Source: Yinghuangia soli (GTDB taxonomy: Bacteria; Actinomycetota; Actinomycetes; Streptomycetales; Streptomycetaceae). From it: 64,000 nucleotides of DNA. The DNA is taken from the NCBI RefSeq assembly GCF_021502675.1, contig NZ_JAKFHA010000005.1, forward strand, positions 201,596-265,595, given 5' to 3'. Of the stretch, positions 1-64,000 are shown one piece after another. The translations under genes were made by a program, and so were the position numbers. Below the pieces are notes generated by a model. That model saw only the letters and a program-made list of their open reading frames with translations, was not told the DNA's origin and did no database searches. Each line of letters starts with the position of its first letter. Within the stretch, counting starts at the first letter, position 1.

Positions 1-89
1 GCGCCGCCCTCGACCGCGGAGGCCAGCGACGGCAGGGTGTTCTCCCGCACCAGCAGCGGATCCCCGCGGTGCGCGATCTTGACGACCAT
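1..89 (-). CDS. glycerophosphodiester phosphodiesterase, N-terminal fragment
   Basis: Only the first 29 or so codons are in the window; the gene runs off the left edge. The start is ATG at 89-87. The fragment reads MVVKIAHRGDPLLVRENTLP, which matches the opening of GDPD enzymes: the HRG loop with a catalytic histidine, then the ENT motif whose glutamate binds the metal. Family members hydrolyse glycerophosphodiesters to glycerol-3-phosphate and an alcohol. No signal peptide precedes the motif, so a cytoplasmic form is likely. It diverges from the flavin-binding gene at 360. The rest of the domain cannot be seen. Confidence 0.8.
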   Translation of the reverse strand, partial: MVVKIAHRGDPLLVRENTLPSLASAVEGG

Positions 90-172
90 CGGACCTGCAC
101 CGGCCTTTCGTCGGTCCCTCCAGCGTCCGTCCATCTTGACCGACGAACCCTCACCCGGCTTGCAGGTCCGTC

Positions 173-221
173 GGGAGACCCGGGAGAGCCGGGGGAGCGG
201 GAGAGCCGGGAGAGCCGTGGG
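173..221. repeat. purine-rich imperfect tandem repeat
   Basis: About five imperfect copies of a CGGGAGAGC-like unit stand head to tail in the divergent spacer between the phosphodiesterase fragment and the gene at 360. I see no good sigma-70-like hexamers here. Function unknown; replication slippage is a simple explanation. Confidence 0.5.
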
Positions 222-359
222 AGGTCCGGGCGGGTGGCACGCCGGGTCCCTGTGGTGGCGTCCTCGGTCCCTCGTCCGCGGCCCGGGGGGCTCCTACCGT
301 CGGAAGTGCCAGACCTCGCGTCCGACCCTGCGGACGTGCCGAGCCCACGAGGAGACCCG

Positions 360-869
360 GTGCACGACACCCTCATGACCGCGGCGCAACCCGCCGCGGG
401 CCCCGACCGCATCAGCGCCGACGACCGGCTCTTCCTGCAACTGCGCGACAGCCTCTGCCTGGCCGCGGTCGACTACGCCGGCCGCCCCGAGATCGTGCAC
501 CGCGGCGGGCCGATCGGCTTCATCCGGGTGCTCGACCCGCACACGATCGCCGTCGCGGAGTTCGACGTGCCGGCCGAGGCCTCCGGATACGCCGGGCCCG
601 TCGCGCTGTTCCTGGCCGACTACACGCTCGGCACCGCGGTCACCGTGCACGGCCGGGCCCGGACCGTCCCGCTCGCCGCGGTGCCCGAACTCGTCGCGGT
701 GCTGCCCGGGAACGTCCGCGGCGCGGGGATGGGCGCGGAACGCGCACTCGTGGTCGCCGTCGACACACTCGTCCGCGAACGCCCCGTCAGCCTGCCGCTG
801 CTCTACTCGCGCGACGCCGTGCACACCGTGGTCAACCGGCTCCGCACCCGCGCGGCCGGGGCGGCCTGA
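360..869 (+). CDS. pyridoxamine 5'-phosphate oxidase-like flavin-binding protein
   Basis: 169 residues with a split-barrel, PNPOx-like pattern: a helical start (ISADDRLFLQLRDSLCLAAV), then alternating strands including GGPIGFIRVLDPHTIAVAEF and a closing VTVHGRARTV segment. Members bind FMN or F420 and reduce small substrates; the substrate here cannot be told. GTG at 360 is chosen because GAGGAG lies about six bases upstream. An in-frame ATG at 375 is the alternative and gives a protein five residues shorter. The gene stands alone, convergent with the SpoIIE phosphatase that ends at 894. Confidence 0.65.
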   Translation: MHDTLMTAAQPAAGPDRISADDRLFLQLRDSLCLAAVDYAGRPEIVHRGGPIGFIRVLDPHTIAVAEFDVPAEASGYAGPVALFLADYTLGTAVTVHGRARTVPLAAVPELVAVLPGNVRGAGMGAERALVVAVDTLVRERPVSLPLLYSRDAVHTVVNRLRTRAAGAA

Positions 870-893
870 GCCCGGCCACAGCAGCCGCCGCGG

Positions 894-2027
894 TCACGCA
901 TCGCCGGGCGGCCGGTGCGTGACCGCGACGATCGCGACGTCGTCGTCGAGGGTGTCGCCGGTCCACTGTGCGACCGCGGACAGCAGTGCGTCCGCGGCGG
1001 AGTCCGGGTCGGCGAACCGCCGGCCGGCAAGCGCCGCGGCCGGGTCCAGGAAGGTGCCCGCCGCGTCCCTGGCCTCGGTCACTCCGTCGGTGAACAGCAG
1101 CAGGGTGGCCCCGACCGGGAAGGAGTGCTGGTCCAAAGCCGCATCGTCCTGCGGCGGGACCGTCCGGCCCAGCAGCCGCCGAGGCAGCGTCAGCGGCAGT
1201 TCGTACGTGCCCGGTTCGAGGACCCGGACGCTGCCGTCCGGACCGACGAGGACCGGTCCCGGATGCCCCCGGTTGAGGATCCGCAGCTCGGCGGCGCCAT
1301 GCGGGATCTCCGCGAACACCGCCGTGGTGAACCCCTCGGCGGCATCGATGCCGCCCCGGCGCAGCCCCTCGCGGTCCAGCGACAGCTCGGTGCGGTGCAC
1401 TACGTGCGCGAAGTCGCCCACGTAATGCGCGGCCTCGCGGAACGCCCCGAGCAGCACGCTGACCGCCTCGATCGCTCCCAGCCCCTTGCCGCGCACGTCC
1501 GCGACCACCACGCGCACGCCGAACACGGTGTCCTCCACCGCGTACGCGTCCCCGCCGATCCGCGCCTCGCTGCGCGCCGCCCGGTAGCGCCCCGCACAGG
1601 CCAGGTTCCCGGCCCGGGCCGGCGGCGTGCGGACCACGCAGTCCTGCAGCAGCTCGGCGAGCGTGTGCAGCGAGGCCAGTTGCCGGGCGTCCCGGCTCCG
1701 CAGCCGGGCCAGCACGAGGCAGGTCACGCACACGACGAGCACGCCGATCAGGTCCACCACGCCGTGCCCGTGGAACTCGTCGCGGTCCTGCAGCGTCAGC
1801 GCCCCGGCGATGGCCGCGGTCGCGGCGACCAGCACACACGTCTGCCGGAACGGCAGCGTGCCGACCGCGATGGCCGGCGCCGCGGCCAGGAACGGTCCGG
1901 CCGTGTACTGCGGCGGCGTGCTCAGATCGAAGACCGCGGCGGCCGCGAGCAGCACCAGCAGGCCCGCCCAGACGCCGCCTACGGGCGCGCCGCGGCGCTG
2001 CGTCCCGGCCTGCGGGCGTTCCTGCAC
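894..2027 (-). CDS. membrane-anchored SpoIIE/PP2C-type serine phosphatase
   Basis: 377 residues. The N-terminal third has about four hydrophobic segments, ending in LIGVLVVCVTCLVLARLRSR, followed by a short helical linker. The rest is a SpoIIE-type PP2C domain with its metal-binding signatures intact: IGGDAY, VADVRGKGLG, LLLFTDGVTEARD and LDDDVAIV. It is therefore predicted to dephosphorylate a protein at the inner face of the membrane, classically an anti-anti-sigma factor. The start is GTG at 2027 with GGAGGT three bases upstream, rather close. It resembles the phosphatase at 54245 in layout. No STAS or anti-sigma gene is adjacent, so the partner is unknown. Confidence 0.85.
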   Translation of the reverse strand: MQERPQAGTQRRGAPVGGVWAGLLVLLAAAAVFDLSTPPQYTAGPFLAAAPAIAVGTLPFRQTCVLVAATAAIAGALTLQDRDEFHGHGVVDLIGVLVVCVTCLVLARLRSRDARQLASLHTLAELLQDCVVRTPPARAGNLACAGRYRAARSEARIGGDAYAVEDTVFGVRVVVADVRGKGLGAIEAVSVLLGAFREAAHYVGDFAHVVHRTELSLDREGLRRGGIDAAEGFTTAVFAEIPHGAAELRILNRGHPGPVLVGPDGSVRVLEPGTYELPLTLPRRLLGRTVPPQDDAALDQHSFPVGATLLLFTDGVTEARDAAGTFLDPAAALAGRRFADPDSAADALLSAVAQWTGDTLDDDVAIVAVTHRPPGDA

Positions 2028-2161
2028 GGCACCTCCGGTCCCGGGCCCGCGGCCGCCGGCGGCCGGGCCCGGGGGTGCGGATGCCCGCCGCGCGCCGCGA
2101 GTATGGCGCGCGGACCGAACTTCCGTCCCGGATTGGGCCGTCCGGGGTACCGCGGCGCCGG

Positions 2162-2722
2162 TCAGGCCGGCACGAACCGGTCCTCCCACACGCCCGACTC
2201 GAACTCCGTGCTGCCGACGCGCCGCCACACCGTCTTGCGGACCGTGTCCGGGAAGACCCGCAGCCCCGCGCCGATGGTCACCGGGAACACCATCAGCCGC
2301 AGTTCGTCCACCAAGTCCGCGTCCAGCAGCGCCTGCACCAGCGTGTGGCTGCCGTTGACCAGGATCGGACCGCCGTCCTCGGCCTTCAGGGCGGCGACCG
2401 CCTTGGCGGCGTCGCCGCCGACCACCTCGGTGTTGTTCCATTCCGGATCGGCCAGCGTGTTCGACACCACGACCTTGCGCATCGCGTTCATGGTGTCCGC
2501 GAACTCGCCCTCGTACGTCGGCCAGGCGCCCGCGAACGACTCGTACGTGACCCGGCCGAGCAGCAGGATGTCCGCCTCCTGCACTTCCCGGAACTTGTGG
2601 CCGATCTGCTCGTCGCCCTGGTAGTCGAACACCCAGCCGGTGTGCGGATGGGACGGCTCGCCGCCCGGCGCCTCCATCACCCCGTCGAGAGTGACCATCT
2701 CCGCCACGATGAGCTTCCTCAT
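2162..2722 (-). CDS. dihydrofolate reductase family protein (RibD C-terminal fold)
   Basis: 186 residues, a full-length single RibD-C/DHFR-like domain. It opens with MRKLIVAEMVTLDGVMEAPG, the usual start of this family, and has LLGRVTYESFAGAWP and the nucleotide-loop region GGPILVNGSHTLVQALLDADLVDELRLMV in the expected order (cited here only by its ends). Relatives are NADPH-dependent reductases of unknown physiological substrate and should not be taken as the folate enzyme. The ATG overlaps the stop of the upstream EamA gene as ATGA, and AAGGAGA precedes it, so the two are probably co-translated. Confidence 0.85.
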   Translation of the reverse strand: MRKLIVAEMVTLDGVMEAPGGEPSHPHTGWVFDYQGDEQIGHKFREVQEADILLLGRVTYESFAGAWPTYEGEFADTMNAMRKVVVSNTLADPEWNNTEVVGGDAAKAVAALKAEDGGPILVNGSHTLVQALLDADLVDELRLMVFPVTIGAGLRVFPDTVRKTVWRRVGSTEFESGVWEDRFVPA

Positions 2723-3764
2723 GCCGGCTCTCCTTGCCGCTCGCGGGCCCCCGGGTCTCCGGCCGTCCGCACGTCGCGGCGGGGCCGCGCCCGGGGCTCC
2801 CCGTCAAGAAGACCCGCGCCGGGCGCCGAACTCATCGCTGCCACGCCGACGGATTCCGGACGGTCCGCCGCGGCCGCCTTCGGCCCGGCCCGGTGCCGGC
2901 GCTCGATCGCCTGTCCCCAGTAGGTGCCCGCGACCACCGTCGCGGCCCCGAGCCCGGTCACCGCGGTCAGCGCCTCGCCGCCCACACCCGCGCCGACCGC
3001 CACCGCCCAGACCGGCTCGGTGCCGAGCAGCAGCGTGGCCCGGCTCGCCGATGTGCGCTGCACCGCCCAGGTCTGCGCCAGGAACGCGAACACGCTGCAG
3101 AACAGCGCCAGATAGACCAGCTGCGCCCACGTACCCGCCCCGGCATCGCCGAGCGGGGCGCGATGCTGCCGCCCGCCGGGACCAGGAACAGCACCGTGCC
3201 GACCAGCGTCTGCACGGTAGTCAGCTGCATCGGCCGCAGTGCGCGGCCGGCCGTCAACCGCCCGACCAGCGCCACGTGCACGGCGCGTATCCCGGCCGCG
3301 GCCAGCATCAGCAGGTCGCCGAGGCGCGGCGCATGCAGCCCGCCGCCCGACATGAGCAGGCCGACGCCGATCACGCACACGCCCGCGGCGGCGAAGAACG
3401 TCCCGGGCAGGCGGCCGTTCGCCCCGGTCCGGTCGAGCAGCGGGGTCAGCACGATGGTCAGGCTGATGATGAGCGCGGCGTTCGCGGCACTGGTGTGCGC
3501 GACCCCGTACGTCTCGACCACCAGGACCGCGGCCTGGGTCAGGCCGAGGAGACCGCCGACCTTGAACTCGGCCCGGGATATCCGGGCCGGCCCGCGCCAC
3601 ACCGCGAGCAGCGCGAGGCACGCCGCCGCCGAGATGGCGAAGCGCGCGAACAGGACGACCAGGACCGGGGTGGCGGACGCGGCGGTCTTCGCGGCGAGGT
3701 AGCTGGAACCCCAGACGATCGCCACGAGCAGCAGGATGACGTCGATACGACGAGCGGCAGGCAC
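2719..3764 (-). pseudogene. EamA/DMT-family exporter broken by a single frameshift
   Basis: Two reading frames together give one complete ten-helix EamA drug/metabolite transporter. The N-terminal part starts at GTG 3764 (VPAARRIDVILLLVAIVWG) and stays in frame to about the G4 run at 3155-3158 (CCCC on the coding strand). The C-terminal part (TWAQLVYLALFCSVFAFLAQ onward) continues in another frame to the stop at 2719. One extra C in that run would restore one continuous protein. The break may be a sequencing error in a homopolymer or a true mutation. The divergent LysR regulator is a classic EamA partner. Residues after the last helix form a long basic tail of uncertain reality. Confidence 0.75.
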
Positions 3765-3811
3765 GCGCCCAACCGTGCCGCACCGGCGATCATGTAGCCC
3801 AGTATCAAGTT

Positions 3812-3828
3812 CTCAAAGGACCTTTAAG
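3812..3828. promoter_or_regulatory. putative LysR operator
   Basis: CTCAAAGG-A-CCTTTAAG is a 17-bp near-palindrome with one mismatch, in the AT-richer gap between the divergent EamA and LysR genes. A further half-site-like CTTCAAG lies at 3834-3840. This is the normal place for autoregulation and control of the divergent target. Inferred from position and symmetry. Confidence 0.5.
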
Positions 3829-3858
3829 CAGCCCTTCAAGATCACCGTATGATGCGGC

Positions 3859-4764
3859 ATGGACGAAAGGCAGCTCCGCATCCTCCGCGAGCTCGGCGAA
3901 CTGGGCAGCGTCACCGCGGTCGCCGACGCGCTGCTGGTGACGCCGTCCGCGATCTCGCAGCAACTGCGGCTCCTGCAGCGCTCGATCAGCGTCCCGCTCA
4001 CCGAGCGCGAAGGCCGCCGCCTGGTGCTCACCGCCGCGGGCCGGGTGCTGGCCGACGCCGCGATCGACGTCGAGAACGCGCTGGCCCGGGCCCGGCACGC
4101 GGTCGACGACCACCTCGGGCGCCCGGACGGCACGGTCTCGGTCGCCGCCTTCACCAGCGCGGGCGCGGCGTTCTTCCCCTTCCTGGCCCGCGCCTGCGCG
4201 GCTCCGGGCAGCCCGCAGGTCGCCTTCGCCGACGAGGACGTCGCCCGGCACCGCTTCCCGCCGCTCACCCGCGAGTACGACGTGGTCATCGCGCACCGCC
4301 TGGAGCACGCCCCGGACTGGCCGCGGACCGTCAACGCGACCACGCTGCTGCGCGAGCCCCTCGACGTCGCCGTCCCGGCCGGTCACCCGCTGGCCGCCAA
4401 GGCCCGCCTCACCGCGCACGACGTGGCCGACCTGCCGTGGATCACCGTGCACGACGACTTCCCGCTGATGGCCACCATCGAAGCCGTCGCCGCGGCCGCC
4501 AACCGCCAGTTGGACATCCGGCACCGCATCAACGAGTTCACCGTGGTCGCCGAGGTCGTCGCGGCCGGCGGCGGCGTCGCCCTGATGCCGCGCTGGACCG
4601 CGCTCCCGCACCCGGGCGTGGTGCTGCGGCCGCTGTCCGGCGTCCGGGCCGTGCGGCACATCGACGCGCTGCACCGACCTGAGCGCAGCGCCCGCCGGGC
4701 GGTCCGCACGGTCCTGGCCGAACTCCGGAGCGCGGCCGCGGAGATACGCGCCCGCATCGAGTAG
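3859..4764 (+). CDS. LysR-family transcriptional regulator
   Basis: 301 residues, the standard LysR length. Residues 1-60 form the winged helix (MDERQLRILRELGELGSVTA, then VTPSAISQQLRLLQR); residues 90-290 form the effector-binding domain, ending in a hydrophobic region VAAGGGVALMPRW typical of the second subdomain. It is divergent from the EamA exporter, 94 bp away, so it probably controls that exporter in response to a substrate. The start is ATG at 3859; no strong Shine-Dalgarno sequence is visible. Some features (compact N-terminus, many alanines) fit ArgP/IciA-like or generic actinobacterial LysR proteins; the ligand is unknown. Confidence 0.9.
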   Translation: MDERQLRILRELGELGSVTAVADALLVTPSAISQQLRLLQRSISVPLTEREGRRLVLTAAGRVLADAAIDVENALARARHAVDDHLGRPDGTVSVAAFTSAGAAFFPFLARACAAPGSPQVAFADEDVARHRFPPLTREYDVVIAHRLEHAPDWPRTVNATTLLREPLDVAVPAGHPLAAKARLTAHDVADLPWITVHDDFPLMATIEAVAAAANRQLDIRHRINEFTVVAEVVAAGGGVALMPRWTALPHPGVVLRPLSGVRAVRHIDALHRPERSARRAVRTVLAELRSAAAEIRARIE

Positions 4765-4821
4765 CGACCACCCCGGCCTGCCCGGCCTGCCCGGCCTGCC
4801 TGCCTGCGGGCGGAGCCGCCG

Positions 4822-5166
4822 CTACTGCTGCGCGAGGAACCCCGCAAGGTTGTCGCGGCTGCGGTTCAGGTCGCCGATGCGCTCGTCCGCGGCCGCGAGC
4901 TCCCGGTCCAGGATGGCCCGCACGTCCACGCACCACTCGAACTCCGGCAACTCGCCGTGCACACAGGGCAGTACCGCGCGGATCACCTCGGTGGACAGCC
5001 CCGCCTCCAGCAGCGCGCGCACCTGCCGCACGGTCACCACCGCGTCCGCGTCGTACTCGCGGTAGCCGTTCGTGCCGCGGCGCGGCACCAGCAGGCCCTG
5101 CTCCTCGTAATAGCGCAGCAGCCGCGCACCCACTCCGGTACGCCGCGACAACTCTCCGATCAGCAT
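4822..5166 (-). CDS. MerR-family transcriptional regulator
   Basis: About 114 residues: the N-terminal MerR winged helix (MLIGELSRRTGVGARLLRYY, followed by EEQGLLVPRRG) and the dimerisation coiled coil ending in LNRSRDNLAGFLAQQ. It has no separate ligand domain, so it is a short MerR of the kind often paired with quinone or flavin reductases. Two cysteines (LPCV and EWCV) could be redox or metal ligands, but this is inference. ATG at 5166 is chosen because MLIGEL is the canonical opening. It diverges from the flavoreductase at 5283, with a MerR-type operator between them. Confidence 0.85.
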   Translation of the reverse strand: MLIGELSRRTGVGARLLRYYEEQGLLVPRRGTNGYREYDADAVVTVRQVRALLEAGLSTEVIRAVLPCVHGELPEFEWCVDVRAILDRELAAADERIGDLNRSRDNLAGFLAQQ

Positions 5167-5194
5167 CCGTCCCGTCCCGTCGTCCTCGAGCCGC

Positions 5195-5226
5195 TTGACC
5201 TTCCCACCGATGTGAAGCCATAGCGT
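5195..5226 (+). promoter_or_regulatory. MerR-type promoter/operator for the flavoreductase gene
   Basis: A -35 box TTGACC (5195-5200) is followed by an over-long spacer of about 19 bp and a poor -10 near ATAGCG. Within the spacer is the dyad CTTCCCA-CCGA-TGTGAAG (5200-5217), with one mismatch. An over-long spacer carrying a dyad is the hallmark of MerR-activated promoters. It reads toward the gene at 5283. Confidence 0.65.
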
Positions 5227-5282
5227 CGCGACGCGGGCGGGCATTCCGCCCCGCACCGCATTCCGAGCCTGGGAGCGACGCC

Positions 5283-5927
5283 ATGGCATCCACCGACTCC
5301 TCCGACTTTTCCGTCTCCTCCGTCTCCTCCGCGTCCGCGCGCTCGTTCCTCTTCGTCCTCGGCAGCTCGCGCCCGGACGGCAACACCGAGGCCCTCGCCC
5401 GCGCCGCCGCGGAAAACCTGCCCGCGGACAGCACGCAGCGCTGGGTGGACCTGGCGAAGCTCCCGCTGCCCGACTTCCAGGACGGCCGGCACGAGACCGG
5501 CGAATGGCCGGTCTCGGACAGTGAGGCCCTCCTCCAGGAGGCCACGATGGCGGCCACCGACGTCGTGCTCGCCTCGCCGCTCTACTGGTACAGCCTGTCC
5601 GCGCAGACCAAGCGCTACCTCGACTACTGGTCGGGGTGGCTCGGCGCTCCGGGCCTGGACTTCAAGGAGCACATGGCGGGCCGCACACTGTGGGCGGTAT
5701 CCGTCATGTCGGCCGACGACGAGGCCGTCGCGGACGGCATGGTCACCACCCTCAACAACACGGCCGCGTACATGGGCATGCGCTTCGGCGGCGTGCTGTT
5801 CGGCAACGGTTCGCGGCCGGGGCAGGTGCAGAACGACCTCCGGGCCCTGGAGCGGGCCGAGACCTTCTTCCGCGGGGCGGCCCCGCTCGCCCGGTTCCCC
5901 CGGGAGAGCGTCGGCGCCGCGCGGTAA
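5283..5927 (+). CDS. NADPH-dependent FMN reductase / flavodoxin-like oxidoreductase
   Basis: 214 residues. After a serine-rich 20-residue lead, the flavodoxin-like fold begins at ARSFLFVLGSSRPDGNTEAL, where SSRPDGNT is the FMN-phosphate loop. ASPLYWYSLSAQTKRYLDYW is the second flavin-binding loop typical of NAD(P)H-dependent FMN or quinone reductases. The likely role is two-electron reduction of quinones or other electrophiles in the cytoplasm. Regulation by the divergent MerR protein is suggested by the operator at 5195-5226. The Ser-rich N-terminus is unusual; no downstream start is better supported. Confidence 0.85.
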   Translation: MASTDSSDFSVSSVSSASARSFLFVLGSSRPDGNTEALARAAAENLPADSTQRWVDLAKLPLPDFQDGRHETGEWPVSDSEALLQEATMAATDVVLASPLYWYSLSAQTKRYLDYWSGWLGAPGLDFKEHMAGRTLWAVSVMSADDEAVADGMVTTLNNTAAYMGMRFGGVLFGNGSRPGQVQNDLRALERAETFFRGAAPLARFPRESVGAAR

Positions 5928-6025
5928 GGCGACCCCGGGAGGACGCGCGTCGGCGTGCCGGATTCGCGGCACGTCGGCGGCGTCCGATAGGCATGGGTCT
6001 TCCCCGACTCCCCGGAGGCCCGCCC

Positions 6026-6679
6026 ATGCCCGTCCCCGTCCCGCGCGACCTGGCCCAACTGCCCTTCGCCCACCGGATGGAGCCGTTCGACGGCGGCCTC
6101 TACCGGGACGACACGTACGAGAACGTGCACTTCGAGGGCAGCAGCCTGGACGACGAGGACGGCGGCGGCAGCCGGTTCACCGAGTGCGCCTTCTCGGACG
6201 TGGCCGTCACCGGCGGCCGCTTCCGCCGCGCCCGCTTCGACGACGTCTGGTTCGACACGGTCCGCCTGGTCGGCACCGACCTGGCGGAGAGTAACTGGCT
6301 GGACGCCGAAGTCTCCGCGGGCCTCCTGGCCGGCCTGCAACTGCACGGCGTGCAGATGCGGCGCGTGGTCTTCCACAACTGCAAGTTCGACTCGGTCAAC
6401 CTGCGCACCGCCGCGCTGCGCGACGTCGCCTTCGTCAACTGCCTGCTCCGCGACGTCGACCTGGCCGGCGCCACGCTGACCGGCGTCAGCTTCCCCGGCA
6501 GCAACCTCGACGGCATCCAGCTCGACAAGGCCACCCTGGCCAAGACCGACCTGCGCGACGCCACCGGCCTGCGCATCACCTCGGGCCTGACCGCACTCCG
6601 CGGCGCCACCATCAACCACCTGCAACTGATGGACCTGGCCCCGGCATTCGCCCAGGCCCTGGGGGTCACCGTGTCCTGA
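6026..6679 (+). CDS. pentapeptide-repeat protein
   Basis: 217 residues. From about residue 40 the chain consists of five-residue turns with hydrophobic centres (for example FTECAFSDVAVTGGRFRRAR and LRDVDLAGATLTGVSFPGSN), which fold as a right-handed quadrilateral beta-helix. Some members mimic DNA and protect gyrase (Qnr, MfpA), but most have no known role, and the repeats here do not identify a target. The start is ATG at 6026 with GGAGG eight bases upstream; an in-frame ATG at 5993 is less likely. A hairpin at 6696 closes the unit. Confidence 0.8.
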   Translation: MPVPVPRDLAQLPFAHRMEPFDGGLYRDDTYENVHFEGSSLDDEDGGGSRFTECAFSDVAVTGGRFRRARFDDVWFDTVRLVGTDLAESNWLDAEVSAGLLAGLQLHGVQMRRVVFHNCKFDSVNLRTAALRDVAFVNCLLRDVDLAGATLTGVSFPGSNLDGIQLDKATLAKTDLRDATGLRITSGLTALRGATINHLQLMDLAPAFAQALGVTVS

Positions 6680-6695
6680 CGCCCCGGGCGGAGGG

Positions 6696-6717
6696 TGTTT
6701 CGGCCAGGGCCGAAACA
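6696..6717. terminator. hairpin after the pentapeptide gene
   Basis: TGTTTCGGCC and GGCCGAAACA form a ten-base inverted repeat with almost no loop, 17 bases after the stop codon at 6679. There is no U tract, as is usual in high-GC actinomycetes. Confidence 0.6.
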
Positions 6718-6910
6718 GCGTGACGGCGCGGGCACCCCGGCAGATCATGGACGCACCACCCCACGGTGGCCCGTGCAGCGGCGGCTCTGGGACGTGCCCG
6801 CCGACGGGGCCTGCGCGGGCGTGCGCGGGGCCGGCGCTCGGCAGTGGCGCCGGCCCCGCACTCCGTGCCGATAGGGTCGGCACCCCTCACCACGTGATCT
6901 TGGAGGCCCG

Positions 6911-7666
6911 GTGCGCCGTCGCGCGACGTCTACCGCGCGGCCGGCAGCAGTGCTGCTGGCCGCAATCGCGTTGGCCGGCACGGCATGTTCCGGCGACGAC
7001 GGCACCTCGGCAGCGGGGCGTGCCGCCGACGCGACCACGTCCGGCGCCGCTTCGGCAGCGCCCGGCCCGGGGAACGCGCCAGGCCCCGGCAGCACCGCGC
7101 CCAGCCCGTCCGCCCCGGCCTCCCCGCGCGAACTCGTCTTCGGCACCGCCGTGCCGACCGGACCCAGGATCAAGGTGTCGGTCACGGACGAGCGGACCTG
7201 GCCGCAGGCCTGCGACCTGCTCACCGACGCCGAGCTGAAGGCCATCGTCCCGTGGGGCGGCCCGGTCGAACGCAGCCCGCTGGGCCCGGTCCAGCCCAAG
7301 CAAGCACCGCAGAACCTGCGCTACGTCTACTGCAACTACGCCTTCCACAACATCGAAGGCAGCACCGACGTGACCTCCAGCGTGGAGATCAAGCAGGACC
7401 TGTTCACCGACCAGGTCGGCACGTACTACACCCGCAACAAGACCTCCGCCGCCAAGCGCGACGGCTTCGAGGACTACGGCACCCGCCTCGGCATGCCCTG
7501 CTACCGCACGGGCGCCGAGATCGTCTGCCAAGGCAGGTACTCGCTGGTCTCCGCCAGCGGCCGCAGCCCCTTGGTCCCAGGCGACACCACGCAGGCGAAG
7601 CTGGCGTACTGGTGCGACAAGGTCATCGTCCAGGTCGTCCGCCAGCTGGCCGCCAAGCTCGGCTGA
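6911..7666 (+). CDS. secreted lipoprotein of unknown function (DUF3558-like)
   Basis: 251 residues. A basic N-terminus and hydrophobic core lead to the lipobox LAGTAC with Cys26 as the acylated residue. A Pro/Ser/Ala/Gly-rich linker to about residue 72 follows, and then a globular domain with four cysteines (ACDLL, VYCNY, MPCYR and IVCQG). The spacing and the phrase CDLLTDAELKAIVPWG resemble actinobacterial DUF3558 lipoproteins, whose role is unknown. GTG at 6911 has GGAGG a few bases upstream. The gene stands alone and is convergent with the PEP-mutase-like gene. Confidence 0.75.
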   Translation: MRRRATSTARPAAVLLAAIALAGTACSGDDGTSAAGRAADATTSGAASAAPGPGNAPGPGSTAPSPSAPASPRELVFGTAVPTGPRIKVSVTDERTWPQACDLLTDAELKAIVPWGGPVERSPLGPVQPKQAPQNLRYVYCNYAFHNIEGSTDVTSSVEIKQDLFTDQVGTYYTRNKTSAAKRDGFEDYGTRLGMPCYRTGAEIVCQGRYSLVSASGRSPLVPGDTTQAKLAYWCDKVIVQVVRQLAAKLG

Positions 7667-7702
7667 CCCGCCGACGGCCTACCCGACGTCCTACCCGACG
7701 CC

Positions 7703-8512
7703 CTACTCGGGCAGCAGGTCGTTGACCTCCGGGTACGCGAGCGCATCCTCGAGCGATGCGTAAGTCCCCTCGGAGTACAGCTCCTTGGCCGCGCGCCGAG
7801 CGGCGGCGTACGCGGCCTGCGCCACGCCCGAACCGAGGCTGACGCGCGCCACCCCGAGCGCGCCGAGTTCGCCGACCGGCGGGGTCCCGGGCCCGGCCAT
7901 GACGTTCAGCGGCACGGAGATCTCGGCGGCCAGCGCCGCGATCGTCGTGCTGTCGGCCACCCCGGGCACGAAGATGCCGTCCGCGCCTGCGTCCACGTAC
8001 ATGCGGGCCCGCTTCAGCGTCTCGGGCAGCCGCGTCTCCGGCTCCCCGAGCCCGAACAGGAACGTGTCGATCCGCGCGTTGACGAACAACTCCGCCCCGG
8101 CGCGCTCCACCGCCCGCCGCGCCGCCTCGATGCGGGACGCCAACTCGGCCGGGGGACGGGCCGCGTCCTCGATGTTGATGCCCACCGCGCCGGCCGCGAC
8201 CACCCCGGCCACGGTCTCCGCGACCGCGTCCGGACCGTCCCCGAAGCCGCCCTCGATGTCCGCGGTCACCGGGACCGCCACCGCCGCGGCGATCCGCGCG
8301 ATCAGGTCCAGCGCCCGGTCCCGGGCCAGCCGGTCCCCGTCCCGCGACCCGAGCGACCAGGCCACCCCGGCCGAGGTCGTCGCGATCGCGGCGGCCCCGG
8401 CGGCCTCGATCACCACGGCACTGCCGACATCCCAGGCATTGGCGAGCGCCAGCGGAGCGGACGGCGTGTGCAGCGAACGGAAGAGCCGAGCCTTCTCGGC
8501 GTGCGTCGTCAT
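7703..8512 (-). CDS. isocitrate lyase/PEP mutase superfamily protein
   Basis: 269 residues forming a TIM barrel of the ICL/PEPM superfamily: SAGVAWSLG, the metal-binding region VTADIEGGFGDGPDAVAETV, INIEDAA, and NARIDTFLFG. It lacks the KKCGH loop that defines isocitrate lyase, so it is more likely an oxaloacetate decarboxylase-like, PEP-mutase-like or carboxy-PEP-mutase-like enzyme acting on a small 2-oxo acid. ATG at 8512 begins MTTHAEKARLF; the spacing to the short GAAGG upstream is tight. The TesB gene lies upstream on the same strand, 85 bp away. Confidence 0.8.
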   Translation of the reverse strand: MTTHAEKARLFRSLHTPSAPLALANAWDVGSAVVIEAAGAAAIATTSAGVAWSLGSRDGDRLARDRALDLIARIAAAVAVPVTADIEGGFGDGPDAVAETVAGVVAAGAVGINIEDAARPPAELASRIEAARRAVERAGAELFVNARIDTFLFGLGEPETRLPETLKRARMYVDAGADGIFVPGVADSTTIAALAAEISVPLNVMAGPGTPPVGELGALGVARVSLGSGVAQAAYAAARRAAKELYSEGTYASLEDALAYPEVNDLLPE

Positions 8513-8597
8513 GCCTTCATTCGACCAGCAGCCGGCGGCGCGGCCTGGCGGAAATCGGACGTTGTCAGTACCGGGCCGGGATCCGTCCGGCACCGGG

Positions 8598-9479
8598 TCA
8601 GTGCTGGCGGATGACCGCTTCCTGGACGGCGTGCGCGACGAGGACGCCCTCGTGGTCGTAGAACTCGCCGATGGCGAAGCCGCGGGCGTCCTGCGCGGTG
8701 GGGGAGGCCTGCGCGAACAGCAGCCACTCGTCCGCGCGGAACGGGCGGTGGAACCACATCGCGTGGTCCAGTGACGCCATCTGCAGGTTCTGCGGGTCGG
8801 TGATGTGCGGCGCGGCCGCGGTGCCGGCCAGCGTGAGGTCGGACATGTACGCCATCGCGCAGACGTGCAGCAGCGGGTCGTCCGGCAGCTTCTCGGCGGC
8901 CTTCATCCACACGCGCTGGTGCGGGATGCCGTCGGTCAGGTGGGTGGGCGCGTCCCGGTCCTTGGGCACGAAGCGCAGGTCCATGACCAGGCGCGTCTGG
9001 GACACCTCGTAGTGGTCGCGGGCCTCGCGCGGCAGGCCTTCGTACGGGTCCGGGAGGTCCTCGGGGCGCGGCACGTCGGGCATCGCGCGGCGGTGCTCGG
9101 GGGTCTCCTCGGGCACCTTGAAGGACGCGGAGAGCGTGAAGATGGTCTCGCCGTTCTGCACCGCGACCACGCGGCGGGTGGTGAACGAGCGGCCGTCGCG
9201 GACCCGGTCGACCAGGTAGATGATCGGCGACGTGGTGCGGCCCGGGCGCAGGAAGTAGCTGTGCAGCGAGTGCACGTGCCGGTCCGAGACAACGGTGCGG
9301 CCCGCGGCGATCAGCGCCTGCGCGGCGACCTGCCCGCCGAAGGCGCGCAGCGGCGCCCCGGCGTGGCAGCAGCCGCGGAAGATGTTCTGCTCGATCTCGT
9401 CGAGGCTCAGCAGGTCGACGAAGCTCTCGGCGCGGCCGCCCGCGAAGGCCACCGGACGGTCCTCAGGAAGATCGCTCAC
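8598..9479 (-). CDS. tesB: acyl-CoA thioesterase II
   Basis: 293 residues, the usual TesB length, made of two hotdog domains. Family signatures are visible: IFRGCCHAGAPLRAFGGQVAAQ-type N-terminal region (quoted in part), HSLHSYFLRPG, DRVRDGRSFTTRRV, and in the second domain SLDHAMWFHRPFRADEWLLF with the catalytic aspartate. It hydrolyses medium and long acyl-CoA thioesters in the cytoplasm. ATG at 9479 is followed by MSDLPEDRPVAF. A strong hairpin at 9517-9547 separates it from the penicillin-binding protein gene upstream, so it probably has its own promoter in the 40-bp gap. Confidence 0.9.
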   Translation of the reverse strand: MSDLPEDRPVAFAGGRAESFVDLLSLDEIEQNIFRGCCHAGAPLRAFGGQVAAQALIAAGRTVVSDRHVHSLHSYFLRPGRTTSPIIYLVDRVRDGRSFTTRRVVAVQNGETIFTLSASFKVPEETPEHRRAMPDVPRPEDLPDPYEGLPREARDHYEVSQTRLVMDLRFVPKDRDAPTHLTDGIPHQRVWMKAAEKLPDDPLLHVCAMAYMSDLTLAGTAAAPHITDPQNLQMASLDHAMWFHRPFRADEWLLFAQASPTAQDARGFAIGEFYDHEGVLVAHAVQEAVIRQH

Positions 9480-9516
9480 CGGCTCATCGTGCCAGATGCC
9501 GGCCCCGGGAGCGATG

Positions 9517-9547
9517 GGCCGGCGCCCAAGGATCCCGGGCGCCGGCC
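9517..9547. terminator. hairpin between the PBP and tesB genes
   Basis: An 11-bp inverted repeat (GGCCGGCGCCC with GGGCGCCGGCC) with a nine-base loop, 21 bases past the end of the penicillin-binding protein gene. Confidence 0.6.
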
Positions 9548-9567
9548 GGTTCCGCGGCCCGCGGGCT

Positions 9568-10731
9568 TCAGCGGCCCGCGGGGACGGCGTCGAGGAAGGC
9601 CCGCACGACGGGGCCGGCGTCGCCCGCGCCGGAGGTGCCGCCCTGTACGACCACGGCCACCGCGATGTTCCCGCGGTACGCCACCATCCAGGCGTTGGTG
9701 CCCGCGCCCACCTCGGCGGTGCCGGTCTTGGCGCCGACCCCGTTCATGCCGGCGAAGACGCTCTTGGCGGTCCCGGTCGTCGCGCAGGCGACCATCATGT
9801 TGCGGATGTCGTCGCTGACCTTCTTGGTGAGCTTCCGCGGGGCGGTGTGGACCGGCCCGCCGCGTTCGGTGATCGGCTGCCGGAACTGCCCGGTGATCGC
9901 GGTCGCGGTCACCGAGGCCATCGTCATCGGGTTCATCTTGAGCTCGCCCTGGCCGAGCATCTGCGCGACCTTGTCCACGTCGCTCACGGCCGGCGGGACG
10001 ACGCCGTCCGTGGTGGCGAGACCGGGCCTCACCGTCCAGGCATTGCTGTTGAGGCCGAAGTATTCGGTCGAGAACGCGGACAGCTCGGTGTTCGTGATCT
10101 TGTCCTGCAGCCCGACGAACGCGGTGTTGCAGGACATCGCGAAGTCGGTCTTGAAGGTCGCGCCGGGGTTGGCGTAGTCGTTCATGTTCTTCCACGGCTT
10201 GCCCGAGAACGCGGTCGCCGGGCAGGGCACCGGCGTGTTCGGGGTGACCGCGCCCTTGTTCAGCAGGAGCGCCGTGGTGACGATCTTGAAGGTGGAGCCG
10301 GGCGCGAGGTTGCCGGACAGCGACGTGGCCTGCTCGGTCACCGCGAGGATCTCGCCGTTGCGGATGTCCAGCGCGACGAGGGCGGCGTTGTTCCGGGCGG
10401 TGATCCGCTCGGCGGCGGCCTGCAAGGCAGGATCGATGGTCTTCGACCCGGGACCGGTCTCGGCCGCGCTCGGCGATGCGGACGCCGACGCGGAGGCGGA
10501 CGGGGAGGCGCTCGGCGGCGCGGAGCTCGGCGCGGCCGTGCTCGGTGCCGCGGAGGGAAGCGGGTCCGGCGTGGGCGCCACGGTGGCCCCCGCCGTCGTG
10601 CGGTCGCTGCCGTCGTCCTCGGTCAGGGCCCGGAATCCGACGAGCCCGCCCACCGCGAGGACCGCGATCAGGACCAGTCCCAGCGCGGCGCCGAGTATGC
10701 CCTTGGTACCGCGTCTTTCCTCATGCATCAT
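9568..10731 (-). CDS. single-domain penicillin-binding transpeptidase
   Basis: 387 residues. A membrane anchor lies at about residues 11-33, followed by a Pro/Ser/Ala-rich stalk to residue 95 and then a transpeptidase domain. All three active-site motifs are present: SxxK as S146-TFK, SxN as S200-CN, and KTGT at 335-338. The usual PBP dimerisation domain is missing, so this is a minimal class-B-like D,D-transpeptidase acting outside the membrane on cell-wall peptides. The start is the first of two tandem ATG codons, at 10731; an in-frame upstream start at 10767 is possible. Confidence 0.85.
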   Translation of the reverse strand: MMHEERRGTKGILGAALGLVLIAVLAVGGLVGFRALTEDDGSDRTTAGATVAPTPDPLPSAAPSTAAPSSAPPSASPSASASASASPSAAETGPGSKTIDPALQAAAERITARNNAALVALDIRNGEILAVTEQATSLSGNLAPGSTFKIVTTALLLNKGAVTPNTPVPCPATAFSGKPWKNMNDYANPGATFKTDFAMSCNTAFVGLQDKITNTELSAFSTEYFGLNSNAWTVRPGLATTDGVVPPAVSDVDKVAQMLGQGELKMNPMTMASVTATAITGQFRQPITERGGPVHTAPRKLTKKVSDDIRNMMVACATTGTAKSVFAGMNGVGAKTGTAEVGAGTNAWMVAYRGNIAVAVVVQGGTSGAGDAGPVVRAFLDAVPAGR

Positions 10732-10936
10732 GCCGTCGAGTCCTGTTCCCCCGTGGCCGCGCACCACAGGGGCGACCGATCAGTTGTGTCCGGAAATCGG
10801 ACCGCGATCGTAAGCCGCGGCTCCGGTCCCTGAGCACCCCCGAGTCCTTATGTGATCGGACCGATGCGCGATTGGGAGAACCCGTAACGCGGGCGCGCGC
10901 CGCGACGTCGCGGCGGCTTCCGGCCACCCGGGGGCC

Positions 10937-11482
10937 TCATCCGGCCAGCAGCGCCACCAGCCGCCGGACCTGGTCCTCGGCCCGCACCGCGAGCTTGCGG
11001 TACGTCTCGATCGGCTCGCCCAGCGGGTCGGCCAGCTCGTCGCCGGCCCGGCTCATCCGCCGCTCGTCGCGCAGCTTGTCGACGTCCGCGGCCCACTCGC
11101 GCAGCGACCGCCCGTCCCGCGGCCCCGCGTCCGCACCGAGCCGGGCCAGCTCGCCCAGCACGAACGACCGCTCCGCGGCCGCCGCGGAATGCGCCCCGAC
11201 GCTCCACATGTGCTCGCGCGTCATGCCGAGCACCAGGTCCGCCTCGTCCAGCATCGCCGCGGTCATCTTGCGGCTGGTGTGGTCGTGCGCGGCGATCCCG
11301 TGCTCGCCCAGCACCTCCGCGCTCTCCGCGGTCATCCCGGCTTGGCCCCAGCCGATCGTGCCCGCCGACGCCACCGGCCAATCCGCAAGCCCCGCGGCCG
11401 CCAAGTGGTGCCGCAGCATCGCCTCGACCATCGGCGAACGGCAGATGTTCCCGGTGCAGATCACAAGAATCACGCGCGCCAC
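10937..11482 (-). CDS. low-molecular-weight protein-tyrosine phosphatase
   Basis: 181 residues. The P-loop CTGNICRS occupies residues 9-16 (nucleophile Cys9, Arg15), directly after the first strand, as in all LMW-PTPs. A distal DPLGEP segment supplies the probable general-acid aspartate. Actinomycete relatives dephosphorylate tyrosine phosphoproteins or arsenate; no capsule, kinase or arsenic genes are adjacent. The gene is divergent from the DUF5685 gene at 11698. Confidence 0.85.
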   Translation of the reverse strand: MARVILVICTGNICRSPMVEAMLRHHLAAAGLADWPVASAGTIGWGQAGMTAESAEVLGEHGIAAHDHTSRKMTAAMLDEADLVLGMTREHMWSVGAHSAAAAERSFVLGELARLGADAGPRDGRSLREWAADVDKLRDERRMSRAGDELADPLGEPIETYRKLAVRAEDQVRRLVALLAG

Positions 11483-11697
11483 CGTACTGCCCCTGCCCAG
11501 CCACTCCTGAGGGGGCGTCAGATCGACCGGCGAGCGTAGCTGCGGCCGTGGGGTGGCGGGGGTGGCGGGCGCCGGGCTGTGTACTCCCGCGGGAAGCTGC
11601 GGGGGTCGCTAACCTGTGGTGCGCACCGGGCCCTGCGCGGCCACGGGGCCGCGGTGTCCGGGCCGCGGCCGACGGGGGCGGGATCGGGGAGGTATGC

Positions 11698-13158
11698 GTG
11701 TTCGGCATCATCAGGCCGTGCCGGCATCGGCTGACGGAAGGCTTGCGGGACGCCTGGATGGCGCACCTGTGCGGGCTGTGCCTCGCGCTGCGCGACGACC
11801 ACGGGCAGGCCGCGCGGGTGGCCACCAACTACGACGGGCTCATCATCTCGGTGCTCGTCGAGGCCCAGGCGGAGAGCGAGAGCGCGGCGGAGGGCCGGCG
11901 CAAGGCCGGGCCGTGTCCGCTGCGCGGCATGCGCACCGCGGAGGTGGCGCGCGGCGAAGGCGCCCGGCTGGCCGCCGCGGTGTCGCTGGTCCTCGCGTCC
12001 GCCAAGATGCGCGACCACGTCGAGGACCGGGACGGCGTCTTCGCCCGCAAGGGCGTCGCGGGCGGCGCGCGGCGGCTGGCCACGCGCTGGGCCCGGCAGG
12101 GCGAAGGGACCGGCCACGACGTCGGGTTCGACACCGCGGTCCTGACCGAGGCGGTCGGCAGGCAGGGCGAGATCGAGGCGCTTGCCGGTCCCGGCACGTC
12201 CGTGCTGGTGGTCACCGAGCCGACCGAGACGGCGACCGCGGCGGCCTTCGCGCACACCGCGGTCCTGGCCGGGCGGCCCGGGAATGCCGAGGCGCTGGCC
12301 GAGGCGGGCCGGTTGTTCGGCCGCCTCGCCCACCTGCTCGACGCCGTCGAGGACATCTGGGAGGACCGCGAATCCGGTTCCTGGAACCCGCTGCTCGCCA
12401 CCGGGACCGGCCCGGAAGAGGCGTACCGGCTGTGCCGCGACGCCGCGCACGGCATCCGCCTCGCCCTGCGGGATGCGGACTTCACCGACCAGCGCCTGGT
12501 GCACACCCTCCTCGTGCACGAGGTCGAGGCGGCCGTCGACCGCACCTTCGAGCACGCCGGATTCCCCGTGAAGTCCCATGGCACGTCGTGCGCGGGGCAC
12601 AAGAGCGGCGACAAGAAGGCGCACAAGCACGGCAAGCACGACAAGCACGACAAGAGCGGCAAGAAGGGCAACGACCTGCGGGCGGCGGTGTCGCGTGCGG
12701 ACCTCGCGCCCAACGCGGGCCTCGCCGACGCCTCCGGCGCCGCCGGTCTCGTCCGGAACCAGGCCGCCCCGGCCGCCCCCGCCGCCTCGTGGCCGCAGCA
12801 GAGCCCGCCCGGATGGCAGCCGCCGCCGGCCGGCCCCGGCCAGAACCCGGGCCCGGGCAACCCGTTCGGCCCGGGCCACGGCGACCCGTGGAACCCGCCG
12901 CCCGGCGGAGGCGGCCCCGGCGGCAGCGGACGGCCCCCCGGCCGCCGCCACAACGTGTTCGCCGCGTGCCTCATCTGGGTCGGCCTCTGCTGCACCTGCC
13001 AGGCGTGCTGCCGCGAGGAGTTCACCGACCCCTGCACCGGCCAGCAGCGCCAGGGCCCGTGCAACAACTGCGGCAACTGCGACGGAAGTTGCTGCGAGTG
13101 CTGCAACTGCTGTGATTGCTGCGACGGTTGCGATTGCGGGTGCGACTGCGGCTGCTGA
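11698..13158 (+). CDS. DUF5685-family protein with His/Lys-rich segment and Cys-rich tail
   Basis: 486 residues. GTG at 11698 has GGGGAGG five bases upstream. The N-terminal 300 residues are the helical DUF5685 domain, beginning FGIIRPCRHRL with a further CGLC motif. A His/Lys/Asp-rich stretch follows at about 295-320 (KKAHKHGKHDKHDKSGKK), then a Pro/Gly-rich linker. The last 66 residues hold 23 cysteines, many as CC, CDC and CGC. There is no signal peptide, so a cytoplasmic metal-binding or redox tail is the simplest reading. Function unknown. The gene ends at a perfect palindromic terminator. Confidence 0.8.
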   Translation: MFGIIRPCRHRLTEGLRDAWMAHLCGLCLALRDDHGQAARVATNYDGLIISVLVEAQAESESAAEGRRKAGPCPLRGMRTAEVARGEGARLAAAVSLVLASAKMRDHVEDRDGVFARKGVAGGARRLATRWARQGEGTGHDVGFDTAVLTEAVGRQGEIEALAGPGTSVLVVTEPTETATAAAFAHTAVLAGRPGNAEALAEAGRLFGRLAHLLDAVEDIWEDRESGSWNPLLATGTGPEEAYRLCRDAAHGIRLALRDADFTDQRLVHTLLVHEVEAAVDRTFEHAGFPVKSHGTSCAGHKSGDKKAHKHGKHDKHDKSGKKGNDLRAAVSRADLAPNAGLADASGAAGLVRNQAAPAAPAASWPQQSPPGWQPPPAGPGQNPGPGNPFGPGHGDPWNPPPGGGGPGGSGRPPGRRHNVFAACLIWVGLCCTCQACCREEFTDPCTGQQRQGPCNNCGNCDGSCCECCNCCDCCDGCDCGCDCGC

Positions 13159-13173
13159 CCGGTCCGCATCGGC

Positions 13174-13203
13174 GGGGCACAAGGCGATATCGCCTTGTGC
13201 CCC
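13174..13203. terminator. bidirectional terminator between DUF5685 and fdhF-like genes
   Basis: A perfect 30-bp palindrome (arms of 15 bp, left arm GGGGCACAAGGCGAT) sits centrally between two convergent stop codons at 13158 and 13220. Confidence 0.85.
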
Positions 13204-13219
13204 GTACTGCGTGGCGAGG

Positions 13220-15517
<2,298 letters not shown>

Positions 15518-15564
15518 GTGTGTGCCCGTTCTCTCGTGCTCGTTGCCGAGTACACGGTACGCCG

Positions 15565-16779
15565 TCACGCATCGAGCAGGCGGGCCCCCTGGGACACCGT
15601 GTCCAGGCTTTCCGTCAGCAACCGCCCGGGCGGCACGCCGAGGTCCGCGGTCAGCCGGTTGGTCGTCGCGCGCACCATCGCCTCGGAGCCGCTGATGAAC
15701 ACGTCGTGGTCGTGCCAGGACCCGTACGTGGCGATCACGTCCGGCAGCGTGCCGCGCGCCCCCTCGTACGACCGCTCGTCGGACACCGTCGGCACCACGT
15801 GCAGCCACGGGTACATCTCCGCCATCAGGTTCAGCGATGCGACGTCGTACAGCTCCGAGCTGTACCGGGCGCCGATGAAGACGTACGCCTCGTGCGCGAG
15901 CTGACGCTGCGCCATGTGCTCCACGAGCGCCTTGATCGGCGCCAGACCGGTACCCCCCGCGACGCACAGCGCCCGGCGCAGCGACTCGCCGCGCATCACC
16001 AGCGCCCCGCGTGCGGGCCCGAGTCTTATGTGGTCGCCCACCCGGGCACGGTGCACGAGGGCCTGGCTCACCCAGCCGGCGGGCAACGCCCGCACGTGCA
16101 GTTCCAGGAGGTTGTCGGGGCGCGGCGCGTTGGCGATCGAGTAGTGCCGCCATACCCGCGGCCACCACGGGGTCTCGACCGTCACATGCTGCCCGGGTCG
16201 GTAAGGGAGCAGCCGGTCCGGGGCCAGCGTGATGATCGCGATGTCCGAGCCGCGGCGCTCGTGCGCGATGATCTGGGCGTCCCACCAGGCCGGCGTGACG
16301 GCCGCGTCCTCGTCGGCGGCGCCGATCATCACCTCGGCCGCCCATGTGTACAGCGCCAGCCACGCATTGCGCGTCGCCGGGGTCCAGCGGTCGCGCGAGT
16401 AGCGGGCCAGCGCCCCGATCAGGGCCGCGCCGACCGCCCCGTAATGCTCGGACAGCACCCCGTACTTGCGGTGGTCGCGGCCCAGTTGGGCCAGGAACGC
16501 ACGCTGCGACTCCGGGTCGTGGGCACTCGTGCCCAGGCGCAGCAGGGCGGCGAGCAGCCGGTCGCGCTGCGCGTCCATCATCGGCGGGAACATCGACCGC
16601 AGGTCGGGCCGGTCGATGAAGAGCAGGGCATAGAAGTGCGACACCAGGCTGTCCGCGGCGGGGGCGACGAGCGCCAGGCTCTCCTGGATCAGCCGCGGGC
16701 CGTCCGGGCCGAGCGGCCCGGGCGCAGGCCCGGCGGGCGGCCCGACCGGGGGTGGGGCAGGCGGGACTGGAGCGTTCAT
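15565..16779 (-). CDS. flavohemoglobin (globin domain plus FAD/NAD reductase)
   Basis: 404 residues. After a Pro-rich lead, residues 25-150 form a globin with a B10-type tyrosine (HFYALLF), a distal glutamine region (MMDAQRDRLL) and the proximal histidine in DHRKYGV. The reductase half has the FAD motif WRHYSIAN and the NAD-binding GGTGLAPIKALVEHM. The protein should use NADH to oxidise nitric oxide to nitrate or to reduce other ligands. ATG at 16779 is used; a GTG nine bases upstream is the alternative. It heads a probable operon with the FdhF-type oxidoreductase, suggesting a shared response to nitrosative or oxygen-limited conditions. Confidence 0.85.
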   Translation of the reverse strand: MNAPVPPAPPPVGPPAGPAPGPLGPDGPRLIQESLALVAPAADSLVSHFYALLFIDRPDLRSMFPPMMDAQRDRLLAALLRLGTSAHDPESQRAFLAQLGRDHRKYGVLSEHYGAVGAALIGALARYSRDRWTPATRNAWLALYTWAAEVMIGAADEDAAVTPAWWDAQIIAHERRGSDIAIITLAPDRLLPYRPGQHVTVETPWWPRVWRHYSIANAPRPDNLLELHVRALPAGWVSQALVHRARVGDHIRLGPARGALVMRGESLRRALCVAGGTGLAPIKALVEHMAQRQLAHEAYVFIGARYSSELYDVASLNLMAEMYPWLHVVPTVSDERSYEGARGTLPDVIATYGSWHDHDVFISGSEAMVRATTNRLTADLGVPPGRLLTESLDTVSQGARLLDA

Positions 16780-17011
16780 ACATCGCACCCGGACAGCGTG
16801 AGCATGGCGGACCGCACCCTCATGGACTCGGAGCGTGACCGGCGGGTATCGGGCAAAAGCCGGACGCGAAGACGGAGTTCCCTGAAGGTTGACCGGCGCG
16901 GCGGACCGCGGCCGCGGGTTCGGGTGAAGTGGATCGCGGGGGGACGAGTCCGGCGTAACGTGGATCAGTTGCCCCGCCGGGGCGCGCGGGCGCACCCCGG
17001 CGGCGCGCGGC

Positions 17012-20000
17012 TCAGCCGGTGGTACGCCCGAACTCCGCCGCCACGAGCTGGTTCGCGGACACCGCCGCGGCCGCGGCGTCGGTACCGGACAGCACCGCCC
17101 GGCCGAACTCCACGAGCGGACGCTCCGACCAGCCCGGCGCCACCGGATAGGGGCGGCCCCCGGCGGCCGCCGCCCCCGCGGCGGCGCGCAGCATCGGGTT
17201 CGGGCCGGGCGCCGCCTGCGCCGCGGTCCGCGGCGACATCACCCGGCTGTCCGCCGCGACCCGGTCCCGCCACTCGTTGCCGGACAGCAGCGCGAGTACC
17301 TGGACGGCGGCCTGGACGTCCCGGCATTTGGCCGACACAGCCAGCGCCGTCCCGCGCACGCCCACCGCGCTCGGCCGGTCCACCGCCTGCCCCGGGATCG
17401 CGAACGCGCCCAGTTGCGAGGCCAGTCCCGAGTTCGCGGCGAGCGCCGCGCCGTGCAGCGACACCGACCCGATCACCGACGCGGTGTCCTCGCGGGCGAA
17501 CATCTCGCCGATCTTCAGGTCCGCCTCGTCCAGGTCCTTGGCCTCCGGCGCGTACTGCTGCAGCTGCCGGAAGAAGCGCACCGCCTCGACCGAACCCGGC
17601 AGGTCGAACGCCCCGCGCCAGGAATCCCCTTCGCGCAGCGCCACGGATCCGCCCGCGTCCCACATCAGCGAGGCCAGCACCGGCCAGGCCTTGCCCGGCA
17701 GGCAGATGCTCCGGAACGACGGGTTGGCCGCGTAGTGCGCGCGCAACCGCTCCAGACCGTCGACCCACTCCTCGCGCGAGCGCGGCACCGCGACCCCGGC
17801 CGCGTTGTACATGCCCTGGTGGAACAGCACCACCGGCACGGACGCGGTCAGCGGCAGGGCGTACAGGCGTTCGCCGCTGCGCACCGTGCTGCGCAGCGCG
17901 GGCAGCCAGGTGTCGGCATCGAGCATGTCCTGATAGGGGGTCAGGTCCAGCAGGCGACCGGCGGCGATGTGGCCCGCCAGCGACAGTACGTCCACCTCGA
18001 CGATGTCCGGTGCCGCGGCACCGCCGCCGAGCAGCGCGGCCGCGATCCGGTCCGCGGCCGAGGCGCGCGGGAGGATCTCGGGCACCGCCAGGCGCGTGTT
18101 CGCCGGCAGTTTGCCCTGCAGCGCCTCGGCCAGCAGCGGCGGATGCGCGGGGGCGAGCGAGCCTTCGAGGAACCACGTGCGCAGCTCGACGCCGGCCACC
18201 GTCGGCATCATGGACGGCTCCGCGGCCGGCGCGGTCCGCACCTTCTTGTCCGAACCGCCGTCGCCGCCCCAGAGCACCGCGCCCGTCGCGGCGCCGGCCA
18301 GCAGCGCGGCACCGCCCGCCACCCATGCCAGGAACCGGCGCCGTTCGGCGGGGTCGTGCGCGGGTCCGGCGGGCGCCCGGCGGGGGGCGGTGACCGGCTC
18401 GGCCTGCGGCATGCCGCCGGGGTCGCGGCGTGCCCTGCGCCCTTCGCGCGGCGGACGCCCGGGAGCGGCTCCGGCGGCCTCGGCAGCGGACTGACCGGAC
18501 GGACCGGACGCCGTATCCGGACCGGAAGCACCGCCGGTCGCATCCGGCGGCGGCGCGGCGTGGCGTCCTGCGCCGCCCGGACGGCCGGGCAGGTCGGTGA
18601 CGCCGGGCTGGGCGGACGCGGAGGCTCGCGGCGGCAGCGGCTCGTCGTCGTCGACGAGTTCGGCCTCGATGATCTCGTCGTCGACGATCTCGACAGGCTC
18701 GTCGGGCAGCGGGACGAAGATCCGGGCGGTCACCGGCTGCTCGTCGGCGGTGTCGGCGCCGCCGGTGCCGTCCACCGGCGGCGCGTCGGTCGGTGCGTCG
18801 GCGGGCGAGGCGGCGTGCGTGAGCGCCGCGGCCGGCCCGCCGAAGACCCGCGGTCCCGCGGGGGCCGCGGGGACCGGGGGAGCAGCGGGCCCGGCAGGCG
18901 TGGCGGGCACGCCGCCGGAGGCAGCGGTTCCCGGACGCACGGGTGTGTAGCCCGTGGACCCCGGCCCGCCCGGAGCCGGCGGAGCTTCGGCAGCTTCCGC
19001 AGCCGCGGGTGCGGCAGGTGAGGTCGGCGCGGCCGGCGCGCCGCCGGGGGCGGTCGTCCCGGGCCGCGCGGGCGTGTAGCCCGCGGACTCGGGCCCGCCC
19101 GGAGCCTCGGCACCTTGCGCAGCCGCGGGCGCGGTAGGGGCGACGCCGGGGGCGGTCGTCCCCGGGCGCACGGGCGTGTAGCGGGCGGCCCCCGGCCCAC
19201 CCGGAGCCGGCGGAGCTTGCGTACGGCCCGCCGCCGCGCGCGCATCATCCGCCGCCGCGCTGCCAGTTGCCGGTCCGGTCGGCGAAGTCCCGCGGTGGGA
19301 ATTTCCGTTCGCGGCTGCCGAGGGTTCGGGCGCCGGAGGCTGGGGCGGCATCGGCGGTACGGCGGCACTTCCACGCGGCGGAATCTGCCCGGCCGCAGGC
19401 GGCCCGGGCGGCATAGGCGGTACGGGAGCACCTCCGCGTGCGGGCGTCGGGCCCGGCGCCCCCGTTGCCTGTGCGGACGGCATGGGCGGCACACCGGCAC
19501 CATCACGCGGCGGAATCTGCCCGGCCGCGGCGGCCGTTGCCCCCGCAGCCGATGCGGGCGGCATGGGCGGCACAGGCGGTGTCTGGACCGTGGGCGGCAT
19601 CGGCGGCACCGGACCGCGCGGCCCGCCCGCGGCACCTTGCGTACCCGCCGCGCCCATTCCGCCCGCGCCGACTCCGGTCGCCGTCGCGCCGCGGAACGCA
19701 TCCACCCGCTCCTGGCCCGAACGGGCATGCGGCACCTGGCCCGCGCTCGCGCTCGCGTGCGCCCACAGCGTCGCCGCGCGGTGCGCGACCTCGCCGGCCA
19801 GGTTGCCCGGCAGCCAGCCCGGACCGTCCAGTTCGCTGGCCGTGGCCATGTGGATCTGCGCGGCCGTGGGCCGGTCCGCCGGGTCCTTCGCCAGGCAGGC
19901 GGACGCCAACTCCCTTAGCCACGAGGGCAGCACGTCCAGTTCGGGAGCGTCCCGGAGAACCCGCTCGCCGACCTGCGGCGCGCTGTCGTCGCCGAACGGC

Positions 20001-20641
20001 CCGCACCCCGTGGCCGCGTACACCAGCACCGAGCCGAGCGAGAAGATGTCGGCAGCCGGACCCGCGACGCGGCCGTCCAGTTGCTCGGGGGCGCGGAACG
20101 CCGGTGCGGGCAGCACCGTTCCGGCGACCACGCCGGCATCGCTCACGGAAGGGCCGTCGGGGCTGCGCGCCACGCCCAGATCGACGATGCGCGGCCCGTC
20201 CGGGGCCAGCGACACCTGCGTCGGGCCCATCCGGCCGTGCGTGAGCCCGGCCGCGTGCAGCGCGTCGAGCGCGCCCGCGAGTCCCGCAGCCAGCGTGCGC
20301 ACACTGTGCAGAGGCAGCGGGCCGTACTTCTCCACGGCCTCCTGCAGACCGGGCCCAGGGGAGTACGCGGTGGCCAGCCACAGCACCGGACCGCCGACTT
20401 CGGCGTCCACGACGGGGACCGCATAAGGATGGTCGACCCGGCGCGCGGCGGCCACCTCGCGCGCGAAGCGGGCGCGGAACGCGGCACTGCGGGACGGCAC
20501 CGGCCGCACCGCCTTGAGCACGATCGGACGGCCCTCCGCGGTCGCGCCCAGGAAGACCTGCGCGGTCGCGCCCTCGCCGAGCACGGCGACCAGCCGGTGG
20601 CCGCCGATCTGCCGCGGATCGTCCTTGTGCAGGGGCCGCAT
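17012..20641 (-). CDS. pseudokinase / extracellular solute-binding fusion protein
   Basis: 1209 residues. Residues 13-270 form a Ser/Thr kinase fold: a glycine-rich loop (GEGATAQVF), Lys43, Glu62 and a DLG at 154. The catalytic HRD is HGR (135-137), so the catalytic aspartate is replaced by arginine; the following lysine is glycine and the metal-binding asparagine is Gln142. A Pro/Ala-rich linker of nearly 500 residues leads to one membrane helix at about 771-793. The remaining 400 residues resemble an ABC-type sugar solute-binding protein. The topology suggests outside ligand binding with an inside pseudokinase, a receptor-like design. ATG 20641 starts MRPLHKDDPRQIGGHRLV. Catalysis is unlikely but untested. 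Confidence 0.85.
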   Translation of the reverse strand: MRPLHKDDPRQIGGHRLVAVLGEGATAQVFLGATAEGRPIVLKAVRPVPSRSAAFRARFAREVAAARRVDHPYAVPVVDAEVGGPVLWLATAYSPGPGLQEAVEKYGPLPLHSVRTLAAGLAGALDALHAAGLTHGRMGPTQVSLAPDGPRIVDLGVARSPDGPSVSDAGVVAGTVLPAPAFRAPEQLDGRVAGPAADIFSLGSVLVYAATGCGPFGDDSAPQVGERVLRDAPELDVLPSWLRELASACLAKDPADRPTAAQIHMATASELDGPGWLPGNLAGEVAHRAATLWAHASASAGQVPHARSGQERVDAFRGATATGVGAGGMGAAGTQGAAGGPRGPVPPMPPTVQTPPVPPMPPASAAGATAAAAGQIPPRDGAGVPPMPSAQATGAPGPTPARGGAPVPPMPPGPPAAGQIPPRGSAAVPPMPPQPPAPEPSAAANGNSHRGTSPTGPATGSAAADDARAAAGRTQAPPAPGGPGAARYTPVRPGTTAPGVAPTAPAAAQGAEAPGGPESAGYTPARPGTTAPGGAPAAPTSPAAPAAAEAAEAPPAPGGPGSTGYTPVRPGTAASGGVPATPAGPAAPPVPAAPAGPRVFGGPAAALTHAASPADAPTDAPPVDGTGGADTADEQPVTARIFVPLPDEPVEIVDDEIIEAELVDDDEPLPPRASASAQPGVTDLPGRPGGAGRHAAPPPDATGGASGPDTASGPSGQSAAEAAGAAPGRPPREGRRARRDPGGMPQAEPVTAPRRAPAGPAHDPAERRRFLAWVAGGAALLAGAATGAVLWGGDGGSDKKVRTAPAAEPSMMPTVAGVELRTWFLEGSLAPAHPPLLAEALQGKLPANTRLAVPEILPRASAADRIAAALLGGGAAAPDIVEVDVLSLAGHIAAGRLLDLTPYQDMLDADTWLPALRSTVRSGERLYALPLTASVPVVLFHQGMYNAAGVAVPRSREEWVDGLERLRAHYAANPSFRSICLPGKAWPVLASLMWDAGGSVALREGDSWRGAFDLPGSVEAVRFFRQLQQYAPEAKDLDEADLKIGEMFAREDTASVIGSVSLHGAALAANSGLASQLGAFAIPGQAVDRPSAVGVRGTALAVSAKCRDVQAAVQVLALLSGNEWRDRVAADSRVMSPRTAAQAAPGPNPMLRAAAGAAAAGGRPYPVAPGWSERPLVEFGRAVLSGTDAAAAAVSANQLVAAEFGRTTG

Positions 20642-20906
20642 CGCACTCCCTCGTTCGGCCCGGACCGCGGCGCCGCACGCCGCACCCGAGGTCGGGCCCC
20701 TATATGGAAACGGCGAGCACTCCTCCGAGCCGAGGAGTCCGCCCCACCGGACGGGCAGGAAGTCTGCCAGATGTCGAGCAGCCCTTTCGCACCATCGCCG
20801 ACCTGCGCCGGGTCATCGCGCATTGACGCCCCGTCGTACCCGGCGGTAGCTCCGCTCACCGGTGCCGGGGCGCCTATCCCGCGCGGGATATGCCCGGGAT
20901 CGCCCC
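20642..20906. promoter_or_regulatory. upstream region of the kinase-fusion gene
   Basis: This gap upstream of the minus-strand fusion gene has an AT-rich patch (CCATATAGG on the coding strand, near 20700) that may hold its -10 element, and an inverted repeat ACTCCTC/GAGGAGT at 20719-20738. No convincing -35 and no credible small gene are visible. Confidence 0.35.
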
Positions 20907-20948
20907 TCCGCGGCGGCCGCGGGAGGCACCCCCCGCGGCCGCCGCGGA
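20907..20948. terminator. terminator of the acyl-CoA dehydrogenase operon
   Basis: A perfect 17-bp inverted repeat (left arm TCCGCGGCGGCCGCGGG) with a seven- to eight-base loop, 62 bases beyond the stop at 21011. Confidence 0.8.
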
Positions 20949-21010
20949 CCGAGCGTCAAGGCACGGCAAAATGGCGGGAAGAGACTTCCGCGTACCGCGG
21001 TTCCGCGCGG

Positions 21011-22222
21011 TCAGCGCGCCCGGGGCAGGCCAAGGCGGTGCTCCGCGATGTTGTTGCGCTGGATCTCGCTGGTGCCGCCGTAGATCGTGGTGACCGGCGC
21101 GTCCCGGGCCGCGAGGTCGACGAACCCCCAGTCGGCGTCCGGGAGATCCGCGGCACCGCCGCCCGCCCCGTGCAGCGGCGAGAGCAGGCCCACCGCACCG
21201 GCCATCTCCTGGCAGGCCTCGGCGGCCCGGTTGTACGCCTCGCTCGCGTACAACTTCGCCACCGAGCCCTCGGTGGTGGGCAGGCGGCCCTGGCTGGCCA
21301 GGAGCGCGGGCCGCACCGCGAGGAGAGCGGTGATCTCGTTGTCGATCGCGATGCGCGCCAGCCGGCGCCGCACGCCCGGGTCGTCGATCAGCCGCGTGCC
21401 GTCACTGCGTTCGGCCGTCCCGGCCCACGCGGCGAACCGGCGCAGCAGCGTCACGCCCTGGTTCATGTTGCCGAACACGCCGCGCTCGTAGGCCAGCGCG
21501 ACCTTCATGACGTCCCATCCGCCGTTCACCTCGCCGAGCCGCCAGCGGTCCGGCACCCGCACGTCGGTGAAGTACGTGATGTTGGTGCGGTCCCCGCCCA
21601 TGGTGTCCACGGCCTGGAAGTCGATGCCCGGCAGGTCCATCGGCAGCAGGAACATCGTCAGGCCGCGGTGCTTGGGCAGATCCGGGTCGGTGCGCGTGAG
21701 CAGGATGACGTACCCGGCCTCGTGCACCAGGGTGGTGAACATCTTCTGCCCGTTGACCAGCCACACCTGCTCGTCCCCGGGGTGGCCCGGGATGCGCTCG
21801 GCGCGGGTGGCCGCGGCCGCGACGTCCGACCCCGAACCGGGCTCGGAGTACCCGAGCGCGGCGATCGCCTCGCCGCTGTGGAAGCGCGGCAGGACTTCGC
21901 TCATGTGGAAGTCGCTGCCGATCTGCTCGATGACGCCGGCCACCAGCATCGCGTTGGCCAGGCCGTAGAACGGCGCACCGGCGAGGCCCATCTCGTCGAA
22001 CAGGACGTACAGTTCGAGCGGATCGCGGCCGGACTCGCGGCCCGCACCGGCCATGCCCTCGGCGATGATGCCGGTGGCGGCCAGCGCGCGGTGGAACTCC
22101 CAGTCGTGGAACGTCCCCGTGCGGTGCGCGCGTTCGACCATCTCGGCGGTGAGGTGGTCGGCGATGAAGCGGCGGATCGAGGCCCGGAACTCCTCGACGG
22201 ACGCCTTGGGTGCGAAGTCCAT
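21011..22222 (-). CDS. acyl-CoA dehydrogenase, subunit 1
   Basis: 403 residues with the three-part ACAD architecture: an N-terminal helical domain, a middle beta domain (ALGYSEPGSGSDVAAAATRA, NGQKMFTT) and a C-terminal helical domain ending TTIYGGTSEIQRNNIAEHRL. FAD-dependent alpha,beta-dehydrogenation of an acyl-CoA is expected. ATG at 22222 overlaps the TGA of the upstream ACAD by one base (TGATG), with AGGAGG in front, so translation is coupled. Two adjacent unlike ACADs often form an obligate heterotetramer for bulky substrates such as sterol side chains; substrate unknown here. Confidence 0.9.
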   Translation of the reverse strand: MDFAPKASVEEFRASIRRFIADHLTAEMVERAHRTGTFHDWEFHRALAATGIIAEGMAGAGRESGRDPLELYVLFDEMGLAGAPFYGLANAMLVAGVIEQIGSDFHMSEVLPRFHSGEAIAALGYSEPGSGSDVAAAATRAERIPGHPGDEQVWLVNGQKMFTTLVHEAGYVILLTRTDPDLPKHRGLTMFLLPMDLPGIDFQAVDTMGGDRTNITYFTDVRVPDRWRLGEVNGGWDVMKVALAYERGVFGNMNQGVTLLRRFAAWAGTAERSDGTRLIDDPGVRRRLARIAIDNEITALLAVRPALLASQGRLPTTEGSVAKLYASEAYNRAAEACQEMAGAVGLLSPLHGAGGGAADLPDADWGFVDLAARDAPVTTIYGGTSEIQRNNIAEHRLGLPRAR

Positions 22223-23352
22223 CAGCGGGCCCCTCCTGTGCTCTGTCCGGCGCCGTCTCCCGCGCGCGGTCCCGTGCCCGGGCCGGCCGCCGGGCCGAAC
22301 AGCCGGTCCGCCAGCCGCAGATACTCCTCGTCCGGGTCGCCCAGCACGAGCGGCCAGCCGCGGGCCCGGCGGAAGAACAACTGGATGTCGTACTCGAGCG
22401 TCACGCCGTAGCCGCCGTGGTAGTGCAGGGCTCGGTACGTGGTGTTCCGGGCGACCTCCGACGCGGCCAGGAACGCCATCGACGCCAGCCGCGCCGCGTC
22501 CGCCGCATCGCCCTCGTCGTCGGTCCAGGCGGCCCGCGCGGTGAGCAGCGTGATGCCGTCCAGCGGCGCCACCAGGTCGGCCAGGCCCTGCTGCACGGCC
22601 TGGAACGCGGCGATGGGCCGGTCGAACTGGCGGCGCTCCAACGTGTACGCGATGCCGATCTCCAGCGCCCGCGCGGCCAGTCCGGTCAGCGCGGCCGCGG
22701 TGGCCAGCTGCCAGTCGGTGCGCATCCGCGCGAACAGCGCGGCGGCGTCGGCGCCGGAGGCGAGCACGATGCGCTCGTGCACCCCGGGGCCGCGCAGCAC
22801 GCGGTCGGCCAGCGGCGCGCAGGCGTGGTTCGGCGGCGCGGTCATCGGGGCGTCGGAACGCACCGCGACCAGGTCGCCGCCGTCCAGCCCGACCACCACG
22901 TCCGCGACCGCCCCGCCGGGCACCAGGCGCGTGGTGCCCTCGACGGCCGGGTGCAGCGCGGGGGCGGCGAGGACGTCGCCTTCCACCGCGTCCGCGAACC
23001 ACGGCGCCCCGGCGCCGGCCGCAGTGCGGGCGAGTGTGCGGGTGGCGGCCAGGTGCTCGGCGAGCGGGACCGGGGCCAGCGTGCGGCCGGCCTCCTGCAT
23101 GAGAAGGACCAGGTCGAGTGCGGTCGCGCCGCCGCCGCCCAGCTTCTCCGGCACCCCCATGCCGGGGGCTCCCGTCTCGCGGAGCCGGGCCCAGAGCGCG
23201 GGCGCGTACCCGAGCGGTTCGGCGTCGCGTACCACCGTGAGGGGACTGCGGTCCGCGAAGAATCTCGCGAACGCGTCCCGGACCGTCTTCTGGTCCGCCG
23301 TCAGTTCCAAGTCCACCTGTGCACCGTAGCGGGCGTCCCGAACGGTTGACAT
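22222..23352 (-). CDS. acyl-CoA dehydrogenase, subunit 2
   Basis: 376 residues, more divergent than its partner. The N-terminal domain (LELTADQKTVRDAFARFFAD) and C-terminal helices (LERRQFDRPIAAFQAVQQGL, YHGGYGVTLEYDIQLFFRRA) are clear, but the middle nucleotide-binding domain is eroded and lacks the SEPGSGSD motif present in subunit 1. That is typical of the non-catalytic partner in heteromeric ACADs. ATG at 23352 lies inside an inverted repeat and has no Shine-Dalgarno; GTG at 23316 is a possible alternative start. It is the first gene of the pair and is divergent from the membrane protein at 23537. Confidence 0.8.
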   Translation of the reverse strand: MSTVRDARYGAQVDLELTADQKTVRDAFARFFADRSPLTVVRDAEPLGYAPALWARLRETGAPGMGVPEKLGGGGATALDLVLLMQEAGRTLAPVPLAEHLAATRTLARTAAGAGAPWFADAVEGDVLAAPALHPAVEGTTRLVPGGAVADVVVGLDGGDLVAVRSDAPMTAPPNHACAPLADRVLRGPGVHERIVLASGADAAALFARMRTDWQLATAAALTGLAARALEIGIAYTLERRQFDRPIAAFQAVQQGLADLVAPLDGITLLTARAAWTDDEGDAADAARLASMAFLAASEVARNTTYRALHYHGGYGVTLEYDIQLFFRRARGWPLVLGDPDEEYLRLADRLFGPAAGPGTGPRAGDGAGQSTGGAR

Positions 23353-23358
23353 GGTCAA
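23346..23358. promoter_or_regulatory. inverted repeat at the acyl-CoA dehydrogenase start
   Basis: TTGAC-ATG-GTCAA, a perfect inverted repeat with a 3-bp spacer covering the start codon of the minus-strand gene; another GGTCAAG follows at 23364. This could be an operator shared with the divergent gene. No regulator gene is adjacent. Confidence 0.4.
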
Positions 23359-23420
23359 GCGCAGGTCAAGATCTCGATCGCGTGACATTACTGGCTGGTA
23401 GGTGACCGTATGCGCAGAGG

Positions 23421-23449
23421 CTGACAAGATCTCCACCGCGAGTGACATA
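23421..23449 (+). promoter_or_regulatory. candidate promoter of the duplicated membrane protein
   Basis: CTGACA and GACATA separated by 17 bp, reading toward the gene at 23537 and leaving a leader of about 80 bases. Confidence 0.4.
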
Positions 23450-23536
23450 CCGGAAAGTAACGCGCCGGCGTTGGTCGGATCCGCTCGGTGATCCCGACGG
23501 TTTCCGCGGTCAGCGGTGCGTGAAGGGAGATCGGCT

Positions 23537-24601
23537 GTGCGTACGTTCCACCGCGTGGCGTTGGCGCTGGTGCTTCTGCTGGGAGTGGGGTTGATCGTCT
23601 TCCCGCTGGCGGACGGCCTGCCGAAGAAGACCCAGGGCGTCGACAACGTCCAGGACAGCTTCCGCGACGCGATGTCCAAGGAAGGCCTCAAGACCAGCCG
23701 CGAGGACCTGGTCACCATGCAGTTGATGCTCAAGCAGCTCAAGGCCGAGACCCTGCCGCAGCTGGGCTCTCGGATCGGCATGAACCCCGAGCAGACCTAC
23801 GCGTTCCTCTCCGCCCGGTACGACAAGGTCGGCGCGGGCCTCAACCAGGTCGACACGATCATGCCGCGCTTCGACCACCTGGTCGCGGTGATGGAGGAGC
23901 AGGGACCGAACTTCCGCAAGGCGGACGAGATCCCGGACGCGCACCTGCCCAACACCGCGGTCACCTACCTGTTCCTGGTGCCGGGCGTGCTGCTCACGGT
24001 GGTCGGTGCCGCGGGTCTGTTCTTCTCGTTCCGCGGCGGCCGCACCGCCGTTCCCACCGTCGCGCTGAGCGTGGCGCTCGCGGTGGGCGTGCTGATGGTC
24101 GGCGGCACGCTGGCCACCGACGAGATCGGCAAGACGCAGGCCGCCGAGAAGATGTTCGACGCGTTCCGCCCGACGTTCAGCGAGCAGGGCTACAAGCAGG
24201 CGCGCACCGACATGGACATCCTCGAGGGGATGGCCACGCAGATGCAGCAGCAGGTCGTCCCGGACCTGGCGAAGATCGCCGGCAAGTCGCCCGAGGAGTA
24301 CTCGGCCGGCCTGTCCTCGGACTTCAAGGACGTCGGCAAGGGCCTCGTCGAACTCCCGCGCATCCTGACCCGCTTCGACGGGATGGTCGAGGACATCGGC
24401 AAGAACATCGGCAGCTTCAAGGACGCGGACAGCATCCCGACCGCGAGCAAGCCGGTCAGCCAGGTCCCGTACTACCTGCTGATCCCGGGCATCGTGCTGA
24501 TCCTGGTCCCCGGTGCCGCGCTGCTGTTCGGCCGCCGCAGCGGCAACGAGGGAACGGCGTCGGCGCCGGTCTCCGCGGCTCCGCAGACCAGCTCGGTGTA
24601 G
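23537..24601 (+). CDS. membrane protein built of two duplicated halves, unknown function
   Basis: 354 residues; GTG at 23537 with GAAGGGAGA upstream. The order is a membrane helix (about residues 5-27), a 120-residue largely helical exposed domain, two membrane helices (about 145-205), a second 120-residue domain, and a last helix (about 312-335). The two exposed domains are visibly homologous: both start after a KTQ, contain PQLGSRIGMNPEQ versus PDLAKIAGKSPEE, a central RFD, and lead into VTYLFLVPGVLL versus VPYYLLIPGIVL. I do not recognise a named family. The exposed domains are probably outside the cell. The gene diverges from the acyl-CoA dehydrogenase pair. Confidence 0.75.
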   Translation: MRTFHRVALALVLLLGVGLIVFPLADGLPKKTQGVDNVQDSFRDAMSKEGLKTSREDLVTMQLMLKQLKAETLPQLGSRIGMNPEQTYAFLSARYDKVGAGLNQVDTIMPRFDHLVAVMEEQGPNFRKADEIPDAHLPNTAVTYLFLVPGVLLTVVGAAGLFFSFRGGRTAVPTVALSVALAVGVLMVGGTLATDEIGKTQAAEKMFDAFRPTFSEQGYKQARTDMDILEGMATQMQQQVVPDLAKIAGKSPEEYSAGLSSDFKDVGKGLVELPRILTRFDGMVEDIGKNIGSFKDADSIPTASKPVSQVPYYLLIPGIVLILVPGAALLFGRRSGNEGTASAPVSAAPQTSSV

Positions 24602-24651
24602 TTCCGAAGTTCCCTCTGCGAAGGGCCTGTACGGGCCCGCAGCAGGCGCCC

Positions 24652-24686
24652 ACGGGCGGTCCCGCGTCTCACGCGGGGCCGCCCGT
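24652..24686. terminator. terminator after the duplicated membrane protein
   Basis: A 16-bp stem with one G-T pair (ACGGGCGGTCCCGCGT with its near complement) and a CTC loop, followed by TCGCTTTG. Confidence 0.8.
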
Positions 24687-24865
24687 TCGCTTTGCCGGAG
24701 GAAGGCCGCCAGGCCGCTTCCGCGGCCTCTCGCGCGTTCCGTACACCCTGCGCACACCGTCCGCGCGATTGCGTCCTGCCAAGCACGGTGTGTGACGGGC
24801 GCTACTCATTCGCAAAACGGAAATCTCCGGGAAAACGCTGTCGATTTGCCGCGTGCACCCTTAAG

Positions 24866-24916
24866 ATGCACGTGCATCCGAGGGGTGCAGCTGCATAAAT
24901 CGAGACTGCACGTGCA
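24866..24916. promoter_or_regulatory. three phased TGCA-N2-TGCA boxes
   Basis: Three ten-base palindromes: TGCACGTGCA (24867-24876, extended to the 12-mer ATGCACGTGCAT), TGCAGCTGCA (24886-24895) and TGCACGTGCA (24907-24916). Their centres are 19 and 21 bp apart, about two helical turns, so dimers would sit on one face of the DNA. They lie just upstream of the promoter at 24924. Matching boxes occur before the DUF397 gene. Inferred to be sites of a common regulator. Confidence 0.7.
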
Positions 24917-24923
24917 TCTGGTC

Positions 24924-24951
24924 TTGCACCCGCCGTGCGCATCGACATAAT
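24924..24951 (+). promoter_or_regulatory. promoter upstream of the RsbW-like gene
   Basis: TTGCAC and CATAAT with a 16-bp spacer, a good match to a housekeeping-type promoter. The predicted transcript starts near 24958, about 165 bases before the ATG at 25124, leaving a long leader in which I see no clear riboswitch fold. Confidence 0.6.
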
Positions 24952-25123
24952 GAACAGGGTGCACGCGCGAAGTAAGCGCGTGGATACGCATCGACGGGCC
25001 GGTTCGATTCGCGGGAGGCAAGACGGTGGTCGTCAGGTCCCACCGCTGCACCGGAGCGGGCCCGGTGCGCTTACGAGGGACGCGGGGGTCGCGTCCGGGT
25101 CGGCCGCCCGCCCGGAGGTGCGT

Positions 25124-25666
25124 ATGACCGCCGTCAGTGCCGCGGGATTCTCCGTGGCGACCCTTTTCCGCATGGAGCTGCCGGGTGAGGATGCCCCGGC
25201 CGCCGAGCGCGGAGCCGTCACCGACATCGCCGTGCGGGCGCTCGCGCCGCAGCGCGCCTCGGTGAAGGCCGCGCGGGATTTCGCCCAGGACACGCTGGCC
25301 AGCTGGGGAGCCGCCCCGCTGTCCGACGATCTCTCGCTCGTGGTGTCCGAACTGGTCACCAACGCGCTGTGCCACGGCGTGGGCGGCGGTCCGGCGGCCG
25401 GGGCCGATGCGGACTCCGACGCCGGGCCGGCCGGCCACCCCGTGCAGCTCGCCCTGCTGCGCAAGGGCGCCCGGGTGATGTGCGCGGTCCAGGACCCGGG
25501 GGCCGGCCTGCCCGCCCCGCAGGACCTGGGCGACGGCGCCGAGACCGGCCGCGGCCTGCATATCGTGGAATGCTTCAGCAGTTCTTGGGGCTGGTTTCCG
25601 CTGACCGGCATGCCGGGCCGCACCGGGAAAGTCGTGTGGGCGATGTTCCAGATACCCGGGCAATAG
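25124..25666 (+). CDS. RsbW-like ATP-binding protein (HATPase, anti-sigma type)
   Basis: 180 residues with a single GHKL ATPase domain: the N box VVSELVTNALCHG, the G1 box VQDPGAGLPAP, and the second glycine box ETGRGLHIVECFSSSWGW. This single-domain form is common in streptomycetes as anti-sigma factors/serine kinases, but which sigma factor it binds is unknown, and none is adjacent. ATG at 25124 is preceded by GGAGG. The open frame extends upstream to 24935, but that part crosses the promoter region and has no family similarity. It forms a cluster with DUF397 and XRE/DUF5753 genes that share TGCA boxes. Confidence 0.85.
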   Translation: MTAVSAAGFSVATLFRMELPGEDAPAAERGAVTDIAVRALAPQRASVKAARDFAQDTLASWGAAPLSDDLSLVVSELVTNALCHGVGGGPAAGADADSDAGPAGHPVQLALLRKGARVMCAVQDPGAGLPAPQDLGDGAETGRGLHIVECFSSSWGWFPLTGMPGRTGKVVWAMFQIPGQ

Positions 25667-25689
25667 CCGGAGATATTTTTCACGTACTT

Positions 25690-25722
25690 CGCAGGGCGGC
25701 AACCTCAGGGTGCCGCCCTGCG
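25690..25722. terminator. terminator after the RsbW-like gene
   Basis: A perfect 12-bp stem (CGCAGGGCGGCA) with a nine-base loop, 24 bases past the stop codon. Confidence 0.8.
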
Positions 25723-25982
25723 TATGCAGAACGACCGGACGCGATTGCCCTCCGGATATTCGGCATTCCTGTACGCCACGGCGCGAGAACACTCCTCCGG
25801 AATGTCCGGAATTTCCCGCCCGGCTTGGGTGATTTGCCGCCGCATGATCGTTGTGAACGATTTCCGCCGCATCGTACGGGCAATTCTTAAGCGATTCTTA
25901 GGTGCTCCCTGTAATGCTGGATATAGGGCGTCCCGAGCTTGTGTGGCGGTGTGTGGGCGTGCGCTATCATCACTTCGTACGC
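25723..25982. other. gene-free AT-richer spacer before the DUF397 gene
   Basis: This stretch is clearly less GC-rich than its neighbours. An open frame exists but shows no family likeness or Shine-Dalgarno. A possible -10 TATCAT lies at 25965-25970, with GTGGCG 16 bp upstream as a weak -35, which would start transcription just before the TGCA boxes. Confidence 0.35.
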
Positions 25983-26010
25983 TGCATTTGCATGGTCAGA
26001 TGCACGTGCA
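25983..26010. promoter_or_regulatory. two TGCA-N2-TGCA boxes before the DUF397 gene
   Basis: TGCATTTGCA (25983-25992) and TGCACGTGCA (26001-26010), centres 18 bp apart. The second is identical to two of the boxes before the RsbW-like gene. If transcription starts near 25976, these lie just downstream of the start and would suit repression. Confidence 0.6.
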
Positions 26011-26163
26011 GATACAAGTGGCAGGGGACACGGCGAACGGCGCCGGGGCATGCGGGAACCTTCCCGGGCCTACGGTGCCGGGCGCGACGAACGGCACAGG
26101 TCGTACCACCGGGGGTGGGCAATCGTCGCCGGTTCGCCCGGCAAGAGGTCCAGGAGACATGTC

Positions 26164-26400
26164 ATGCACGGAACGCACAACGGGATGCCGGCCGGGTCTT
26201 TGCACGGGGTGACGTGGCAGAAGAGCCGGCGCAGCAACTCGCAGGGCAACTGCGTCGAGATGGCCGCGCTGCCCGACGGGGACATAGCCGTGCGCAACTC
26301 GCGGTTCCCGGAAGGGCCCGCCCTCATCTACACCCGCGCCGAGATCGTCGCGCTCATCCTGGGCGCCAAGGACGGCGATTTCGACAACCTCATCGCCTGA
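26164..26400 (+). CDS. DUF397-family small protein
   Basis: 78 residues with the diagnostic DUF397 pattern: VTWQKSRRSNSQGNCVEMAA, then VRNSRFPEGPALIYTRAEIV. ATG at 26164 is preceded by CAGGAGA at a good distance. Proteins of this family occur almost only in mycelial actinomycetes, beside XRE regulators with DUF5753, and are thought to act as partner or antitoxin-like proteins affecting development; the mechanism is not settled. Here the regulator is convergent, and a strong hairpin separates the two genes. Confidence 0.9.
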   Translation: MHGTHNGMPAGSLHGVTWQKSRRSNSQGNCVEMAALPDGDIAVRNSRFPEGPALIYTRAEIVALILGAKDGDFDNLIA

Positions 26401-26415
26401 CCCCGGAACGACCAA

Positions 26416-26446
26416 GGGCCGCGCCGGAGGAAATCCGGTGCGGCCC
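26416..26446. terminator. bidirectional terminator between DUF397 and XRE genes
   Basis: A 13-bp stem (GGGCCGCGCCGGA with one G-T pair) and the loop GGAAA, exactly between convergent stops at 26400 and 26454. Confidence 0.85.
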
Positions 26447-26453
26447 GCGCCTG

Positions 26454-27320
26454 TCAGGTCTCCTTGAGGATCCTGGCCAGCAGGTCGACGCTGCGATCGG
26501 GCGGCAGGCCGTCGACGCTCAGCCGCTCCATCACCTCGGTGTACTGGTCGACGTCGTCGCGCTTGTCCAGGTAGAGCGCACTGGTCAGCTGCTCGAGGTA
26601 GACCACGTCGGGCAGGTCCGGCTCCGGGAACCGCAGCAAGGTGAACGGCCCGCCCTCGGCGGCATGCGCGCCGAACCGGAACGGCATCACCTGGATCGTC
26701 ACGTGCGGATCGGCCGCCGAGTCGATCAGATGCTGGATCTGGCCGCGCATGACGTCGCGGCCCCCTATCGGCCGGCGCAGCGCCGCCTCGTCCAGCACCG
26801 CCCAGAGCCGCGGCGGCTTGTCCCGGTCCAGGATGAGCTGGCGCTGGGTCCGCAGGCCCACGCGGCGCTCCACCTCGGCCGGGGTCGCGGTCGGCTGGCC
26901 TGCGACGATGACCGCCCGGGCGTAGTCCGCGGTCTGCAACAGGCCCGGTACGAATTGCACTTCGTAGGTACGGATGACCGACGCCGCTTCCTCCAGGCCG
27001 ACGTACACCTGGAACCAGCTCGGCAGGATGTCACCGTAACTGTGCCACCAGCCCGTGGCGTTCGCCTCCCGGGTAAGGTTCAGCAGAGCTTCACGCTCCG
27101 TCTCGTCCGTCACGCCGTACATCGTCAGCAGGTCCGCCACATCGCGGTCTTTGAAGCTGACACGGCCCAGCTCCATTCGACTGATCTTCGATTCGGAGGC
27201 GCGGATCTCATACCCAGCCTCCTCGCGCGAAATGCCTTTGGCCTCGCGGAGTCGGCGGAGCTGGGAACCGAGGAGAATACGGCGAACCGTCGAGCCGCTC
27301 CCCGGCTGCGCTGTGGGCAT
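26454..27320 (-). CDS. XRE-family regulator with DUF5753 domain
   Basis: 288 residues. Residues 10-75 form the helix-turn-helix (LLGSQLRRLREAKGISREEA, followed by SKISRMELGR). The C-terminal 180 residues are the DUF5753 domain (WFQVYVGLEEAASVIRTYEV, PGLLQTADYARAVI, ALRRPIGGRDVMRGQI). ATG at 27320 has GGAGGTAGGA upstream. A possible promoter has TACTAT at 27352-27357 on the coding strand with a weak GGACAC 17 bp further. It probably pairs functionally with the adjacent DUF397 protein and is a candidate binder of the TGCA boxes, which is inference. Confidence 0.9.
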   Translation of the reverse strand: MPTAQPGSGSTVRRILLGSQLRRLREAKGISREEAGYEIRASESKISRMELGRVSFKDRDVADLLTMYGVTDETEREALLNLTREANATGWWHSYGDILPSWFQVYVGLEEAASVIRTYEVQFVPGLLQTADYARAVIVAGQPTATPAEVERRVGLRTQRQLILDRDKPPRLWAVLDEAALRRPIGGRDVMRGQIQHLIDSAADPHVTIQVMPFRFGAHAAEGGPFTLLRFPEPDLPDVVYLEQLTSALYLDKRDDVDQYTEVMERLSVDGLPPDRSVDLLARILKET

Positions 27321-27357
27321 ACGTCCTACCTCCGGCAGAATGGACCAGCGCATAGTA

Positions 27358-27842
27358 TGACAGCGCCATCTCGCGTGTCCCCGAAACGCTGAACCATCGG
27401 TTGCTTCACGCCATCTTGCTACGTACCTGGATCACCGTGCGGGATCACGGAGCTGACGGTGTGTCGGACTGTGGACTGGTGCGTACCGGACTGTGAGACC
27501 CGCAAGGGCCTGCAAAGGTTGTGCCGGACAAACGTGAACGCATGTCGATCCCCTGCGGACATGTGCGGAACGGACTGCCGAGCCCCGTCCACCCGGGCCC
27601 ACCCCGCGAATTCCCCACCACGGCGCGCAGCCGCAAGCCGACACCGTACCGCGAGCCGCCCGCCGGTAACCACACGTGTGACCTGACGGAAATAGCCGGT
27701 GGATCAAACGTGCGACGGCTCCGGTGGTGATCCGTCCGGAGATCGCCCGGAGATCGCCGGGTGTTCCGTCCGATGATCCGTTTGGTCGTCCGCCGGCCAT
27801 CCGTCCGGTCATCTGTCGGACCGCGGCCCTACGTTGCCGGGC
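27358..27842. other. gene-free divergent region with short repeats
   Basis: No credible gene. Two copies of CGGACTGTG start at 27465 and 27487, 22 bp apart. Nearer the SWIM gene, ATCCGTCCGG occurs at 27730 and 27799, with related TTCCGTCCG and GATCCGTTTGG between them. These may be operator repeats for the SWIM/DUF6493 pair. No strong promoter hexamers were found. Confidence 0.35.
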
Positions 27843-29255
27843 ATGTCGTCCAGCGTGTACTCCTTCACTTATCTGCGGTCCTCGGCACTGCACACCGGCG
27901 CGGGCGGGCCGTCGCTCGCCCTCGAGACGAGCGGCGGGCTCACGTCGCACGGACTCGCGCCGTTCCCACGCTTCTTCGCCGGATTCCTCACCGCCCCTGA
28001 GGCCGCGGCCGGCAGCCTCCTCGCGGTCGCCGATGTCGCCGCCACGCGCTACTGGCAGCCGCTGCGCCGCGCTTCGCTCGACCCCGTGGTGACCGGCAGC
28101 GGCGACCGGCTGCGCTTCGAGTCGTTCAGCGGCTGCGGCGGCGTGTACGCCCGCCTGGACGTGCTGCCGGCCGGCATCGACGGCGACATGCTCGGCACCG
28201 GCACCACCAACGTCGACGTGAACGCGCCGCTGCGCGAAGCCCTCGCCATGGTCGGCGGAAGCGACCCGCTGCACATGGCCGTCGGCCCCGACGACGTCAC
28301 CGTCACCACCTTCGACGGCCCGGTGGTGGAGAAGAAGGTGCCGCTGCCCGACCGCTGGCTGCGCGGCTTCGCCGAGGTCCAGGTGATCGCCGCCCGCTTC
28401 GACCTGCGCGCCGAACTCACCGCCGTGGAAGCCGTCCGCTTCCTGCGCTCGCTGCCGAGGAACACCCGGCAGACGCTGTGGGTCCGCCCGCAGGGCCGTA
28501 CGCTGCGCACCGCCCCCGGCCCGTCCGCCGGCGCGGTCTGCATCGCGGGCCCGGACCGGCTGCGCGCCCTGGCCCGCGTCCTGCGGCACGCCAAGGCACT
28601 TCGTGTGTACGGCCCGCCCGTCGGCGCCGCGGCCGGACCGGCCGCCTCCGCGTGGGAGGTCGAACTCCCCGGCATGCGCCTGACGCTCACCCTCTCGCCT
28701 GACGCCACCCGCGGCTTCTCCGGCGAAGGCGCGGTCCTCGGCGACCTGGCCACCGACGAGGCGGCCGCCGACGCCGACCTGGTCTCCGCACTGCTCGCCT
28801 GGGAACCGCGCATCGACGTCGGCGACCTCGCGCGCGATGCGGGCCTGACCGCCGAGCGGGTACGGGCCGCACTGGCACGCCTGGGCACCTCGGGGCGGAT
28901 CGGCTACGACGTCTCCGAGGCCGCCTACTTCCACCGGGAACTCCCGTACGACACCGGCAAAGCCGAGCGCATGAACCCGCGCCTGCGCGGCGCGCACGCC
29001 CTGGTCGACGACGGCTGCGTGCTGCCGGACGGCACGGCGGCGGCCCGCGTCGTGAGCGGCCCCACGACCTATCAAGTGCGCCTCGCCGGAGACGGCTCGT
29101 GCACCTGCGAATGGTGGGCCAAGCACCGCGGCGGACGCGGGCCCTGCAAGCATGTACTCGCCGCACAGATAGTACGGAGGCGCACGCAGCCCGCAGCTGC
29201 CGCTGCTGCACCTGCCGTTCCCGCGCAGCTTGGTGCCGAGGCCGAGGACGCCTGA
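27843..29255 (+). CDS. SWIM zinc-finger protein
   Basis: 470 residues. The zinc finger is near the C-terminus: CTCEWWAKHRGGRGPCKH, a CxC-x12-CxH pattern. A helix-turn-helix-like stretch precedes it (IDVGDLARDAGLTAERVRAA), and a long N-terminal domain of unknown fold fills the first 300 residues. SWIM fingers bind nucleic acid or protein and are found with MoxR/VWA and repeat-protein partners in bacteria. ATG at 27843 lacks an obvious Shine-Dalgarno. Its TGA overlaps the ATG of the DUF6493 gene by one base, so the two are produced together. Confidence 0.85.
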   Translation: MSSSVYSFTYLRSSALHTGAGGPSLALETSGGLTSHGLAPFPRFFAGFLTAPEAAAGSLLAVADVAATRYWQPLRRASLDPVVTGSGDRLRFESFSGCGGVYARLDVLPAGIDGDMLGTGTTNVDVNAPLREALAMVGGSDPLHMAVGPDDVTVTTFDGPVVEKKVPLPDRWLRGFAEVQVIAARFDLRAELTAVEAVRFLRSLPRNTRQTLWVRPQGRTLRTAPGPSAGAVCIAGPDRLRALARVLRHAKALRVYGPPVGAAAGPAASAWEVELPGMRLTLTLSPDATRGFSGEGAVLGDLATDEAAADADLVSALLAWEPRIDVGDLARDAGLTAERVRAALARLGTSGRIGYDVSEAAYFHRELPYDTGKAERMNPRLRGAHALVDDGCVLPDGTAAARVVSGPTTYQVRLAGDGSCTCEWWAKHRGGRGPCKHVLAAQIVRRRTQPAAAAAAPAVPAQLGAEAEDA

Positions 29256-32101
29256 TGAGCGACACGATCCACACGACCGCCACGACCGCCATGACGAAGA
29301 CGACGGACACGAGCGGGGGCAGGCCCGAACTCACTTGGGAGGCCCTGCAAGAAGCCGCCCGGACGTCCGGAATCGGCGGCGCCGTCGCGCTGATCGGACA
29401 ATACGGCGAGACCGAGCGGCGCGCACTGGCCCCGGTCCTCAAGGCCGCCGCCAAAGACCTGCGCCAGGAACCCTGGGACTCCGACTGGCAGCGCCGCGCC
29501 AAGCGCCGCACCCTCCTCAAGGTCTGCGGCGCGGCCTGCCTCGGCGGACCGGCCGGCATCGTCCAGTGGCTCCTGCGCGCCGACTTCCGCTGGGGTGGGC
29601 AGTCGAACCCGCGCAAGCACATCGCCGCCGCACTCGCCCTGCGTCCTGCCGAATGGCTGCCGGACATCGCCGAGCGGCTTGCCGGCCGCCTCGGCGACAC
29701 CACGACGACGGAGGACTGGCAGGTCGTCGACGACTTGTGCCGGGAACTCGGACTGGGCCCCGCGGAGGGGGACGGCTACACCATCGGCTGGCTCACCGCC
29801 CTCGAACGCGACAGCGCCAACGACTCCCTGGCGTACAAGATGACCGCCGACCCCTATACCCCGGTCATGGTGCCGCGCCTGTTCACGGCAGACGTCCTCG
29901 GCCGCCGGATAGGAGCCACCTCCTCCTGGGAGGAGACTCACCCCGGACGCAGTTGGCCCAAGGCCCTGCGGGCCGTCTCCGATGCGGGACTGGTGCCGCG
30001 CGGCTCTCTGCTGGACACCGTGCTGTCGCGGCTGCTCCGCGGCGGCCCCGCACCCGACGTCCGCGGGTTCCTCGGCGTCCTGCTCGCCCTCGACATGACC
30101 GACGACGAAGCCGCCGAGCGGACGGGCGTGCTGCTGCGCCTCCTCCCTGATGCGCTCGGCGTCGTCGCGGCTTTGGCACAGGCCAAGTTGCGGCGCCTGG
30201 ACGAGGCGGGACGGCTGACCGCCGAGCAGGTCGCCGAGGCCACCCGGTCGGTGCTTTTCCGGCCCGAGAAGAAGTTGGTCCGCACGCAGTTCACCTGGCT
30301 CGACAAGGCGGTGAGGCAGCACGCGGACCATGCAGGGGAACTCCTCGCGGCCGCGGCCACCGTCTTCGCCCAGGGCGACGGCGAAATGGACGAGCGGGCC
30401 ATGAAGTCGTTCGCGAAGCACCTGCCCAAGCTGGCCGAGCCCCAGGCGATGCACGTCCGGGCCGAACTGCGGGCTGCCCTGGACACGTTGGGGGAGCCTG
30501 CGCGCAGCCAGGCCGCGGATTTGCTCGGCGAGGACCCGTCGGCGATGCCGCCGGAGGACGACGGGTTCGTCCTCCCGCCTTTCGTCCCGCGCGAACTCCC
30601 GCCCGAGATCGGGTCGGCCGCCGAACTCGCCGAGGAGATCGCCGCGCTGCTCTCCGCGGCCCGCTCCCGCGGCTGGTCCGGCGCGGACGTCCCGGTCGAT
30701 CCTTGGGCACTGGAGCGGGTGGTGGACGCGCTGCTGCGCGAGTCGGCCCGGGACCGCGAAGCCCTGGTGTCCGCACTCGCACCGGTGGCCGAGCGCTACG
30801 AGGTCACGGCCCGGGTCACCTGGCGCGGTTCGGCCGTCTTCGAGACCGAGGATTCCGTCCACGCCATGGTCGCCGCGGTCTGCCAGGAAGAGGAACGCAA
30901 AGGCTGGTTCCGCAGGTTGCTCGGCGACGACGGCACCCCGGCGTTCGACAAGTCGACCGTCGGACCGCAGCGTGCGCTGCTGAGCCGCCTGTACGAGGTG
31001 GCCCGGCGCCTCCGCACCCCGCATGCGAGCGGCGATCCGTACCTCGCCCGCCCGGCGACCGCGTCCGGCTGCGTCGACCCGGCCGCGCTGGTCGACGGGC
31101 TGGAGGAGTACGAGGCCGCCGGGCGCGTCCCGTGGCCCTGCGACCTCGAACAGGCCCTGCTGCGGCTGCCCCGGGACATCGACCCGGACGTCGTGGCCCG
31201 AGCGGACAAGCTGGGGTCCAAGGCCGGGAAGTGGGCCGCGGAGGTCCTGGCGGCAGGCGGGATGGCGGCACCCGACATCTCCTTGTATCCGCTGCCGCGA
31301 CCGCGCCCTCTGCGAGGTACCGAGGACGCGACGTGGTCCGAGCGCCAATACGCCGACGCCCGGGGGCTTGCCGTGATTGCCGGGGCGCCGGCCGCGTTCG
31401 AGAACGGTGTCCTGGCACCGGCGCTGTGCGCGTTGGCGAATCCGGTCGAGGCCAATAGGGCTGCGGACTGGTGGACATGCCAGGACGACGTCGCGTCCTG
31501 GGCGCTGCTGGCGCCCGCGCACCGCGACGTGGTCGCCGCGTGGGCGGTGATGCCGCTGGCCCTTGCGGCCGAGAATGACTCGGGCGGCGCCGAGATCCTG
31601 CCGCTGCTGGCCGAGGCCGACGGCCCGATCGGGCCCGGCATGCGGCTGGCGCTCGCCTACGGCCTCGGGGCGCGGACTCCCGAGGATCGTGCGTACGCCG
31701 CCGACGCCTACCTCACCCTCGCCGCCCGCGACGACGGGACGTGGGACGCCTTCGAACTGGGCCGCACGCTGGCCGGCCTGATCCACACCGGCCTCGTGAA
31801 GCCCAACCGCCTGGCGGATTCGCTCAAGCAGGTCGTCGGGGCGGGCGCGTACGCGGCGACGTGGCAGCTGATGACGGGGCTGCTGCCGGAGCTGATCCCG
31901 GGCGGCGACTGCGTCCCGGCCGGCACCCGCCCGAACGCGGTGCTGGGGGACTTGCTGGGCCTGGCCGCGGACTGCGCGTCGCGCACGCACGGTTCCGGCA
32001 CCGTTGCGGGCCTGGCGCAGTTCGCGGCAGCCAAGGGCAGCTCGCGCGCGGTGACCGCGGCCCGAAGGCTCCACCAGGTCCTGGGGGCACCGACCGCCTG
32101 A
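29255..32101 (+). CDS. DUF6493-family alpha-helical repeat protein
   Basis: 948 residues, almost wholly alpha-helical, with many repeated leucine/alanine-rich helices (for example LLDTVLSRLLRGGPAPDVRG and FTWLDKAVRQHADHAGELLA), suggesting a long HEAT-like scaffold. It matches my knowledge of DUF6493 proteins encoded directly after SWIM proteins in streptomycetes; no biochemical role is known. A Pro-rich region at about residues 425-455 (PPEDDGFVLPPFVPRELPPE) divides two halves. The start overlaps the SWIM stop codon (TGATG), and a perfect hairpin follows the stop, so the pair is a closed bicistronic unit. Confidence 0.75.
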   Translation: MSDTIHTTATTAMTKTTDTSGGRPELTWEALQEAARTSGIGGAVALIGQYGETERRALAPVLKAAAKDLRQEPWDSDWQRRAKRRTLLKVCGAACLGGPAGIVQWLLRADFRWGGQSNPRKHIAAALALRPAEWLPDIAERLAGRLGDTTTTEDWQVVDDLCRELGLGPAEGDGYTIGWLTALERDSANDSLAYKMTADPYTPVMVPRLFTADVLGRRIGATSSWEETHPGRSWPKALRAVSDAGLVPRGSLLDTVLSRLLRGGPAPDVRGFLGVLLALDMTDDEAAERTGVLLRLLPDALGVVAALAQAKLRRLDEAGRLTAEQVAEATRSVLFRPEKKLVRTQFTWLDKAVRQHADHAGELLAAAATVFAQGDGEMDERAMKSFAKHLPKLAEPQAMHVRAELRAALDTLGEPARSQAADLLGEDPSAMPPEDDGFVLPPFVPRELPPEIGSAAELAEEIAALLSAARSRGWSGADVPVDPWALERVVDALLRESARDREALVSALAPVAERYEVTARVTWRGSAVFETEDSVHAMVAAVCQEEERKGWFRRLLGDDGTPAFDKSTVGPQRALLSRLYEVARRLRTPHASGDPYLARPATASGCVDPAALVDGLEEYEAAGRVPWPCDLEQALLRLPRDIDPDVVARADKLGSKAGKWAAEVLAAGGMAAPDISLYPLPRPRPLRGTEDATWSERQYADARGLAVIAGAPAAFENGVLAPALCALANPVEANRAADWWTCQDDVASWALLAPAHRDVVAAWAVMPLALAAENDSGGAEILPLLAEADGPIGPGMRLALAYGLGARTPEDRAYAADAYLTLAARDDGTWDAFELGRTLAGLIHTGLVKPNRLADSLKQVVGAGAYAATWQLMTGLLPELIPGGDCVPAGTRPNAVLGDLLGLAADCASRTHGSGTVAGLAQFAAAKGSSRAVTAARRLHQVLGAPTA

Positions 32102-32131
32102 ATGCCGACGCGGACGCAAGAGCGATCCCGG

Positions 32132-32173
32132 GCCCGCTCGTCCCCGCCGAACCTGCGGCGGGGACGAGCGGGC
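32132..32173. terminator. bidirectional terminator after DUF6493
   Basis: A perfect 18-bp inverted repeat (left arm GCCCGCTCGTCCCCGCCG) with the loop AACCTG, between convergent genes ending at 32101 and 32246. Confidence 0.9.
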
Positions 32174-32245
32174 TGCCGACGTATGCGAGCGCGGACAGGA
32201 ACCGGAGATCGGCGCCCGACTGCGGGCTGCGGCCCTGGGCGGCCG

Positions 32246-32911
32246 TCAGGCCTCGTCGCGGACGCGGGCCAAGGTCAGGCCGTCGGCCACCGGCAGCAGC
32301 ACCGACTCGACCCGGCGGTCGGCGCGGACGTGCTCGTTGAAGCGGTGGATCTCGGCGGCCGCGCCGCTGCGCGCCGGGTCGACGACCTGGCCGCTGTAGA
32401 GCACGTTGTCGGCCAGCACCAGGCCGCCCGGCCGCATGCGCGGAATGAGCGCCTCCCAATACGCGACGTAGCCGTCCTTGTTCGCGTCCACGAACGCCAG
32501 GTCGATGTGCGGGTGGGAAGGCAGCGCGTCGAGCGTCTCCAGGGCGGGGCCGATGCGCAGCTCGATGCGGTCGGTGACACCGGCCTTGAGCCAGGCCTGC
32601 CGGGCCACGTTCGTCCACTCCTCCGACACGTCGCAGCACAGCAGCCGGCCGCCGTCCGGCAGCCCGCGGGCGATGGCGAGCGCCGAGTAGCCGGTGAACG
32701 TCCCGATCTCGACCGCGAAGCGCGGGGCGACCAGCCGGGTCAGCAGCGTGAGCAAGGTGCCCTGCTCCGGCGGGATCTGCATGGTGGCGGTGCGGCCGAG
32801 CGCGTGGGTCTGCTCGATCAGGTCCTGCTGGACCTCATCGGGTGGCGTCGAATGATCGAGAATGTAGGAGTAGAGGTCGTCCGTGATCGCGACGGTCTTC
32901 GACGGCGCCAT
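32246..32911 (-). CDS. class I SAM-dependent O-methyltransferase
   Basis: 221 residues, the caffeoyl-CoA/catechol O-methyltransferase type. SAM-binding motif I is FAVEIGTFTGYSALAIARGL; the acidic end of strand two is CDVSEEW; DLAFVDANKDGYVAYWE carries the metal-binding aspartate. A divalent-metal-dependent transfer of methyl to a catechol-type hydroxyl is expected; the natural acceptor is unknown. ATG at 32911 is preceded by AAAGGAG. It diverges from the ankyrin gene at 33069. Confidence 0.9.
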   Translation of the reverse strand: MAPSKTVAITDDLYSYILDHSTPPDEVQQDLIEQTHALGRTATMQIPPEQGTLLTLLTRLVAPRFAVEIGTFTGYSALAIARGLPDGGRLLCCDVSEEWTNVARQAWLKAGVTDRIELRIGPALETLDALPSHPHIDLAFVDANKDGYVAYWEALIPRMRPGGLVLADNVLYSGQVVDPARSGAAAEIHRFNEHVRADRRVESVLLPVADGLTLARVRDEA

Positions 32912-33068
32912 GGGGCTCCTTTCGGGTACTCGGCACCGATCCTGCCAGCCGGGCCGGGTCGCCGGGCGGCCCCGCGCAGCGCGTCGGCGAAGATGGCCGT
33001 GGAATGCATGACCGCAGGGCCGGGTTGCCGCCCGGAGAGACCACGCACCGAACAGCAGGGAGCCACCG

Positions 33069-33497
33069 ATGACCGACCGGACCGGACCCGGCAATCTCAC
33101 CCCCGAGGGCGCCGACGCGGACGAGGCCGCCATGCAGGAGCTGGCCGGCCGCGTCTTCGGCGCTGCGCGCAGCGGGGACGCCGAGATGCTGGCCAGCTAC
33201 GTGGACGCCGGGCTGCCCGTCGACCTGGCGAACGAGGCCGGCCACACGCTGCTCATGCTCGCCGCGTACAACGGCCACCTGGCCGCCGTCGAGGTGCTGA
33301 TCAAGCGCGGCGCGGACGTCGACCGGGCCAACGACCGCGGCCAGACCCCGCTGGCCGGCGCGGTGTTCAAGAACGAGAAGGAGATCGCCCAGGCGCTCCT
33401 GGCAGCCGGCGCCGACCCGCACGCGGGTACCCCGTCGGCGGCCGACACGGCCCGGATGTTCGGCAAAGAGGACATGCTTTCCCGCCCCGCCGGGTAG
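33069..33497 (+). CDS. ankyrin-repeat protein
   Basis: 142 residues with two to three ankyrin repeats (GHTLLMLAAYNGHLAAVEVL, RGQTPLAGAVFKNEKEIAQA) and one partial repeat before them. Small cytosolic ankyrin proteins act as binding partners; no partner is evident. ATG at 33069 has AGGGAGCC a few bases upstream. It may be co-transcribed with the gene 35 bases downstream. Confidence 0.85.
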   Translation: MTDRTGPGNLTPEGADADEAAMQELAGRVFGAARSGDAEMLASYVDAGLPVDLANEAGHTLLMLAAYNGHLAAVEVLIKRGADVDRANDRGQTPLAGAVFKNEKEIAQALLAAGADPHAGTPSAADTARMFGKEDMLSRPAG

Positions 33498-33532
33498 GTA
33501 CCGCTGCGCCGACGAGGCGGAGGCGGATGGCC

Positions 33533-34228
33533 ATGGGCAGCGGCGGATCGGGCACGTGGGAGTCTCTCGCACGGTTCGAGTTCGGGGCCGGGCTGCTGCA
33601 CGTGCGCTCGGATCTGCCGGTGGCGACCGACGGCTCCTTCACCCCGTGGAGCGACCGGTACCACGGCCTGGTGCTGCGCGTCCCGGGCGTCCGGCGGGTG
33701 CGGCGCTTCGAACTGGCCGGGGCGTTCGCGTCCGGTGAGCCGGGCGGGCTCGCGGACGACGCGGAATTCCCGGACCCCGCCCGCTTCCTGACGCTGTACG
33801 ACCTGAAGCACCCGGGGGTGCTGGACACCCCCGGGTTCCGGGGCCTCGCGTCGACCGGCAGCGCCGTGCCGCCCGAACTCGTCGCCGAGCTCACCGGAAG
33901 CAGGCTGGTGTGCCGCGAGCGGTGGCGGTGGCCCGCGGTGTCCATCGCGCGCCTCTTCCCGGCCGGCGACAAGCTGCTGCACCTGGCCGTGCAGGGCGAA
34001 GCGGACAACGTGGCGCGGTGGCTGCACGACGAAGCCGTGCCCGCGCTGCTGCCCGCCCCCGGCTCGGTCGGCATCCGCTGGTTCGACGCAGGCCGCGACC
34101 GCCACATCGTGCTCTGCGAACTCCAAGGACCCATCTGGCCCTTGCCGCCGAGCGTCACGCACGATCTGGGCCCGGCGGTCTGGAGCGCCTACCGCCAGCA
34201 GTACGTGCGCAACGCGCCGGGCGAATAG
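33533..34228 (+). CDS. hypothetical protein (ferredoxin-like duplicated fold suspected)
   Basis: 231 residues. I do not recognise it securely. Segments such as ARFLTLYDLKHPGVLDTPGF resemble the DUF4286/EthD-like proteins that report small dimeric alpha-beta domains, and a second similar half follows (VGIRWFDAGRDRHIVLCELQ), suggesting an internal repeat. No signal peptide or membrane helix. ATG at 33533 is preferred because GGAGG is nine bases upstream; the ATG at 33527 would be too close to it. Confidence 0.6.
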   Translation: MGSGGSGTWESLARFEFGAGLLHVRSDLPVATDGSFTPWSDRYHGLVLRVPGVRRVRRFELAGAFASGEPGGLADDAEFPDPARFLTLYDLKHPGVLDTPGFRGLASTGSAVPPELVAELTGSRLVCRERWRWPAVSIARLFPAGDKLLHLAVQGEADNVARWLHDEAVPALLPAPGSVGIRWFDAGRDRHIVLCELQGPIWPLPPSVTHDLGPAVWSAYRQQYVRNAPGE

Positions 34229-34259
34229 CCCGCGGCGAGCCGTCCGGGGCACGTCCGCC

Positions 34260-35618
34260 TCAGTCCTGCGGATCCACCGCCAGCACCTCGAAGCCCGCGG
34301 CGTCCAGCCCAGCCCGCACCTTTTCCGCATCGCCCTCGACGACCACGGTCAGCGCATCCGGCCGCAGGTAGGTGGCTGCCGCCCGGTCCGCGGCGGCAGG
34401 CTCGGCCGCCACGATCTCGGCGTACTCGCGCGTGACATGGTCGTCCGGCAGCCCGTGCACCACCGCTTCGCGCAGCCGCGCGCCGATGCCCCGCGGGGTC
34501 TGCAGCCGGATCGGCATGCTGCCCAGCGCGTGCGCCCGCGTCGTCTCGAACTCCTCCGCGGTGACGCCGCCTTCCTGCATGCGGCGGATCTCGGCGAGGG
34601 CGTCCGCGACGGCATCCGCGGTGACCTCGGTGTGCACCGAGGACGCCATCGTGAAGGTGCCGATCCGGCGGCCGTGCGCGAACGAGGCACCCGCGCCGTA
34701 CGTGTAGCCCTTCACCTCGCGCAGCCGGTGGTTCAGCCGCGACGTGAACGAGCCGCCCAGGATCTCCGCGAACAGGTCGATCGCCACCAGGTCGGGCGTC
34801 GACCGCGGCGGCGCGGTGTGCCCGATGCGCAGCACCGACTGCACGGCGCCCGGCCGGTCCACGAGCAGCACGCGTACGCCGGACGGGTCCTGCGCGGCGG
34901 GCGGCGCCTCCGCACGGCCGTCCGGACCGGATGCCCCCGCGAAGACGGCCTCGCCCAGCGCCGCCAGGTCGACGGCGTCCAGGTCGGCGGCCACCAGCAG
35001 CGTGCCGGGTGCGGTCATGCGCCGCGCGTGGAAGGCGCGGATGTCGTCCGCGGTGACCCGGGCGTTGCTGGACGGGGTCCCGTCGAGCAGCTGCCCGTAG
35101 CGGCTGCCTGCCCCGAACAGCGCCTCCCGGTAGGCCTGTTGCGCGCGGGTGCCGGGCTGCGCCCAGGACTGCTTGAGGGAGCTGGCCACGTCGGCGAGGA
35201 AGCGCTCGACGTCGGCGTCCGTGAACGCCGGGCGGCGCACCGCCTCGGCGAGCAGGTCGACGGCCGGTCCGAGCCGGGCCACCGGCACGTCGATGCCGAT
35301 GCCCTGCGTCTCCCAGTCGTGCGTCCAGGTCCAGCGCGCCCCCAGGCCCTCGACGGCGAGCCCGAATTCGTCGGCGGTGTAGTGCGCGGTGCCCTCGTCC
35401 AGCAGGCCGCCGGTCACCCGGGCGAGGCCGCCCAGGCCGGCCGGCTCGTGCAGCACCCCGGCCTCCAGCAGGAGCCCGGCCCAGGCCATCGTCCGGCCGG
35501 GCAGGTGCGCGGCGACGATCTCGCCGCCCGCCACGCGCAGCCGGCGCACCTCGGGGAAGACGTACGGGCGCGGCGCGGTGCCCTCCGGGCGCTCGGCGAC
35601 CAGTTGCTCGGCGGTCAT
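34260..35618 (-). CDS. M16 peptidase homologue lacking the zinc motif
   Basis: 452 residues with the tandem M16 fold. The place of the HxxEH zinc motif is occupied by GLARVTGGLLDEGT, so it cannot bind catalytic zinc. It retains the substrate-binding arginine region GSFTSRLNHRLREVKGYTYG. This matches the non-catalytic subunit of two-gene M16B peptidases, analogous to the alpha subunit of mitochondrial processing peptidase. The ATG overlaps the upstream stop as ATGA, implying one-to-one synthesis with its active partner. Confidence 0.9.
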   Translation of the reverse strand: MTAEQLVAERPEGTAPRPYVFPEVRRLRVAGGEIVAAHLPGRTMAWAGLLLEAGVLHEPAGLGGLARVTGGLLDEGTAHYTADEFGLAVEGLGARWTWTHDWETQGIGIDVPVARLGPAVDLLAEAVRRPAFTDADVERFLADVASSLKQSWAQPGTRAQQAYREALFGAGSRYGQLLDGTPSSNARVTADDIRAFHARRMTAPGTLLVAADLDAVDLAALGEAVFAGASGPDGRAEAPPAAQDPSGVRVLLVDRPGAVQSVLRIGHTAPPRSTPDLVAIDLFAEILGGSFTSRLNHRLREVKGYTYGAGASFAHGRRIGTFTMASSVHTEVTADAVADALAEIRRMQEGGVTAEEFETTRAHALGSMPIRLQTPRGIGARLREAVVHGLPDDHVTREYAEIVAAEPAAADRAAATYLRPDALTVVVEGDAEKVRAGLDAAGFEVLAVDPQD

Positions 35619-36988
35619 GCGGCGTCCTCTTCCTCGGCGGAGTCGGCGGAGTCGGCGGAATCGGCGGGGTCTTCGGTGCCGGCGGGCTCCGGCGGTGCCG
35701 CGTCGGCGGCGGCCTCGGGCAGGTAGGTGAGCACGATCCGGTTGTCGGCGCGGAACGTTTCGGCGGCCACCCGCAGCACGTCCTCCTCGGTCACCGCGTC
35801 CAGCAGCTCGATCCGGGACCGGATGTGCTCGGCGTCGCCGAACCGGGTCGCGTACTGGCCGAGTGCGTCCGCGCGGCTGTTGACGGTGGCCAGCTCGCGC
35901 AGCCAGTCCGCGGTCAACATGGCCCGGGCCCGGTCCAGTTCGGCCGCGGTGACGCCGCCCTGCGCGGCCTCGTCGCAGACCTCGACGTACGCGGCGACCA
36001 CGTCCTCGGCGGCGATCCCTTCGCGCGGCGCACACGCGCCCATCACCATCGACGGGTAGTGCATCAGCCCCCACGCGGCCATGAACCCGCCCTCGGCCTG
36101 CGCGAGGCGGCGGTCGGTGACGAGCGCGCGGTAGAGCCGCGAGCCGCGGCCGCGGCCCAGCACGGTGGTGAGGATCTCGGCGGCCGGGAAGTCCGCGGAT
36201 CCCCACGCGGGGCCGCGGTGGCACAGGAACGCGCGCGGCACCGGGACGTCCTCGGCCAGGGTGACCGCGCACGGCGCGCCGAACTGCCGGGGCAGCGGCT
36301 CCGGTTGCGGGGCCGGGAAGGAGCCGCGCGCGGTGAGCCGGCCGAAGTAGCGCTCGGCCAGCGCCACGACGTTGTCCGGGTCGACGTCGCCGACGACGGT
36401 GAGCACGGCATTGTCGGGCGCGTAGTAGGTGGCGTGGAACTCGGTGAAGTCGGCCAGCGAGGCACTGTCCAGCTCGGCCATCGAGCCGATCGTGGAGTGC
36501 GCGTACGGATGGCCTTCGGGGTAGGCGAGGCCGACCATGACCTCGGTCCAGCGGCCGTACGGCACGTTGTCGTAGCGCTGCCGGCGCTCGTTCTTGACCA
36601 CGTCGCGCTGGTTGTCCAGGGTCTCCTGGGTGAGCGCGAGCGAGCCCATGCGGTCCGCCTCGAGCCACAGCGCGAGTTCGAGCCGGCCGGACGGCACGGT
36701 CTGGTAGTAGTTCGTGCGGTCCGGGTTGGTGGACGCGTTGATCGCGTCGCCGCCGCAGGCCTGGATCAGCGCGAAGTGCTCGCTCTTGGCCACGTGCGCG
36801 GAGCCCTCGAACATCAGGTGCTCGAAGAGGTGCGCGAACCCGTGCTTGCCGGGCGGCTCGTGCCGGGCGCCGACGTCGTACCAGAGGTTGACCGCGGCCA
36901 GCGGCACCGACGGGTCCGGGGCGACGACCACGCGAAGGCCGTTGGCCAGCGTCGTCTGGTGGATCGGCCAGGGGAATGCGGCGGGCAT
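35615..36988 (-). CDS. M16B zinc metallopeptidase, catalytic subunit
   Basis: 457 residues. The inverted zinc motif HLFEH is at 53-57, and the third ligand glutamate is in KNERRQRYDN at 134. It should cleave short unfolded peptides within a closed heterodimer with the product of the following gene. The C-terminus is acidic and repetitive (a DPADSADSADSAEEED-like tail). No signal peptide: the MPAAFPWPIHQTTLANGLRV start enters the fold directly, so it is cytoplasmic. ATG at 36988 is preceded by a GGAGGGAC-type sequence on the coding strand. Confidence 0.9.
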   Translation of the reverse strand: MPAAFPWPIHQTTLANGLRVVVAPDPSVPLAAVNLWYDVGARHEPPGKHGFAHLFEHLMFEGSAHVAKSEHFALIQACGGDAINASTNPDRTNYYQTVPSGRLELALWLEADRMGSLALTQETLDNQRDVVKNERRQRYDNVPYGRWTEVMVGLAYPEGHPYAHSTIGSMAELDSASLADFTEFHATYYAPDNAVLTVVGDVDPDNVVALAERYFGRLTARGSFPAPQPEPLPRQFGAPCAVTLAEDVPVPRAFLCHRGPAWGSADFPAAEILTTVLGRGRGSRLYRALVTDRRLAQAEGGFMAAWGLMHYPSMVMGACAPREGIAAEDVVAAYVEVCDEAAQGGVTAAELDRARAMLTADWLRELATVNSRADALGQYATRFGDAEHIRSRIELLDAVTEEDVLRVAAETFRADNRIVLTYLPEAAADAAPPEPAGTEDPADSADSADSAEEEDAA

Positions 36989-37142
36989 CGGCGGGTCCCT
37001 CCCCGGGACGCCCGGTACGCGGCACCGCGCCCCGTACCGACGGCCCACCTCGGATGGCGATGGATGACGGTCGGCCAAGTATCACAGGTGGCGGTGACTG
37101 CGGTGCGGGACATGGACCGCCCGGCCGCCCGGGAACGGCCGC

Positions 37143-37181
37143 GGGCCCGGGACGCCGCCGAGTGGCGGACGTCCCGGGCCC
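37143..37181. terminator. terminator between SRPBCC and M16 genes
   Basis: A 12-bp stem (GGGCCCGGGACG) continued by an inner CCGCC/GGCGG stem with one bulged base, downstream of the minus-strand SRPBCC gene. Confidence 0.75.
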
Positions 37182-37250
37182 GGGATCAGCTGCGTGCGGC
37201 GGCCCGAAGGCGCCGGGGCCGGCCGGGGATCGGGCCGGCGGGCCGGGCGG

Positions 37251-37679
37251 TCAGGCGAACAGCGCCTGGAACTTGCCCAGCGACTCGACCAGGGCCTCCT
37301 GGGTGGCCTTGGTGACCTTGCCGGCCATCATCGAGACCGCGCCGCCCTTGACCTCGGAGTCGATCTTGAAGAGGGTGCCCTCGCCGTTGGCCTCGACGAT
37401 GAAGGACTCGGTCATGCCGACGCCCATCGGGCCCTTGCCCTCGAGGTCGATGCGGACGCCGGCCTCGACGTTCTTGATCGTCCACTTGATGTCGGCCGGG
37501 AAGCCCATCATCTTCATCTTCTCGTCGTACTCGACGCCGGCCTCGAGCTTCTCGGGACCGCCGGCCGGGAACTCGACGTGGGGGACCATCCACTTGGGGA
37601 AGTCTTCGAACTTGATCAGCTGGGCCCAGACCGCCTCGGGGGCGGCGGCGATCTCGATCTGCTCGTTGATGACAGGCAT
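37251..37679 (-). CDS. SRPBCC-family (START-like/CoxG-type) protein
   Basis: 142 residues with a helix-grip fold: MPVINEQIEIAAAPEAVWAQ at the start, WMVPHVEFP, and a long C-terminal helix VTKATQEALVESLGKFQALF. Such proteins bind hydrophobic ligands, and CoxG relatives serve membrane attachment of CO dehydrogenase, but no cox genes are here. ATG at 37679 is about eight bases from AAGGA; an ATG six bases upstream is the alternative. Flanked by hairpins, it seems monocistronic. Confidence 0.8.
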   Translation of the reverse strand: MPVINEQIEIAAAPEAVWAQLIKFEDFPKWMVPHVEFPAGGPEKLEAGVEYDEKMKMMGFPADIKWTIKNVEAGVRIDLEGKGPMGVGMTESFIVEANGEGTLFKIDSEVKGGAVSMMAGKVTKATQEALVESLGKFQALFA

Positions 37680-37903
37680 GCGCATGGTCCTTCTGCTCGG
37701 CACGCGGGCGGGCGGGCTGCTGCGTGCGGTTATCGCAGTTCACGGGTGCTGCTTGGGCGCCGGGGAGTCCTGGGCACGTACCTGCGCGCGCGGTCGTCCC
37801 CGCCGGAACCGGGTGCCGCGAAGCTATCGCCGATATTTGGCACAGTCAATGGTGTCTGCGTCCGGGTTCGGACGGAAAGTGACGGCCGCCGCGCGGCCGC
37901 AGG

Positions 37904-38392
37904 TCAGCCGCCCGCGCGGGCGCCGGGCGGCATGAGGACGCGGTCCGGATCGCCGGGCCCGGAGGCCGCGGAGACGCGCCCGGGACCCACCGGCTCGCCG
38001 CAGTGCCCGCAGGTCGTGACGGTGTCGACGGGGTGCCCGCAGGCCTTGTGCACGACCACGAGCGGAGGGCCGTCGGGGGCGGCCCAGGCATCGCCCCACT
38101 CGCGCATCGCATTGAGCACCGGCCACATCGCGCGGCCCTTGTCGGTCAGCCGGTAGTCGTACCGGACGGGGTTGTCCTGGTAGGGGCGCCGCTCCAGCAC
38201 GCCGTGCGCGGTCAGGTGCTCCAGGCGCTGGGCCAGGACGTTGCGGGAAATGCCGAGCCGGCTCTGGAAGTCGTCGAAGCGCGTGACGCCGAGGAACGCA
38301 TCGCGGACCACGAGCATGCTCCACCACTCGCCGGCCACCTCGAGGAACTGGGCGACCGAGCAGGGCATGTCTTCGAAGCTCTTGCGGCGCAT
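37904..38392 (-). CDS. HxlR-family transcriptional regulator with Cys-rich tail
   Basis: 162 residues. Residues 8-105 form the HxlR winged helix (CSVAQFLEVAGEWWSMLVVR, RLGISRNVLAQRLEHLTAHG). An additional C-terminal segment has four cysteines and a histidine (KACGHPVDTVTTCGHCGEPV), like a small zinc ribbon, which is uncommon in this family. It probably represses the divergent MFS exporter; a pair of 23-bp inverted repeats fills the gap between them. Some HxlR members sense aldehydes or quinones through the conserved N-terminal Cys, present here at residue 11. Confidence 0.9.
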   Translation of the reverse strand: MRRKSFEDMPCSVAQFLEVAGEWWSMLVVRDAFLGVTRFDDFQSRLGISRNVLAQRLEHLTAHGVLERRPYQDNPVRYDYRLTDKGRAMWPVLNAMREWGDAWAAPDGPPLVVVHKACGHPVDTVTTCGHCGEPVGPGRVSAASGPGDPDRVLMPPGARAGG

Positions 38393-38403
38393 GCGGCCAG
38401 CCT

Positions 38404-38471
38404 AGTGGGTTGCGTCAAAGGACTCACTTCGGCCAGCATGGCGACGCCTGAGTTCTTTCATGCAACTCACT
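38404..38471. promoter_or_regulatory. HxlR operator: two inverted 23-bp sites
   Basis: The site at 38404-38426 (AGTGGGTTGCGTCAAAGGAC, then TCA) and the reverse complement of 38449-38471 agree at 19 of 23 positions. The spacer is 22 bp, so the sites are about 45 bp apart centre to centre. They occupy the divergent promoter region of the HxlR and MFS genes. Confidence 0.75.
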
Positions 38472-38527
38472 CGATGCACGGACCGGGGCGCAGCCGCGTG
38501 CGCGCCACCTGGGGAGGGGACCGACAA

Positions 38528-40141
38528 ATGCCACCTGACCAAGTCGCCGCGGGAGCGGGACACTCCGCCGCACCCGAAGGAACCGGAGCCACTGGAGCCG
38601 AAGTGCCGGGAACGGCACGGGGGCGGACGGTCATTGCGGCGGTCGTCTGCGCCGGGGTCGTGCTCGTCAACCTCGACCTCTTCATCGTCAACGTCGCCGT
38701 ACCGGCCATGGCCCGTACGTGGTCCGGTGCGGACCTCGCCGACCTTTCGTGGGTCCTCAACGGCTACGCGGTGGTCTTCGCGGCCCTGCTCGTCCCGGCC
38801 GGCCGGCTGGCCGACCGCAGCGGGCACCGGGCCGCGTTCCTGCGCGGCACCGTGCTGTTCACGCTCGCATCCGCACTCTGCGCCGCGGCGCCCGGTGTCG
38901 CGTGGCTGGTCGGCGCGCGGCTCCTGCAGGCCGCCGGTGCGGCCCTGCTGATGCCCGCCTCGCTCGGCCTGCTCATGTCGGCCTACCCGCCCGAGAAGCG
39001 CGCCGCGGTGGTGCGCGTGTGGACCGCGCTCGGCGGCTTGGCCGCGGCGCTGGGACCGGTGCTCGGCGGGCTGCTCGTCGCGTCCGGCTGGCGCTGGGTG
39101 TTCCTGGTCAACGTCCCGGTCGGGGTGCTGGCCGTCGTGGTCGGCATACGCGTACTCCCGCGGGGGCCGGCCGCGGCGCGCGAGCCGCTGCCCGACCTGC
39201 TCGGCGCAGCACTGCTCGCGTCCGGGATCGGTGCTCTCGCCCTGGGCCTGGTCAAGGCCGAGGACTGGGGCTGGGCCGGCGGCCGGACGCTGGCCGCCTG
39301 GGCCGTGGCGGTCCTGGCCGCCGCCGGGTTCGCGTACCGCACGGCCCGGCACCCGCGGCCCGTCGTGGCCCCGGCGCTGCTCCGGATCAGGGCGTTCAGC
39401 GTGGCCGGTCTCGCGTCCGTGCTCTTCGGCCTCGCCTTCGCCGGGATGCTGCTCTCCATCGTGCTGTGGTGCCAAGGGGTATGGGACTGGTCCGCGCTGC
39501 GCACCGGCCTGGCGATCGCCCCCGGCCCGCTGCTCGTCCCGCCGACCGCGATCCTGGCCGGCGGCCTGGTGGCGCGCATCGGCCCCGGCCTGCTCGCCGC
39601 GATCGGCGGCACGGTCTTCGCCGCCGGGACGCTGTGGTGGGCGCTGCTGCTCGATCCGGGTGCCTCCTACGCCGCGGCGCTGCTGCCCGGCATGGCGCTG
39701 ACCGGCGTCGGGGTCGGCATGATGCTGCCCACCCTGGTCGCCGCCGCGGCCACCGCGGTGCCGCAGGAACACGCCGCGACCGGCTCGGCGGTCGTCACCA
39801 TGCTCCGCCAACTCGGCGCGGTACTGGGGGTCTCGCTGACCGTCCTGCTGCTCGGCACCGGAGCCGGGGCGGCCGGGGACCCGGCCGGCGGCTTCGCCCG
39901 CGCCTGGTACCTGCTCGCCGGATCCTCGCTGGCCGCCGCACTTGCCGCGCTGCTCCTCGTGCCGCGCGGACCGCAGGCACCGCAGGGGCCGCAGGGCCCG
40001 CCCGCGGCGCCGTCCGCGGCCGGTCTGCCCGCCGCCGGCGTACCGGCGTACGGTGCAGGGGCGCACCACCCGGCGGACAGCGCCGACGCAGCAGAGACCG
40101 CGGACCGAGCGGCCTCGCGGAAGACGGGGAAAGCGACATGA
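38528..40141 (+). CDS. MFS drug exporter, DHA2 (14-helix) family
   Basis: 537 residues with about 14 membrane helices. Helix 1 carries the DHA2 motif LDLFIVNVAVPAM, followed by WVLNGYAVVFAALLVPAGRL and motif A GRLADRSGHR; the motif-C-like AALGPVLGGLL follows. These proton-driven exporters remove cationic drugs or self-made metabolites. The C-terminal 60 residues are a disordered Pro/Ala/Gly-rich tail. ATG at 38528 has GGGGAGGGG upstream. It is divergent from, and likely controlled by, the HxlR regulator, and its stop overlaps the next gene (ATGA). Confidence 0.9.
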   Translation: MPPDQVAAGAGHSAAPEGTGATGAEVPGTARGRTVIAAVVCAGVVLVNLDLFIVNVAVPAMARTWSGADLADLSWVLNGYAVVFAALLVPAGRLADRSGHRAAFLRGTVLFTLASALCAAAPGVAWLVGARLLQAAGAALLMPASLGLLMSAYPPEKRAAVVRVWTALGGLAAALGPVLGGLLVASGWRWVFLVNVPVGVLAVVVGIRVLPRGPAAAREPLPDLLGAALLASGIGALALGLVKAEDWGWAGGRTLAAWAVAVLAAAGFAYRTARHPRPVVAPALLRIRAFSVAGLASVLFGLAFAGMLLSIVLWCQGVWDWSALRTGLAIAPGPLLVPPTAILAGGLVARIGPGLLAAIGGTVFAAGTLWWALLLDPGASYAAALLPGMALTGVGVGMMLPTLVAAAATAVPQEHAATGSAVVTMLRQLGAVLGVSLTVLLLGTGAGAAGDPAGGFARAWYLLAGSSLAAALAALLLVPRGPQAPQGPQGPPAAPSAAGLPAAGVPAYGAGAHHPADSADAAETADRAASRKTGKAT

Positions 40142-41004
40142 CGTTCGAGACCCATCCGGCCCGGCGCCTGTGGGCGGGCATCGAACCCCTGCACGCCCTG
40201 GTCTACTTCGCCCCCGAGGTCGCCGAGGGCGCCAAGGCGATCGGGCTGAAGGGCTGGTTCATGGGCTACTTCGCGGGCCGCGCCGCGCCCCTCGGCGCGG
40301 TGGGCCCCGAGGCGGTGACCGCGATGTTCTTCGGCTTCGCGCCCGACCGCGTGCAGCGCGCGCTGCCCGACGCGTGGGCGTTCGCGCCGCCCGAGAAGGT
40401 CCTCGCCACGCAGCTCGAAACGGTCGACCGGGCCTTGGAGCGCGCGCTGCCGCCCGGCTCCGAGGCCGACCAGGAGCGCCTCGTCACGCTCCTCGAACAC
40501 GCAGTGGGCAACTGCGACTTCGGCGGCCGGCCGCTGGCCGCGGCCTGGTCCGCCGTGCGGCTCCCGGACGACGCCTCGGCCAGGCTGCGGCTGTGGCGAG
40601 CCGCCACCGTCCTGCGCGAGCACCGCGGCGACGGCCACGTGCTGGCCTGCGTCGACCACGGCCTGGACGGCCTGCACGCGGCGATCACGCACGCTGCCAC
40701 CGGGCTCACCCCCGGGCAGCGCGTGCAGACCACCCGCGGGTGGACCGAGGCACAGTGGGAGCGGGCCCTGGTCGACCTGATCGGGCGCGGCATCCTGGAC
40801 AGCGCGGGCGACCTCACCGACACCGGCACGGCGCTGCGCACCTCGGTCGAGGAGGCCACCAACCGCCTGGCGTCCGCACCGCTGCGCGCACTGGGGGAGT
40901 ACGCCGTCGAGGAGGCCGTCAACCTGGCCGTGCCGCTGGCCCGCTACATCATGGACACCGACGCGGTCCCGGTGCCCAACCCGGTCGGCATCGTCCGTCC
41001 GTGA
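40138..41004 (+). CDS. SCO6745-family protein
   Basis: 288 residues, matching the SCO6745 family of actinomycetes (RLWAGIEPLHALVYFAPEVA, GLKGWFMGYFAGRAAPLG, RGWTEAQWERALVDLIGRGI). It is mainly alpha-helical; the C-terminal part looks like a winged helix, which has led to a suggested regulatory role, unproven. ATG at 40138 overlaps the MFS stop codon by four bases, so it is translationally coupled to the exporter and presumably shares its inducer. Confidence 0.8.
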   Translation: MTFETHPARRLWAGIEPLHALVYFAPEVAEGAKAIGLKGWFMGYFAGRAAPLGAVGPEAVTAMFFGFAPDRVQRALPDAWAFAPPEKVLATQLETVDRALERALPPGSEADQERLVTLLEHAVGNCDFGGRPLAAAWSAVRLPDDASARLRLWRAATVLREHRGDGHVLACVDHGLDGLHAAITHAATGLTPGQRVQTTRGWTEAQWERALVDLIGRGILDSAGDLTDTGTALRTSVEEATNRLASAPLRALGEYAVEEAVNLAVPLARYIMDTDAVPVPNPVGIVRP

Positions 41005-41027
41005 CGGCAGAGGCAGGCGGCAGGACG

Positions 41028-41072
41028 GGCCGTGCGCCGCGCCACCGGGATCACCGGTCGCGACGCACGGCC
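41028..41072. terminator. bidirectional terminator before the alpha-glucosidase gene
   Basis: An outer nine-base stem (GGCCGTGCG/CGCACGGCC) encloses an inner ACCGG/CCGGT stem, between the convergent ends at 41004 and 41123. Confidence 0.65.
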
Positions 41073-41122
41073 TTCCGCGCATCCCCGCGCGCTCGCGGCG
41101 CACCTGTCGGCCGCGCGAGTCC

Positions 41123-42781
41123 TCACATACGCAGCCACGCCGCGGTGTCCGCGGGGAGTTCCCCGCCGGCCGCCATCGGCCCACTGGCGACGAGCACCGC
41201 ATCGTGCCGCGGCAGCGCGACCGGGGTCGGCCCCAGATTGACCACGCAGGCGAAGCGGTCGCCCCGGCGGAACGCCAGGGTCTGCGGAGCGGCGTCCGGC
41301 AGCCACGCCAACGTGCCGTCGCCGAGCGCGGGTTCGGCCCGGCGCAGGCGGATCGCGGTGCGGTACAGCTCCAGCATCGAGTCCGGGTCGCCGTCCTGCG
41401 CGGCGGCGGTACGCGGCGCCCAGTCGTCCGGCTGCGGCAGCCACGGCCGGGCCGCGCTTTCCGCGGGGCCGAATCCGTACGGCGGCGCGTCGCCCGACCA
41501 CGGCAGCGGCACGCGGCAGCCGTCCCGCCCCGGCGACACGCCTCCCGAGCGCAGCGCCATCGGGTCCTGCAGCTGGTCGGCCGGGATGTCCTCGACCTCC
41601 GGCAGGCCCAACTCCTCGCCCTGGTAGATGTACACCGCCCCCGGCAGGGCGAGGGTCAGCAGCGCCGCGGCCCGCGCCCGCCGGGTGCCCAGCTCCAGGT
41701 CGGTCGGCACTCCGCGGGCCTTCGCGGCGAACCCGAAGGAGGTGTCCTCGCGTCCGTAGCGCGTCACCGTGCGCGTCACGTCGTGGTTGGCGAGCACCCA
41801 CGTCGCGGGGGCGGACACCGGCGCGTGCGCGGCGAGCGTCTCCTCGATCGAATCGCGCAGCCGGTCCGCGTCCCACGGACAGGTCAGGAAGCCGAAGTTG
41901 AAGGCCGTGTGGATCTCGTCGCTGCGCAGGTAGCGGGCGAAGCGCTCGTGGTCGGGCAGCCAGATCTCGCCGATCAAAACCCGCGGGTCCGGGTACGAGT
42001 CGGCGATACGCCGCCACGACCGGTAGATGGCGTGCAGGCCGTCGCGGTCGATGTACGGGTGGCCGCCTTCCTGGGGCGCGCCCGCGGGGCCCACGAGGTC
42101 GGGGAGCGCCGGGTCCTTCTCCAGCAGGGCCGCCGAGTCGATGCGCACCCCGGAGGCCCCGCGGTCGAACCAGAAGCGCAGCACGTCCTCGTGCTCCGCG
42201 CGGACCGCCGGATGCGCCCAGTTGAGGTCGGGCTGCCGGGAGTCGAAGAGGTTCAAGTACCAGTCGCCGGGGGTGCCGTCCGGATCCGTGGTACGCGTCC
42301 AGGCCGGCCCGTGGAACTCGGATGTCCAGTTGTTGGGCGGCAGTTCGCCGTCCGGGCCGCGGCCCGGACGGAACCAGAACAGCTCGCGCTCGGGCGCGGC
42401 CGGGTCGGCGGCGGCCGCCCGGAACCACGGGTGCTCGCTCGACACGTGGTTGGGGACGATGTCGACGATCGTCCGGATGCCCAGTTCGAGTGCGTCGGCC
42501 ATCAGCTTCTCGGCGCCGGCCAGCGTGCCGAACTCCGGTGCGACACCGCGGTAGTCGGCCACGTCGTAGCCGCCGTCCGCCATCGGCGAGGGGTACCAGG
42601 GATTGAACCACAGCGCGTCGACGCCGAGTTCGGCCAAGTACGGCAGCTTCTGCCGGACCCCGGCCAGGTCGCCCGTACCGTCGCCGTCGCCGTCGGCGAA
42701 GCTGCGCGGATAGACCTGGTAGATCACCGCGCTGCGCCACCACGGGGTCTCCGGTGCGTTGTGCGGGCCGTGCTCTGCCAC
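41123..42781 (-). CDS. aglA: GH13 alpha-glucosidase (oligo-1,6/1,4-glucosidase type)
   Basis: 552 residues, the usual length. All GH13 regions are present: DIVPNH (107-112), GVRIDS with nucleophile Asp215, GEIW with acid/base Glu272, and ANHDV with Asp334. There is no signal peptide, so it acts in the cytoplasm on imported maltose, maltodextrin or isomaltose-type sugars. GTG at 42781 has AAAGGA eight bases upstream. It is the last gene of the LacI-binding protein-permease-permease-glucosidase series, 90 bp after the second permease. The fine specificity cannot be read from the sequence. Confidence 0.9.
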   Translation of the reverse strand: MAEHGPHNAPETPWWRSAVIYQVYPRSFADGDGDGTGDLAGVRQKLPYLAELGVDALWFNPWYPSPMADGGYDVADYRGVAPEFGTLAGAEKLMADALELGIRTIVDIVPNHVSSEHPWFRAAAADPAAPERELFWFRPGRGPDGELPPNNWTSEFHGPAWTRTTDPDGTPGDWYLNLFDSRQPDLNWAHPAVRAEHEDVLRFWFDRGASGVRIDSAALLEKDPALPDLVGPAGAPQEGGHPYIDRDGLHAIYRSWRRIADSYPDPRVLIGEIWLPDHERFARYLRSDEIHTAFNFGFLTCPWDADRLRDSIEETLAAHAPVSAPATWVLANHDVTRTVTRYGREDTSFGFAAKARGVPTDLELGTRRARAAALLTLALPGAVYIYQGEELGLPEVEDIPADQLQDPMALRSGGVSPGRDGCRVPLPWSGDAPPYGFGPAESAARPWLPQPDDWAPRTAAAQDGDPDSMLELYRTAIRLRRAEPALGDGTLAWLPDAAPQTLAFRRGDRFACVVNLGPTPVALPRHDAVLVASGPMAAGGELPADTAAWLRM

Positions 42782-42871
42782 GTCGCGTGTCCTTTCGGGC
42801 TGTACGGCAGTACGTCGTACCTCGTACGGCGGTGCGGGGTTGCGGGATGTGCGGGGGCGGGGGAGGGGCGG

Positions 42872-43765
42872 CTATTCCTTGACGCCGCCGGCGCTGATGC
42901 CGGCGATGATGTGCCGCTGGAAGAGGAGGAAGACGGCGACCACGGGGATGCTCGCGATGACCATGGCCGCGATCAGATAGGTCAGCGGGAGGCTCGCGGA
43001 GAGCTGCACGAGCGCGACGCTGATCGGCTGCTTGTCGGTGTCCGGGTAGACCAGCAGCGGCCACAGGAAGTCCTGCCAAACCGCGACCACCGCGAAGATC
43101 GACACGACGCCGAGCACCGGCCGCGACATGGGCAGCACGATGTACCACAGGCGGCGCAGCGGTCCGGCGCCGTCGATCGCGGCGGCCTCCAGGACGTCGC
43201 TCGGCAGCTGGTCGAAGAACCGCTTCAGCAGGTACAGGTTGAAGGCGTTCGCGACCGAGGGCAGCCAGATCGCCCACGGGGTGTTGAGCAGGTTGGCGCC
43301 CACGAACGGGACGTCCACCGCGGTCAGGTACTTGGGCACCAGCAGTGCGGACGCCGGGACCATCAAGGTCGCCAGGATGGCGCCCATCACGATCTGCCCG
43401 AACACCGGCTTGAGCTTGGACAGCGCGTACGCCGCCGCGGTGCACAGCACGATCTGGAACAGCCAGGCGCCGCCTGCCTGGAGGACCGTGTTGCGCAGCA
43501 CGCGCGCCAGGTCCATGCGGCTCCACGCCTCGGAGTAGTTGTCCGCGTGCCATTCCTCGGGCACGTACGTGGGCGGGCTCTGGAGGAGTTCGTCGGGGGA
43601 TTTGAACGCGCCGGTCACCATCCAGTAGATGGGGAACAGGAACGCGAAGGTGAAGCCGGCGACCGTCAGCGTGAACACGGTCCAGTAGGTCGCGCGGCCG
43701 CGCCGGGTGCGCAGGCGCATCGGCGATACGAGGGTGCGGACGTGCGTGGTCTCTTTGGCGGCCAT
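42872..43765 (-). CDS. malG: ABC sugar permease, MalG type
   Basis: 297 residues with six membrane helices. The EAA loop that docks to the ATPase is LEAAAIDGAGPLRRLWYIVL. A periplasm-side loop YVPEEWHADNYSEAWSRMDL is typical of MalG/MsmG. It begins 11 bases after the MalF-type gene, with GAGGAGGGCG as Shine-Dalgarno. No ATPase gene is in the operon; actinomycetes usually energise such importers with a shared MsiK encoded elsewhere, which is inference here. Confidence 0.9.
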   Translation of the reverse strand: MAAKETTHVRTLVSPMRLRTRRGRATYWTVFTLTVAGFTFAFLFPIYWMVTGAFKSPDELLQSPPTYVPEEWHADNYSEAWSRMDLARVLRNTVLQAGGAWLFQIVLCTAAAYALSKLKPVFGQIVMGAILATLMVPASALLVPKYLTAVDVPFVGANLLNTPWAIWLPSVANAFNLYLLKRFFDQLPSDVLEAAAIDGAGPLRRLWYIVLPMSRPVLGVVSIFAVVAVWQDFLWPLLVYPDTDKQPISVALVQLSASLPLTYLIAAMVIASIPVVAVFLLFQRHIIAGISAGGVKE

Positions 43766-43776
43766 CGTCGCCCTCC

Positions 43777-44766
43777 TCAGCCGTGGTGGCGGGTCAGGCG
43801 CAGGTAGAGCGCGGAGAAGGCGGCGAGGAAGGCCAGCAGGAGCACGCTCAGCGCGCAGGCGCTCCCGTAGTTGTTGTAGACGAAGGCGTACTTGTAGACG
43901 AGGTAGAGCACGGTGATGGTCGAGTCGCCCGGTCCGCCGCCGGTGATGATGAAGGGTTCGACGAACACCTGCATCGTGGCGATGATCTGCAGCAGCATCA
44001 GCATGAGGATCACGAAGCGCGTCTGCGGGATGGTGACGTGCCGGATCCGCTGCCACAGGTTGGCGCCGTCGAGTTCGGCGGCCTCGTAGAGCTCGCCGGG
44101 TATGCCCTGCAGTGCGGCGAGGTAGATGAGGACGGTGCCGCCCAGGTTGGCCCACGTGGCGACCAGGACCAGCGAGACCATCGCGGTGTCCTCGCCGTTG
44201 GTCCAGTTCGAGGTCGGCAGGTGCAGGGCCCGCAGCAGTTCGTTGAACAGGCCGGGACCCGGGTCGAAGAACCACTGCCACATGAGTGCGGTGACCACCG
44301 GCGGGATCATCACCGGCAGGTAGACCGCGAGCCGGAAGAACGTCTTGGCGTGCCGCATCTCGTTGATGAGCAGGGCCAGCAGGAACGGCACCACGAAGCC
44401 GATGAGCAGCGCCAGCAGCGTGAACTGCAGGGTGTTGCGCCACGCGGCGGCGAACTCCGGGTCGCGGAAGACCGTGGTGAAGTTGTCGAAGCCGGCCCAC
44501 TCGGTCCCGCCGCTCTCGCTCTGCCCGCCGGTGCGCTGGAAGGCCAGTTGGATCGCGCGGATCGCGGGGTACCACGAGAAGAGCGCGAAGCAGGCGAGCC
44601 CGCCGGCCAGGAAGCCGTAGGCCGTGAGGTTGTCGGTGATCTTGCGGCGCAGGCTGCCGGACGGCTTGCGGCCGGACGGGCCGGCCGCTCCGGACGTCAC
44701 CCGGGGCCTTCTCGGCTTTCCGGGTTCCCCGGGCTTCCGGGGCGCACCGACGGCGGTGCTGGTCAT
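43777..44766 (-). CDS. malF: ABC sugar permease, MalF type
   Basis: 329 residues. After a basic Pro/Gly-rich cytoplasmic lead of about 45 residues come six membrane helices; the EAA loop is LYEAAELDGANLWQRIRHVT. It is a shorter MalF without the large periplasmic domain of the enterobacterial protein, as usual in Gram-positives. ATG at 44766 begins MTSTAVGAPRKPGEPG. It is separated from the binding-protein gene by a 285-bp gap holding tandem repeats and a G/C homopolymer block that may be an incompletely resolved hairpin. Confidence 0.9.
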   Translation of the reverse strand: MTSTAVGAPRKPGEPGKPRRPRVTSGAAGPSGRKPSGSLRRKITDNLTAYGFLAGGLACFALFSWYPAIRAIQLAFQRTGGQSESGGTEWAGFDNFTTVFRDPEFAAAWRNTLQFTLLALLIGFVVPFLLALLINEMRHAKTFFRLAVYLPVMIPPVVTALMWQWFFDPGPGLFNELLRALHLPTSNWTNGEDTAMVSLVLVATWANLGGTVLIYLAALQGIPGELYEAAELDGANLWQRIRHVTIPQTRFVILMLMLLQIIATMQVFVEPFIITGGGPGDSTITVLYLVYKYAFVYNNYGSACALSVLLLAFLAAFSALYLRLTRHHG

Positions 44767-44877
44767 GGCGGGCACTCCCTCGCTGCGGCGGACGGGCCGG
44801 CGGCGGATGGCGGGTGGCGGTCGGTGGGGCCGGGGGACCAGGTCGCGGGGACCGGGGGCGGTCGGCCGCACGGTGAG

Positions 44878-44915
44878 CCGGGCGGCCCAGGCGGCCCAGG
44901 CGGCCCAGGCGGGCC
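44878..44915. repeat. GGCGGCCCA tandem repeat
   Basis: Three to four head-to-tail copies of the nine-base unit GGCGGCCCA in the malE-malF gap, next to the homopolymer block. Confidence 0.6.
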
Positions 44916-44919
44916 GGGC

Positions 44920-44971
44920 GGGGGGGGGGGGGGGGGGGGGGGGCGGGGGGGCGCCCCCCCCCCCCCCCCCC
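44920..44971. repeat. G-run/C-run homopolymer block between malE and malF
   Basis: 24 G residues, then C, seven G, CG and 18 C. The G arm can fold on the C arm. Such a sequence is rarely resolved correctly, so the true sequence may be a GC-rich hairpin of another length. A hairpin here would raise the binding-protein mRNA above the permeases. Confidence 0.6.
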
Positions 44972-45051
44972 AGGGCGCCCGCGGGGCAGCGGCGGGCCCC
45001 CGGTCCACCCGGCGGTCTCGGCGCTGCTGCCGCGCGGGGCGGCGGCTGCGG

Positions 45052-46452
45052 CTACGACTTGCCGAGAACCTGGGTGATCTTGCCGTTGGCCTCGCTCAGC
45101 AGCTTGGCGATGTCGGCGTCCTTCTTGGTCAGCACGCTGGACACCACGCCGTCGAGGACCGAGTAGATCTGCTGCGCCTGCACGGGCTCCGCGATCGCCG
45201 GGACCTTCCCGGTGGCGGCCACGAACGCCTGGTAGTTCTCCACCGGGAGCGTCGCGTTCTGCGCCTTGAGGTCGTCATTGGACTTCGCCGCGGCCCCGGT
45301 CCAGATGGCCGGCTCGGGCAGGCCGACGGGCTCCTTGTCCTGCTTGCCGCGGGCCCAGTCGTTCAGCCCCTTGCCGGGCGTCAGGGCCAGGAACTCCAGC
45401 CACTTCAGGCCCGCTTCGATCTGCTCGGGGGTGCACTTCTTGTTGAACATGTAGCCGTCGCCGCCGGCCAGCGTGCCCTTGCCGTCGGGCATCGGGCCCA
45501 TGCCCACGTCGGCGAGCTTGCCGCCGAACTCGTTGACGATCTGCGTGATGTTGTCCGGCGCGGCCAGGTACATGCCCAGCCGGCCGCTGCCCATCATCTG
45601 CTGCACGTCGTTGATGGTCAGCAGCTGCTTGCTGCCCATGCTGTTGTCGGTCCAGCGCATGTCGTGCAGGGTCTGCAGGACCGCGCGGCCTTCCGCGGTG
45701 TCGACGGTCGCGGTCTTGCCGTCCGCGGAGACCGCCTGCCCGCCGCGCGAGTAGAGCTCGGCCACGAAGTGCCAGCCGCCCTGGTTGCTCGCGCTGTAGT
45801 CGGCGTACCCGACGGTGTTGTTGCCCAGGTCGGCGATCTTCTTGGCGGCCGCCCGGACTTCGTCCCACGTGGCGGGCGGCTTGGCCGGGTCGAGGCCGGC
45901 CTTGGCGAACAGCGCCCGGTTGTAGACCAGGCCCATCGAGTAGTTCGTGCGCGGTATGCCGAACGTCTTGCCGCTGCCGTCCTGGAAGAACTTCACCAGG
46001 TCCGGGCGGATCTCCTTGTCCTTGAGGACCTTCTCCGCGTACGGCGTGATGTCGGCCGCGGCCCCGCGGGCCAGGACCGTCTGCACGTTGGTGTAGTTGA
46101 CGTAGAACAGGTCTTCCATCTGGTTCCCCGACAGCTTCGCCTCGAAGGTCGTCGGGTCCGAGCAGGGGAAGGCGTCCTTCGACTCGATCTTGATGTTCGG
46201 ATTGAGCTTCTCGAACGCCGCGACGTCCTGCTCCCACTGCTTGCGGTCGACCTCCGCGGTGCGCGGCGGCTTGCAGTTGACGGTGAGCGAGACCTTCTTG
46301 CCCTCGGCCGCACCGGTGCCGCCGCCCGAGGCGGCACCCGCGTCGGCGGCCTTGTCCCCGGAGTCGTCGTCGGAGCACGCGGCGCCGGTGAGGAGCAGGC
46401 CGGCGGCGAGGAACAGCGCGGAGGTTCTGCGGTACCGGGTGGAGCTGCGCAT
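45052..46452 (-). CDS. malE: sugar-binding lipoprotein of the alpha-glucoside importer
   Basis: 466 residues. A basic start and hydrophobic core end in LTGAAC with Cys26 as the lipid-bearing residue. The mature part is a family 1 solute-binding protein (KKVSLTVNCKPP, FGIPRTNYSMGLVYNRALFA, GGDGYMFNKKCTPEQIEAGL). Two cysteines near the start of the mature domain (VNCKPP and FPCSDP) may form a disulfide. It captures alpha-glucosides outside the membrane for the MalF/MalG permeases. ATG at 46452. The upstream gap carries an element shared with the lacI promoter. Confidence 0.9.
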   Translation of the reverse strand: MRSSTRYRRTSALFLAAGLLLTGAACSDDDSGDKAADAGAASGGGTGAAEGKKVSLTVNCKPPRTAEVDRKQWEQDVAAFEKLNPNIKIESKDAFPCSDPTTFEAKLSGNQMEDLFYVNYTNVQTVLARGAAADITPYAEKVLKDKEIRPDLVKFFQDGSGKTFGIPRTNYSMGLVYNRALFAKAGLDPAKPPATWDEVRAAAKKIADLGNNTVGYADYSASNQGGWHFVAELYSRGGQAVSADGKTATVDTAEGRAVLQTLHDMRWTDNSMGSKQLLTINDVQQMMGSGRLGMYLAAPDNITQIVNEFGGKLADVGMGPMPDGKGTLAGGDGYMFNKKCTPEQIEAGLKWLEFLALTPGKGLNDWARGKQDKEPVGLPEPAIWTGAAAKSNDDLKAQNATLPVENYQAFVAATGKVPAIAEPVQAQQIYSVLDGVVSSVLTKKDADIAKLLSEANGKITQVLGKS

Positions 46453-46590
46453 GGGGGGAGGCCCTTCTGCCCGGGGGTCTGACAAAGACGGAGATGCGCA
46501 CGAACCGGCCGTAATGCGGCCGGTTCGTGCGTGGCGCGGGCCACACTCAACCACGGCGAGCAGCAGGACTCAATATCTCGATGAAAGTCC

Positions 46591-46603
46591 GCAAAAAATT
46601 GAC
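46591..46603. promoter_or_regulatory. LacI-site-like element upstream of malE
   Basis: GCAAAAAATTGAC, nearly the same as GCAAAAAATCGAC in the lacI promoter (47679-47691, opposite strand). It sits 140 bp before the malE start in an AT-rich patch that also has GATATT as a possible -10. Probably a site for the adjacent regulator. Confidence 0.5.
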
Positions 46604-46646
46604 AGCGATGAGAAGAACTTGGATCACGGCCCGGCCGGGCCTCGGT

Positions 46647-47654
46647 TCAGGGTGCCGCGGCCTCCGCGGGCGCCGGGCCCGAGGACTTGCGGAGCACCAG
46701 TTCCGGCTCGAAGAGCAACTCGTCGTGGGTGACCGGATGGCCGGCGATCTCGGCCATCAGCATCTCCACGGCGGCCCGGCCCATCAGCTCGATCGGCTGC
46801 CGCACGGTGCTCAGCGGCGGGTCGGTGGCGGCCATCAGCGCCGAGTCGTCGTAGCCGACCACCGACACGTCGCCCGGCACGCTGCGGCCCAGTCGGCGGG
46901 CGGCGCGCACCGCGCCCAGGGCCAGCGGGTCGCTCGCGCACACCAGTGCGGTCATGCCCCGGTTGATCAGCCGGGTGGCCGCGGCCTGGCCGCCCTCCGA
47001 GGAGAACAGCGTGTGCTCGACGCGGTCGTCGGCGATGTCGATCGCGGCCTTCGCGGCGGCCAGTTTGCGGTTCGAGGGCACATGGTCGCGGGGCCCCAGC
47101 ACCATGCCGATCCGCTCGTGCCCGAGCGCCTGCAGATGGTCGATGGCCTGCTCCGCGGCGGCTGCGTCGTCGCAGCTCACCCGGGGGAAGTCGAGGTGGT
47201 CGACGGCCGCGTTGAGCAGCACCGTGGGCAGCCCGCGCTCGGCCAGCCGGGCGTAGTGGCCGTGCGGCGAGTCGGCCTGCGCGTACAGGCCGCCGAAGAA
47301 CACCGCGCCGGACACCGCCTGGTCGAGCAGCATCTCCACGTAGTCGGCCTCGCTCACCCCGCCGACCGTCTGGGTGCACAGCACCGGCGTGAACCCGCGC
47401 TGCGCGAGCGCGCCGACGACGATCTCGGCGAACGCGGGGAAGATCGGGTTCTGCAGTTCCGGCAGCACCAGGCCGACCAGCCGGGCGCGTTCGCCGCGCA
47501 GCTGGGTGGGCCGCTCGTACCCCATGACGTCCAGCGCGGTCAGCACCGCGGCCCGGGTCCCCTCCGACACCCCGGACTTCCCGTTGAGCACGCGACTGAC
47601 CGTCGCCTCGCTCACTCCGACCTTCTTGGCAACTTCAGCAAGTCGACGCACCAT
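46647..47654 (-). CDS. malR: LacI-family regulator of the alpha-glucoside operon
   Basis: 335 residues. The LacI helix-turn-helix is at the very start (RLAEVAKKVGVSEATVSRVL, hinge helix NGKSGVSEGTRAAVLTALDV), followed by a periplasmic-binding-protein-like effector domain. ATG at 47654 lies only a few bases after the predicted transcription start, so the mRNA is nearly leaderless. The gene leads the co-directional series malR-malE-malF-malG-aglA; in Streptomyces a MalR protein similarly represses malEFG and responds to maltose or maltopentaose. The symbol rests on context. Confidence 0.85.
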   Translation of the reverse strand: MVRRLAEVAKKVGVSEATVSRVLNGKSGVSEGTRAAVLTALDVMGYERPTQLRGERARLVGLVLPELQNPIFPAFAEIVVGALAQRGFTPVLCTQTVGGVSEADYVEMLLDQAVSGAVFFGGLYAQADSPHGHYARLAERGLPTVLLNAAVDHLDFPRVSCDDAAAAEQAIDHLQALGHERIGMVLGPRDHVPSNRKLAAAKAAIDIADDRVEHTLFSSEGGQAAATRLINRGMTALVCASDPLALGAVRAARRLGRSVPGDVSVVGYDDSALMAATDPPLSTVRQPIELMGRAAVEMLMAEIAGHPVTHDELLFEPELVLRKSSGPAPAEAAAP

Positions 47655-47664
47655 GCCCGCAAGA

Positions 47665-47704
47665 CTAGTACGACCAGCGTCGATTTTTTGCAAGAATTCT
47701 GCAA
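47665..47704 (-). promoter_or_regulatory. lacI/malR promoter with overlapping operator
   Basis: On the minus strand TTGCAA (47693-47688), a 17-bp spacer and TACTAG (47670-47665). The inverted repeat TTGCA-N7-TGCAA (47688-47704) covers the -35, the right position for autorepression. TTGCA half-sites are typical of actinomycete LacI sugar regulators. Confidence 0.7.
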
Positions 47705-47781
47705 ATCACTTGCGTTCCGGGTGCGGCAGGCTGGGGACAAGGCCCCGCGGCTGTCCCCGGCACGGACTAGCTTGGACCACC

Positions 47782-50097
47782 ATGACGGCACCGACGCACC
47801 CGGCCTCGGACGGACCGCCGGCGCCCGCATCGGGGCCGCCCGGCGGCCCGGCCGGCGACCGTGTCCCGGGTGCCCGGCTGGACGCCGTGCTGGAGCGCAT
47901 CACGTACCAGAACGACGAGAACGGCTGGACCGTCGCCCGCGTCGACACCGGCCGCGGCTCGGGTCTCGGCGACCTGCTCACCGTGGTCGGGCCGCTGCTC
48001 GGCGCGCAGCCCGGCGAGTCCCTGCGCCTGCACGGCCGTTGGGGGAGCCACCCGCAGTACGGCCGGCAGTTCCTCGTCGACTCGTACGAGACCGTGCTGC
48101 CCGCCACCGTGCAGGGCATCCGCCGCTACCTCGGCTCCGGCCTCGTCAAAGGCATCGGGCCGCGGATCGCGGACCGCATCGTGGAGTTCTTCGGCGTCGA
48201 CGCCCTCGACGTCATCGAGCACGACATCGCCCGCCTCATCGAGGTCCCCGGCCTCGGCCCCAAGCGCCGCGACCTGATCGCCGCCGCGTGGGTCGAGCAG
48301 AAGGCCATCAAGGAGGTCATGGTCTTCCTGCAGGGCATCGGCATCTCCACCTCGCCCGCGGTGCGCATCTGGAAGGAGTACGCCGAGCAGTCCATCACCG
48401 TGGTCCGCACCGAGCCGTACCGCCTCGCCTCCGACGTGTGGGGCATCGGCTTCAAGACCGCGGACGCCATCGCGCAGGCCGTCGGCATACCCCACGACTC
48501 GCCCGAACGCGTCAAGGCGGGACTGCAGTTCACCCTCTCGGAGGGCGCCGACGCCGGGCACTGCTACCTGCCGCAGGACGACCTGGTCGCGGACGCCGTC
48601 GGGATACTCGACGTCCCGGCCCCGCTGGTGCAGCGCTGCCTCGACGAACTCGTCGCCGAGGAAGGCGTGGTGCGCGAGACCCTGCCCGGCACCGTCAGTT
48701 CCACCGGTTCGCAGGGCGACGACGTCGAAGGCGTCTACCTGCTGCCCTTCCACCGGGCCGAGATCTCCCTCGCGAGCCGGCTGCGCAGCCTGCTCGGCGC
48801 CCGCGAGGACCGGCTCGCCGCGTTCGGCAGCGTCGACTGGACCAAGGCGCTCGCCTGGCTGCACGACCGCACCGGCACCGAACTGGCCGCCGAGCAGGAG
48901 GCCGCGGTCCGCCTCGCGCTGACGCAGAAAGTCGCGGTGCTGACCGGCGGGCCCGGCTGCGGCAAGAGCTTCACGGTCCGCTCGGTCGTCGAACTCGCGC
49001 GCGCCCGCAAGGCCAAGATCGTGCTCGCCGCCCCCACCGGGCGCGCCGCCAAACGCCTTGCCGAACTGACCGGCAGCGAGGCGGCCACCGTGCACCGGCT
49101 GCTCGAACTGAAGCCGGGCGGCGACGCCGCATACGACCAGGACCGGCCGCTCGATGCCGACCTCGTGGTCGTCGACGAGGCCTCCATGCTCGACCTGCTG
49201 CTCGCGAACCGGCTGGTCAAGGCCGTACCGCCGGGCGCCCACCTGCTGTTCGTCGGGGACGTCGACCAACTGCCCAGCGTCGGGGCCGGCGAGGTGCTGC
49301 GCGACCTGCTGGCCGCCGACCGCGTCCCGCGCGTCCGGCTCACCAAGATCTTCCGGCAGGCCCAGCAGTCCGGAGTGGTCACCAACGCGCACCGCATCAA
49401 CGCCGGCCGCCCGCCGGTCACCGACGGCCTCGCGGACTTCTTCCTGTTCCCGGTCGAGGAAGCCGAGGACGCCGCCGCCCTCACCGTCGACGTCGTCGCC
49501 CGCCGCATCCCGCGCCGCTTCGGACTCGACCCGCGCCGCGACGTCCAGGTCCTCGCCCCCATGCACCGCGGCCCGGCGGGCGCCGGCGCGCTCAACCTGC
49601 TGCTCCAGGAAGCCCTCACGCCGGGCCGCCCGGGCGCCCCCGAAAAGCGCTTCGGCGGCCGCACGTTCCGCATCGGCGACAAGGTCACCCAGATCCGGAA
49701 CAACTACGACAAGGGCGAGGCGGGCGTCTTCAACGGCACCGGCGGCGTCGTCACCGGCATCAACCCCGACGACCAGACGCTGACCGTGCGGACCGAGGAA
49801 GACGAAGACATCCCCTACGACTTCGCCGAACTCGACGAACTGTCGCACGCCTACGCGGTCACCATCCACCGCTCGCAGGGCAGCGAATACCCGGCCGTCG
49901 TCGTCCCCGTCACCACCAGCGCCTGGATGATGCTGCAGCGCAACCTGCTCTACACCGCGGTCACCCGGGCCAAGAAGCTCGTCGTCCTGGTCGGCTCGCG
50001 CCGGGCCCTGGCGCAGGCGGTGCGCACCGTCTCGGCGGGACGGCGGCACACCGCCCTCGCGCACCGGCTCGGCCCGGGACGCCCGTCCGTCACTTGA
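47782..50097 (+). CDS. recD2: RecD2-type SF1B DNA helicase
   Basis: 771 residues. The N-terminal OB-like domain and tandem helix-hairpin-helix region (LVKGIGPRIADRIVEFFGVD, IEVPGLGPKRRDLIAAAW) precede the motor. Walker A is GGPGCGKSFT at about 390, Walker B VVVDEASMLD, then LFVGDVDQLPSVGAGEVLRD, and the C-terminal motif SHAYAVTIHRSQGSEYPAVV. RecD2 is a 5'-3' helicase found without RecBC, acting in mismatch and replication-fork repair. ATG at 47782; the preceding 30 residues are Pro/Gly-rich. The 3' end overlaps the convergent permease gene by eight bases. Confidence 0.9.
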   Translation: MTAPTHPASDGPPAPASGPPGGPAGDRVPGARLDAVLERITYQNDENGWTVARVDTGRGSGLGDLLTVVGPLLGAQPGESLRLHGRWGSHPQYGRQFLVDSYETVLPATVQGIRRYLGSGLVKGIGPRIADRIVEFFGVDALDVIEHDIARLIEVPGLGPKRRDLIAAAWVEQKAIKEVMVFLQGIGISTSPAVRIWKEYAEQSITVVRTEPYRLASDVWGIGFKTADAIAQAVGIPHDSPERVKAGLQFTLSEGADAGHCYLPQDDLVADAVGILDVPAPLVQRCLDELVAEEGVVRETLPGTVSSTGSQGDDVEGVYLLPFHRAEISLASRLRSLLGAREDRLAAFGSVDWTKALAWLHDRTGTELAAEQEAAVRLALTQKVAVLTGGPGCGKSFTVRSVVELARARKAKIVLAAPTGRAAKRLAELTGSEAATVHRLLELKPGGDAAYDQDRPLDADLVVVDEASMLDLLLANRLVKAVPPGAHLLFVGDVDQLPSVGAGEVLRDLLAADRVPRVRLTKIFRQAQQSGVVTNAHRINAGRPPVTDGLADFFLFPVEEAEDAAALTVDVVARRIPRRFGLDPRRDVQVLAPMHRGPAGAGALNLLLQEALTPGRPGAPEKRFGGRTFRIGDKVTQIRNNYDKGEAGVFNGTGGVVTGINPDDQTLTVRTEEDEDIPYDFAELDELSHAYAVTIHRSQGSEYPAVVVPVTTSAWMMLQRNLLYTAVTRAKKLVVLVGSRRALAQAVRTVSAGRRHTALAHRLGPGRPSVT

Positions 50098-50935
50098 ACT
50101 CGCGGTGCCGCAAGGCCAGCAGGCCGCCGGTGAACGGCAGCACCGCGAACATGCCGCAGTTCAGTGCGATCCGGACCCACTCGGTCGCCGAGATGCCGGC
50201 GTCCTCGCTGAGCGGGGACAGTGCCTGACCCGGGTTCAGCCACTCCATCGTGCCGTCGAGCGCGGCGACCGTACTGCCCAGGATGCCCAGCACCAGCGGC
50301 ACCGCGTACAGCGCCAGGATCGCCAGGATCGGGCTGGTCAGCAGCATGCCGAAGCCGATCCCGGTGACGATCGACACCGCGCAGTCGAGCAGCCGGGTGC
50401 CGGCCAGGGCGGGCGGGATGCCCCAACCGCCGTCCGCGTTGCCGGTGGCCAGCGCGAGCGCGTGCCCGCCCCACGCGACCACCGCGCTCAGCGCCACGAA
50501 CACCGCCGAGAGGATCAGCCCGGCCTGGAGCTTCGCCTGGATCACCCGCGACCTCCGCGGTACCAGGGCGAACGTCGTCAGCCCGGACCGCTGCGACCAC
50601 TCCGCGGTCACCGACAGGATCGCCACCACCGGCAGCAGCAGCGACATGCCGGTCTGCGACGCCAGGAACAGCTCGGGCGTGGTGCGGTCGCCCTTCTCGC
50701 CGGCGAACACCACCAGGCACACCATGCCGAACATCGCCGCCACGATCACGGCCATCAGCCAGCGGCCGGAGCGCGTGTCGGTCATCTTGCGCAACTCGAC
50801 GAGGGTCAGTACCCGGCCGCTCGGGGCGGCGGGGGCGCCTGCCGGATCGAAGACCGCCTCGGCCGACTGCCGGAACCCGGTCTGCCCGCGCGTGCCCGAG
50901 TCGGTGTACGTGCCGGCGTTGATGTCCGTGCTCAT
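50090..50935 (-). CDS. ABC transporter permease (ABC-2 type)
   Basis: 281 residues. A disordered lead of about 40 residues is followed by LVELRKMTDTRSGRWLMAVI and five to six membrane helices, the layout of single-subunit ABC-2 permeases. ATG at 50935 overlaps the stop of the ATPase gene (ATGA). Together they form an exporter, often for drugs, lipids or peptides, encoded with the two-component pair just upstream. The last codons overlap recD2. Confidence 0.85.
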   Translation of the reverse strand: MSTDINAGTYTDSGTRGQTGFRQSAEAVFDPAGAPAAPSGRVLTLVELRKMTDTRSGRWLMAVIVAAMFGMVCLVVFAGEKGDRTTPELFLASQTGMSLLLPVVAILSVTAEWSQRSGLTTFALVPRRSRVIQAKLQAGLILSAVFVALSAVVAWGGHALALATGNADGGWGIPPALAGTRLLDCAVSIVTGIGFGMLLTSPILAILALYAVPLVLGILGSTVAALDGTMEWLNPGQALSPLSEDAGISATEWVRIALNCGMFAVLPFTGGLLALRHREFK

Positions 50936-51840
50936 GCCTTCGCCTCCTCGGCGTTCGCGGTTCCGGTCAGGCTCAGGAAGAGCTGTTCGAGGCCAAGGTC
51001 GTCGGCGGCCCGCAGTTCGACCAGCGGTACGCCGGCCCGCGCGACCGCGATGCCCACCTGCTCGGGCACGGCGTCGACGACCAGCGCGCCGCTCGCATGC
51101 GCGGTACGCACCGCCAGCCCGGCCTGCGCGAGCGCCTCGCCCAATGCGGCCTGCGCGGGCTCCGCGGAACGCACCAGCGTGCCCGAACGCTCCTGCAGCA
51201 ACTCGTCCCTGGCGCCCTGCGCGACGACCCGGCCGCCCGAGATCATCACGAACCGGTCGGCCAGCGCCTCCACTTCGAACAGCAGATGGGAGGACAGCAG
51301 CACCGTCCCGCCGCGGTCCGCGAAATCGCGCAGCAGCATCCGCATGTTGTGGATGCCCTCCGGGTCCAAACCGCTGGACGGCTCGTCCAGGATCAGCACC
51401 CCCGGCCGGCCGAGCAGCGCCTGCGCCATCCCGAGCCGCTGCCGCATGCCGAACGAATAGCCGCCCACGCGCCGCTTGGCGGCCGACGCGAGCCCTACCT
51501 CGTCGAGCACCTCGTCCACCCGCGCCCGGTCGACGCCGAGCATCATCGCGGCCAGCAGCAACGTCTCCCGGCCGCTGCGGCCCGGATGCCGGGCGGCGGC
51601 ATCGAGCAGGACCCCGACATGGCGTCCCGGATTCGGCAGGTTGCGGTACGGAACGCCGAGCACGCTTGCCTGGCCGGAACTCGGCTCGGTCAGCCCGCAG
51701 ATCATGCGCATCGTCGTGGACTTGCCCGCGCCGTTCGGCCCGAGGAAGCCGGTGACCGTGCCGGGCGCGCACACGAAGGAGACGTCGGAGACGGCCTGGT
51801 GCTCGCCGTACCGCTTGCTGAGGTTCTCGACTCGGATCAT
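50932..51840 (-). CDS. ABC transporter ATP-binding protein
   Basis: 302 residues. Walker A GPNGAGKST (34-42), the signature region YSFGMRQRLGMAQALLGRPG, Walker B VLILDEPSSGLD, and switch histidine in LLSSHLLFEVE. The last 90 residues are an accessory domain common in drug and bacitracin-type exporters. ATG at 51840 starts MIRVENLSKRYG. It stands 107 bases after the response-regulator gene and overlaps the permease. Confidence 0.9.
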   Translation of the reverse strand: MIRVENLSKRYGEHQAVSDVSFVCAPGTVTGFLGPNGAGKSTTMRMICGLTEPSSGQASVLGVPYRNLPNPGRHVGVLLDAAARHPGRSGRETLLLAAMMLGVDRARVDEVLDEVGLASAAKRRVGGYSFGMRQRLGMAQALLGRPGVLILDEPSSGLDPEGIHNMRMLLRDFADRGGTVLLSSHLLFEVEALADRFVMISGGRVVAQGARDELLQERSGTLVRSAEPAQAALGEALAQAGLAVRTAHASGALVVDAVPEQVGIAVARAGVPLVELRAADDLGLEQLFLSLTGTANAEEAKA

Positions 51841-51947
51841 GCTCCGAGCCTGCCGCCGCCACCCGGACCCGGGCAGCGGCCGGACGTCGACCGCCGGATG
51901 GCGAAAGTCGATGCCGGAACGCCGTTCGGACGTGCCGTGCGGGCCGG

Positions 51948-52685
51948 TCAGGCGGACGGCGGAGTGCCCGCGGCGCCGGGCTCCTCCGCGTCGTGCACCA
52001 GCAGTGCGATCTGGACCCGGTTGTTGAGGTCCAGCTTGGTCAGCAGGCGCGACACGTACGCCTTGACCGTCGCCACGCTCAGCGAAAGCTCCCGGCCGAT
52101 CTCGGCGTTCGTCGCGCCCCGGCCGACCAGCGCGGCCACTTCGCGTTCCCCCGGAGTGAGCCGGGCCAGCAGCGCGCGGGCCCGGTCGCGGCGCGGATCG
52201 GCGCCCGACTCGGCGACGAAGTCCATCATCCGGCGCAGTACGGACGGCGTCATCATCGGCTCGCCCGCCGCGACCAGCCGGATCGCCCGCACGATCTCGG
52301 CGGGCGGCGTGTGCTTCAGCAGGAAGCCGCCGGCCCCGGCCCGCAGCGCGCGCAGCACATGGTCGTCGGTGTCGAAGGTGGTCATCACCACCACCTGCGG
52401 GGCATCCGGGCGGGCCCGCAGGCGCGCGGTCGCCGCGAGGCCGTCCATGGTCGGCATGCGGATGTCCATGAGCACGACGTCCGGCCGGAGTCCGCGCACC
52501 GCGGCGTCCACCTCGGAGCCGTCCGACGCCTCGCCGACGACCTCCAGGTCGTCCGCCGCGGAGAGCATCATCGACAGGCCCATGCGCACCAGCGCGTCGT
52601 CGTCGACCAGCAGCACCCGGACGGGCCGGGCGTCTGCGGGGTCGGCGGCGGACGGGTCCTGGCGGTGCTGCGGTGCGTCGGTCAC
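51948..52685 (-). CDS. NarL/LuxR-family response regulator
   Basis: 245 residues from GTG 52685 (248 from the in-frame GTG at 52694). The receiver domain has the acidic pair VDDD near residue 28 and the phospho-acceptor Asp74 in VLMDIRMP. The LuxR helix-turn-helix near the C-terminus reads LTPGEREVAALVGRGATNAE then LSLSVATVKAYVSRLL. It is the partner of the kinase encoded 76 bases upstream and probably activates the downstream ABC exporter. Confidence 0.9.
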   Translation of the reverse strand: MTDAPQHRQDPSAADPADARPVRVLLVDDDALVRMGLSMMLSAADDLEVVGEASDGSEVDAAVRGLRPDVVLMDIRMPTMDGLAATARLRARPDAPQVVVMTTFDTDDHVLRALRAGAGGFLLKHTPPAEIVRAIRLVAAGEPMMTPSVLRRMMDFVAESGADPRRDRARALLARLTPGEREVAALVGRGATNAEIGRELSLSVATVKAYVSRLLTKLDLNNRVQIALLVHDAEEPGAAGTPPSA

Positions 52686-52761
52686 GGGGTCCACCGTAGC
52701 CACCGGCCTGCCGCGGCACACCGCGGAGGCGTGCCCGCACCAGGCCGCGCTCCGGGGCGCA

Positions 52762-53988
52762 TCAGCCGCCCCGCACCCGGCCGGTCTCCGCCGAGGGCTG
52801 CCACGGCAGCCAGGCCCGCAGCCGGAACTCGCCGTCCTCCGTACCATGTTCGAGGCGCCCGCCGACCAGCGTCACGCGCTCGCGCAGGCCGATCAGCCCG
52901 GCACCCGCACCCGGCAGCGCGGGAACCGACGCGGGCGACACGTGCAGCGGGTTGACGATCTCGATCGCCAGTCCGGCCTGTTCGGCCTGCTCGGCTGCCG
53001 CGACATCCACCCGCACCCGCGCACCCGGGGCGTGCTTGCGGGCATTGGTCAAGCCCTCCTGCACGATCCGGTACGCATGCCGCCCCACGCGCGCGGAGGT
53101 CTCCGGCGCCACCGGTGCGCACGCGAACTCCACGACCGCACCGGCCCGGCGCGATTGCTCGATCAGCGCGGGCAGGTCCCCGAGCGTCGGCTGCGGGCGG
53201 TCGGCCGCGCCTGCGTCCTCGTCGGTGCGGAGCATCCGGATCACGTCCCGGAGGTCCTCCAGCGCATCGTGCGCCGCCTGCCGGATCACGCCGGCCGCCC
53301 GGGCCTCCTGCGGCGACGCGTCGGACCGGACCTCCAGCGCGCCCGCGTGCACGGCCAGCAGCGAGATGCGGTGCGCGAGCACGTCGTGCATCTCGCGCGC
53401 GATGCGCTCGCGCTCCAGGAGCCGGGCCTCCTCGACGAGCATGCGCTGCTCGTTCTCGGCCTGCCGGGCCCGCTCCTGCAGCGAGCCGACCAGCATGCGC
53501 TGCGAACGCACCAGCAGGCCGCCGGTCAGCGCCACCACGTCGAAGAACAGGAACACCCCGGCGGCGCCGAAGTATTCGGCGCGGTCCTCGGTGGCCAGGT
53601 AGAACAGCACGAAGACCAGCAGCGCATGCACCGCGGTGATCGACACCGAGGTCCGGGGCCGGCGGCGCTCCGCGACCCCGAACAGCGCGACGACCGTGGT
53701 CCCCATGACCGTGACGAAGGTGAAGCCGGCCAGCACGCAGATCCACGCCAACGTGACCGGGAACCGCCGCCGGAACACCAGGAAGGCGACCGCCGCGACG
53801 ACCCCGTAGAAGATCTGGGCGGTGATGTGATCGCCGACCGACGGATCCTCGTCCATGCTGCCCACCAGCAGCGTCACCCCGACCGCGACCGCCCCCAGGG
53901 TGAGCAGCCCGTCGATCGCCCACTCCGCCCCGGTACGCCGCAGCGATCCGACGAACCGCCCGACGCGCCCCCAGCGGACCCCGCTCAT
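52762..53988 (-). CDS. sensor histidine kinase, NarL-partner type
   Basis: 408 residues. Four to five membrane helices fill residues 24-165 with only short external loops, so it likely senses the membrane or its transporter rather than a bulky ligand (an intramembrane-sensing style). The HisKA_3 phospho-acceptor is His201 in REMHDVLAHRISLL, then the ATP-binding domain ending with GAGLIGLRERVTLVGGRL. ATG at 53988 is used; the GGGAG before it is too close to be ideal. First gene of the kinase-regulator-ATPase-permease series. Confidence 0.9.
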   Translation of the reverse strand: MSGVRWGRVGRFVGSLRRTGAEWAIDGLLTLGAVAVGVTLLVGSMDEDPSVGDHITAQIFYGVVAAVAFLVFRRRFPVTLAWICVLAGFTFVTVMGTTVVALFGVAERRRPRTSVSITAVHALLVFVLFYLATEDRAEYFGAAGVFLFFDVVALTGGLLVRSQRMLVGSLQERARQAENEQRMLVEEARLLERERIAREMHDVLAHRISLLAVHAGALEVRSDASPQEARAAGVIRQAAHDALEDLRDVIRMLRTDEDAGAADRPQPTLGDLPALIEQSRRAGAVVEFACAPVAPETSARVGRHAYRIVQEGLTNARKHAPGARVRVDVAAAEQAEQAGLAIEIVNPLHVSPASVPALPGAGAGLIGLRERVTLVGGRLEHGTEDGEFRLRAWLPWQPSAETGRVRGG

Positions 53989-54244
53989 CTCCCGAACACC
54001 TTCCCGTACCCCGAGGCCGACGCCCCGACCTGCCGAGCCTAACCAGGCGGAGAATCCGCCATCAGCACCAGAAGTCGCCCCCGGATCGACTTTGGTAGCT
54101 GCCACCGCGACACCGGAACCCGCCGGCTTCCTCCTCCGGCCCGTCCGCCCATGCCCGTTCTTCGCGGAGCGGGGGTACGGCTGTTCGGGGGATGGCCGGT
54201 GGTGTCGGGGCGGGCAGTGCCACGACGCGACGTACGGTGCTGGA

Positions 54245-55351
54245 GTGGGCAGCGGCGTGCGGGAGCGGACCTGGTTTCGGTTCGCCCGCTGGTCCCCGTT
54301 CCTGCTGATCGCCGCGGCGGCGATCGCCGACTGGGTGACGCCCGGGCCGCAGCGGTACGACCGGCTGCTTTCGGCCGCGCCCGCCCTGGCCGCGGCCACG
54401 TGGAGCGTGCGCGGCACCGTGGGCATCGGGCTGTTCTCCGGGCTCACGCAGTATGTGCTCGCGTTCGACCGGACAGCCGACAGCTACCAGGCGCCGTCCG
54501 GCACCAGCACCGGCGTGATCGGGGCCGTGACCCTCGCGGCCGCCTACGCCAGCCTCGTCCGGCAGCGGCACGAGCGGGATCTCTCCGAGGTCCGCGCCGT
54601 CGCGGACACCGCGCAGCGCATGGTCCTGCGGCCGCTGCCGCACCGCCTGGACGGTGTCGAGCTCGACGTGCTCTACCTGGCCGCCGCCGCGCAGGCCCGC
54701 ATCGGCGGCGACTTCTACGAGGCGCTGCGCACGCCCTACGGGGTGCGGGCCATCCTCGGCGACGTGCAGGGCAAAGGGCTGGCCGCGGTCGAGGCCGCGT
54801 CGGTGCTGCTGGGGGCGTTCCGGGAGTGGGCGTACGAGGCGCCCGACCTCGGCGTGCTCGCCGCCCGGCTGGAGCGCAGCATGACGCGGTACGGCGACCA
54901 GCCCCCGGCCTCCGACGCCGCCGAGCGGTTCGCCACCGCGGTGCTGGTCGAGATCCCGCCCGGCCAGGGCATCGCGCGGCTGGTGAACCTGGGGCATCCC
55001 GCGCCGCTGCTGCTGGCCGCCGGAACCGTGTGGGCCGTGGAGCCGGCCGTGCCGCAACTACCGGTGAACCTCTCGCTGCTGGCCGACGACGACGATCCCG
55101 CACACGTGGAGACCATCGCCTTCGCCCCGGGGGACCGGCTGCTGCTCTTCACCGACGGGGTGAGCGAGACGCGCGACGCCGCGGGGGAGTTCTATCCGCT
55201 CGCCGACCGCGTCCGGCAGTGGCAGGGCGAGCCGTCGCCGGCGCTGCTCGACACGCTGCGCGCCGACCTGCGCGCGTTCGGGGCTTCGCCCAGGGACGAC
55301 GACGTGGCGGCGCTGGTGGTCGGGCGCGTGAGCCCCGACACAGTTGATTAG
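54245..55351 (+). CDS. membrane-anchored SpoIIE/PP2C-type serine phosphatase
   Basis: 368 residues from GTG 54245 (GTG 54257 also possible). Three to four membrane segments in the first 110 residues (WSPFLLIAAAAIADWVTPGP onward), then a linker and the phosphatase domain with intact metal sites: IGGDFYEAL, LGDVQGKGLAAVEAA, LLLFTDGVSETRD and RDDDVAALVV. Same layout as the phosphatase at 894-2027. It is followed within 90 bp by a degenerate SpoIIE-like gene on the same strand. Its protein substrate is unknown. Confidence 0.85.
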   Translation: MGSGVRERTWFRFARWSPFLLIAAAAIADWVTPGPQRYDRLLSAAPALAAATWSVRGTVGIGLFSGLTQYVLAFDRTADSYQAPSGTSTGVIGAVTLAAAYASLVRQRHERDLSEVRAVADTAQRMVLRPLPHRLDGVELDVLYLAAAAQARIGGDFYEALRTPYGVRAILGDVQGKGLAAVEAASVLLGAFREWAYEAPDLGVLAARLERSMTRYGDQPPASDAAERFATAVLVEIPPGQGIARLVNLGHPAPLLLAAGTVWAVEPAVPQLPVNLSLLADDDDPAHVETIAFAPGDRLLLFTDGVSETRDAAGEFYPLADRVRQWQGEPSPALLDTLRADLRAFGASPRDDDVAALVVGRVSPDTVD

Positions 55352-55441
55352 CGATTTATCTACCTTTTAGGCGTATCGGGAAGGCCATAGGCAACCGCAC
55401 GAAACCGGCCGCCAGGCCGCCCGACCGTGAAGGAGCGCCTG

Positions 55442-56290
55442 ATGCTCGTCCTCCTCGACGCCCCCGACATGCTGCTCGGCTCGGCCGTGCCCGGGTCGGC
55501 CCCGCACGACACCCTGGGCACCGAGACCGGGAGTCTGCGCCTTGCGGTGCGGATCCCGGACAACCCGCCGAACGCCCCCGCGAACCGCATCGTCTACGCC
55601 GCGGTCACGTCCGCCTTCGGCACCCGCGTGCTGTTCGGCGAGGCGGCCGCCTCCGGAGCCCGCGGTGCGGCCATCGCGGCCCGGCTCCTGGACGCCTTCC
55701 GGGCCGGCGCCGCGCACGAGCCCGAACTGAACCGGGTCGCCTACCAGATGGCCCACGCCCTCCGCGGCGAGCGGGAAGGCGGCCGCGAACTGGCCCGCGT
55801 CACCCTGCTCGAACACCGCGCGGACGGCCGCCTCGCCATCGTCGACCGGGCCGGACCGGTCCCCCTCCAGGTCGGCTATGGAACCGCGCGCCCGCTCGCT
55901 CCGCCGCTGCCGCAGCCGCCGATCGGCGTGCTCAACCCGGGCAGCCTGCGCGTCCCCGCCCACCTGGAGAAAGTGAGCCCCGGCGACCGCATCCTGCTGC
56001 ACACCGGCGCCCCGGCGGACATCCGCAACGGCATCCCCGGCCAGACCGGCAGCGCTCCCGCGGACGGCCTGCGCGGGCTGCTCGCGGCCGGCGCCGTCGA
56101 CGGCCCCTTCGACCGGGCCCTCGACCGCCTCGCGGCCCGCGGCGCCGAGGCCCCCGGGACGCCGCTGCCCGAGTCCGGCGCCCTGTGCCTCGTCGAGATC
56201 GGCGACCCCGCGGACGCCACCGCGCCCACCGGCCCGCGCGAGGTCATCAGCCGCGCCCGGCGGCCGCGCAACCCGCTGCGCACCCGGTGA
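55442..56290 (+). CDS. degenerate SpoIIE-like protein (predicted pseudo-phosphatase)
   Basis: 282 residues, with AAGGAG six bases before ATG 55442. It aligns in order with the SpoIIE domain of the gene upstream, but catalytic residues are lost: the GDVQGKG metal motif is GEAAASG, TDGVSETRD is TGAPADIRN, and no DDD is found near the end. The fold cores remain (AAIAARLLDAFRAGAAHEPE; VSPGDRILLHTG). It lacks the membrane segments. It might titrate a substrate or regulate the active phosphatase. This identification is by my own alignment. Confidence 0.65.
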   Translation: MLVLLDAPDMLLGSAVPGSAPHDTLGTETGSLRLAVRIPDNPPNAPANRIVYAAVTSAFGTRVLFGEAAASGARGAAIAARLLDAFRAGAAHEPELNRVAYQMAHALRGEREGGRELARVTLLEHRADGRLAIVDRAGPVPLQVGYGTARPLAPPLPQPPIGVLNPGSLRVPAHLEKVSPGDRILLHTGAPADIRNGIPGQTGSAPADGLRGLLAAGAVDGPFDRALDRLAARGAEAPGTPLPESGALCLVEIGDPADATAPTGPREVISRARRPRNPLRTR

Positions 56291-56299
56291 GCGCACATG

Positions 56300-57004
56300 T
56301 CAGGCGGCGGCCGGCACCGGCCGCCGCCTGAACTGCGCCCACGCCTGGCGGCCCCAGGCCACCGGATCCCACGTACCCCGCCCGCGCACCAGCGGGTAGC
56401 AGGCCACCCCGAGCAACACCGCCGAGAAGTGCCCGATGTCGGTGAACGAGACGCCGTCCAGGAACGGGACCAGCACCGACACCAGCACCCCCGCCAGATA
56501 CAGCCAGCGCCACGGCCGCGCGATATGCCACACCAGGACGGCCATCACGGCCTTGAGCCCGTAACTCACCCCCACGTCGACCACGTCGCGCATGTCGTCC
56601 GACAGCATCCCGGAGCGGATGCCCAGCCAGACCAGCCCCTGGCTCAGGTACGTCGCCCCCACGTGCCCGATCGCCACTACCGCAAGCCAGCGCCACGTGC
56701 CCAGCCAGCGCTCCGCGGTGGCGTGGAAGACGGTGAACATGACCGCGTAGTGCAGCAGTCCGCCGCCGCTGGTCCACAGCGCACTGCCGATCAGGACGTG
56801 CACCGGATCGGAGTCCAGGTGCGCGATGTTGGTGCTGCGCTGCGCGAGGAAGACGTCCCGGGCATTCTGCGGCAGCGAGTCGTAGATGAACGTCGTGACC
56901 AGCAGGATCAGCCACCAGATGTACGTCCCGGGCGCCGACTTGATCCAGTCGCGGATCGCCTGCGCGATGCGGACGGCAGTTGCCTTCGTATCGGACAGCC
57001 GCAC
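56300..57004 (-). CDS. rhomboid-like membrane protein, copy 1
   Basis: 234 residues, six membrane helices. It is homologous to the neighbour at 57037; both share APGTYIW, RSTNIAHL, GTWRWLAV and GHVGATY.SQ. Candidate rhomboid dyad: Ser147 in DVGVSYG and His192 in GHFSAVLLG, at the helix positions expected for helices 4 and 6. Known rhomboids cut membrane helices; proteolysis by this subfamily is unproven, and the usual GxSG is altered. GTG at 57004. Confidence 0.75.
   Translation of the reverse strand: MRLSDTKATAVRIAQAIRDWIKSAPGTYIWWLILLVTTFIYDSLPQNARDVFLAQRSTNIAHLDSDPVHVLIGSALWTSGGGLLHYAVMFTVFHATAERWLGTWRWLAVVAIGHVGATYLSQGLVWLGIRSGMLSDDMRDVVDVGVSYGLKAVMAVLVWHIARPWRWLYLAGVLVSVLVPFLDGVSFTDIGHFSAVLLGVACYPLVRGRGTWDPVAWGRQAWAQFRRRPVPAAA
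56301..56330. terminator. bidirectional terminator overlapping a coding end
   Basis: A perfect 14-bp inverted repeat (CAGGCGGCGGCCGG with its complement, two-base loop). It lies in the last codons of the rhomboid-like gene on the minus strand and 11 bases past the stop of the plus-strand gene. Confidence 0.75.
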
Positions 57005-57036
57005 GAATCATCACCTTTCCGGCTATTTGCCGGAAA

Positions 57037-57714
57037 TCATGGCAGAACCTGCCGCATTCGGCGCGGAAGCGAAGCCCCCGGATCCCAGCGCGGCCGACCC
57101 TGCACAAGGGCCGCGCAGGACAGCCCGATCAGCACCGCCGCGACGTGCCCGGCGGCGGTGAAGTCGTGCTCCGCGAAAGCGGGTGCGCCCACGTACACCG
57201 CGAGGACGGCGAGGTACGCCCAGCGCCAGCGTCCGGCGATCCCGTGGAACAGCACCCCCGCGACCGCCATCAGCGCGTAGCTGGGCCCCACGTCCACCGC
57301 ATGCCGCAGCCGGTGCGGCAGCGAGCCCGCCTCGATGCCGGCCAGCACCACCGCCTGGCTCGCGTACGTCGCACCCACGTGGCCCAGCACCGCCACCGCG
57401 AGCCAGCGCCAGGTGCCCATCCAGCGCTCCGCGACCGCGAAGACCACGGTGAATATGACGGTGAACTTGACCAGATGCGCGCCCTCGGCCCAGAACGCGC
57501 TGGCGGCCAGCACGCGCAGGGGCTCCTCGTGCAGGTGCGCGATGTTCGTACTGCGGTCGCGCAGGAACGCGGTACGGGACTCGGCCGGCATGCGCAGGTA
57601 CACGAACGTCGTCGCGTACATGACGGCCAGCCAGATGTACGTGCCGGGCGCGGCGGCCATCCACCTGTGGACGCCGCGGAGCGCGCGCAGCATCATCCGG
57701 CCGCCGTGCCGCAT
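57037..57714 (-). CDS. rhomboid-like membrane protein, copy 2
   Basis: 225 residues; ATG at 57714 has GGAGGACGG directly before it. Six membrane helices, candidate dyad Ser145 (DVGPSYA) and His190 (GHVAAVLIG). It precedes copy 1 by 32 bases on the same strand and is presumably co-transcribed. The two have clearly diverged outside the shared motifs, so the duplication is not recent. Confidence 0.75.
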   Translation of the reverse strand: MRHGGRMMLRALRGVHRWMAAAPGTYIWLAVMYATTFVYLRMPAESRTAFLRDRSTNIAHLHEEPLRVLAASAFWAEGAHLVKFTVIFTVVFAVAERWMGTWRWLAVAVLGHVGATYASQAVVLAGIEAGSLPHRLRHAVDVGPSYALMAVAGVLFHGIAGRWRWAYLAVLAVYVGAPAFAEHDFTAAGHVAAVLIGLSCAALVQGRPRWDPGASLPRRMRQVLP

Positions 57715-57836
57715 CCGTCCTCCTCCGCAGGTGTCCGCAGGTGTCCGCAGCGTCCGCCGCCGGTCGCCCCGTACGAGGACGAGGGGAATCGCTCCTATGG
57801 AAGCACGCCCCGCATCCCGGCCCCGGAAACGCGGAA

Positions 57837-57866
57837 CGGCGGCCCCGGCAAGTGCCGGGGCCGCCG
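57837..57866. terminator. terminator of the psd-pssA operon
   Basis: A perfect 14-bp inverted repeat (CGGCGGCCCCGGCA, two-base loop), 25 bases past the pssA stop codon. Confidence 0.85.
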
Positions 57867-57890
57867 TCGGCGGAACAGGTGGGGCAGCGG

Positions 57891-58760
57891 CTAGCGGATC
57901 ATCCGCACGCCGATGAAGCGCGCACCGCGGCGGGTCATCGCCATCACCGGGATGCTCAGCGCCAGCGAGATCTGCAGGCTCGCACCCATCGTCAGCACGG
58001 CGTCGCCGCCCGGCGAGTCGGTCGCCCACAGCGTCAGGCAGCTCACGCTCGCGGCGAGGGCCAGCATGGTCAGGATCGCCAGCTTGCCCTGCGGCTTCGG
58101 GTACTCGATCCGGCTCACCATCAGCCACGCGGTCAGCAGGATGCCGGCCGCGCCCACCGCGAACGGCAGGTCGAGCAGCACGATGGAGACCACCGTGAGC
58201 GCGCCCATGGGGATCGGCATGCCCTGGAAGACCCCGGGGCGTCCCGGCGTCGAGGCGAACCGGGCCAGCCGCAGCACGCCCGCGATCAGCACCGACAGCG
58301 CGACCAGCACGGCCGGCGTCTTGTCCGGGCCCAGCGGGATGGCCGCCCAGGTCACCACGAAGAACGCCGGGGCGACGCCGAAGGTGATCACGTCGGCCAG
58401 GTTGTCCAGCTCGGCACCCAGCGCGGAGCGGCGCAGCTTGCGCGCCACCAGGCCGTCGCACAGGTCGAACAGCGCACCGATGAGCATCAGCACGACGGCC
58501 GCGGCGGCGCTGCGCCGGTCGGCCGGCACGCCGTACCCGTCCATGTGCTGCGCGACGGTGGCGACCGCCAGGAAGTAGACCGCCAGGAAGCCGCACGCGG
58601 CGTTGCCGAGGGTCAGCACGTCGGCCGCGGAGATGCGGGACGACAGCGGCGTCTCCTCGGCGACCGGGTCGGTACGCGGGATCGGGCGCTCGTCGCCGTA
58701 CTCCGCGATCGGCCCGATGCCGTCGTAGTTGTCGAACTTGTCGAAATCAGACGCGGTCAA
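57891..58760 (-). CDS. pssA: CDP-diacylglycerol-serine O-phosphatidyltransferase
   Basis: 289 residues. The CDP-alcohol phosphotransferase motif DGLVARKLRRSALGAELDNL, with AD following, holds the metal-binding aspartates. About eight membrane helices. It joins CDP-diacylglycerol to serine at the inner membrane face, making phosphatidylserine for Psd. The start is TTG at 58760: GGGGAGA is six bases upstream, the frame overlaps psd by 14 bases, and there is no ATG before the first helix. The first 45 residues are acidic and soluble. Confidence 0.9.
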   Translation of the reverse strand: MTASDFDKFDNYDGIGPIAEYGDERPIPRTDPVAEETPLSSRISAADVLTLGNAACGFLAVYFLAVATVAQHMDGYGVPADRRSAAAAVVLMLIGALFDLCDGLVARKLRRSALGAELDNLADVITFGVAPAFFVVTWAAIPLGPDKTPAVLVALSVLIAGVLRLARFASTPGRPGVFQGMPIPMGALTVVSIVLLDLPFAVGAAGILLTAWLMVSRIEYPKPQGKLAILTMLALAASVSCLTLWATDSPGGDAVLTMGASLQISLALSIPVMAMTRRGARFIGVRMIR

Positions 58761-59412
58761 GGCGAGTCTCCCCGGCTGTTGTGCGCTGGCCGACGGTCAC
58801 CGCCGGCTCGACGCCCGGCGGGAGGTACACGTCGACGCGCGAGCCGAAGCGGATGAGCCCGATGCGCTCGCCCACCTCGACCTCGGCGCCTGCCTCGAGG
58901 TACGGCACGATGCGGCGGGCCACGGTGCCGGCGATCTGGATGAGCTCGATCTCGCCGCGCGGGGTGTCGAACACCCACACGACGCGCTCGTTGTGCTCGC
59001 TCTCCTTGTTGAACGCGGGCACGAAGCCGCCGGCCTTGTGCTCGACCGACTTCACGACGCCGGTGAGCGGGGCGCGGTTCACGTGCACGTTGAGCGGGCT
59101 CATGAAGGTCGCCACTCTGGTCCGGCCGTCCGGCCAGGGGTCGATGCTCTGCACGACGCCGTCGGCGGAGGCGATGATGCCGTCTTCGACGGGGGTGCGC
59201 TCCGGGTCGCGGAAGAACCACAGCATGCCGCCGGTCAGAGCCAGCGTCGGCACGGCGGCGAAAGCCCAGCGCCGGGAGCGAAGCGCCGCACAGCCGGTCA
59301 CCGCTGCGGTCAGCGCTGTGGGCACCAGCCAAGGGGAGGCACCCTTGGCGAGGCGCACGCGGCTGCGCGGCGTGTCGACTGCGGAGGTCGGCGCGGGGGA
59401 ATCGTCACTCAT
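58747..59412 (-). CDS. psd: phosphatidylserine decarboxylase
   Basis: 221 residues, the short archaeal/actinobacterial type. The self-cleavage site is Gly190-Ser191 in RFGSRVDV; cutting there makes the pyruvoyl group on the small subunit. FMSPLNVHVNRAP is the conserved histidine region. A membrane segment lies at about residues 30-66. It makes phosphatidylethanolamine from phosphatidylserine, the product of PssA, and its 3' end overlaps pssA, so both are co-translated. Confidence 0.9.
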   Translation of the reverse strand: MSDDSPAPTSAVDTPRSRVRLAKGASPWLVPTALTAAVTGCAALRSRRWAFAAVPTLALTGGMLWFFRDPERTPVEDGIIASADGVVQSIDPWPDGRTRVATFMSPLNVHVNRAPLTGVVKSVEHKAGGFVPAFNKESEHNERVVWVFDTPRGEIELIQIAGTVARRIVPYLEAGAEVEVGERIGLIRFGSRVDVYLPPGVEPAVTVGQRTTAGETRLDRV

Positions 59413-59735
59413 CGAGAACCTTTGTCGGGGGCGTGCCCGTCGGTAGCGGGCGGCACTCGGCGGATGCTACCTAGACTGAGGGTCATTGCGCTCTATGCCT
59501 GGGCGACTCTTTGACCTTGAAGCCCTCCACAAATCACCAAAATCGGTTGGTTCGTGGTGACTGCAAGGCGGCGAGCCACATCTGCTCTTACCGTCAAGGT
59601 TGCCCGCCCGGTACGCCCTGTGCCAAATCCCCTCCCCTCTGAAGTACGCCTCGAGCAGGGGTGACGGGGCCATGGATCCGCTTCATGTGCTTTTTGTGAC
59701 ACCGCTGTGACGTTTCCTGGACCAACCATGCAGTC
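59413..59735. other. psd upstream region, no gene seen
   Basis: Carries the promoter of psd, reading left. TAGCAT-like and TATGCC-like hexamers are present but I cannot choose a pair. No open frame of quality and no recognisable RNA element. Confidence 0.35.
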
Positions 59736-59839
59736 GGGGGGGGGGGCGCGGCGGGGGGGCCCCCCCCCCCCCCCCCGGCCCCCCCCCCCCCCCCCCCGCC
59801 GGGGGGGGGGGGGGGGCGGGGGGGCCCCCCCCCCCCCCC
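59736..59839. repeat. long G/C homopolymer block
   Basis: Alternating runs: 11 G, CGCGGC, 7 G, 17 C, GG, 19 C, GCC, 16 G, C, 7 G and 15 C (counts approximate at the joins). It follows the 3' end of the amidohydrolase gene. It is probably an unresolved terminator-like hairpin; exact bases should not be trusted. Confidence 0.6.
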
Positions 59840-59917
59840 GACCGCGGGCACGCAGCACGCAAGCAGGGGCGCGAATAGGGCGCGAGCAGGGGTGGAGGCC
59901 GGGATACCGGTGGCGGA

Positions 59918-61606
59918 TCAGCCCGCGCTGAGGCCGATCATCGTGCCCGGCCGGGCCCCGGTCGGCTCCGCGGCGAGGACCGTGGGGACGCCCCCGACCA
60001 CGGTCGCCCGGATCCCCGAGTTGCCGCGCGAGAAGCGCCACGAGCCGTCCGGGTTGTCGTACAACTTGACCTCGGGCCGGACCTCGATCTCGTCCAGCGC
60101 GAAGATCGCCAGGTCGCCCGCCTTGCCGGGGGCGATGACCCCGCGGTCCCCGAGGCCGAAGAACCCGGCCAGCTTGCCGGTGAGGTTGTGGACCGCCTCC
60201 TCGACGGTCAGCAGGCCCGTGTCGCGCGCGTAGCGGGTCAGCAGGTACACGTTCTCCCCGGAGCCGCAGAACAGCTGCAGGTGCGCGCCCGAGTCGTTGA
60301 TGTTGGTGAGCGTGTGCGCCTCTTTGAAGAGCTCCGCGATGACCGGCTCGTCGAACTCGTCCGGGATGCCCTTCATGCAGGACTTGATGCCGTTGGCCAG
60401 GATCCAGTCGGCCAGCGCGTCGGAGAGGTGCTTGCCCTCCTGCTCCGCGTACGCGCGCCACGAGATGTCCAGCGGGCCGGCGCCGGTCTCCGAGATCGCG
60501 AAGATGAGCGATTCCGGGCGATCCAGGCGAGAAGTGGACGAACTCACCCGGTTGTCGTAGTCCTCGCGCGCCCGTGCCCGCCATTCGGGGTCGGTCAGCT
60601 GGGCGAGCTTGGTGTCGGCCGGTCCGTTGATCCACTCGTTCCACGCCGCGACCCGCTGGAAGGTCAGTGCGCGCTCGAAGTTGAAGAACGGCTCCAGCGG
60701 CTTGTGCGGGACGTTCGGCCAGAAGTCGACCCCCGACTCCCGCAGCCGCCGGTGCAGCGCGATGGTCTGCTCGCGCAGGTAGTCCTCGCGGACCGTGGAC
60801 GGGATGGCGGTCCACTGGCCGCGCACCCCGCGCGGGGCGCAGATGCGGGCGAAGCGCTCGACGTCCGCGTCGATGTTCTCCGGCTCGTTGAAGCGGGTGA
60901 TCATCTGCAGCGTGGCGCCCGGGTGCCGGGCGATGACGTCGACCAGCGCCTCGAACTCGTCGTCCTCGGCCAGCCGGGTCGGCACCACATTGAGGTAGCG
61001 GTCCTTGTCGAAGACATTCGTCGACATGCCGATCGCGCCGTGCGCGAGCGACTCGTCGAGCAGCGCCGCCATCGCGGCGATCTCCTCGGCGGTCGCGGCG
61101 CGCTTCCAGGCCGCCTCGGCGCCCATGACCGTGGTGCGCAGCGTCAGGTGGCCCACGAAGCCGGCCACGTTGACCGTGGTGTTCTGCGCCTCGCACGCGC
61201 GGCGGTACTCCGGCCAGCGCTCCCAGGTCCACGGCACGCTGGTGTGGAACGCGTCCAGCGGCAGGTCCTCGAGGAAGGTGAACAGGTCGAGCACCGGCCC
61301 GCGGGCGCTCTCCTGCAGCGGGGCGACCGACATGCCGCAGTTGCCGAAGACGACGGTGGTGATGCCGTACGCAGGCAGCGGGTCGAGTTCCGGGTTCCAC
61401 CACATGGCGCCGTCGACGTGGGTGTGCGCCTCGATGAAGCCGGGGGAGACGTACGCGCCGGTCGCGTCGATCTCCTCCTCGCCGCGGCCGGGCAGGTCGG
61501 GGCCGACCTCGGTGATGACGCCCCCGGTGATCCGCACGTCCGCGCGCTGCGCGGGCGCCCCGGTGCCGTCGACGACGGTTCCTCCACGTACCAGCAGATC
61601 GGCCAC
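59918..61606 (-). CDS. amidohydrolase, N-acyl-D-amino-acid deacylase type
   Basis: 562 residues. The first metal motif HTHVDG follows the strand YVSPGFIEA, and VRGGTVVDGTGAP at the start and GVIAPGKAGDLAIFALDEIE near the end are the composite beta-sandwich of this superfamily. D-aminoacylases hydrolyse N-acyl-D-amino acids, but many relatives of this length act on other amides, so the substrate is open. GTG at 61606 has AAGGAGACGG before it. Control by the divergent TetR regulator is likely, since the operator covers the promoter -35. Confidence 0.85.
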   Translation of the reverse strand: MADLLVRGGTVVDGTGAPAQRADVRITGGVITEVGPDLPGRGEEEIDATGAYVSPGFIEAHTHVDGAMWWNPELDPLPAYGITTVVFGNCGMSVAPLQESARGPVLDLFTFLEDLPLDAFHTSVPWTWERWPEYRRACEAQNTTVNVAGFVGHLTLRTTVMGAEAAWKRAATAEEIAAMAALLDESLAHGAIGMSTNVFDKDRYLNVVPTRLAEDDEFEALVDVIARHPGATLQMITRFNEPENIDADVERFARICAPRGVRGQWTAIPSTVREDYLREQTIALHRRLRESGVDFWPNVPHKPLEPFFNFERALTFQRVAAWNEWINGPADTKLAQLTDPEWRARAREDYDNRVSSSTSRLDRPESLIFAISETGAGPLDISWRAYAEQEGKHLSDALADWILANGIKSCMKGIPDEFDEPVIAELFKEAHTLTNINDSGAHLQLFCGSGENVYLLTRYARDTGLLTVEEAVHNLTGKLAGFFGLGDRGVIAPGKAGDLAIFALDEIEVRPEVKLYDNPDGSWRFSRGNSGIRATVVGGVPTVLAAEPTGARPGTMIGLSAG

Positions 61607-61670
61607 GGCCGTCTCCTTGCTGTCGGATGGTCCGCGGGGCGGTTCCCGGTGCCCCGCGGTTATGATGCGA

Positions 61671-61699
61671 GTTGTAATTTAACTAGGTGAACTAGTCAA
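61671..61699 (-). promoter_or_regulatory. amidohydrolase promoter with TetR operator
   Basis: Minus strand: TTGACT (61699-61694), 17 bp, TACAAC (61676-61671). The near-palindrome TTAACTAG-N5-CTAGTCAA (61679-61699, one mismatch) covers the -35 and spacer, between divergent TetR and amidohydrolase genes. Confidence 0.7.
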
Positions 61700-61730
61700 G
61701 GGGCGGGCCGCGCTGGAAGAATCCCGGGCT

Positions 61731-62366
61731 GTGCCGAGTACGCCGACCAGCCCCGCGCCGACCAGCCGCGCCGCAGCCGCCGCCCGCCGCCCTGCCGGGG
61801 GCCGGCCCCGCGACCCGCAGATCGACGACGCCATCCAGAGCGCGGTCCGCGCCCTCCTGGCCGAGGAGGGCTACGCCCGGCTCAGCTTCGAGACGGTGGC
61901 CCGCCGCGCGGGCGTGACCCGCCCGACGATCTACCGCCGCTGGTCCTCCAAGGCCGAACTGGTCCACGAGGCGGTCTTCCCGGCGCACGGCTCCGAGGTC
62001 CTGATCCGCGACACCGGCGACTTCGCCGCGGACGTCCGCCGCGTGGTCGCCGACACCGCCGCGTCGTACGCCCGCCCCGAGGCCCGCGCGGCGCTGCCGG
62101 GCCTGTTCGCCGACCTCGACCAGGACCCGGCGCTGCGGGCGGCGGTGATCGACCGCCTGGAGACCCAGGCCCGCGAGCAGTTCCGCACTTTGGTCCGCAG
62201 TGCCGCCGACCGCGGCGCGGTGCGTACGGACGTCGACCCCGACGTGCTGTTCGACGCGGTCCTGGGCGCGGTGTTCGCCCGCGCGGTCAACCACGCCGCA
62301 CTGCCGGAGAGCTTCGCCGACGCACTCACCACGATGCTGGTCGCCGGAGTGGCACCCCGGGGTTAG
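61731..62366 (+). CDS. TetR-family transcriptional regulator
   Basis: 211 residues. A disordered Pro/Ala/Ser-rich lead of about 25 residues, then the TetR helix-turn-helix (IQSAVRALLAEEGYARLSFE, VARRAGVTRPTIYRRWSSK) and a helical C-terminal ligand domain. GTG at 61731; a weak GGAAG lies upstream. It probably represses the amidohydrolase through the palindrome at 61679-61699 and may control itself. Confidence 0.9.
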   Translation: MPSTPTSPAPTSRAAAAARRPAGGRPRDPQIDDAIQSAVRALLAEEGYARLSFETVARRAGVTRPTIYRRWSSKAELVHEAVFPAHGSEVLIRDTGDFAADVRRVVADTAASYARPEARAALPGLFADLDQDPALRAAVIDRLETQAREQFRTLVRSAADRGAVRTDVDPDVLFDAVLGAVFARAVNHAALPESFADALTTMLVAGVAPRG

Positions 62367-62636
62367 ATGCCGGGCGGCTTCGCCGACGCGTGCGACGGTG
62401 CCGGCCGCCCGCCCCGCGGCTCGCCTGGCGGGTCCGCCCGAGCATCAGGGGTGGCGTCCGTCGGTGTGTGCGCAGGCAGCCGTGGCCTGCGGCCTGCGAG
62501 TACCGCATCGCGGGCAGCCGGCCCTTCGTCTTCTCCGCCGCCCCTCAAAACCTTGCGGGATTCGTGCCACCATGCGGCCGACACCGCGGTGATCACGCCG
62601 GTCCGCGCGGGACCGGGCACGCAAGGGAGGCATCGG

Positions 62637-63491
62637 ATGGGGCTCGACGTGTGGAACCTGCCGGCGGAGCGCGAGGGCGTGCCCGCCCCCGACGAACTGG
62701 TCGAGCGCCGCAAGGCCGTCGCCGCGATACCCCAGCAGGTCGAGCCGGGCGTCGACGTGCACCAGCAGCAGTACGGCGGCGTCCCGGCCGTCGTGGTCTC
62801 CGTGCCCGAGCCCGCCCGGACGGTGTTCTACCTGCACGGGGGCGGCTACCGGCTCGGCGAGGCCGCGGGCTGGACCGGGTTCGCCTCGCGCCTCGCCCTC
62901 GCCGCCGAGGCCCGCATCGTCCTCGTCGACTACCGGCTCGCCCCCGAGGCCCCGTTCCCCGGTGCGCTGCGCGATGCCGCCGCCGCGTACGACGCCGCCG
63001 CCGAGGAGTTCGGCCCGCTCGTGGTGGCCGGCGACTCCGCGGGCGGCGGACTCGCCCTCTCCCTCGCGGTCGCGGTGCGCGACGCAGGCCGGCCCGCGCC
63101 CACCGGGCTGGTGCTCATCTCGCCCTGGCTCGACCAGACCCTCGACGGCGAGATGTACGCCGCCAACGCCGCGACCGACCAGCTCTTCGGCCTCGACGCG
63201 GCCCGCATCGGCTCCGAGCTCTACCTGCAGGGCCACGACGCCCGCGACCCGCTGGCCTCGCCGCTGCTCGCCGACCCCGCCGGGCTGCCGCGTACGCAGG
63301 TCTTCGCGGGCGGCGCCGAGGTGCTCCTCGGGGACGCGACCGCCTTCGCCGCGCGCGCATCCGCCGCCGGGGTCACCGTCGAGGCGCACCTGGTCGCCGG
63401 CATGCAGCACGTGTGGTTCACCATTTTCGCGGACCTGCCCGAGTCGGCCCACGCGCTCGACGCGATGGCGCGATTCGTCCGCGCCTGCTGA
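62637..63491 (+). CDS. alpha/beta hydrolase of the hormone-sensitive-lipase family
   Basis: 284 residues. Oxyanion motif HGGG at 67-70, nucleophile Ser134 in GDSAGGG, DYRLAPEAPFPGAL, and the probable catalytic His258 in MQHVWF. It should be a carboxylesterase for short acyl esters in the cytoplasm. ATG at 62637 follows GGGAGG; upstream in-frame codons to 62367 are without family likeness and are taken as non-coding. Downstream of the TetR gene on the same strand but 270 bp away, so its link to that regulator is uncertain. Confidence 0.9.
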   Translation: MGLDVWNLPAEREGVPAPDELVERRKAVAAIPQQVEPGVDVHQQQYGGVPAVVVSVPEPARTVFYLHGGGYRLGEAAGWTGFASRLALAAEARIVLVDYRLAPEAPFPGALRDAAAAYDAAAEEFGPLVVAGDSAGGGLALSLAVAVRDAGRPAPTGLVLISPWLDQTLDGEMYAANAATDQLFGLDAARIGSELYLQGHDARDPLASPLLADPAGLPRTQVFAGGAEVLLGDATAFAARASAAGVTVEAHLVAGMQHVWFTIFADLPESAHALDAMARFVRAC

Positions 63492-63561
63492 CCCCGTACC
63501 GTCCGGAACCCGCCTCGGCTCACGTCAAGGGTGTTGCGCAGCAAGCCGGTTGCGGCATCCT

Positions 63562-63572
63562 TGACTGAGTCA
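63562..63572. promoter_or_regulatory. palindrome before the TIGR03084-type gene
   Basis: TGACTGAGTCA is a perfect 11-bp palindrome 40 bases before the ATG at 63612 and overlaps a -35-like TTGACT. It may be an operator; no regulator gene is adjacent within the window. Confidence 0.4.
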
Positions 63573-63611
63573 GGCAAGTGCCGTTCCGGGCGGACGCGGA
63601 AGGAGCCACAC

Positions 63612-64000
63612 ATGGCTCGCACCGACAGCACCGACAGCACCCGCAATACCGAAAGCGCCGAAGGCACCGACGTATTCGCCGACCTGCGCGCCGAAGGCGA
63701 CGCCCTCGACGCGCTGGTCGCCGAACTCGACGACAAGCAATGGGAGTCGCCCACCCCCGCAGAGGGCTGGACGATCGCCGACCAGATCGGCCACCTCGCC
63801 TCCACCGACGAACTGGCCGTCCTGGCCGCCACCGACCGCGACGCCTTCGCGGCCGCGCTCCCCGACCTGCTGGCCCTGCTCCAAGCCGGTCTGGAGGCGG
63901 GCGTCAGCTCGGGGCGCCGCGGCGGCGAGCGCGGCGCGGAGCTGCTGGCCCGCTGGCGGACCGGCCGCGCCGACGCCCTCGCGGCGCTCGCCGGCCATCC
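63612..64000 (+). CDS. TIGR03084-family (DinB/maleylpyruvate-isomerase-like) protein, 5' part
   Basis: The first 129 codons; the gene leaves the window. After a Thr/Ser-rich lead of 20 residues comes [20 protein letters not shown], then [20 protein letters not shown], where the histidine and neighbouring residues belong to the DinB-like metal site. Mycothiol-dependent isomerases and detoxifying transferases share this fold; the TIGR03084 subgroup itself has no assigned reaction. ATG at 63612 follows AGGAGCC. Confidence 0.8.

Follow-up and report, generated by a model that had tools for sequence, protein, structure and literature searches.

A conserved transmembrane pseudokinase with a solute-binding domain, probably a receptor, in Yinghuangia and Embleya

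Domain layout of the Yinghuangia soli protein

The window, a 64,000-nucleotide stretch of DNA from Yinghuangia soli, carries on its minus strand an open reading frame at positions 17012–20641, for which the original prediction gave no strand. It encodes a protein of 1209 amino acids in the order pseudokinase, linker, membrane helix and solute-binding domain. Third-position GC content reaches 0.90 over the kinase part, and 0.94 over the stretch spanning the membrane helix and solute-binding domain, matching the expectation for high-GC coding DNA. All features described below lie on the same strand.

Residues 1–272 (19826–20641) form the pseudokinase domain, identified by Pfam, AlphaFold 2 and Foldseek. 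Residues 19–263 match PF00069 (Pkinase) with an E-value of 1e-24 (87.8 bits against a gathering cut-off of 31.7), and an AlphaFold 2 model of residues 1–280 is confident (pLDDT 88.9), falling below 50 at residues 161–177. When searched with Foldseek, this model gave PknB and PknA as best matches, in keeping with a bilobal kinase fold. In the catalytic loop, HGRMGPTQ (residues 135–142, 20216–20239) takes the place of HRDxKxxN. As predicted, HRD is replaced by His135-Gly136-Arg137, so that Arg137 occupies the position of the aspartate required of a catalytically competent Ser/Thr kinase; the catalytic-loop lysine is replaced by Gly139 and the metal-binding asparagine by Gln142, and Lys43, Glu62 and DLG154 are retained. 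The metal-binding aspartate of this DLG (residues 154–156, 20174–20182) is kept in Yinghuangia and lost in Embleya. The glycine-rich loop GEGATAQVF (residues 22–30, 20552–20578) has lost the third glycine of GxGxxG; Gly-Met-Gly stands at positions 25–27 in all 23 active kinases used for comparison and in none of six pseudokinase orthologues. Conversely, a four-residue insertion in the activation segment, GTVLPAPAFRAPEQ (residues 174–187, 20081–20122), is found in all six orthologues and in none of the 23 active kinases. The protein scores 183 bits with the AfsK family model NF053615, below its curated cut-off of 1300.

The kinase fold is followed by a Pro/Ala-rich linker of 494 residues (273–766, 18344–19825), close to the 500 anticipated, with 115 alanines and 101 prolines between residues 281 and 760. 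Within this variable region lies a conserved acidic motif, EIIEAELVDDDEPLPPRA (residues 656–673, 18623–18676), which may resemble the acidic tail of DnaK. Inspection by eye found it with small changes in all three Yinghuangia orthologues and in none of three Embleya linkers, and a search of the window genome returned a single other match, at an E-value of 6.9.

A single membrane helix is predicted, as the original note had it, although its position is 767–791 (18269–18343), including a twin-arginine motif, RRRFL, rather than about 771–793. RR[RG]FL precedes the helix in all six orthologues. A looser RR-x-hydrophobic motif also stands before the helix of 13 among 37 other membrane kinases in the window genome, so a twin arginine by itself is unspecific. 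The RRxFL motif at the helix start suggests possible export by the Tat pathway.

The C-terminal solute-binding domain (residues 827–1209, 17015–18163) has the SBP_bac_1 fold (E-value 5.8e-10, 40.1 bits against a gathering cut-off of 26). Residues 795–1209 were modelled confidently (pLDDT 89.3), and the best Foldseek match was 7c70, a beta-glycoside-binding protein, with a TM-score of 0.77. Both ends are confidently modelled, and the proposal of a one-piece protein is borne out: a pseudokinase domain that is conserved, a single predicted membrane helix and a solute-binding fold. The domain probably lies outside the cell. It had been called sugar-binding; here the fold holds, but the residues conserved in free-standing relatives, many of which are replaced, do not support a sugar as ligand. 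Of the 132 columns conserved to 85% or more among 19 free-standing solute-binding proteins, 54 are retained in at least five of the six orthologues. The GNTQ block is gone, and a proline and one alanine are all that remain of PWYAANR, both being blocks presumed to line the pocket in proteins presumed to bind sugars.

Conservation and selection in two genera

HGR is present in seven of seven orthologous kinase domains, from three of three Yinghuangia and four of four Embleya genomes, the window included. A sequencing error or a single aberrant copy is thereby ruled out. Orthologues with a normal HRD would have told against the original prediction, but the HRD-bearing fusions that we found are paralogues outside the clade. 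Six of the orthologous domains form one clade with support of 100/99, in a tree that included 20 of the window genome's 47 other kinases and contains two long branches flagged by the program (L083 and L063). The seventh, from the Embleya genome G023, was identified later and stands outside the tree; as it sits at a contig edge, the fusion is visible in six orthologues only. All six orthologues seen whole have full-length reading frames. The HGR change is not due to chance, given its presence in all seven domains and given that, among the 47 other kinase-domain reading frames found in the window genome, 44 keep the HRD aspartate and three lack it (150 of 161 candidates were scored, so the total may be incomplete).

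The third glycine, the catalytic-loop lysine and the metal-binding asparagine are lost in all six aligned orthologues. The beta3 lysine and DFG aspartate are both retained in the three Yinghuangia proteins, where the alphaC glutamate is also intact (3/3), and both lost in the four Embleya domains, in which the lysine has become arginine and the aspartate position holds His, His, Gly and Thr.

For the kinase domain, dN/dS is 0.12–0.40 within genera, indicating purifying selection, and 0.38–0.58 between genera, where synonymous sites are partly saturated. Among Yinghuangia proteins, identity is 66–73% in the kinase domain, 57–60% in the solute-binding domain and 31–45% in the aligned parts of the linker; between Yinghuangia and Embleya, the two domains are conserved to about the same degree. 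Judged from these sequences and models, the architecture is one inherited as a unit from before the split of the two genera. Counting the window, an FdhF/YdeP-type oxidoreductase is encoded nearby in all six mapped species, and a globin-flavoreductase and acyl-CoA dehydrogenases in five of the six. Three Embleya carry a tandem gene without a kinase domain; the solute-binding domain first located in G023 belongs to such a gene, with 53% identity to its counterpart in a second Embleya genome (G005).

The idea that HGR kinases form a wider clade across the family was considered and rejected. With a profile built from six HGR domains, hits at an E-value of 1.5e-136 or better came from only seven of 101 genomes; these are a sample of the family, and scoring in each was limited to its best 24 candidates. 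The seven are the Yinghuangia and Embleya genomes, six of which contribute to the profile itself; the next best hit was at 4.8e-97, and the five next-best domains fetched (L121–L125) read HRDLKPSN. A search of 150 genomes, with 11 candidates scored per genome, yielded 39 places outside the two genera with a solute-binding match past an E-value of 1e-42, at 29–34% identity. None of the 24 places examined among them had a kinase domain alongside within flanks of 1500 bases, which may miss a kinase behind a long linker. The window genome and the genome G002 hold no other close relative of the solute-binding domain at an E-value limit of 1e-40; a sister fusion of the same solute-binding class is therefore not a general partner.

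Relation to known kinases and binding proteins

Kinase/solute-binding fusions and bacterial pseudokinases are each already known, the former in streptomycetes, as the original prediction stated (for example WP_112443064.1 and WP_331752712.1). Like the window protein, these bifunctional kinase/ABC transporter substrate-binding proteins have an N-terminal AfsK-like kinase, a linker, one helix and a binding-protein domain, with an RR-x-hydrophobic motif that reads RRxFL in the two named. In contrast, the four examined have an intact HRDVKPGN and a domain of another Pfam family, Peripla_BP_6, and the kinase domains of these proteins fall outside the pseudokinase clade. An HRD kinase joined to Peripla_BP_6 also occurs in the window genome itself (L055). 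Yinghuangia seranimata (L030:14686-17541) and Embleya sp. NBC_00888 (L001) carry further kinase/solute-binding fusions, which have the same architecture as the window protein, the same solute-binding class (SBP_bac_8; also SBP_bac_1 in Y. seranimata) and RRRFI before the helix, but which carry HRDLKPSN and DFG; their kinase domains form a separate pair in the tree (99/95).

MSMEG_1200/StpK7 likewise joins a kinase and a solute-binding domain in one polypeptide (PMC6069109); compared through the family model (NF052427), the window protein reaches 71 bits, with the curated cut-off at 900. For GlnH-GlnX-PknG, the same source presents a proposal that a solute-binding protein outside the cell controls Ser/Thr-kinase signalling inside, as we envisage here, although that system consists of three separate proteins with an amino-acid-binding component and an active kinase. 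The ActPs1 pseudokinases (PMC12599244) are likewise actinobacterial and have a kinase fold in which catalytic residues are lost; many of them bear an extra C-terminal domain, of PQQ type rather than solute-binding. Three of three catalytic residues are substituted in ActPs1, one of three in the window protein and all three in its Embleya orthologues. Our literature search, with thin coverage of subscription journals, found no report combining a pseudokinase with a solute-binding domain.

A probable receptor that may signal by protein binding

Species of both genera share the loss, and selection still acts on the fold. The window protein is therefore probably a working receptor signalling without phosphorylation, and neither a sequencing error nor a gene in decay. 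We give slightly better than an even chance to a conserved transmembrane pseudokinase receptor that takes its input from a ligand of the solute-binding domain and signals by binding protein, with neither phosphorylation nor a conserved need for ATP. The helix would act as an internal Tat signal-anchor, keeping the kinase fold inside and placing the folded solute-binding domain outside; ligand binding would alter the protein's pairing or spacing, and the pseudokinase would relay the signal, without phosphorylation or a conserved ATP requirement, through binding to a second protein, for which an active AfsK-type kinase or the substrate of one is the likeliest candidate. More tentatively, and at well below an even chance, it may represent a receptor class in which a Tat-exported solute-binding domain controls a nucleotide-independent pseudokinase whose target in trans is an active kinase; such a class would be the bacterial equivalent of eukaryotic receptor pseudokinases.

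The original prediction of a one-piece receptor with an ATP-binding scaffold stands as to architecture. "ATP-binding" is unsupported as a general statement, however, given the three residues lost in all six aligned orthologues and the further loss of the beta3 lysine and DFG aspartate in Embleya. That ATP binding, rather than transfer, switches the pseudokinase agrees with the Lys43-Glu62 pair and DLG of Yinghuangia, but the absence of the third glycine and metal-binding asparagine (6/6), and of the lysine and aspartate in Embleya, makes it rather unlikely. The same three Yinghuangia residues, retained in 3/3, mean that residual nucleotide use may persist in that genus. We nevertheless think it unlikely that these proteins are unusual kinases binding ATP through Lys43, Glu62 and Asp154 and phosphorylating slowly without the HRD aspartate, which is gone from 6/6 aligned domains together with the catalytic-loop lysine, the asparagine and the third glycine; orthologous Embleya domains have also lost the lysine and DFG aspartate.

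Another ATP-dependent transfer could in principle take place on a kinase fold, such as AMPylation as in SelO, which depends on an asparagine and an aspartate of its loop, or glutamylation as in SidJ. Kinase folds without the canonical catalytic motif can do so, but SidJ requires its repurposed ATP- and metal-binding lysine and aspartate (PMC12599244). Both positions are replaced in 4/4 Embleya domains, so that such chemistry is unlikely to be conserved across the clade; we hold it very improbable. Hardly any weight falls on a decaying relic of a kinase/solute-binding fusion, retained for its solute-binding part alone or not at all. The variable DFG aspartate position in Embleya (His, His, Gly, Thr) and the kinase-less tandem gene of three Embleya would fit decay, but purifying selection acts on the kinase domain, which in Yinghuangia is better conserved than either the linker or the solute-binding domain, and the six orthologues seen whole all have full-length frames.

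According to PMC12599244, experiments have left bacterial pseudokinases largely unexplored, and PMC6069109 names as an outstanding question which stimuli activate bacterial Ser/Thr kinases. The protein described here joins a candidate input domain and a candidate output domain in a single conserved polypeptide, and the genera that carry it are in culture. In Y. seranimata, an HRD-bearing sister with the same architecture lies nearby, which makes it feasible to swap domains and to compare the two proteins residue by residue. A Tat signal lying internally, with a folded domain on either side, would, if true, pose an unusual export problem.

Architecture and active-site residues of the fusion

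The gene at 17012-20641 on the minus strand is a single ORF of 1209 residues, encoding a kinase fold, a linker, one membrane helix (767-791) and a C-terminal solute-binding domain (SBP). Pfam assigns residues 19-263 to the protein kinase domain (E 1e-24) and the C-terminal part to SBP_bac_1 (E 5.8e-10, above the gathering score); the top NCBIfam kinase model, AfsK, scored 183 of 1300 bits, far under its cut-off. The kinase residues named in the original prediction (Lys43, Glu62, HGR instead of HRD at 135-137, Gly139, Gln142 and Asp154) matched the translated ORF, and the two ends it had taken for a kinase fold and a sugar-binding domain both gave good predicted folds. For residues 1-280 the mean pLDDT was 88.9, with activation-segment residues 161-177 below 50, and the best Foldseek matches were the kinases PknB and PknA. 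For residues 795-1209 the pLDDT was 89.3, and the best structural match was an ABC-transporter beta-glycoside-binding protein (TM 0.77, 23% identity).

When the window protein and its orthologues from two other Yinghuangia and three Embleya were compared with 23 active kinases, the Gly-Met-Gly of the glycine-rich loop and the catalytic-loop Lys and Asn were missing from all six, which also carry a 4-residue insertion ahead of the APE region, found in 0/23 active kinases. The beta3 Lys and DFG Asp are retained in the Yinghuangia pseudokinases, in keeping with the ATP-binding scaffold originally proposed; in the four Embleya pseudokinases, however, the Lys is replaced by Arg and the Asp by His, His, Gly or Thr. 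Because these Embleya domains lack both residues, an ATP-binding role can hold at most for part of the clade, unless by an altered mode.

The HRD Asp was present in 44 of the 47 other kinase ORFs found in the Yinghuangia soli genome. Three kinase folds there lack it: locus L061:175-2298 (HQGLAAGT, beta3 Arg) and two ORFs with a PQQ-type domain, L063:3-2729 (HGSVKPSN, DFG kept) and L083:682-3399 (HGAVVPGN, DGG).

Conservation of the pseudokinase in Yinghuangia and Embleya

When the SBP part was searched against 20 relatives together with the own genome, orthologues turned up in two more Yinghuangia genomes and in one from a second genus, Embleya. The pseudokinase domain is present in 3/3 Yinghuangia and 4/4 Embleya genomes examined, and the HGR first noticed in one protein recurs in all seven domains of the two genera, ruling it out as an accident. 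Among 101 genomes of the family, a profile built from six of the seven domains, all but that of Embleya G023, gave E values of 1.5e-136 or better only in these seven genomes; the next best was 4.8e-97, and the five next-best domains fetched all read HRDLKPSN.

In a tree of 32 kinase domains (six orthologues, two HRD-bearing kinase/SBP fusions from Y. seranimata and Embleya NBC_00888, four Streptomyces kinase/Peripla_BP_6 fusions and 20 of the 47 other own-genome kinases; the G023 domain was found afterwards), the pseudokinases formed one clade (support 100/99), with both sets of fusions outside it, pointing to one origin. The tree program flagged L083 and L063, which lie outside this clade, as long branches, and both were retained.

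The window protein is 73% (kinase), 41% (linker) and 60% (SBP) identical to its Y. seranimata orthologue, and 69%, 45% and 58% identical to that of Yinghuangia G002, making the pseudokinase better conserved in this genus than either of the other parts. Between the genera, kinase (48-52%) and SBP (42-47%) are about equally conserved. Kinase dN/dS (Nei-Gojobori) was 0.30-0.40 within Yinghuangia, 0.12-0.28 within Embleya and 0.38-0.58 between them, where synonymous sites are partly saturated. These ratios and the part-by-part identities indicate that the pseudokinase is maintained by purifying selection.

Solute-binding domain, linker and neighbouring genes

Among 19 free-standing family SBPs, 132 columns show conservation of 85% or more, of which 54 are retained in at least five of the six orthologues; many of the retained positions are Pro, Trp, Gly or Leu. 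GNTQ has disappeared and PWYAANR is reduced to Pro and one Ala; judging from the SBP family, both blocks would contact ligand. Some replacements are identical in all six orthologues, among them Asp884, Val935 and Pro936; this uniformity favours a change of ligand or role over free decay.

The helix starts with RR[RG]FL in all six orthologues, with RRRFI in both HRD-bearing sisters and with RRxFL in two of the four Streptomyces fusions. A looser RR-x-hydrophobic version stands before the helix in 13 of the own genome's 37 other membrane kinases, none of which carries RRxF[LIM] in the stretches read by eye. Together with the helix, the motif resembles a Tat signal within the chain, through which the SBP domain may be exported. 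Internal Tat signals that follow two Sec-inserted helices are documented for Rieske proteins of actinobacteria in PMC5449189, where the word 'kinase' is absent. The Yinghuangia linkers are variable (aligned parts 31-45% identical) except for an acidic motif, EIIEAELVDDDEPLPPRA (residues 656-673; window 18623-18676), conserved with small changes in all three and a candidate docking site. Its sole other own-genome match had E 6.9, and the three Embleya linkers that were inspected do not show it.

Downstream lie a globin-FAD/NAD reductase (window 15565-16779) and an FdhF/YdeP-family molybdopterin oxidoreductase (window 13220-15517). The latter type adjoins the fusion or lies one or two genes off in 6/6 mapped species; the globin-flavoreductase and acyl-CoA dehydrogenases are nearby in 5/6, window included, and were not found in the G002 stretch. 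In Y. seranimata, the oxidoreductase separates the pseudokinase fusion from the HRD-bearing one. E. hyalina, E. scabrispora and Embleya G005 have, after the pseudokinase fusion, a tandem gene whose product has a linker, an RR motif, a helix and an SBP-like domain but lacks the kinase domain. The copies of this gene lie at L032:8395-10656 (minus), L037:11022-13154 (plus; E. hyalina) and L039:10824-12752 (plus), and Pfam returned zero matches for the L032 copy. The E. hyalina contigs L037 and L038 carry the region at identical coordinates and are probably an assembly duplicate. A low-molecular-weight tyrosine phosphatase gene (window 10937-11482) lies about 5.5 kb downstream of the fusion and is also present in the Y. 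seranimata locus.

A putative receptor and its precedents

Most probably the window protein is a receptor, with an inside half that passes the signal on by binding. The analysis shows its fold, its lost residues, its conservation and its architecture, whereas its topology, ligand, partner and output are inferred. By analogy with the GlnH-GlnX-PknG model proposed in PMC6069109, in which an outside SBP controls an inside Ser/Thr kinase, solute sensing would fall to the SBP domain, and the target of the pseudokinase would be an active kinase or that kinase's substrate. A candidate partner is an ordinary HRD kinase fused to Peripla_BP_6 in the own genome (L055:522-3500), with a kinase domain 50% identical to that of the window protein.

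One-chain kinase/SBP fusions are already described in PMC6069109, and conserved actinobacterial pseudokinases with C-terminal domains other than an SBP, ActPs1, in PMC12599244. A pseudokinase and an SBP in one chain were not found in the literature searched.
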